DNA from: a virus
Virus record (IMG/VR): IMGVR_UViG_3300027749_000536
Span: 1-21,033 of that record
Length of the DNA: 21,033 nt
Reading direction: 5' to 3' (one strand)
The notes under the pieces were generated by a model. It did not search any database. It saw only the letters and a list, made by a program, of their open reading frames with translations, and was not told where the DNA came from. Both the position numbers and the translations under genes were made by a program. Below are positions 1 through 21,033 of this stretch, piece by piece; the stretch's first letter is position 1; the number at the start of each line of letters is the position of its first letter.

Positions 1-2
1 TC

Positions 3-272
3 TACATGGGCTTCAAGATCCGTGCTATGTATTACGAGCCAGGCATGGCTTTTGCTGGCATCTTTGAAGATGGGCAAGACGAATACTACGAGTATGGTGG
101 TATGGACAGTAAGCAGATCGCGGAAGAACTGCCGCCAGAGTTAGACGAGGCATTTGGTATCAGCGAGAGTGTTGCTGAATACGAAGCAGAGCAAGAAGAA
201 GAGAACATCGACATCGATCTCGACGGGGGCCTTAGTGCCATTAACGAACAGGAACAAAATGAAAACAAATAA
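3..272 (+). CDS. C-terminal part of a phage protein, possibly YubB/Api92 ferredoxin-like
   Basis: The frame is open to the left edge, so the start probably lies outside the window; the first Met inside is at 6. The visible part reads MYYEPGMAFAGIFEDG followed by an acidic stretch (EYEAEQEEENIDIDLDGG). The pattern Y-x-E-P-G-x-x-F-x-G-x-x-x-x-G resembles the C-terminal end of the YubB/Api92-type ferredoxin-like domain found in phage and plasmid proteins of unknown role. This is family resemblance from memory, not a search. The next gene starts inside its last codons, indicating translational coupling. Confidence 0.55.
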   Translation, partial: YMGFKIRAMYYEPGMAFAGIFEDGQDEYYEYGGMDSKQIAEELPPELDEAFGISESVAEYEAEQEEENIDIDLDGGLSAINEQEQNENK

Positions 273-390
273 AGAAAAGAACACAGACTATGACGCTCGG
301 GTGCAGGATCGGATCCGACCTAGTCAACCTGTATATGATTTTAAACCACTTGAGGCAGTGATCCGTCAATGGGTCACTGGTAATCAATGA
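259..390 (+). CDS. small conserved-type phage protein, 43 aa, unknown
   Basis: This short gene starts at ATG 259, six bases after an AGGAAC ribosome-binding site, and encodes a basic, hydrophilic protein beginning MKTNKEKNTDYDARVQDRIR. The frame is open further upstream to 154, but that extension would lie almost wholly inside the preceding gene. The ATG at 259 has the better ribosome-binding site and overlaps the previous gene by only 14 nt. It ends in ATGA shared with the next start (387), so the first three genes form a coupled operon. No domain is recognised. Confidence 0.55.
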   Translation: MKTNKEKNTDYDARVQDRIRPSQPVYDFKPLEAVIRQWVTGNQ

Positions 391-692
391 GCCGTCTAGC
401 CCTGTTTGGTAGACCTTGGGTAGTATTTGATGCTGGCAACAAGGAACACAGACAGTGGTTTGCCGACTTCAACAAGTCGGGTGCATGGGGTACATGTCCT
501 GTTCGATTCGTAGTAGATAATGATCATGGCGATTTGGTCACGATGATCCAGCGATTGTTGATCCAGTACTATGTGGATAAAGAGTTTGGCACAGAGAAGA
601 ACCCACGGGTGCGGCCTAAAACTGTGGCAAAAAAGCCACAGTCTAAGTTGGCTAAGGTGGTTGACAGTCTGGCTAAAAGGCCTTATAATTAA
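387..692 (+). CDS. conserved hypothetical phage protein, 101 aa
   Basis: Start ATG overlaps the previous stop (ATGA). The N-terminal two thirds reads as a compact fold with WVVFDAGNKEHRQWFADF, then W-G-T-C-P-V-R-F and an amphipathic segment (MIQRLLIQYYVDKEFG). The last 25 residues are Lys/Arg rich (VRPKTVAKKPQSKLAKVV), suggesting nucleic-acid contact. It looks like a small protein family of T4-like phages without known function. The promoter of the next gene (TTGACA 661, TATAAT 684) is embedded in its last codons. Confidence 0.65.
   Translation: MSRLALFGRPWVVFDAGNKEHRQWFADFNKSGAWGTCPVRFVVDNDHGDLVTMIQRLLIQYYVDKEFGTEKNPRVRPKTVAKKPQSKLAKVVDSLAKRPYN
661..689 (+). promoter_or_regulatory. sigma70 promoter for the 722 gene
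   Basis: TTGACA (661-666), 17-nt spacer, TATAAT (684-689): a perfect consensus match located inside the end of the upstream gene. The -10 box sits at the centre of a small palindrome (GCCTTA-TAAT-TAAGGC). The leader to ATG 722 is about 30 nt and ends with AGGAGCTA. Confidence 0.85.
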
Positions 693-721
693 GGCTTACA
701 CACACTAAACAGGAGCTAGAT

Positions 722-1075
722 ATGCAAGCAGTCTCAACATTGATCACTCAAGAAGCTGTCCAAGACGCAGTCAACGAAGCAGGTATCCAGGCACGTACAG
801 CGGCCAAGGCATTCCACGCCAAGCATGGCGATCGTGATGCTTGTGGATTTGCTTGGGTTAACATCTACGGTGTTCGCTCAAACAGCAAGCTGGGCAAGTG
901 GTTGGCGGCCGCAGGCTTCCGCAAAGACTACACGGGTGCATTGTGCCTGTGGAATCCAAGTGGTTTCCCAACCCAATCGATCAGCATCCTGGAAGCAGGT
1001 GCAGAAGCCTACGCAGAGGTTATCAAGTCCAAATTGGGCTTGGACAAGGTCTACGCTGGAAGCAGAATGGACTAA
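722..1075 (+). CDS. conserved hypothetical phage protein, 117 aa
   Basis: A strong AGGAGC ribosome-binding site lies 8 nt before ATG. The protein has an Ala-rich N-terminal helical region and a conserved-looking centre (DACGFAWVNIYGVRSNSKLG, then GFRKDYTGALCLWNPSG). It ends with an Ala-rich helix and a SRMD tail. Gly/Trp/Asn signatures of this kind occur in a widespread phage family of unknown role. It has its own promoter and is probably expressed early. No catalytic motif is apparent. Confidence 0.75.
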   Translation: MQAVSTLITQEAVQDAVNEAGIQARTAAKAFHAKHGDRDACGFAWVNIYGVRSNSKLGKWLAAAGFRKDYTGALCLWNPSGFPTQSISILEAGAEAYAEVIKSKLGLDKVYAGSRMD

Positions 1076-1087
1076 AAGAATACGGTT

Positions 1088-1122
1088 TGGTTAGCCAAAA
1101 GTCATTGACAAACGGCTAACCA
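1088..1122. repeat. inverted repeat around a -35 box
   Basis: TGGTTAGCC (1088-1096) and GGCTAACCA (1114-1122) are perfect 9-nt inverted arms. The TTGACA of the next promoter (1105-1110) lies in the 17-nt interval. This could be an operator for a repressor or activator, or a hairpin in read-through RNA; there is no T-run, so it is not a classic terminator. Confidence 0.55.
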
Positions 1123-1133
1123 GACTGTATAAT
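1105..1133 (+). promoter_or_regulatory. sigma70 promoter for the 1199 gene
   Basis: TTGACA (1105-1110), 17-nt spacer, TATAAT (1128-1133): a perfect match. The leader to ATG 1199 is about 60 nt, longer than most in this array. Confidence 0.85.
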
Positions 1134-1198
1134 AGAGACATGCAGAGAAGATAGGCTTCAAAGCATTAATAACACACAGAGAAAAAGGAAACTTTAAA

Positions 1199-1555
1199 AT
1201 GGCTACAGATAAATTGTTTACGGTTGTTGGTACATCAACTCTTGATGGCGTGACTAAGGTTCGCTTTGCGAACGACACCCTGCGTACCAAAGTACTGCAG
1301 AAGCACGGTCACACTGACATTAATTTGGTTGAGTTGGACACTGCTATGACTAAGCTGGAGGCTGTTCAAGCTATTCAGTCTGGTGATGAGTTTGCGAGTG
1401 CATCTTGCCAGGCTGCGATTGCTGACTACTTGGATGCTAATGCACCTAAGGTCAAGGCAGTGGCAACTCCTACTGCAACTAAGAAGGCCGCTCCTAAGGC
1501 CAAGGCAACTGCAAAGGTTGCTGTGGATGCTGAACTCGAAGACACTCCATTTTAA
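1199..1555 (+). CDS. conserved phage protein with SSB-like C-terminal tip, 118 aa
   Basis: The start is ATG 1199, with AAAAAGGAAA as ribosome-binding site. Residues 1-75 form the folded part (LFTVVGTSTLDGVTKVRFAN, then HGHTDINLVEL), a pattern I recall from small conserved phage proteins. Residues 82-107 are an Ala/Lys/Thr/Pro linker (KKAAPKAKATAK). The protein ends in an acidic tip with terminal Pro-Phe (ELEDTPF). That arrangement, a flexible linker followed by an acidic -PF end, mimics bacterial SSB, whose DDDIPF tip recruits replication and repair proteins. The function is unknown; a role at ssDNA or in capturing host SSB partners is inference. Confidence 0.75.
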   Translation: MATDKLFTVVGTSTLDGVTKVRFANDTLRTKVLQKHGHTDINLVELDTAMTKLEAVQAIQSGDEFASASCQAAIADYLDANAPKVKAVATPTATKKAAPKAKATAKVAVDAELEDTPF

Positions 1556-1561
1556 TCCAAC

Positions 1562-1602
1562 ACACCGTATCGCAAGGTTAAATAGATCATGCGATACGGT
1601 GT
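1562..1602 (+). promoter_or_regulatory. 13-bp hairpin covering the start codon of the next gene
   Basis: ACACCGTATCGCA (1562-1574) and TGCGATACGGTGT (1590-1602) are a perfect 13-nt inverted repeat with a 15-nt loop. The ATG of the 61-aa gene (1589-1591) is at the loop/3'-arm junction and its first codons are in the arm. In an RNA read from upstream this would block translation start. The loop holds TTAAATA (1578-1584), a weak late-promoter-like motif. Confidence 0.7.
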
Positions 1603-1774
1603 TTCATATTCAACAGACTACTTAAACGGGTGCGTGGTTATCCGTGATTTCAAGAGCGTGCCAATCGGGCGAGTACTGGCAATCATTCCAAGAGATAATA
1701 GACATGAGGCTGAACAAGAAGCACAGCGTATCAGCGATCTATTAAACAAGGACGAAGTAAAGAAATCATCATGA
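1589..1774 (+). CDS. small phage protein, 61 aa, unknown
   Basis: The protein is basic/acidic mixed, with a beta-rich first half (MRYGVSYSTDYLNGCVVIRD) and a charged helical end (NRHEAEQEAQRISDLLNK). The start codon lies in a 13-bp hairpin and there is no good Shine-Dalgarno (only AGG at 1575-1577), so translation is probably conditional. The stop overlaps the next start (ATGA at 1771-1774). No domain is recognised. Confidence 0.65.
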   Translation: MRYGVSYSTDYLNGCVVIRDFKSVPIGRVLAIIPRDNRHEAEQEAQRISDLLNKDEVKKSS

Positions 1775-1962
1775 GTTGGGTACAATACGAAGTTTGGTGT
1801 GTCGAGCAAGACGGCCACGAAGAACTAGTCGACACGACTAACAGTCTAAAAGAGGCTAAGCGAATAGCTGAAGCTGCATTGACAGACGGGATCATAGAGT
1901 GTATAATATACAAAGACGAAGACGGTGAACTGTTCGAAGAAGAAGTCATCGCAAAAGAATAA
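1771..1962 (+). CDS. conserved hypothetical phage protein, 63 aa
   Basis: Coupled to the preceding gene by ATGA. The small acidic protein begins with a strand (YEVWCVEQDGHEEL), followed by an amphipathic helix (SLKEAKRIAEAAL) and a strand (ECIIYKDEDGE). The alternation fits a compact alpha/beta fold common among short T4-like phage proteins of unknown role. Its stop is one base before the tRNA-Leu gene, so mRNA and tRNA precursor are probably one transcript. Confidence 0.65.
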   Translation: MSWVQYEVWCVEQDGHEELVDTTNSLKEAKRIAEAALTDGIIECIIYKDEDGELFEEEVIAKE

Positions 1963-1963
1963 C

Positions 1964-2048
1964 GCTCCGATGGTGAAATAGGTAGACACAAGAGACTTAA
2001 AATCTCTCGCCGCAAGGCATGCCGGTTCGATTCCGGCTCGGAGCACCA
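1964..2048 (+). tRNA. tRNA-Leu (anticodon TAA)
   Basis: The acceptor arms GCTCCGA and TCGGAGC pair perfectly, with discriminator A and encoded CCA. The anticodon stem GAGA/TCTC carries loop CTTAAAA, so the anticodon is TAA. There is a long variable arm (CGCCGCAAGGCATG region), as expected for Leu, and T-arm GGTTCGATTCC. It would read TTA/TTG, frequent in the AT-rich genes on the other strand. Confidence 0.93.
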
Positions 2049-2052
2049 GTTA

Positions 2053-2130
2053 GGGCCGTTAGCTCATGTTGGTTAGAGCAGTGGACTCATAATCCATTGG
2101 TGCTGTGTTCGACTCACAGACGGCCCACCA
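2053..2130 (+). tRNA. tRNA with anticodon CAT (Met or lysidine-type Ile)
   Basis: Acceptor GGGCCGT/ACGGCCC, discriminator A and CCA are encoded. D-arm AGCTC..GAGC, anticodon loop CTCATAA (CAT), and T-arm CTGTG-TTCGACT-CACAG are all visible. The G1-C72 pair excludes an initiator. The anticodon stem (G27-U43) and the TTGG variable region resemble E. coli tRNA-Ile2 (reads AUA after lysidine modification) as much as elongator Met, so identity is left open. Confidence 0.92.
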
Positions 2131-2133
2131 AAT

Positions 2134-2210
<77 letters not shown>

Positions 2211-2222
2211 ATATCCCATCGG

Positions 2223-2251
2223 TTGACAGGGTTTCTGTTTGACGCTATAAT
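2223..2251 (+). promoter_or_regulatory. sigma70 promoter for the 2283 gene
   Basis: TTGACA (2223-2228), 17-nt spacer, TATAAT (2246-2251): perfect. The bases after the -10 (TAAGGCT) match those after the 684 TATAAT, so the two promoters share a downstream module. It begins 12 nt after tRNA-Arg. Confidence 0.87.
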
Positions 2252-2282
2252 TAAGGCTACAGTAAACAACAAGGAGCGCGAT

Positions 2283-2474
2283 ATGGGATACAAGGTTTTG
2301 GACACCGTAGACATGATGCGTGACAACTATGGCCCACGCAAGGGCCTAGAAGGTCCTTACAACTTCTCGGGCAGAGTGTTGTATTATGACAACAAAGAAG
2401 GCAAGTACTGGGACCCACGTACAGACTTCTATGTGCCGCATGAAGAGTACTTTCGGTTGACAGGGTTGATGTAA
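2283..2474 (+). CDS. small phage protein, 63 aa, unknown
   Basis: The start at ATG 2283 is chosen because AAGGAGCGCG stands just upstream; the in-frame ATG at 2223 belongs to the promoter. The sequence is rich in Tyr, Asp and Gly (MGYKVLDTVDMMRDNYGPRK, then YDNKEGKYWDPRTDFYVP) with no helix-rich or membrane segment. It is monocistronic, and the next promoter overlaps its stop. No known domain is recognised. Confidence 0.7.
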   Translation: MGYKVLDTVDMMRDNYGPRKGLEGPYNFSGRVLYYDNKEGKYWDPRTDFYVPHEEYFRLTGLM

Positions 2475-2485
2475 TCCTGTATAAT
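2457..2485 (+). promoter_or_regulatory. sigma70 promoter for the 2518 gene
   Basis: TTGACA (2457-2462), 17-nt spacer, TATAAT (2480-2485): a perfect match overlapping the end of the upstream gene. The leader contains CATAGACA and AAGGAGCGA (GGAGCGA at 2506-2512). Confidence 0.87.
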
Positions 2486-2517
2486 TAACACATAGACAGC
2501 AACAAGGAGCGAACCAA

Positions 2518-2832
2518 ATGGCTAAACTACTGATCACTACACAGGTTTACGAGAACTACGGCGCCCATGATTGGGACGGCGTTGGTCAGTGCCCACAGTA
2601 CTGGAAAGCCAAGGGCGGTTCGGACTACGTGGTCAAGAAGTTCAAAGACCTCAACAAGGTCACTGAAGTGGTCATGTGCCTGCGCTCGCAGATCGAGTGC
2701 GACAACGAAGGCTTCCGCGAAACGATTATCGGATGGGAGATCGTGGGCGACAAGCACCTCACAGAGTTTGAGCAGAGCCAACTGGACTATGAAGGCTCCA
2801 TCCGTTTCCCCTCTAAGGAGTTGGCATGGTAA
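2518..2832 (+). CDS. conserved hypothetical phage protein, 104 aa
   Basis: Start ATG 2518 is 5 nt after GGAGCGA. The N-terminal motif (MAKLLITTQVYENYGAHDWD, then G-x-G-x-C-P-x-Y-W) is a pattern I recognise from many T4-like and other large phages, always without assigned function. The rest is mixed alpha/beta with a KDLNKVTEVV helix and an acidic C-terminal half. A 149-codon frame on the opposite strand overlaps it but lacks coding character. The last 7 nt overlap the next gene. Confidence 0.8.
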   Translation: MAKLLITTQVYENYGAHDWDGVGQCPQYWKAKGGSDYVVKKFKDLNKVTEVVMCLRSQIECDNEGFRETIIGWEIVGDKHLTEFEQSQLDYEGSIRFPSKELAW

Positions 2833-3050
2833 GAGATCACATTGAGATTGACGCCCGCCACGGTGGCCCTTACGATCGTGGCTCAGCAGACAGCTACTAC
2901 CGCAGAAGCTATAACCCCCACTACTATGTGGCTGGCACTGGTAGTTCACCACGAGTGCCACTTGCCCGCATGACACCCAACGAGATTGTGGCCTACACCG
3001 CAGGCTTCCGTGACAACGAAGACAGCGGCGACCACAAGGAATGGCAATAA
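2826..3050 (+). CDS. conserved hypothetical phage protein, 74 aa
   Basis: ATG 2826 lies inside the end of the preceding gene, giving coupled expression. The protein has the recognisable pattern HGGPYDRGSADSYYRR, then MTPNEIVAYTAGFRDN and a DHKEW ending. This Tyr/Arg-rich pattern is seen in small conserved proteins of aquatic T4-like phages of unknown role. The stop lies in the left arm of an inverted repeat around the next promoter's -35. Confidence 0.75.
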   Translation: MVRDHIEIDARHGGPYDRGSADSYYRRSYNPHYYVAGTGSSPRVPLARMTPNEIVAYTAGFRDNEDSGDHKEWQ

Positions 3051-3073
3051 CCCTTCGGTTGACTGGGTTATTG
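3045..3073. repeat. inverted repeat around a -35 box
   Basis: CAATAACCC (3045-3053) and GGGTTATTG (3065-3073) are perfect 9-nt arms. The 11-nt interval TTCGGTTGACT contains the -35 TTGACT. It repeats the design seen at 1088-1122 with different arm sequences. No T-run follows. Confidence 0.55.
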
Positions 3074-3087
3074 ATTGGTGCTATAAT
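3059..3087 (+). promoter_or_regulatory. sigma70 promoter for the 3115 gene
   Basis: TTGACT (3059-3064), 17-nt spacer, TATAAT (3082-3087). The leader carries CATAGACA and AAAGGAGC. Confidence 0.85.
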
Positions 3088-3114
3088 ACATACATAGACA
3101 ACAAAGGAGCTAAA

Positions 3115-3309
3115 ATGAAAGATTCCACTGCAATGTTTCTCGTAGTAGCAGGACTAGTATTAACCCTGTTGGGCGTAGGCGGCATTGAGGCTAGTATGGA
3201 TAACGTAGGTTTGGCACAGGGCCTCCTTGTTGCCATCGTAGGACTAATGACCATGGGTGCAGGCGTGCTGGCTATCCGTGTTAACAGCTCAACTAATTAC
3301 TACAACTAA
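3115..3309 (+). CDS. small two-helix membrane protein, 64 aa
   Basis: ATG 3115 follows AAAGGAGC; the upstream in-frame ATG (2986) lies in the previous gene and is not used. Residues 7-24 (MFLVVAGLVLTLLGVGGI) and about 33-54 (LAQGLLVAIVGLMTMGAG) are two Gly-rich hydrophobic segments with a short loop. The result is a small hairpin membrane protein with polar ends. Similar short proteins occur in aquatic T4-like phages. A role in modifying the host inner membrane early in infection is inference; a holin is less likely from its place in the early array. Confidence 0.75.
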   Translation: MKDSTAMFLVVAGLVLTLLGVGGIEASMDNVGLAQGLLVAIVGLMTMGAGVLAIRVNSSTNYYN

Positions 3310-3313
3310 TTGG

Positions 3314-3342
3314 TTGACAGGCTACTGATAAGACAGTATAAT
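3314..3342 (+). promoter_or_regulatory. sigma70 promoter with long leader, upstream of 3474 gene
   Basis: TTGACA (3314-3319), 17-nt spacer, TATAAT (3337-3342): perfect. The next real start is 131 nt downstream, unlike the 25-32 nt leaders of most sibling promoters. Confidence 0.87.
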
Positions 3343-3473
3343 AGATACATAGACAGAAGCAAGGCGATCCTCAAATGTAAGAACCCAGCAGAAATGCAAA
3401 AAGGGTTGTAACCAAGGGATACGAGAGAGTTTGGAGACTCTGCCTAAGCTAACACAACACACAGGAGCGACCT
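3343..3473 (+). other. long leader with start-stop ORF
   Basis: The leader begins with the module shared by sibling genes (CATAGACA then AAGGCGA). Where the ATG is expected it has ATGTAA (3375-3380), a start codon followed directly by stop. A second mini-frame (ATG 3394 to TAA 3411, five sense codons) lies in a possible AACCC/GGGTT hairpin (from 3382). GAGT/ACTC-type pairing occurs further down. It may be a relic of a lost gene or a regulatory leader; no known riboswitch is recognised. Confidence 0.4.
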
Positions 3474-3767
3474 ATGCGTACAATACAAGAGATCAACACT
3501 GCCATTATCCAAGGCGGCCTTACTAACGATGAGCTGGTCAGCATCATTGATGCAGTCAAATTTGCACGTAGCCGGTTGGCGCAGGCAACCAAATACAGCC
3601 TGCGCATTGGTGACAACGTGGAGTTTACCAGCTCAAAGACAGGACGCTTGACCCGAGGCCATGTGACCAAGATTGCCATTAAATACGTGACTGTGGATAC
3701 GGGCATGGGCCAATGGCGAGTGCCGGCTAACATGTTGTCCAAAGTGGATGACAGAGCCTACGCTTAA
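3474..3767 (+). CDS. conserved hypothetical phage protein, 97 aa, SH3/KOW-like C-terminus
   Basis: GGAGCGA (3464-3470) precedes the ATG. Residues 1-38 are helical (LTNDELVSIIDAVKFARSRL). Residues 44-90 look like a small beta barrel (LRIGDNVEFTSSKTGRLTRG, then VTVDTGMGQWRVPANMLSKV), of the SH3/KOW-like kind that binds nucleic acid or protein. The fold is inferred from the pattern of basic and glycine turns. The family seems common in T4-like phages, without known role. Confidence 0.75.
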   Translation: MRTIQEINTAIIQGGLTNDELVSIIDAVKFARSRLAQATKYSLRIGDNVEFTSSKTGRLTRGHVTKIAIKYVTVDTGMGQWRVPANMLSKVDDRAYA

Positions 3768-3776
3768 TAGTATAAT
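3748..3776 (+). promoter_or_regulatory. sigma70 promoter for the AAA ATPase gene
   Basis: ATGACA (3748-3753; one mismatch to TTGACA), 17-nt spacer, TATAAT (3771-3776). The leader to ATG 3802 is 25 nt and contains GGAGCGA (3793-3799). Confidence 0.75.
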
Positions 3777-3801
3777 AAACACTTAACACACAGGAGCGAC
3801 T

Positions 3802-4671
3802 ATGGCGACTAAAGGATATAAAGTTTTGAGCTTGGACACTATGACTACAACTAAGAGCCTAGAGCAGAAGGCAGTAGAGAAGAATCTAACGGAAACGGAC
3901 GAGCAGATCAAAGATCGTATGCGTCAACGTTTTGACATTGCAGACGAGATGACTCGTGCTGTAAAGAAGGGTGACATACGTGCAATGATCATGACTGGTC
4001 CCCCGGGTGTAGGCAAATCGTTTGGAGTTGAGCAGGTCCTGGCCAAGCATGACATGTTTGCGGACATTGCCAACGACTCTAAGCTGAAGAAGTATGAAGT
4101 GGTTAAAGGCGCTATGAGTGCCATTGGACTCTACAAGAAGCTGTATGAGTTCAGCGATAAGAAGAGCATCCTAGTGTTCGATGACTGTGACTCAGTACTG
4201 TTAGATGACTTGTCATTGAACATACTTAAGGCAGCATTGGACTCAGGTAAGAAGCGTATGATCTGTTGGAACACTGACAGTAGACTCTTACGTAGTGAGG
4301 GGGTGCCCAACTCATTCGAGTTCAAGGGTGGTGCAATCTTTATCACTAACATTAAGTTTGAGAACGTTAAGAGCAAGAAGCTACAGGATCACTTGGCAGC
4401 ACTAGAGTCACGCTGCCACTACTTGGACTTGACTATTGATACTGAGCGTGAGAAGATCTTGCGCATTGAACAGATCGTAGAAGACGGCATGCTCAAGGAC
4501 TATGAGTTCGAACAGTACACTGTGGACGAGATACTCACGTTCATCAAGGACAATAAGAAGAAGCTGCGAGAGCTGAGCTTGCGTATGGTGCTCAAGCTAG
4601 CAGACCTTAAGAAGAGTATGCCCGGCAACTGGCGTGCTGTTGCAGAGGTTACATGTATGCGTAGAGCATAA
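3802..4671 (+). CDS. AAA-family ATPase, 289 aa
   Basis: Walker A GPPGVGKS at residues 66-73, Walker B ILVFDDCD at 123-130 and a sensor-1-like stretch FITN near 176-179 identify a single AAA module, with a helical N-terminus (1-55) and a helical lid (about 210-289). AAA proteins use ATP to remodel protein or nucleic-acid complexes; the partner here is unknown. It is the last and largest gene of the plus-strand array, has its own promoter, and its RBS carries GGAGCGA. Its 3' region contains the hairpins described separately. It is not a clamp loader of gp44 type: those have SRC and Zn-type features not seen here. Confidence 0.85.
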   Translation: MATKGYKVLSLDTMTTTKSLEQKAVEKNLTETDEQIKDRMRQRFDIADEMTRAVKKGDIRAMIMTGPPGVGKSFGVEQVLAKHDMFADIANDSKLKKYEVVKGAMSAIGLYKKLYEFSDKKSILVFDDCDSVLLDDLSLNILKAALDSGKKRMICWNTDSRLLRSEGVPNSFEFKGGAIFITNIKFENVKSKKLQDHLAALESRCHYLDLTIDTEREKILRIEQIVEDGMLKDYEFEQYTVDEILTFIKDNKKKLRELSLRMVLKLADLKKSMPGNWRAVAEVTCMRRA

Positions 4672-4677
4672 CTGTAG

Positions 4678-4692
4678 CAGGGCTAGGCCCTG
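4678..4692 (+). ncRNA. 3'-region hairpin (CAGGGC-TAG-GCCCTG)
   Basis: A perfect 6-bp GC-rich stem with triloop, 6 nt after the ATPase stop codon. It is the first of four hairpins between the gene and the terminator T-run, and probably shields the 3' end or marks the 5' end of a processed RNA. Confidence 0.5.
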
Positions 4693-4696
4693 TAGC

Positions 4697-4731
4697 ATAC
4701 ACGTAGGTCCGATTCGCTCCCGGCTGTGTAT
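4697..4731 (+). ncRNA. hairpin 1 with anti-RBS loop
   Basis: Outer stem ATACAC (4697-4702)/GTGTAT (4726-4731) encloses the core TCCGATTCGCTCCCGG (4708-4723). In the core CCG/CGG can pair, leaving loop ATTCGCTCC. TCGCTCC (4714-4720) is the exact complement of the GGAGCGA ribosome-binding sites at 2506, 3464 and 3793. The same 16-nt core recurs in the terminator hairpin, while the outer stems differ. Confidence 0.55.
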
Positions 4732-4750
4732 TTAGCAGGCTGGCCCAGGT

Positions 4751-4768
4751 AAACACTGAGAGGTGTTT
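4751..4768 (+). ncRNA. GNRA-capped hairpin between the twin hairpins
   Basis: AAACACT (4751-4757) pairs with GGTGTTT (4762-4768, one G-U) and closes a GAGA tetraloop of the GNRA class. It sits between the two hairpins with the shared core, suggesting one compact RNA. Confidence 0.5.
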
Positions 4769-4769
4769 C

Positions 4770-4816
4770 AAATCCTAACTGATCCGATTCGCTCCCGGTA
4801 GGTTAGGATTTTTTTT
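4770..4816 (+). terminator. intrinsic terminator whose loop repeats the anti-RBS core
   Basis: AAATCCTAAC (4770-4779) pairs perfectly with GTTAGGATTT (4802-4811), and eight T (4809-4816) complete an intrinsic terminator of the plus-strand array. The 22-nt loop is unusually long for a terminator. It contains the same core TCCGATTCGCTCCCGG (4783-4798), with TCGCTCC at 4789-4795. Confidence 0.8.
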
Positions 4817-5025
4817 GACCTCGGTGGCCGGTGGTCGGGGTATATTATTTCATGGTCGGGGCATTATAATTACAATTATTAGTTGTTATTTTACAACACT
4901 TAGTGGTGCTAAATCACCACCACAGAAAGAAAAGTACTCCACCTTAATTTTTTGCGCGGCAATTTTTTTTGGACTGTAGACCCATTTCGGGCAGAATAAA
5001 TACCTACTAACACCAGGGGGTGATC
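4817..5025. other. AT-rich intergenic region
   Basis: No coding frame is supported. It holds a direct repeat TGGTCGGGG (4832-4840 and 4853-4861, 21 nt apart), each followed by an AT box (TATATT 4841, TATAAT 4865). It also has a GTGGTG/CACCAC hairpin (4903-4920), two T-runs (4946-4952 and 4963-4970) and a late-promoter-like AATAAATA (4995-5002). It may contain start sites or protein-binding sites. Confidence 0.4.
4995..5002 (+). promoter_or_regulatory. late-promoter-like AATAAATA
   Basis: It matches the NATAAATA form of the T4 late promoter (T4: TATAAATA, read by gp55-type sigma). It is 24 nt before the 50-aa gene at 5026. Confidence 0.45.
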
Positions 5026-5178
5026 ATGGATCTCATTGACAACATAATGAAGTTATGGCCTGTATTTTTGGCCTTTGTCACACTAGTAGTTGTACTAGCC
5101 AAAGCAGATAATCGTATCTCAGTATTAGAAGAAAAGGTTCGCACCTTATTTGACCTCATCAATAAAGATCGTAGATAA
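5026..5178 (+). CDS. small membrane-anchored coiled-coil protein, 50 aa
   Basis: ATG 5026 follows AGGGGGTG, a strong ribosome-binding site. Residues 9-26 (KLWPVFLAFVTLVVVLAK) form one transmembrane helix. The remaining 24 residues (ISVLEEKVRTLFDLI) form a short heptad-like amphipathic helix ending in basic KDRR. The layout resembles phage lysis or envelope accessory proteins (holin- or spanin-like), but the length and lack of signature prevent assignment. With a late-type motif upstream it may be a late gene. It converges on the lipoprotein gene. Confidence 0.65.
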   Translation: MDLIDNIMKLWPVFLAFVTLVVVLAKADNRISVLEEKVRTLFDLINKDRR

Positions 5179-5184
5179 AACCTC

Positions 5185-5222
5185 TACAGCGAAGCTGTGT
5201 GCTAGAGCGTAGCTACTAGCAC
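5185..5222. terminator. hairpin pair between convergent genes
   Basis: ACAGC-GAA-GCTGT (5186-5198) is followed by GTGCTAG (5199-5205)/CTAGCAC (5216-5222), whose loop can pair further (AGC/GCT). It lies exactly where plus- and minus-strand genes converge. On the minus strand the ACAGC hairpin is followed by GTTTTAT. Probably a bidirectional stop for transcription, without strong T-runs. Confidence 0.45.
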
Positions 5223-5231
5223 TGAATATCA

Positions 5232-5525
5232 CTAGCGTTGAGTCACGGTTTCTCTACAGTAGACAGTGTTATACTCAAACTCAATACTAGTTCTAGCCAG
5301 TACAAAATCGTACTTGAGTATATGATTCTGCCCTGTAGTTGAGTATGTGGTAGTATCGGGTTCGCCCAGGCCCAATAGATAAGGTCCTGTCATCGTGCTC
5401 ATTACAGTTAGAATAGCTGGATCACAAGGATAGTTTTTCACTGTTATTGCAGTGGTATCTACGGGTGCGCCTGCTCCACAAGCTGCCAATAGACTGGTTA
5501 ATAGTAGTGTTATAGTTAATTTCAT
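5232..5525 (-). CDS. lipoprotein, BamE/SmpA-like pattern, 97 aa
   Basis: The N-terminus has a short basic start, a hydrophobic stretch and lipobox LAAC (Cys16), so it should be exported and lipid-anchored. After the lipobox the sequence has YLLGLGEPDTTTYSTTGQNH, then LKYDFVLARTSIEFEYNTVY. This resembles the SmpA/OmlA/BamE pattern (lG-x-P-d ... W/Y ... F-x-x-x-x-V); three Cys are present. Possible roles: altering the cell surface against superinfection, or an outer-membrane step of lysis. The start is preceded by TATACT six bases upstream, with no clear RBS. Confidence 0.7.
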   Translation of the reverse strand: MKLTITLLLTSLLAACGAGAPVDTTAITVKNYPCDPAILTVMSTMTGPYLLGLGEPDTTTYSTTGQNHILKYDFVLARTSIEFEYNTVYCRETVTQR

Positions 5526-5531
5526 CTTAAC

Positions 5532-5540
5532 AGTATAACA
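5532..5540 (-). promoter_or_regulatory. extended -10 (TGT-TATACT) six bases before the lipoprotein ATG
   Basis: On the minus strand TGTTATACT ends 6 nt before ATG 5525, the same spacing as at 7641, 9700 and 16364. No -35 match is seen, but TGn is an extended -10 signature. A second TATAAT (5549-5554) could serve a short-leader transcript. Confidence 0.35.
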
Positions 5541-5654
5541 CCACAGTCATTATAGATCTATAGTTATTACGGTTGTTTACATGTGTTACTATTGTAGAGT
5601 AGACGAGTTAACTGCGTAGATTATTCGTCTAAAAAATCTGCTTTTGACCGCTCC

Positions 5655-5667
5655 GCGGCTTCGCCGC
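5655..5667 (-). terminator. weak hairpin after the GNAT-like gene
   Basis: GCGGC-TTC-GCCGC forms a 5-bp stem about 17 nt past the stop codon of the 141-aa gene. A T6 run on the minus strand lies about 20 nt further on, too far for a textbook terminator. Possible inefficient stop. Confidence 0.3.
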
Positions 5668-5683
5668 TACGTTACTCTGGGCC

Positions 5684-6109
5684 CTAGCTGTATTGGTAGT
5701 TGACCGAGGTAGCGTTGTCGGCTAGTACAGTAGCACCATTGCTTAGGTGGAACTTGCGAGCCATTTCAGTCTTGGGACTTAATGTTACATAACGAGTAAT
5801 CTCGGGTCTATTGGTGGCTATGTGCATTCTGGCAGCACGAATCAATCTGCGTCCCGCGCCGGGTGCGTATGACCAAATGGTATAGAAAGCCGCTACATTT
5901 GATCCAGTTTTACCCAGTTCACTTTCCGTTCGGGGTACTTCGGCTAGATAGGCAACACATACCACTGCTGTGGGTTGATCGTCTTCTACAAGTACCAGTA
6001 TTTCAGCATGATCGTGTACACGGGCTGCTGTGGGGATTGAAGGACGAACAGGGTCATCCTTGACCAGATCGATCAGTGGATCGTTGAGATTCGTTATAAT
6101 TTTTAACAT
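5684..6109 (-). CDS. GNAT-like acetyltransferase, 141 aa
   Basis: The order of elements fits a small GNAT fold: beta strands near 36-56 (AEILVLVEDDQPTAVVCVAY), FYTIW at 75-79, the acetyl-CoA loop-like SYAPGAGRRLI at 80-90 with helix, and a final NGATVLADNATSVNYQYS. GNAT enzymes move an acetyl group from acetyl-CoA to an amine; the substrate is unknown. The P-G-A-G-R loop is the main support, matching R/Q-x-x-G-x-G/A loosely. Related small proteins occur in aquatic T4-like phages. It could alternatively be an inactive GNAT-fold virion protein. Confidence 0.65.
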   Translation of the reverse strand: MLKIITNLNDPLIDLVKDDPVRPSIPTAARVHDHAEILVLVEDDQPTAVVCVAYLAEVPRTESELGKTGSNVAAFYTIWSYAPGAGRRLIRAARMHIATNRPEITRYVTLSPKTEMARKFHLSNGATVLADNATSVNYQYS

Positions 6110-6165
6110 GATTCGCTACCAAGAAGTTTATAGTAGTACTTATCTTTTTGTTGATTAAAGTAAGA

Positions 6166-7641
6166 TTACACTAGATCATCTGTGTTAATATTACTGATTA
6201 ATTGTCGTAGTTTACTGCTCTCTACTTGTGCTGTGGTTTTCTTAATGGCTATACCATCTAGTGGATCATGTCCTTCTCGAGGCTGTCCGCGGGCCCAGGG
6301 TTCGCTGGCTGTGGTGCTACTGGTACGTTGTAGACTGTTAAGTATTTGATTGCCCTTGCTAACCGGTGCACTGCCCCCATCTTCTCCAGTGGTTTGACCT
6401 TCTTCTCCGGGGTCTGTAATGCGCAGAGTATCAATGTTAAAGTCCAGATCAATCTTCATGCCCACGCCCGAACTTGAACGAGTCTTCATTAACTGTATTT
6501 GATACTTGCCACGCTCACGCATTGCTCTGCTGGTAAAGATACCAAAGACATTATCAGCAGTTTGAATCTTACTGAGTCCACCTGAAATGTGACTGTGATC
6601 AAACTCAACTTCTTCTACAGCACCACGATTCAACTGTGCGGCTGTGACCAACACACACTGTTTTTCCACTGCCAAATTACGCAATTCTTCACTTACATAC
6701 TTGTCTTTGATAAACAGGTTTTCTGCTGAGATCTTCTTAGAGATCGGCATTAACAAGTCCAAGTAATCCAACAAGAGAATGTCAACTTTGCGTCCCAGTT
6801 TGATTTCATACTCTTTCAAGTAACTGCGCACATCGTTGGCAGTCTTGCCCGAGGGCATGTATTTCACTTGATACGTGCCTGATTTCTTGCCAATTACTCG
6901 CACACGCATTTCCACTTCATCAATTTGACGAAAAACGTCCCTGCTGGGGATCTCGGTAATCATACTGTCCACACGCATACTCACAAGTTCTTCACTGAGT
7001 TCCAATGTCAGATACACTACATTAAATCCCTGTAGTGCCCAGTTCACGCCCAGGTTTGCTAGAAACAGACTCTTGCCCGCACCCGATCCGCCTGCAAAGA
7101 TATTAAGCTCTCCGCGATTGAAACCCCCAAACAAGCGTTTGTCCACAGTGTCCCAACCAGTTTTCAACTGTCCGTTGTTGCTTTTGATCTTCATCAATCG
7201 AGCACGTGGGTCCAAGAAGTAATCAGTGCCCAGATCTTTGGTCAGGCCAACCTGCACTGCCTTTTTGACCAGCTCTTCTACTGGACCGTATTCGCCCTTT
7301 TCCAGCAGGTCAGCTGAGGCTAGAATTGCTCGCTCAAGACCTTTATGGCGAATGAATGTTTCAAAGTCTTGCAACAGCCAATCGTAATGTTCTTCTTTAA
7401 GTTCGTCTGTGTGCTTGAAGGTACTGCCAGTGGCTGCATTAACAATGTCATATGTGGGTAGAACGCTGTGTTCAACCACATAGTCATTGATAAATTTTGC
7501 TGCACTTTGTAGTTTGCGGTCAAACAGTTCATGGTCAAAAATGCTTTGGCAGCGAACAAATGTTTCTGCATCACTCAGCATCATCTCCAGGTAAAGTCGT
7601 TGGATGTCGTATCCGTAGTCTGCGTTTTGTCTTGTGGTCAT
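6166..7641 (-). CDS. 41: replicative DNA helicase, DnaB/gp41 type, 491 aa
   Basis: The RecA-like core begins near residue 160. Walker A AGGSGAGKS is at 183-191, the catalytic Glu region LTLELSEEL at 211-219, Walker B VDILLLDYLDLL at 286-297, motif H3 VTAAQLNRG at 332-340, and arginine-rich RAMRERGKYQIQLMKTRSS near 372-390 matches motif H4. The N-terminal 130 residues are helical. T4 gp41 is the 5'-3' hexameric helicase that carries the gp61 primase; length is near that of gp41 (475). The C-terminal 70 residues are low-complexity. The gene has TTGCTA-N17-TATAAT ending six bases before ATG and no Shine-Dalgarno. Confidence 0.93.
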   Translation of the reverse strand: MTTRQNADYGYDIQRLYLEMMLSDAETFVRCQSIFDHELFDRKLQSAAKFINDYVVEHSVLPTYDIVNAATGSTFKHTDELKEEHYDWLLQDFETFIRHKGLERAILASADLLEKGEYGPVEELVKKAVQVGLTKDLGTDYFLDPRARLMKIKSNNGQLKTGWDTVDKRLFGGFNRGELNIFAGGSGAGKSLFLANLGVNWALQGFNVVYLTLELSEELVSMRVDSMITEIPSRDVFRQIDEVEMRVRVIGKKSGTYQVKYMPSGKTANDVRSYLKEYEIKLGRKVDILLLDYLDLLMPISKKISAENLFIKDKYVSEELRNLAVEKQCVLVTAAQLNRGAVEEVEFDHSHISGGLSKIQTADNVFGIFTSRAMRERGKYQIQLMKTRSSSGVGMKIDLDFNIDTLRITDPGEEGQTTGEDGGSAPVSKGNQILNSLQRTSSTTASEPWARGQPREGHDPLDGIAIKKTTAQVESSKLRQLISNINTDDLV

Positions 7642-7647
7642 ATTCTT

Positions 7648-7676
7648 ATTATACTTTCTTTATGTGCGAATAGCAA
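7648..7676 (-). promoter_or_regulatory. promoter directly before the gp41 start
   Basis: On the minus strand TTGCTA (7676-7671), 17 nt, TATAAT (7653-7648), then six bases and ATG 7641. The expected start of transcription coincides with the ATG, so the mRNA may be leaderless. Confidence 0.5.
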
Positions 7677-8607
7677 TGTGTTTGACAGGATCCCACTGAT
7701 ATTTCCACTCTCTTTGTTTGGTGTGGTACAATACTGCCCCTATACTACTGCTTGGGTCACCAGGATTTGGTAGTGACCACCGATATTTGAATGCAGGTTC
7801 TACAAACTTTTTATTAGCGTCTGAATTCATAGCACACCCACCCATATACACAAGACAATCAGTGTTAATTAATTTTCTAGCTTCCATCATAATCATACCA
7901 ACTTGTCCTTCAAATGCATCTTGTACTGCGGCCGCAATATCACATTGATCTTGTAACGTGTCAATAGGATAAGGCCAGTTCAGTACACCTCGATGTAGGT
8001 TGTAGTTTAAATTAAGTGTGTTACTGATATAGTTGTTAACTTCTTTAAAATATCGCCATTTGTTGCCTTGCTCTGCCATCTTTTGTAGCAAGTATTCATC
8101 TTTGATAGGCGTTAATCCCACAAACTGAGTAAAGGCACTGTAGAACAATCCCAAGCTATGTGGATAACCACGACTCCACACTTTCTTCATTTCACCGTGT
8201 TTAGCTTCCCAAATAGTAGCACATTCAAACTCCCCAATAGCATCTAACACAACCACAGCACAGTGATTAAAAGGACTGGTATAATAACCTGCTGCCGCGT
8301 GACTAGCATGATGCGGAGTGTAGGTGATAGGTGCATAGTGAGCCCTTATTTTTTTTAGATATCGTCTAGGTAATACTGACAGGTCTAATGCTGTACGATA
8401 CTGGCCAGCATATACTTGTCTTGCCTTTTTAATCCAAGGACGCTCATACCAAAAGACTCGATCCGGCGCACCTTGATGCAGTGCTTTACTAATAAGTGAT
8501 GAGTCTAATTCATCATCTTTACATGTTGCCCATGAGTGCAGTATGCTATCCTTAAATACAGCCAGGCTCGAGCCGTGATTAAGAGCACTTATCCCCCACT
8601 GTATCAT
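7660..8607 (-). CDS. carbamoyltransferase, NodU/TobZ-like, Kae1 domain only, 315 aa
   Basis: Family motifs: HHASHAAAGYYTSPF at 99-113, VVLDAIGEFE at 119-128, LFYSAFTQFVGLTPIKDEY at 154-172 and YMGGCAMNSDANKK at 254-267. These mark the Kae1-like domain that transfers carbamoyl from carbamoyl-adenylate. Full-length NodU, CmcH or TobZ proteins are about 550-600 residues and add a C-terminal YrdC-like domain that makes carbamoyl-adenylate; this protein stops before it. The start is coupled (ATGA) to the 36-aa gene behind the primase. Its place among replication genes suggests a nucleic-acid substrate; phage enzymes of this family are reported to carbamoylate 5-hydroxymethylcytosine. The substrate here is inference. 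Confidence 0.85.
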   Translation of the reverse strand: MIQWGISALNHGSSLAVFKDSILHSWATCKDDELDSSLISKALHQGAPDRVFWYERPWIKKARQVYAGQYRTALDLSVLPRRYLKKIRAHYAPITYTPHHASHAAAGYYTSPFNHCAVVVLDAIGEFECATIWEAKHGEMKKVWSRGYPHSLGLFYSAFTQFVGLTPIKDEYLLQKMAEQGNKWRYFKEVNNYISNTLNLNYNLHRGVLNWPYPIDTLQDQCDIAAAVQDAFEGQVGMIMMEARKLINTDCLVYMGGCAMNSDANKKFVEPAFKYRWSLPNPGDPSSSIGAVLYHTKQREWKYQWDPVKHIAIRT

Positions 8608-8714
8608 TTGTAGATAAATGGATCGCGTTTGCGTAATTCTTCAAGGCGTTTTTTATAACGTTGGCGATCTTGCCAACGCCTGTAGGGTGTTAATAACCAG
8701 TAGATAAATTTCAT
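8604..8714 (-). CDS. 36-aa microprotein with RDPFIYK end
   Basis: Bounded on both sides by ATGA: its ATG (8714-8712) overlaps the primase stop and its TGA (8606-8604) overlaps the carbamoyltransferase start. The sequence starts with a short aromatic helix (MKFIYWLLTPYRRW), continues with a very basic charged helix (DRQRYKKRLEELRKR) and ends in DPFIYK. Perfect two-sided coupling and the codon-level continuity argue it is a real gene. Similar short basic proteins with this ending are, as I recall, found in other aquatic T4-like phages. A peripheral membrane or DNA-binding role is possible; function unknown. Confidence 0.7.
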   Translation of the reverse strand: MKFIYWLLTPYRRWQDRQRYKKRLEELRKRDPFIYK

Positions 8715-9700
8715 TGTTCTTCCTTTTTAAACCACTTGCGTAGTTTCAACTGTATTTTTAAATTGTTTGATTCTTTACTATTAATAATACTGTACAACGT
8801 GTATAATCTACCATATCGTTTAACAGCATCGTTAACATCTTTAATACCTTCTTCCCATTCGGGAAATGCCACACTCCACCCTAGCTCTAATGCTTGTTCA
8901 ACTAATTTGATTCCAGCATCGTCTCGATCCGCAAGTACAATTACTTCTCGTTGTAGTTGACTAATCTGAGGTGCTTGAGCAGGGCCAATTTCCGCACTCA
9001 TTACAGCAACACCATCAATACAAATAGCATCAATAGGGCCTTCAGTAACTATTACGTATTTACGATCGTAAGACTGATTGTCTAAATTAAACACATACCC
9101 AGGTTGTTGTTCGCTTATGTACTTAGGTTTGCCCGCAGTAACTTTACGGGCAGTATAGCCCACTATTCGATGTTGATAGTAAAAAGGTACTATTAGTCTA
9201 TTTTGAAAGCCTTTTTCGTCAGTCCAATACCACTTATAATCATCTACATATAGGTTTCTAGATGCCATATACGCTAGCACCGGTATGAGTTCTGCTGGCG
9301 GATCAATTATCCATTCTTTAATAGGTTTTGCACCCAATGGCAATGCCTTGTCTATGAATACTGGTACTAGACTGCGCTCACCTTGATAGGTGCTGTCTTC
9401 TTCAATACGCATGGCTTCGAGACTACACTTGGTAATAGTATCATCTGCGACACCTAGCCATTGCATGAGCTTTTTAAGTTTAACCGATACCTTGCGTCCA
9501 GGTTGCCAACTGGCTTTGAATCCACAGTTAAAGCAATGATAACTAACACCTTCATTAACCATAATGCCGCCTCGCTGTCTGTTGTCAGCTGACGTTCCAT
9601 TATGGTGACAACATACTGCATTGAAGCTGACCCATCCGCTAGGTGTTACTTTACGCTTTGCTGGAAGGTATGACTGTACAGTATCTATGATTAAACTCAT
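8711..9700 (-). CDS. 61: DNA primase, gp61 type, 329 aa
   Basis: The N-terminal zinc-binding region shows CCHH at 30-33 and C-x2-C at 56-59 (SYHCFNCGF). A DnaG-like central part precedes the TOPRIM motifs VTEGPIDA (Glu220) and VLADRDDAG (Asp258, Asp260). The enzyme makes short RNA primers for lagging-strand synthesis with gp41. Length is close to T4 gp61 (342). It has a consensus promoter whose -10 ends six bases before ATG 9700 and is followed by coupled genes for the microprotein and carbamoyltransferase. Confidence 0.92.
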   Translation of the reverse strand: MSLIIDTVQSYLPAKRKVTPSGWVSFNAVCCHHNGTSADNRQRGGIMVNEGVSYHCFNCGFKASWQPGRKVSVKLKKLMQWLGVADDTITKCSLEAMRIEEDSTYQGERSLVPVFIDKALPLGAKPIKEWIIDPPAELIPVLAYMASRNLYVDDYKWYWTDEKGFQNRLIVPFYYQHRIVGYTARKVTAGKPKYISEQQPGYVFNLDNQSYDRKYVIVTEGPIDAICIDGVAVMSAEIGPAQAPQISQLQREVIVLADRDDAGIKLVEQALELGWSVAFPEWEEGIKDVNDAVKRYGRLYTLYSIINSKESNNLKIQLKLRKWFKKEEQ

Positions 9701-9706
9701 AGTTAT

Positions 9707-9735
9707 ATTTTACAGTCTTGCAGTTACTTTGTCAA
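9707..9735 (-). promoter_or_regulatory. sigma70 promoter directly before the primase start
   Basis: TTGACA (9735-9730), 17 nt, TAAAAT (9712-9707), then six bases (ATAACT) and ATG 9700. The -35 is perfect. It lies in the last codons of the upstream virion-type gene. The expected start site is the A of ATG. Confidence 0.7.
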
Positions 9736-10513
9736 TTTTTCCGGTAGCATTTGCCTGGGCAATATATGTAATTCTCAGCCAATTTGTATCGGCGTTAGTA
9801 GGGTAGGTTTTTGTTACAGTAGTGGTTGCACTAGTTACATTAAATGTTTCTACATCAGTCCATGTAGTAGCAGTACTTACTACGCCGCCATTGGTAGTTT
9901 GAACTGTAATATTGGCAGCAAGAGAACTAAACATAAATTCTAATTCAACCACACCTGAGCCAACACCGTCATTTACTGGATTGATTTCAATTGCTTCGCT
10001 GTGATAATTTCGAGTTGCCCAAGTAGGATCACGTACATCAATTTCGTAGGTAAAGGTTTTTATAACTTTAGGAGTAAGACCAGTTGGCATTGCTCCCCCT
10101 AACAGATCCATTGTGCCAGTAACACCAAATTGCGTATCTCCATATACAGGAGTTTTAGTATCATCATCATTGAGGATATATACTGTGTATTTTAGAAATT
10201 GGGGAGTAATAGTGTCTAGTGCGGTAGCAGGAATTGTCATTAGCCCAATCCCCTTAATGTCAAGTTGTGGCACAACATCGCCTGCATATACTTCTTGATT
10301 GAGTTGGTCCATAATGACAAACTTCATTGCATAAGTAGTAATGTCAATGCGTTTTTGTTCGGCATTTTTTACATCAAGTTCTAGTACATTGTCCAGTCCT
10401 TGATAGATTTTAAATTTACGTTGGTACACGATTCTCCACTCCAAAGGTGATGCAGCCAGATTGACAACTGCTTGGATTCTGTTTGAATATAAATAACTTG
10501 AAATTTTTTGCAT
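9710..10513 (-). CDS. probable virion structural protein, about 267 aa
   Basis: The frame is open to a GTG at 10531, but ATG 10513 is preferred because a late-promoter motif CATAAATA (10542-10535) would start RNA near 10528, and GAGG lies between. The N-terminal 130 residues (WRIVYQRKFKIYQGLDNVLE, then DVKNAEQKRIDITTYAMKFV) resemble the immunoglobulin-like N-terminal domain of BppU-type baseplate proteins. The rest is Thr/Val/Asn-rich beta (ITVQTTNGGVVSTATTW), as in fibres and whiskers. It contains no catalytic motif. Its location inside the replication block is unusual. Confidence 0.65.
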   Translation of the reverse strand: MQKISSYLYSNRIQAVVNLAASPLEWRIVYQRKFKIYQGLDNVLELDVKNAEQKRIDITTYAMKFVIMDQLNQEVYAGDVVPQLDIKGIGLMTIPATALDTITPQFLKYTVYILNDDDTKTPVYGDTQFGVTGTMDLLGGAMPTGLTPKVIKTFTYEIDVRDPTWATRNYHSEAIEINPVNDGVGSGVVELEFMFSSLAANITVQTTNGGVVSTATTWTDVETFNVTSATTTVTKTYPTNADTNWLRITYIAQANATGKIDKVTARL

Positions 10514-10534
10514 TTGGTTAAAAGGCCTCACTAC

Positions 10535-10542
10535 TATTTATG
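10535..10542 (-). promoter_or_regulatory. late promoter CATAAATA
   Basis: Minus-strand CATAAATA matches NATAAATA. It supports ATG 10513 as the start of the virion protein. The motif overlaps the ATG of the divergent plus-strand gene (10540-10542). Confidence 0.6.
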
Positions 10543-10923
10543 GTTAAATTAAGAGAAAACATACAAGAACAACTACCGTTTATATCGGTGCTACATTATG
10601 GTGAGGATGAATATGTTGGCATTATTATCAACCAAGATCAATACGTTACTAGCTTTTACGACTTATCTCTATTAAAATCTCCCGAAGAAAAAACAGGTCT
10701 ATTAGAGATTGGAGAGATATGGTGGTGGGAATCAAATCGTCAAATTCCGATTAATATCTTTTGCCGCAATGGCATAGAAATTTATAGATATGCTATTAAG
10801 ACGTTTAACAGCAAAGATGTGCGTATAATATTAGGACCAGTAGTTAATTTAATGAACCTAACACTGAAGCGAGTTAAACGTAAAAGTGTACAGTTAGTAC
10901 GTCCCATTGTATCAAAGCGTTAA
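10540..10923 (+). CDS. conserved hypothetical phage protein, 127 aa
   Basis: The only plus-strand gene in the right 15 kb, between divergent and convergent neighbours. The protein has alternating strands (LPFISVLHYGEDEYVGIIIN, QYVTSFYDL), a W-rich turn (GEIWWWESNRQIPINIF) and a basic end (KRVKRKSVQLVRPIVSKR). This pattern recalls a conserved family of aquatic T4-like phages of unknown function. No Shine-Dalgarno is visible before the ATG. The basic tail suggests nucleic-acid binding. Confidence 0.75.
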   Translation: MVKLRENIQEQLPFISVLHYGEDEYVGIIINQDQYVTSFYDLSLLKSPEEKTGLLEIGEIWWWESNRQIPINIFCRNGIEIYRYAIKTFNSKDVRIILGPVVNLMNLTLKRVKRKSVQLVRPIVSKR

Positions 10924-11498
10924 CTATAACCGTAACTGATTCCTTCACAGATTAAGTTCATATGTACTACAATAGCCATTGCATACGCTACTGCATGGGC
11001 CTTCTTAAAGTAGTATTCACCATCCTCGGGCTTTGTCCAAATCGTCTCCATCACTGTCGTCCAGCTCTCCCCAATTAGGTGTCTCTTGGCGGGTCTTATC
11101 ATTGCCAAAACTGCCGCTAGTTGGAGTATACTCGTCGGTTTCATCTGGCGCAAAATGCTTCCGTGTCCGTTGACATGAAATAGTAAACTGCTGAAATCGT
11201 CCTGCTCTAAAAGGTCCCATAGTGGTTCAGTCTCCATTAAAGTTTTAAGATGTTCTTCATCTCGTACATCTTTGTAGATACTTACATTTAGAAAATCTAT
11301 TTTAAAATAGCCCCGTTCTTCTGCTTCTTTGTAATCTATTGTGGATAAGTTATTTACAGGATTGTACGGAATAGGAGTACAATATACTCCAGTATTGTGC
11401 TTTTTAAAAGTACCATTTGCATCTTTAATAGCTGCCGGAATATGCTTAATAAATTTAAGAGCATTATCCCTGTCTGCAAAATCAATATCAATATCCAT
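10920..11498 (-). CDS. mini DnaE-like (C-family DNA polymerase core) protein, 192 aa
   Basis: The sequence follows the conserved blocks of bacterial Pol III alpha in order. DIDIDF at 2-7 matches PDFDVDF, which contains the catalytic D401/D403 of E. coli. KHNTGVY at 33-39 matches KHAGGVV. YFKIDFLNVSIY at 64-75 matches LVKFDFLGLRTL, where Asp68 would equal D555. LWDLLEQDDFSSLLFHVNGH at 93-112 is followed by MKPTSILQLAAVLAMIRPAK at 119-138, matching the FRPGP block. YYFKKAHAVAYAMAIVV at 162-178 matches GFNKSHSAAYALVSY. DnaE is about 1160 aa and this gene keeps only condensed palm/finger blocks. The start overlaps the upstream stop by one base (TAATG). Activity is unknown; the homology is strong by eye. 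Confidence 0.75.
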   Translation of the reverse strand: MDIDIDFADRDNALKFIKHIPAAIKDANGTFKKHNTGVYCTPIPYNPVNNLSTIDYKEAEERGYFKIDFLNVSIYKDVRDEEHLKTLMETEPLWDLLEQDDFSSLLFHVNGHGSILRQMKPTSILQLAAVLAMIRPAKRHLIGESWTTVMETIWTKPEDGEYYFKKAHAVAYAMAIVVHMNLICEGISYGYS

Positions 11499-12193
11499 TA
11501 TAGTGTAGCCTCTTTAACTATACTCTTTACTAATTCTAAGTCAAACTTTTGATTCTTAAATTTCTTAACCCATATTTGTGGATTAATAACATTACTAATT
11601 GCACTTAATTGATCATCTCTAAAATTTGCCAGCATATCTTTTCCCGTAGAACAATTTAAAATAAGCCAAGGACTTACCTTACCATCTTTAACATCAAATA
11701 CTGCTCGATTAGTACTTACATATTTAAAATAATGATTCCACACAGAATTGTTCTCAGATGCCCAAGATTGCATATGAGCTATAGATCTTTCCAGTGCTGT
11801 TTCAACAGATTCTGTATGAATTAAATTGATAACATATTTTTCGTACAGTTCATCTCTGCACCAATGGTCTAACTTAACACCGCTACGTACTACATAATCA
11901 ATAAATTTATCAGGATACAGGGGTCTAATATTACTAACAAAGCTGCCAAACTTTACCATAGCATTATAGTATGGACTCTTTGCAAAATCGTCATAGATTT
12001 TATCCTGACCTAAATTTTGTGTAATTCTATAAAACTTATTATAGGTCTGAAAACCAATGTGAACATGTTTTTCATCTTTAGCTAGATATCTTCTTTTTTG
12101 TTCACACATATGTACTGCAAGAGTTCTTTCTTGCATGAACTTTGATTTACAAAACTGACAGGCGTAAGGTTTATTCACACTTAATTCTAGCAT
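11498..12193 (-). CDS. zinc-finger protein, 231 aa, conserved phage protein
   Basis: Residues 10-30 follow the classical finger spacing: C12-x2-C15-x3-F19-x5-L25-x2-H28, but the fourth ligand seems to be C30, closer than the usual 3-5 residue spacing. A basic patch (QKRRYLAKDEKHVHIG) follows. The remainder is helical with many aromatic residues (KSPYYNAMVKFGSFVSNIRP, ENNSVWNHYFKYVS). Probably binds DNA or protein; function unknown. It sits directly before the DnaE-like gene and is translationally coupled to it. Confidence 0.75.
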   Translation of the reverse strand: MLELSVNKPYACQFCKSKFMQERTLAVHMCEQKRRYLAKDEKHVHIGFQTYNKFYRITQNLGQDKIYDDFAKSPYYNAMVKFGSFVSNIRPLYPDKFIDYVVRSGVKLDHWCRDELYEKYVINLIHTESVETALERSIAHMQSWASENNSVWNHYFKYVSTNRAVFDVKDGKVSPWLILNCSTGKDMLANFRDDQLSAISNVINPQIWVKKFKNQKFDLELVKSIVKEATL

Positions 12194-12195
12194 AG

Positions 12196-12666
12196 TTAAA
12201 ACATTTTAGCAATTTGTTTATCATCATATCCATGAGACTGTGCTAACTTCTTTGCTTCGGCAGTGGTCATTAGTTGACTTAGCATGTCAATTTCATCTTG
12301 TTTTCTAGTTGGATATATTTCTAATAAAAATTTAGATAATTTATTGTTACCTTGTTTTTTCTTGAAGCCAATCCATTGATGGAAAAATATCTTTTGACTT
12401 TCGTGCCCGCACATACAAAGCAATTGCCACAATAACTTAGGATGTTTTTGTAAAATATTCCAGTGCTTGTTAAAATATTCATTGACTGTTAATACAAAAT
12501 GTTCCTGCGTATCACGACTACCTTGTGCATTACTGATGTATCGATTTAATATAAACAGTTCACTCTTTAGAGCTTTTTGTTGTTCTGCATCTAACTCGTC
12601 CCACAAACCTTTGTAGTTCATATCAACGGCTGCAAGTTTATCTTTTAGTTCAATTTTTTCACTCAT
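12196..12666 (-). CDS. conserved hypothetical phage protein, 156 aa
   Basis: The frame is open to 12717, but the ATG at 12666 (MSEKIELKDKLAAVD) overlaps the upstream gene by only 8 nt and is the likely start. An all-helical, Lys/Leu-rich protein with LWDELDAEQQKALKSELFIL, LTVNEYFNKHWNILQKHPKL and a C-terminal DDKQIAKMF. The length is near some phage clamp-loader small subunits (gp62 type), but I see no motif that supports this. It belongs to the coupled operon between uvsW and the DnaE-like gene. Confidence 0.7.
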   Translation of the reverse strand: MSEKIELKDKLAAVDMNYKGLWDELDAEQQKALKSELFILNRYISNAQGSRDTQEHFVLTVNEYFNKHWNILQKHPKLLWQLLCMCGHESQKIFFHQWIGFKKKQGNNKLSKFLLEIYPTRKQDEIDMLSQLMTTAEAKKLAQSHGYDDKQIAKMF

Positions 12667-12955
12667 TATCATCAACCACTGTACCATTGCTATGTCGCAT
12701 ACGAGTAATTTCAGCATCTTGGAACTTACGCTTTTCTTGAATAGTTAATTCATTCCATGTTCTACGAGGGTTGCTACAAAGCATACACCCAGGATTGCCG
12801 CAGTCCATTGCATGATGCTTGGCTAGTCTATGTGGTTGATCTAGAACTTTTTTACTAGCGCCATTTGTTTTAGCAATCTTAGTCTGCTTCTTAATAGCAT
12901 TTTCGTCTTTGAGTAGACGTTTACTATGATTAAATTTATCTGCTTCTGTGCTCAT
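12659..12955 (-). CDS. small Cys/His-motif protein, 98 aa
   Basis: A Lys-rich N-terminal half (IKKQTKIAKTNGASKK) precedes HRLAKHHAMDCGNPGCMLC at 42-60. Its C52-x4-C57-x2-C60 with nearby His suggests a zinc knuckle. It ends with NPRRTWNELTIQEKRKFQDA. ATGA couples it to the preceding 90-aa gene. Short proteins with CGNPxCxxC and RRTWxExTxQE recur in aquatic T4-like phages as far as I recall. Function unknown; nucleic-acid binding likely. Confidence 0.7.
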   Translation of the reverse strand: MSTEADKFNHSKRLLKDENAIKKQTKIAKTNGASKKVLDQPHRLAKHHAMDCGNPGCMLCSNPRRTWNELTIQEKRKFQDAEITRMRHSNGTVVDDNE

Positions 12956-13224
12956 AATGGTTTGTCCTTGCTTAGTCTATATATCATTATAGCACGATCT
13001 AAGGCCTTTTGTAAAGCGATATTGGTACGTGCTTCTCGATGAATTTCGCCCCACATTTGACTTTCCTTCATATGGTCAAACAACGGTCGGCCATCAGAAG
13101 TACGGGGATCAAAATTGTATCCAATTTCTTTTCGTGTACTAGGATCTGCGCCAATTTCTCTAGCATAGACTGTGTCTTTATCTCTTTCGTACACGTATGT
13201 TGCGCCTGGCTTAAGGCTTCCCAT
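12952..13224 (-). CDS. conserved hypothetical phage protein, 90 aa
   Basis: The N-terminal block LKPGATYVYERDKDTVYARE, then GADPSTRKEIGYNF, is characteristic of a small conserved family in cyanophage-like T4 phages. A helical C-terminal half follows (REARTNIALQKALDRAIMIY). It starts one base after the preceding gene's stop and overlaps the next by ATGA. No enzymatic signature. Confidence 0.72.
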   Translation of the reverse strand: MGSLKPGATYVYERDKDTVYAREIGADPSTRKEIGYNFDPRTSDGRPLFDHMKESQMWGEIHREARTNIALQKALDRAIMIYRLSKDKPL

Positions 13225-13225
13225 T

Positions 13226-13732
13226 TTACAGCAATCTATCTAATAGAATTATTTCACTTTGACGTGATATCTCTTTAACAAAATATGCACATAAAGTTTT
13301 TGGTTCATTAGTTAAGGGTACTGCAAGTAACTGGTTGTTTTTCATTTTAGGAAAATACCATTTGACATCGTTATAAAAATTTACAATTTCAATCTTCTTA
13401 AATTCTAATCTAAAGCTAGTTAGTGGATTAAAACAGAATGCTTCAAACCCTCGATCATTTAAACTAGTTAATGGTAAAATTTCAATATCACTTGCACTAC
13501 TACTGTCACCTACTGCAATTGACCAATCAATTGGCATAGTAACCTCGTCGTTTCCAATTTTAAGTACCATTGCCGGACTATTAAAACTTTCTAAGAAAAT
13601 CAGCGGCTGAAAGAAAAAATCAGGCGCTTGAGCATCGCTGTTATCTAATACAGCAAATCTCATGCTGTCATCTACCTCGTCGGGTAAATTATTCAAGTCG
13701 AATGCTTGATTGTCTAAGGTTAGTATTTGCAT
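13226..13732 (-). CDS. conserved hypothetical phage protein, 168 aa
   Basis: Acidic, beta-rich protein with highly conserved-looking stretches: FLESFNSPAMVLKIGNDEV, MPIDWSIAVGD, LPLTSLNDRGFEAFCFNP, VKWYFPKMKNNQLLAVPL and CAYFVKEISRQSE. These recall a uvsW-linked family in aquatic T4-like phages. It starts 9 nt after uvsW. No recognised domain; the regular alternation fits a beta-sandwich or a nucleic-acid-mimic fold. Confidence 0.75.
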   Translation of the reverse strand: MQILTLDNQAFDLNNLPDEVDDSMRFAVLDNSDAQAPDFFFQPLIFLESFNSPAMVLKIGNDEVTMPIDWSIAVGDSSSASDIEILPLTSLNDRGFEAFCFNPLTSFRLEFKKIEIVNFYNDVKWYFPKMKNNQLLAVPLTNEPKTLCAYFVKEISRQSEIILLDRLL

Positions 13733-13741
13733 ATTTTATTA

Positions 13742-15202
13742 TTATTTCCAGTCTATTTTCTCAATCGTGAACGGGTACTTAGCGTCCTTGTAAAACTTTT
13801 TACGTTGGGTAAGATGACGTTTGGCGTACTTGCAGGTTGAGGTGACATCCCAGATTTGTACAAAGTCTTTGTCATCTGCACGTCGAATGCCTCGCCCAAT
13901 GCTTTGTATAACCCTTGTAAAGCTCTTTCCGGATTCCACCATAACCAGATTAAAAATACGGGGGATATTAATACCCACAGCGGCCACACCGTAAGTCGCC
14001 ACAATAATCTTGTTGTCAACAGTCTTAACTTCATCGTATTCACTTTTCCTATCTTTTGTTTTTACTTCGCCTGAAATAAAGACACTATCTGGAATTTCAT
14101 TAACAATAAATTTACCTGTCTCTATTCGATTAACCAATACTAGAGTATTGCCGCTATTACTAATGCCGTTTACTAATTTTGATATAAAAATCATCCTGTC
14201 TTCATCAGTGACAAGATACTTGTATTCTTCTGCATAACTTCTAAACTCGGGTAAATCAATAAGTTGTGTAATGTTAACATGGCATGCACTTAGAACACCT
14301 TGCGCTTGTAATTCATGTGCATGTACCTCATGTACGCAGGGTCCTAGGCTTACAAAAATTTGCTGTGCTTCAAAATCTTCTTTAGGGACTGTACCAGTTA
14401 ATCCCCAACGAATAGGTGCATTATTAAAGTTCTGAGTTAGTAAATTTCTCAACACAGTGGCCTTAGCCATGTGTACTTCGTCAACCATGATAGTTGTAAC
14501 ACCATCAAGAAATTCAGCAAGCGTTAATATATCGTGCTCTTGATTTTTACTTTTCTTGTCGAGGATATTGAGACTTTGCCACGTGGCAATAGTATGAGTT
14601 TTATATAGATCTTTACGGTCACCGTAATACACGCCTACGTCAAGCCCGCAGTTAATAAAGTCTTCTTCTGTTTGCTCAACAAGACTTTTATTTGGTACAA
14701 TAGTAAATGTTCTACCATAGGGTTCGCAAATTTTTGCTAGTGTAGCTGTGGTAATTGTTTTACCAAAGCCCGTAGCAATCTCCTGTAAACACTGAGGATT
14801 TTCAAGAAATTTGTTTACTACTTCAACTTGGTCTTCTCGTAGTCTAATTGGTTGTCCGGCAAATCTATGTCCAACAGGCCAACATTGCTCTCCCCAAAAG
14901 TCAGCCTCAACTTTAGGAAACTGTAAATTAATGGCTGCGCGATTGTCAACAATATCTGTTATATCAACACCATTTTTTTCTAGCACTTCTAAGATCTTTG
15001 GCAATTGACTTAGGTAGCCGTTACCCCCTAATCCGAATAAGGTAATTGCCCCATCCCATCTTCCTAGCTTGTATGCTGGACGATATCTTGCCGTCGGATC
15101 TTCATACTTAAATGTATTTGCTAACTTACGTCGAATTTCAACAGGAAGTCCTTCTACCTTAAGATTTACCTCATCTTGGATGATTAATTTACACGATGGC
15201 AT
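13742..15202 (-). CDS. uvsW: RNA-DNA/DNA helicase UvsW, 486 aa
   Basis: Superfamily 2 motifs are complete. The Q-like LREDQVEVVNKF is at 121-132, Walker A IATGFGKT at 142-149, TIVPNKSLVEQ at 167-177, DEVH at 241-244, GLTGT at 267-271 and motif VI QSIGRGIRR near 435-445. The N-terminal 100 residues form the small substrate-binding domain seen in T4 UvsW (503 aa). The enzyme unwinds branched DNA and R-loops, drives fork regression and turns off origin replication late in infection. The start overlaps the end of the 391-aa gene by 14 nt. Confidence 0.93.
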   Translation of the reverse strand: MPSCKLIIQDEVNLKVEGLPVEIRRKLANTFKYEDPTARYRPAYKLGRWDGAITLFGLGGNGYLSQLPKILEVLEKNGVDITDIVDNRAAINLQFPKVEADFWGEQCWPVGHRFAGQPIRLREDQVEVVNKFLENPQCLQEIATGFGKTITTATLAKICEPYGRTFTIVPNKSLVEQTEEDFINCGLDVGVYYGDRKDLYKTHTIATWQSLNILDKKSKNQEHDILTLAEFLDGVTTIMVDEVHMAKATVLRNLLTQNFNNAPIRWGLTGTVPKEDFEAQQIFVSLGPCVHEVHAHELQAQGVLSACHVNITQLIDLPEFRSYAEEYKYLVTDEDRMIFISKLVNGISNSGNTLVLVNRIETGKFIVNEIPDSVFISGEVKTKDRKSEYDEVKTVDNKIIVATYGVAAVGINIPRIFNLVMVESGKSFTRVIQSIGRGIRRADDKDFVQIWDVTSTCKYAKRHLTQRKKFYKDAKYPFTIEKIDWK

Positions 15203-16364
15203 CTACCCCTCCTAAGGGACATTTGTCATTGTAGTATACTATCAAATCGACCGCATTGCAATAGACACTGGTTTTATTGCTTTTAAAATTATTTGAAAAA
15301 CTAATAACACTACTTGGATACCAACCATTTTTTAACATGAATTTTGGTAGTTTATTATTTGCAATACCTGCTACCTGTGTTTGTTGATTTAATTTAGAAT
15401 TGTAACCTAGCTGAGAAATCGATGAGTTAAAATCTTTATTGCTATCACTAACACTATCAAATCTAAAATAAATTCCAATGTTATTAATATTACTATTTTT
15501 CAGTGAAATTTCCAATTTTTTGAGATTTTGTAAACATTCCTTTGACTCATGTCCGTTGAAGACAATCATCACAGGTAATCGATTCAGTTCGTGTAAGGCA
15601 GTGATTACATCACCAAGCGATCTGATATTGCTATCAATCCATACTCGAGTTGATGGTCTATTTGCCAGTGCGTTTTTCAGTGAATTTTCTGGATTTTTCT
15701 GGAAAATCGAGTATTGAAATTTCTGACGTCGATCGTTGATTAGAATTAAATTATTCTCAGAAATCTCTCCAATGTCAGTAGTTACGGCAGCAACTAATTT
15801 GTCATTTGCTAAATTAAACACATCAAACTGGGTTGACGGTCTTAATCGGATTTCTGAAATTTCATGGTAAAATCCCATGATTTCTGGCGCTATCTCAAAG
15901 CTCTGAGATTTGAAGGTTTCTACTATTTGATAGATATTTTTTTCAGTAAGTATTGCACTATACTGTTTAGTGTTAATTGACAACAGCTGACCTTCGATGC
16001 TTTTACTTAGGTCAGTGATAAGCTGTCTTAGTCTCTTATTATAGGTAAATTCTATTAAAATTCGACCATCGTAATCAGTTGATAGCCAAATTTTTCTAAC
16101 TTGTTTGATTACTCTAAAAGAAGAACTCCATACTGGATTTTCAATGACAGCAAGCATACTAGGATTTGTCTCAAATATATGAGCTGCATGTTCTTTGAAT
16201 ATTTTTACCAGTAAGTTTGACTGATTTTCGGTCAAAAAATGGCCTGAGTTAATTTGTCGTGCAAGGCTGATTAAAACTTTTTTATCTCTATTAGGAACTT
16301 GAGAGCTTAGGTGTTCAATGCCTTGGCGGAACAGCTCTATGAGCAATGTGTCTACTGTTATCAT
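15189..16364 (-). CDS. conserved phage protein of the recombination block, 391 aa, unknown
   Basis: No Walker motif or nuclease signature is visible. The N-terminal 200 residues are helical with charged repeats. The C-terminal half looks like a Rossmann-like alpha/beta domain (LPVMIVFNGHESKECLQNLK, IGIYFRFDSVSDSNKDFN, LPKFMLKNGWYPSSVISF, VDLIVYYNDKCPLGG). Its lying between uvsY and uvsW with overlaps suggests a role in recombination-dependent replication. It has its own consensus promoter, with the -10 six bases before ATG and no Shine-Dalgarno. Confidence 0.75.
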   Translation of the reverse strand: MITVDTLLIELFRQGIEHLSSQVPNRDKKVLISLARQINSGHFLTENQSNLLVKIFKEHAAHIFETNPSMLAVIENPVWSSSFRVIKQVRKIWLSTDYDGRILIEFTYNKRLRQLITDLSKSIEGQLLSINTKQYSAILTEKNIYQIVETFKSQSFEIAPEIMGFYHEISEIRLRPSTQFDVFNLANDKLVAAVTTDIGEISENNLILINDRRQKFQYSIFQKNPENSLKNALANRPSTRVWIDSNIRSLGDVITALHELNRLPVMIVFNGHESKECLQNLKKLEISLKNSNINNIGIYFRFDSVSDSNKDFNSSISQLGYNSKLNQQTQVAGIANNKLPKFMLKNGWYPSSVISFSNNFKSNKTSVYCNAVDLIVYYNDKCPLGGVDAIV

Positions 16365-16370
16365 AGTTAG

Positions 16371-16399
16371 ATTATACTAGAGTATGAGTTAAAGGTCAA
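16371..16399 (-). promoter_or_regulatory. sigma70 promoter directly before the 391-aa gene
   Basis: TTGACC (16399-16394), 17 nt, TATAAT (16376-16371), six bases, then ATG 16364. One mismatch in 12. It lies between uvsY and the 391-aa gene and would give a leaderless mRNA carrying also uvsW. Confidence 0.65.
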
Positions 16400-16408
16400 G
16401 TTTTATGA

Positions 16409-16864
16409 TTATAACGTGGCATCTTCCATGCCAGCTACTCTAAGTTTAACTATGTTAGTTAATTGCCATTGTTTTTGATCTAATGCTTTAGTAATGCCAA
16501 GCCATTTGTTTCGTAGCAGGGCAAACTCGTTAATAATTTTTTCAAAATCTACTACATCAGACTCTCCCTCAACAAATTTTTCACAATCTCTTGAGGAAAG
16601 AGCCCTTTGATAGTTTTCTAAGTATTTTCTGAAGTGTTGACTCTTAAGTCGACGTAACTCAATATTCAAATATTCCAAAATTGCTTCAATTTCTTGTAAT
16701 TGACCAAATCGTTCTTCCACAATGCCGGGCATCCTGGCAGCGGCTTTTTCGATGTTTCCCGCTATGCGAGCATCTGTCTTTGCTGCCTGTAATTCAACTT
16801 CATAGTGTGCTACGGCATCTGGAATATACGAAATATCTTTTGAAACTTTTGTATACCAAGTCAT
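16409..16864 (-). CDS. uvsY: recombination mediator UvsY, 151 aa
   Basis: Small helical basic protein in the recombination block. The signature stretch EAILEYLNIELRRLKSQHFR then KYLENYQRALSSRD resembles UvsY. It is followed by NKWLGITKALDQKQWQLTNI and KLRVAGMEDATL, a conserved ending in aquatic T4-like UvsY. T4 UvsY is 137 aa; it forms a ring, wraps ssDNA, displaces gp32 and loads UvsX. The gene follows uvsX and the acidic 82-aa gene at 3-nt spacing. Confidence 0.88.
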   Translation of the reverse strand: MTWYTKVSKDISYIPDAVAHYEVELQAAKTDARIAGNIEKAAARMPGIVEERFGQLQEIEAILEYLNIELRRLKSQHFRKYLENYQRALSSRDCEKFVEGESDVVDFEKIINEFALLRNKWLGITKALDQKQWQLTNIVKLRVAGMEDATL

Positions 16865-16867
16865 AGA

Positions 16868-17116
16868 TTATTCATCATCTTCATAAGAATCTAAATCTTC
16901 TTCGTCGAGTTCTTCTTCGTCGCTTGTTTCGTCAAGATAAAAGTCAATAGCATTATCAAGATCTTCGTCAACACCACTAGCGCCAGCCATAACCTTATCG
17001 CTAACGCCGTGATCTGCTAGCAAATCAACATATCGTTCTGCTAGAACATCGAGTACTTTTTTATCAACGTACTCTTTAAACAACATCCAAATATCACCAA
17101 TATGATTTTCGTTCAT
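16868..17116 (-). CDS. acidic protein between uvsX and uvsY, 82 aa
   Basis: Residues 1-38 form an amphipathic helical domain (DIWMLFKEYVDKKVLDVLAE). Residues 49-82 are extremely acidic (DETSDEEELDEEDLDSYEDD). It overlaps the uvsX stop by ATGA. The acidic tail resembles the tails of gp32-type proteins or DNA mimics and could regulate access of UvsX or UvsY to gp32. This is inference from context; no family is recognised. Confidence 0.72.
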   Translation of the reverse strand: MNENHIGDIWMLFKEYVDKKVLDVLAERYVDLLADHGVSDKVMAGASGVDEDLDNAIDFYLDETSDEEELDEEDLDSYEDDE

Positions 17117-18192
17117 TCTATGATTTCTCCAGTTTCTTCATCAATGGCAAGTTGTACTGTAGGAACTGAGCGAACATCATTAAATTCAAGCATGACTTTG
17201 TCAAGACATCCATCTTCATTACGGTCCCATTCCTTACGATACATTTTAATTTCTGTACCACCTGTAGAAACGTATTTAAGTCTGTTACCATCTTTGGTAA
17301 GAATACCTTTTGCTTCACACAGATCAGTAAGACCACTGTATGGACTCATTCCTGTCGCATAAGGAATCTCAACTTGAACTGACTCAAATGGCTTGGCATA
17401 ACGTGTTTTCATAATTTTACAGGCTGCACGAATACCGTTTACAGTTGTAGTCTTATTTCCATCAGCATCTGTTTTCAATTTTAATTTACGCATGGCAATA
17501 ACAATACTGCTGGCATAGATAAAACCTTGTCCACCTGAAATTTTGTCATCTGGGTCAAACATGTCCTGGCTTGCGTAGGTATGATTAGTACAAACCAATC
17601 CAACATTATAACTACCAAACATGTTTACACAGTTACGTACAAGACTTGTAAGTGCTTTAGGCTTACGACCCATATCACCCTTCATCTCGCCTGCTTCGAA
17701 CTGATTAACGTCTGTAGGAGTTAACAACATACCAAGTGAATCAATAACAAACAATACTTTAGGACGAGTTGCTTCATCCATTGTTTTGTATTCTTTCATG
17801 AACTCACTAATGGTCTTTGCCACGTCGTCAATCATAGCCATGTTGAGTTTTAACAACTTTTGTTCACTTGTATCCACGCCAAGTGCATGGAGCCATTTCT
17901 CATCAAGAGCATTTTCACTGTCAACTAGTACTACATAAATGCCTTGTTGTTGTGCGGCTTTGATAAGGTTGCCAGAGCAGATATAGCTCTTGCCTGCACC
18001 TGATTCACCTGCAAGCACTGTCACTTTGCCAAGTGGCACACCTTTGTTAAAGTCTGAACTAATCAGATAATTTAGAGCATAGTTGCCAGTACTAATCCAG
18101 TCTGTAGGATCATTAAAGCCAACACCTAACCCATCAATGCTCTTGGTTAGGGTTTTACGGAATTTAGATAAGTCAAATGCTTTTGTTGCCAT
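17113..18192 (-). CDS. uvsX: RecA-like recombinase UvsX, 359 aa
   Basis: Walker A GESGAGKS at 62-69, VVLVDSENALDEKWLHALGV at 87-106 (RecA-type catalytic Glu region), Walker B KVLFVIDSLGML at 145-156, and loop region SGGQGFIYASSIVIAMRKLK follow RecA/UvsX order. T4 UvsX is 391 aa, so this is slightly short. It catalyses strand invasion for recombination-dependent replication and repair, with UvsY and gp32 next to it here. Confidence 0.94.
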   Translation of the reverse strand: MATKAFDLSKFRKTLTKSIDGLGVGFNDPTDWISTGNYALNYLISSDFNKGVPLGKVTVLAGESGAGKSYICSGNLIKAAQQQGIYVVLVDSENALDEKWLHALGVDTSEQKLLKLNMAMIDDVAKTISEFMKEYKTMDEATRPKVLFVIDSLGMLLTPTDVNQFEAGEMKGDMGRKPKALTSLVRNCVNMFGSYNVGLVCTNHTYASQDMFDPDDKISGGQGFIYASSIVIAMRKLKLKTDADGNKTTTVNGIRAACKIMKTRYAKPFESVQVEIPYATGMSPYSGLTDLCEAKGILTKDGNRLKYVSTGGTEIKMYRKEWDRNEDGCLDKVMLEFNDVRSVPTVQLAIDEETGEIIE

Positions 18193-18194
18193 GA

Positions 18195-18386
18195 TTAATT
18201 ATCCAAGTCCATTGCGATCCACTCTTTGATCACTGCAATAAGTTCTTCTTCTGTATTGCACATGACCTTAGCGGTCTTCCATTCTTCTTTCTTATCGCGA
18301 CCACTAACTTCGATCATGAAGCCGTTGTCATAACGATTAAGACTGATATTTTCATTTACTTTTGCGAGTTTGTTTAGTTTAGCCAT
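18195..18386 (-). CDS. small phage protein between gp32 and uvsX, 63 aa
   Basis: The start at ATG 18386 is chosen because TAGGAGA lies 8 nt upstream, as for gp32; the frame is open to 18425 but that part lies in an intergenic hairpin. The sequence starts basic (MAKLNKLAKVNENISLNRYD), then VSGRDKKEEWKTAKVMCNTE and a helix EELIAVIKEWIAMDLD. Function unknown. It is 2 nt from uvsX, so it is co-transcribed. Confidence 0.65.
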   Translation of the reverse strand: MAKLNKLAKVNENISLNRYDNGFMIEVSGRDKKEEWKTAKVMCNTEEELIAVIKEWIAMDLDN

Positions 18387-18411
18387 AGTTATTCTCCTAA
18401 TAGTGGCGAGA

Positions 18412-18435
18412 AGTACAGGGCGCAAACCCTGTACT
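18412..18435 (-). terminator. intergenic hairpin after gp32
   Basis: AGTACAGGG (18412-18420) and CCCTGTACT (18427-18435) form a perfect 9-bp stem with a 6-nt loop, 11 nt past the gp32 stop. No T-run follows on the minus strand. It probably attenuates transcription or protects the 3' end of abundant gp32 mRNA, giving less of the downstream genes. Confidence 0.55.
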
Positions 18436-18446
18436 CACTCTAACGT

Positions 18447-19457
18447 TTACTGCTTGTTTCGGTTACGAATCATAGCAAGAATGTCTTCTGCACGACCACC
18501 GCTTGCGGCAACTGGTGCTGATTCTTGCTTAGGTGCTGAGAATGATTTCTCAGCTGTAGCAACTTCGTCTTCCCAAGGTGCATCTTCTGCAGGGGCGGCT
18601 GCAACTGGTGCAGGACGAGCAACTGGAGTTGCCTTAGGAGCAGAGTTAGGATCACCAGTTGCCTGGCCCATACCTGCTGGTTTGAAATACTGTCCCCAAC
18701 GTTCCATATCAAACGGCTCGCCATCAACACTTGCTTCAAACATCTCTTTCATTACTTTAACTTCAACGTCAGTTGGCTTCTTAGGCAAGTAATCTTTAAG
18801 ATTAAACAAGCCATGTGTCTCTAAGTTAGCAGTCTCTGTACTGTCTAAAGGACGAGTACGACGGCTCCACTTTGATGTAGAGTAGTCAGCATACCCACCT
18901 TTTGAAGTTTTGATCAACTTAAAATCAACGCCGTTGACTGGATCAGTTGGCATGTCATCCATTTCTGGATCAAGCAATGCACCCTTGATCAGTTGGAAAA
19001 TCTGTGGTCCGATAATGAAACGACGGTTTGCATTTTCTGGACGATTTTCTTCTTTAAGACCGTCTTCAACAACGTATCCTTGGAAGATGTAACTACGCTT
19101 CTTCCAATACTTACGACCCATATCTTCCAATGCTGGATCTTTGAACCAACCACGAACCTCTGCAAGGATTGGACAAGCTTCTCCATACATTTCCATGCAG
19201 GGAACATTAACGGTTACAGACTTAGAGTCAGTAGAACCTTTAACGCCGGCGAATGGCAATTTGATCATTGCACGTTCTACCCAGAAAAATGTATTGTCGG
19301 GATTTCCGTCAGGTAAAAAACGGACTGTTGATTCGGAACCTTCTTTCAAGTTCCAGAAAGGGTAAATGGAATTATCTCCACCGGTACGTTCACCGCCACC
19401 TTTCGAATTACCTTCTTGCTCTTTGAGCTTTGCTCTGATTTCAGCTAATGATGCCAT
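18447..19457 (-). CDS. 32: single-stranded DNA-binding protein gp32, 336 aa
   Basis: The N-terminal basic segment (LAEIRAKLKEQEG) corresponds to the gp32 cooperative-binding B domain. The central OB-fold has FLPDGNPDNTFFWVERAMIK, then VPCMEMYGEACPILAEVR with Cys87 and Cys95 as likely zinc ligands. A Pro/Ala-rich linker (VARPAPVAAAPAEDAPWEDE) and a short helical end follow. T4 gp32 is 301 aa. It coats ssDNA and coordinates polymerase, helicase loading and recombination. TAGGAGA precedes the ATG. Confidence 0.93.
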   Translation of the reverse strand: MASLAEIRAKLKEQEGNSKGGGERTGGDNSIYPFWNLKEGSESTVRFLPDGNPDNTFFWVERAMIKLPFAGVKGSTDSKSVTVNVPCMEMYGEACPILAEVRGWFKDPALEDMGRKYWKKRSYIFQGYVVEDGLKEENRPENANRRFIIGPQIFQLIKGALLDPEMDDMPTDPVNGVDFKLIKTSKGGYADYSTSKWSRRTRPLDSTETANLETHGLFNLKDYLPKKPTDVEVKVMKEMFEASVDGEPFDMERWGQYFKPAGMGQATGDPNSAPKATPVARPAPVAAAPAEDAPWEDEVATAEKSFSAPKQESAPVAASGGRAEDILAMIRNRNKQ

Positions 19458-19515
19458 GATTATCTCCTATTGTTAGCCTAAGTTGTTTTGCATTTCTGCT
19501 AGTTTTGCCTATATC

Positions 19516-19537
19516 TACTTTACACCATTGTAAAGTA
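19516..19537 (-). promoter_or_regulatory. hairpin in the gp32 leader
   Basis: TACTTTAC/GTAAAGTA form an 8-bp stem with a 6-nt loop about 60 nt before the gp32 ATG. It is followed on the minus strand by an unstructured A-rich stretch with repeated GCAAAAC. T4 gp32 represses itself through a folded element followed by an unstructured leader, so this could be the equivalent operator. Confidence 0.4.
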
Positions 19538-19570
19538 AAAAAGTGCATATATGTTATTATACGCACTTTT
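19537..19570 (-). terminator. terminator-like hairpin after the 433+ aa gene
   Basis: AAAAGTGC (19539-19546) pairs with GCACTTTT (19563-19570), and an inner TATA/TATA can extend the stem. Read on the minus strand the stem is followed by T-rich sequence (TTTTTT, 19542-19537). It is about 50 nt past the stop codon of the Ala/Pro-rich gene and upstream of gp32. Confidence 0.5.
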
Positions 19571-19584
19571 ATTTATCATTGCAA
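19556..19584 (-). promoter_or_regulatory. candidate gp32 promoters (TTGCAA-N17-TATAAT and GATAAATA)
   Basis: On the minus strand TTGCAA (19584-19579), 17 nt, TATAAT (19561-19556), plus a late-type GATAAATA (19577-19570). Both overlap the terminator-like hairpin. T4 gp32 is served by more than one promoter class, so dual use is plausible. Confidence 0.4.
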
Positions 19585-19621
19585 GAGATATCTTGCTTAA
19601 ATGTGATTTAATTTAGCCGTT

Positions 19622-21033
19622 TTAGATACCAGCCATTTTCTTCAAGTCTGCTAGCATTTTTCGAGCCTCGTCGCCACTCATAGTAGACAACTTAGTATCT
19701 GGTAATGCTTTTAACATTGCTTTTGGATCTTGTTTAGCAGGCGCTTGCGTAGGTGCAGTAGATTGTCCAGGAGCTCCTGGCATGTTTGGCATATTCATGC
19801 TTTTAGTCATATTACCAAATTTATCTTGAATGCCTTTCATCATTCCGCCTACAGGATCTTCACCACCTGCATCAAATCCCATACCGCCCGCCATATCTCT
19901 AAACTTGCCCATTGCAGAATTGTACCCTGCTTCGGAGTCATCTTGTTTGCCATCTATAGTCGATTTAAAATTTGATGTTTTAGTTGCACCTGGCTTGTTA
20001 CTCATGTTTTTAAACATTTGGTCAACATCCATGTTCATTCCGCCTAACCCAGATTCGGTAATTCCGGCTAACTGACGTAGGCGTTTTGATTCGTAAACTT
20101 GTGAAAGTTCACTGATTACACCGTGCGCCATCTTGGCCGCATCTTCACCAAATTGTTTTTCAACTGCTAGTAGTACACCAGTTTCTCCTTTAGGGAAATT
20201 ACCAGTTGTTTCATCGTACATTGATTTAACAAACTCAACTACTTCGTTTTGTTTGCCGGTGCCTTCAAAAAACTCTTCAACATCCATGCCAGCTTTGGTA
20301 ATAGCTTCACCTAAGCTCATTTCACCTGAACCAAAGTTAACCATGGTCTCAGCAGTTGCACCAGCTTTCTTTGCTTTGGCAATGGCATCTGCCATTCCTT
20401 TCTTAGCTAGATGACGTGCTTTGTGCTTAACTGGATTACCGTATTGATCTTTATCGTTTTCACCTTTCTTAGTGTAAGGGCCGTCAAATGGTGGATCTTC
20501 TTTTTCTTCTGCTACAGGAGCTGCCGCTGCCGGAACTGCTGCCGCTGGATCAGCTGGAGGTGCTTCTGGAGCAGGTGCTGCTGCCGCTGGTTCAGCTGGA
20601 GGTGCTTCTGGAGCAGGCTCAGTAGGTGCAGGTGTAGTACTATCAAAATTGATCTTACTAGCAATGTCTGTACCATTTTCTTCGTCGTGCTTCTCTAAGT
20701 AACTCTTTAAGAATTCTCTAATGTCCATTTCTGGATTTACTTTACCTAATTGTTTAATTGCGTCAGTAAATTCTTGATCATCAATTACACCTTTTAGACT
20801 TTGAATAGCATTAGTACCATCAACTCCTGCTGGGAATTCTTGAGCAATTAACTGATTTAATGTCTGTATAGATGCGCTCTGACTTTCTTCGTCTGTATTA
20901 AACAAGTCACTTTCTTCTCTCATAATGTTGTCTAAATAAGATTCAAATGCAGATTCTTCTGGTAAGTTAGGTGTATGGTGGTGCCCTAATGCCCCTTTGA
21001 TACGATCTTTTACATTTCTAATGCCACTTTTGC
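19622..21033 (-). CDS. Ala/Pro-rich conserved phage protein, 5' end outside window, at least 470 aa
   Basis: The frame is open beyond ATG 20923 to the right edge (preceding codons read HHHTPNLPEESAFESYLDNI), so the real start is probably outside. From ATG 20923 the order is: acidic helical start; Ala/Pro linker around residues 95-140 with a 14-residue repeat; conserved DPPFDGPYTKKGENDKDQYG; basic helical KHKARHLAKKGMADAIAKAK; EMSLGEAITKAGMDVEEFFE; then Met/Gly-rich low complexity and a helical end DEARKMLADLKKMAG. Scaffold-like or virion-associated roles are possible. No enzyme motif is visible. Confidence 0.65.
   Translation of the reverse strand, partial: KSGIRNVKDRIKGALGHHHTPNLPEESAFESYLDNIMREESDLFNTDEESQSASIQTLNQLIAQEFPAGVDGTNAIQSLKGVIDDQEFTDAIKQLGKVNPEMDIREFLKSYLEKHDEENGTDIASKINFDSTTPAPTEPAPEAPPAEPAAAAPAPEAPPADPAAAVPAAAAPVAEEKEDPPFDGPYTKKGENDKDQYGNPVKHKARHLAKKGMADAIAKAKKAGATAETMVNFGSGEMSLGEAITKAGMDVEEFFEGTGKQNEVVEFVKSMYDETTGNFPKGETGVLLAVEKQFGEDAAKMAHGVISELSQVYESKRLRQLAGITESGLGGMNMDVDQMFKNMSNKPGATKTSNFKSTIDGKQDDSEAGYNSAMGKFRDMAGGMGFDAGGEDPVGGMMKGIQDKFGNMTKSMNMPNMPGAPGQSTAPTQAPAKQDPKAMLKALPDTKLSTMSGDEARKMLADLKKMAGI
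20536..20617. repeat. two tandem 42-bp units in the Ala/Pro linker
   Basis: Copies at 20536-20575 and 20578-20617 differ at one of 40 positions compared. They encode PAPEAPPA(E/D)PAAA on the minus strand. A recent in-frame duplication that lengthens a disordered linker. Confidence 0.75.

Follow-up and report, generated by a model that had tools for sequence, protein, structure and literature searches.

Twin hairpins at the 3' end of an early gene block in T4-like phages carry a conserved loop complementary to early ribosome-binding sites: a candidate anti-Shine-Dalgarno RNA

Results

The window, by which we mean the whole 21,033-nucleotide stretch of DNA that was analysed (IMG/VR record IMGVR_UViG_3300027749_000536), is a 21-kb virus record and probably a genome fragment, in which open reading frames and start sites are mechanical calls. 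Its minus strand encodes T4-like replication genes (helicase, primase, UvsX-like, single-strand-binding), and a carbamoyltransferase-like gene (phrog_1601) is found at 7660-8607 (-) between the helicase and primase genes. On the plus strand, a block of small genes and three tRNA genes leads up to an AAA ATPase gene, at the 3' end of which lie the hairpins considered here (Table 1). Every promoter listed for this block is directed toward the hairpins, and a search allowing large loops revealed no clear terminator between 600 and 5000 other than hairpin 2. The three tRNA genes (1964-2207, +) are located inside the early block, and their processing could also shorten early transcripts. At the gathering threshold, Rfam 15 reports these three tRNAs in the window and no other family; at a relaxed threshold, the best match in the hairpin region reaches 18.8 bits against a threshold of 43 bits.

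Table 1. Early-block features, hairpins and predicted target sites in the window (duplex energies are predictions for pairing with the hairpin loop)
Feature	Position	Strand	Description
Eight sigma-70-type promoters	661-689, 1105-1133, 1879-1907, 2223-2251, 2457-2485, 3059-3087, 3314-3342, 3748-3776	+	all within 661-3776; six perfect (12/12), two 11/12
Partial RBS GGAGCG(C)	2273-2278	+	63-aa early gene (ATG 2283); predicted duplex -11.2 kcal/mol
RBS GGAGCGAA	2506-2513	+	104-aa early gene (ATG 2518); predicted duplex -14.3 kcal/mol
RBS GGAGCGA	3464-3470	+	97-aa early gene (ATG 3474); predicted duplex -13.1 kcal/mol
RBS GGAGCGA	3793-3799	+	AAA ATPase itself (ATG 3802); predicted duplex -13.1 kcal/mol
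AAA ATPase gene	3802-4671	+	289 aa, phrog_1250, function not assigned; hairpins at its 3' end; itself a predicted target
Hairpin 1	4697-4731	+	stem ATACAC/GTGTAT; core 4708-4723; anti-RBS seed TTCGCTCC at 4713-4720
GNRA-type spacer hairpin	4751-4768	+	AAACACT-GAGA-GGTGTTT
Hairpin 2, intrinsic terminator	4770-4816	+	stem AAATCCTAAC/GTTAGGATTT (4770-4811), then T run
Core of hairpin 2	4783-4798	+	anti-RBS seed TTCGCTCC at 4788-4795

A sequence-only reading of this DNA had described an identical 16-nt core on two hairpins with unrelated outer stems, a GNRA hairpin between them and a terminator closing the 3' region, and each of these elements is found at the locus. The core, TCCGATTCGCTCCCGG, occurs in two exact copies, no further copy exists in the window even when 3 mismatches are allowed, and none of 100 shuffles yields two matches. 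The predicted fold of hairpin 1 is weak (-7.7 kcal/mol, z -0.4); this hairpin is kept in relatives as the first of two. Hairpin 2, with its T run, is predicted to be very stable (-15.7 kcal/mol, z -4.1). Like 3'-UTR-derived sRNAs, the window hairpins thus combine an mRNA 3' end with an intrinsic terminator.

The same reading had pointed out that the loop is complementary to the phage's own early ribosome-binding sites (RBS). Indeed, the complement GGAGCGA at 2506, 3464 and 3793, as well as GGAGCGC at 2273, directly precedes an ATG in all four cases, with 8-nt pairing at 2506 and 6-nt pairing at 2273; three full sites and one partial site make up these predicted targets in the 21-kb window. Minus-strand genes use other sites such as TAGGAGA, as had been proposed. 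For most of the remaining starts in the window, predicted loop duplexes range from -2 to -10 kcal/mol, the exceptions being a minus-strand start at 6109 (-15.0 kcal/mol) and a doubtful GTG start at 5020 (-12.9 kcal/mol). The first of these belongs to the gene at 5684-6109 (-), whose RBS region, GGTAGCGAATC-ATG, is without GGAG and pairs with the loop over AGCGAATC plus GG; it may be a further target.

An exact-core scan of viral contigs returned at least 119 stretches with the motif. Among the matches listed, 116 core occurrences sit in hairpins with complementary arms, 7 are of RBS type, that is, on the strand opposite a gene and immediately ahead of its ATG, and 5 are of other kinds. Most hairpins are found directly behind the same AAA ATPase (class 1, to which the window hairpins belong); class-2 hairpins lie about 800-930 nt further, between a gene of about 90 aa and one of about 210 aa, and some genomes bear an additional copy 6-10 kb away. 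The loop is present in about 74 of the 80 best ATPase relatives, a sample picked without regard to the motif. Once the contexts had been read, we gave up the hypothesis of a mobile element flanked by two core copies. A search of genome contigs (257 billion bases) with a 15-mer gave matches scattered over unrelated bacteria, as chance predicts.

Comparison of the hairpins separates loop from stem. GATTCGCTCCC is read in 173 of 190 distinct type-A hairpins, and the innermost G-C pair is replaced with compensation by T-A, G-C or, rarely, A-T. The next pair outward is CG in 145, TA in 24, GT in 2, GC in 2 and AT in 1, so that 96% are paired against 80% expected from composition, and the second pair outward is paired in 85% against an expected 69%. 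In 77-90% of predicted folds the loop bases stay free of pairing, and shuffled flanks cost about 4.5 kcal/mol. Since the loop is invariant and its neighbouring pairs vary with compensation, the stem seems to be needed merely as a stem and, on this comparative evidence, it is the loop that is under selection, in line with what had been read from the window's two copies. The repetition of hairpins with an identical, predicted-unpaired loop on divergent stems is also the hallmark of cuckoo-type RNAs (see Discussion).

Such extreme conservation and the presence of tandem copies would fit a protein as ligand, and the loop might be the site of a phage repressor, antiterminator or RNA-stability factor, its complementarity to the RBS having another cause; T4 itself acts through the RegA and RegB proteins at early translation starts (PMC3014915). 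A protein, however, would be expected to find the same sequence at its targets and not the complementary one. The sequence-only reading had kept a protein-binding loop as an alternative, and complementarity to the RBS is not something that such a loop predicts. The joint change described below speaks against it as well, and we regard this explanation as quite improbable.

The AAA ATPase next to the hairpins served to score, in 163 distinct loci, to what extent loop and RBS change together; presence of the motif was used for scoring, the automatic hairpin test being too strict on account of internal loops. In 120 of the 163 loci, the downstream hairpins have unrelated stems and the loop TCGCTCC (loop A), and the RBS of these loci read GGAGCGA 425 times and GAGGGCA 4 times. 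A second loop, TGCCCTC (loop B), occupies the same place in 10 loci as called, of which 9 are genuine (L288, L297, L424-L429 and L447); here the early RBS read GAGGGCA 34 times and GGAGCGA twice. The tenth call, L476, was a match within coding sequence, and on the tree this locus counts as "none". Hairpins are absent from 23 of the 163 loci, which together hold one GGAGCGA and no GAGGGCA; the remaining ATPase loci are cut short or show both motifs. Counted by locus, RBS and loop agree in 108 cases, disagree in none and tie in 12 for loop A, and agree in 9 and disagree in none for loop B. Predicted duplexes are about -14 kcal/mol for cognate and about -6 kcal/mol for swapped loop/RBS pairs. A Fisher test of the association on site counts gives p of about 1e-44; phylogenetic relatedness makes these counts non-independent.

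On the ATPase tree, loop B is confined to one clade, and a nested clade, which we read as marine from its contig group, has lost both the hairpin and the RBS extension; other hairpin-less lineages are likewise without the extension. As loop B sits in one clade and the loss is nested, the history reduces to one joint switch and a few joint losses or gains, and the passage from A to B is, as far as the tree tells, essentially a single event; the 1-2 independent pairs on the tree mostly agree and are too few for a formal test. Loops varying independently of the early RBS, an outcome that had been named in advance as adverse, did not appear in the locus-by-locus count. What is expected of an antisense RNA, namely complementarity to RBS beyond chance and joint change of both partners, is thus observed, the latter through one switch event. 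The joint switch to TGCCCTC/GAGGGCA and the disappearance of the extension where the hairpin is absent support the proposal that the loops match the phage's own early RBS and are conserved for that reason.

These observations also bear on two further explanations. The loop could bind 16S rRNA helix 24, where GGGAGCGAA occurs in many bacteria, and hamper host ribosomes, the likeness to RBS being secondary. The duplex predicted with the comparison helix-24 variant GGGGAGCGAAC (-16.2 kcal/mol) is stronger than most RBS duplexes. Yet in the 30S subunit this stretch of 16S rRNA belongs to a helix, and neither the confinement of GGAGCGA RBS to hairpin bearers nor the pairing of TGCCCTC with GAGGGCA finds an explanation there. 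Because the second loop type and the RBS enrichment stay unaccounted for, we disfavour pairing with the 16S 790 region, which the sequence-only reading had offered as its other alternative, and consider it very improbable. Alternatively, the hairpins might be ordinary terminators whose tip has no regulatory meaning, matched by chance to an RBS habit of the lineage. Hairpin 2 is a good terminator, but no T run follows hairpin 1 or the class-2 copies, two different loop/RBS pairs exist, and the strength of the loop-RBS association, even if its sites are not phylogenetically independent, makes this explanation hardly credible.

Whole-contig counts extend the picture. Of eight long contigs that bear hairpins, seven have GGAGCGA as their commonest GGAGNNN at starts, and in G031, G002 and G012 the majority of GGAGCGA copies lie at starts. 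Its share of GGAG starts is 431/1125 in hairpin-bearing loci and 1/127 in hairpin-less relatives. Outside the hairpins, matches of at least 9 nt to the core complement in the eight long contigs fall mostly at RBS. Per whole contig, GGAGCGA-ATG and GAGGGCA-ATG number 13/0 in G031, 11/0 in G002, 17/0 in G048 and 15/0 in G049, and 3/14 in the loop-B contig G043.

Predicted targets are not confined to the early block. A gene in each of L005, L007, L021, L070/L073, L080 and L109 has the complete 16-nt core complement as its RBS, mostly a few bases behind a TAAATAC-type sequence, which we take to resemble the T4 late promoter; such late-gene leaders of relatives bear the complement directly before the ATG. 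G032 combines hairpins behind the ATPase with a 16-nt-complement RBS ahead of a gene for a 93-aa membrane-like protein. A recurrent predicted target is the RBS of csgF homologues (Pfam PF10614), which in three phage lineages matches the complement over 16, 13 and 9 nt, and in G034 the RBS of a curlin-repeat protein shows 9 nt of it. The curli parts encoded by phages of this group (CsgF, curlin repeats and a CsgG-like lipoprotein) are found in G034 (the contig of L248, 65274-72323), L005 and G032; their genes are probably late genes.

No near relative of the locus was found by BLAST against isolated phages, and no isolate of the clade is present in the phage collection searched. The closest ATPase among isolated phages belongs to the PA5oct group (about 50% identity). 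A 50-kb stretch of PA5oct contains no core, and GGAGCGA starts number 0 in this stretch and in a 50-kb stretch of T4. An RNA-seq-based "putative lncRNA" is annotated at L492 41117-41735, which corresponds to 246116-246734 of Pseudomonas phage PA5oct, about 2 kb upstream of this nearest cultured ATPase homologue; the loop core was not found in the stretch.

Discussion

The hairpin structure, the conservation of the loop, the enrichment of its complement at RBS and the joint change of both are read directly from the sequences compared, and a selected pairing of some kind between loop and RBS, in trans or in cis, appears to us very probable. How this pairing would operate is best considered from the layout of the early block. 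Transcripts from many strong early promoters would all reach the one terminator that follows the AAA ATPase gene and, if all early transcripts end there, early mRNAs would bear the hairpins at their 3' end. The hairpins could act as part of these mRNAs or as a stable 3' fragment, since mRNA decay can leave such a terminator-capped fragment. The exposed loop 5'-AUUCGCUCC-3' would pair with GGAGCGA(A) at early RBS, that of the ATPase included, and with some late-gene leaders, blocking ribosome binding and perhaps exposing the duplex to RNase. With every early promoter leading to one terminator, the amount of hairpin RNA would mirror total early transcription: the more early RNA, the stronger the shut-off of early translation, a delayed self-limitation.

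From these sequence features we infer the accumulation or release of the RNA, its repressive effect, its action in trans and its timing; a discrete RNA of 100-150 nt that acts in trans and represses its targets is plausible. We hold it probable, with some reserve, that the hairpins are the active part of a phage anti-Shine-Dalgarno RNA repressing early and some late genes in trans. Against this reading weigh the weak fold of the window's hairpin 1, the short pairing (7-9 nt) at most targets and a loop switch that amounts to a single event, with 1-2 independent pairs on the tree.

In a rival reading the pairing is real and acts purely in cis: the early mRNA would fold back, its 3' hairpins covering RBS of the same molecule, and no discrete trans-acting RNA would be involved. 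Since the eight promoters all point to one terminator, early mRNAs would bear both pairing partners, and in G031, G002, G012 and G049 the targets are grouped on the strand of the hairpins, no more than about 12 kb upstream of them. Not all predicted targets, however, are placed in this way: the 93-aa gene and csgF of G032, csgF and curlin genes of G034, and isolated sites in G047, G048 and G051 are located away from this region or on the opposite strand. As the csgF, curlin and 16-nt-site genes are not in the early transcript, the latter could not regulate them in cis, and we consider an exclusively cis mechanism unlikely.

T4-like phages are a textbook case of early gene shut-off driven by proteins. 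Returning to the trans-acting RNA, it is tempting to extend it to a large T4-like clade, in which early transcripts would share a 3' end whose base-pairing RNA exerts early shut-off, and a private RBS code, GGAGCGA or GAGGGCA, would mark the regulated genes. This code would have changed once, in the loop and in many RBS at the same time. We lean slightly towards this wider reading. If it is true, no cross-regulation is expected between phages of the two codes.

Among known systems, the closest in form are the alpha-r14 or "cuckoo" sRNAs (NfeR1, Sinorhizobium), chromosomal stress sRNAs with three hairpins, one ultraconserved anti-Shine-Dalgarno loop, divergent stems and redundant seeds, which occlude the RBS of their targets by pairing (PMC10746234), as is predicted for the phage. 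Their loop, CCUCCUCCC, aims at the generic Shine-Dalgarno sequence, whereas the phage loop, UUCGCUCC or UGCCCUC, takes the place of that motif in the hairpins and reads beyond the Shine-Dalgarno sequence into a private extension; moreover, the phage hairpins stand at the 3' end of a phage early mRNA and have phage genes as targets. In phage context, the nearest is the c4 antisense RNA of P1 and P7, also a phage RNA that blocks a phage RBS through complementary stretches probably located in loops (PMC12197685). c4, however, has a single target, the ant mRNA, on the same transcript and serves immunity, whereas the hairpins have many predicted targets and no Rfam match; no ant gene was identified in the window. 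In purpose, the hairpins resemble the RegB endoribonuclease and the RegA translational repressor of T4, which shut off early genes at GGAG RBS or translation starts (PMC3014915), but these are proteins and the phage feature consists of non-coding hairpins. The Staphylococcus aureus sRNA RsaE likewise carries a C-rich (UCCC) motif, for which pairing with targets and inhibition of the ribosomal initiation complex have been proposed (PMC9266662), although RsaE is a host sRNA. By their defining features, the hairpins belong to none of the three closest systems, alpha-r14/cuckoo, c4 and RegA/RegB. For RsaE, we know of no joint change of a loop and a private RBS extension.

We found no report of these hairpins in the open-access literature, and a text search of papers for the exact core was also empty. 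According to a review, no small trans-acting regulatory RNA has been functionally characterised from T4, and related genomes might suggest candidates (PMC3014915). The hairpins are such a candidate in T4-like phages and are common among uncultured ones. Their simple complementarity code allows targets to be predicted from sequence alone, giving a putative regulon of roughly 10-17 sites per long contig. The natural switch of loop and RBS comes close to the classical compensatory experiment, and loop/RBS pairs of this kind might find use as orthogonal translation switches. Two loci depart from the usual architecture: L276 has, in place of the usual pair with GATTCGCTCCC, four tandem hairpins 83-240 nt behind the ATPase, mostly with the loop GAATCGCTCCC, and L273 has two hairpins 20-60 nt behind the ATPase (CTCG-TCGCTCC-CGAG and CCCG-TCGCTCC-CGGG), whose shortened loop consists of the seven seed bases.
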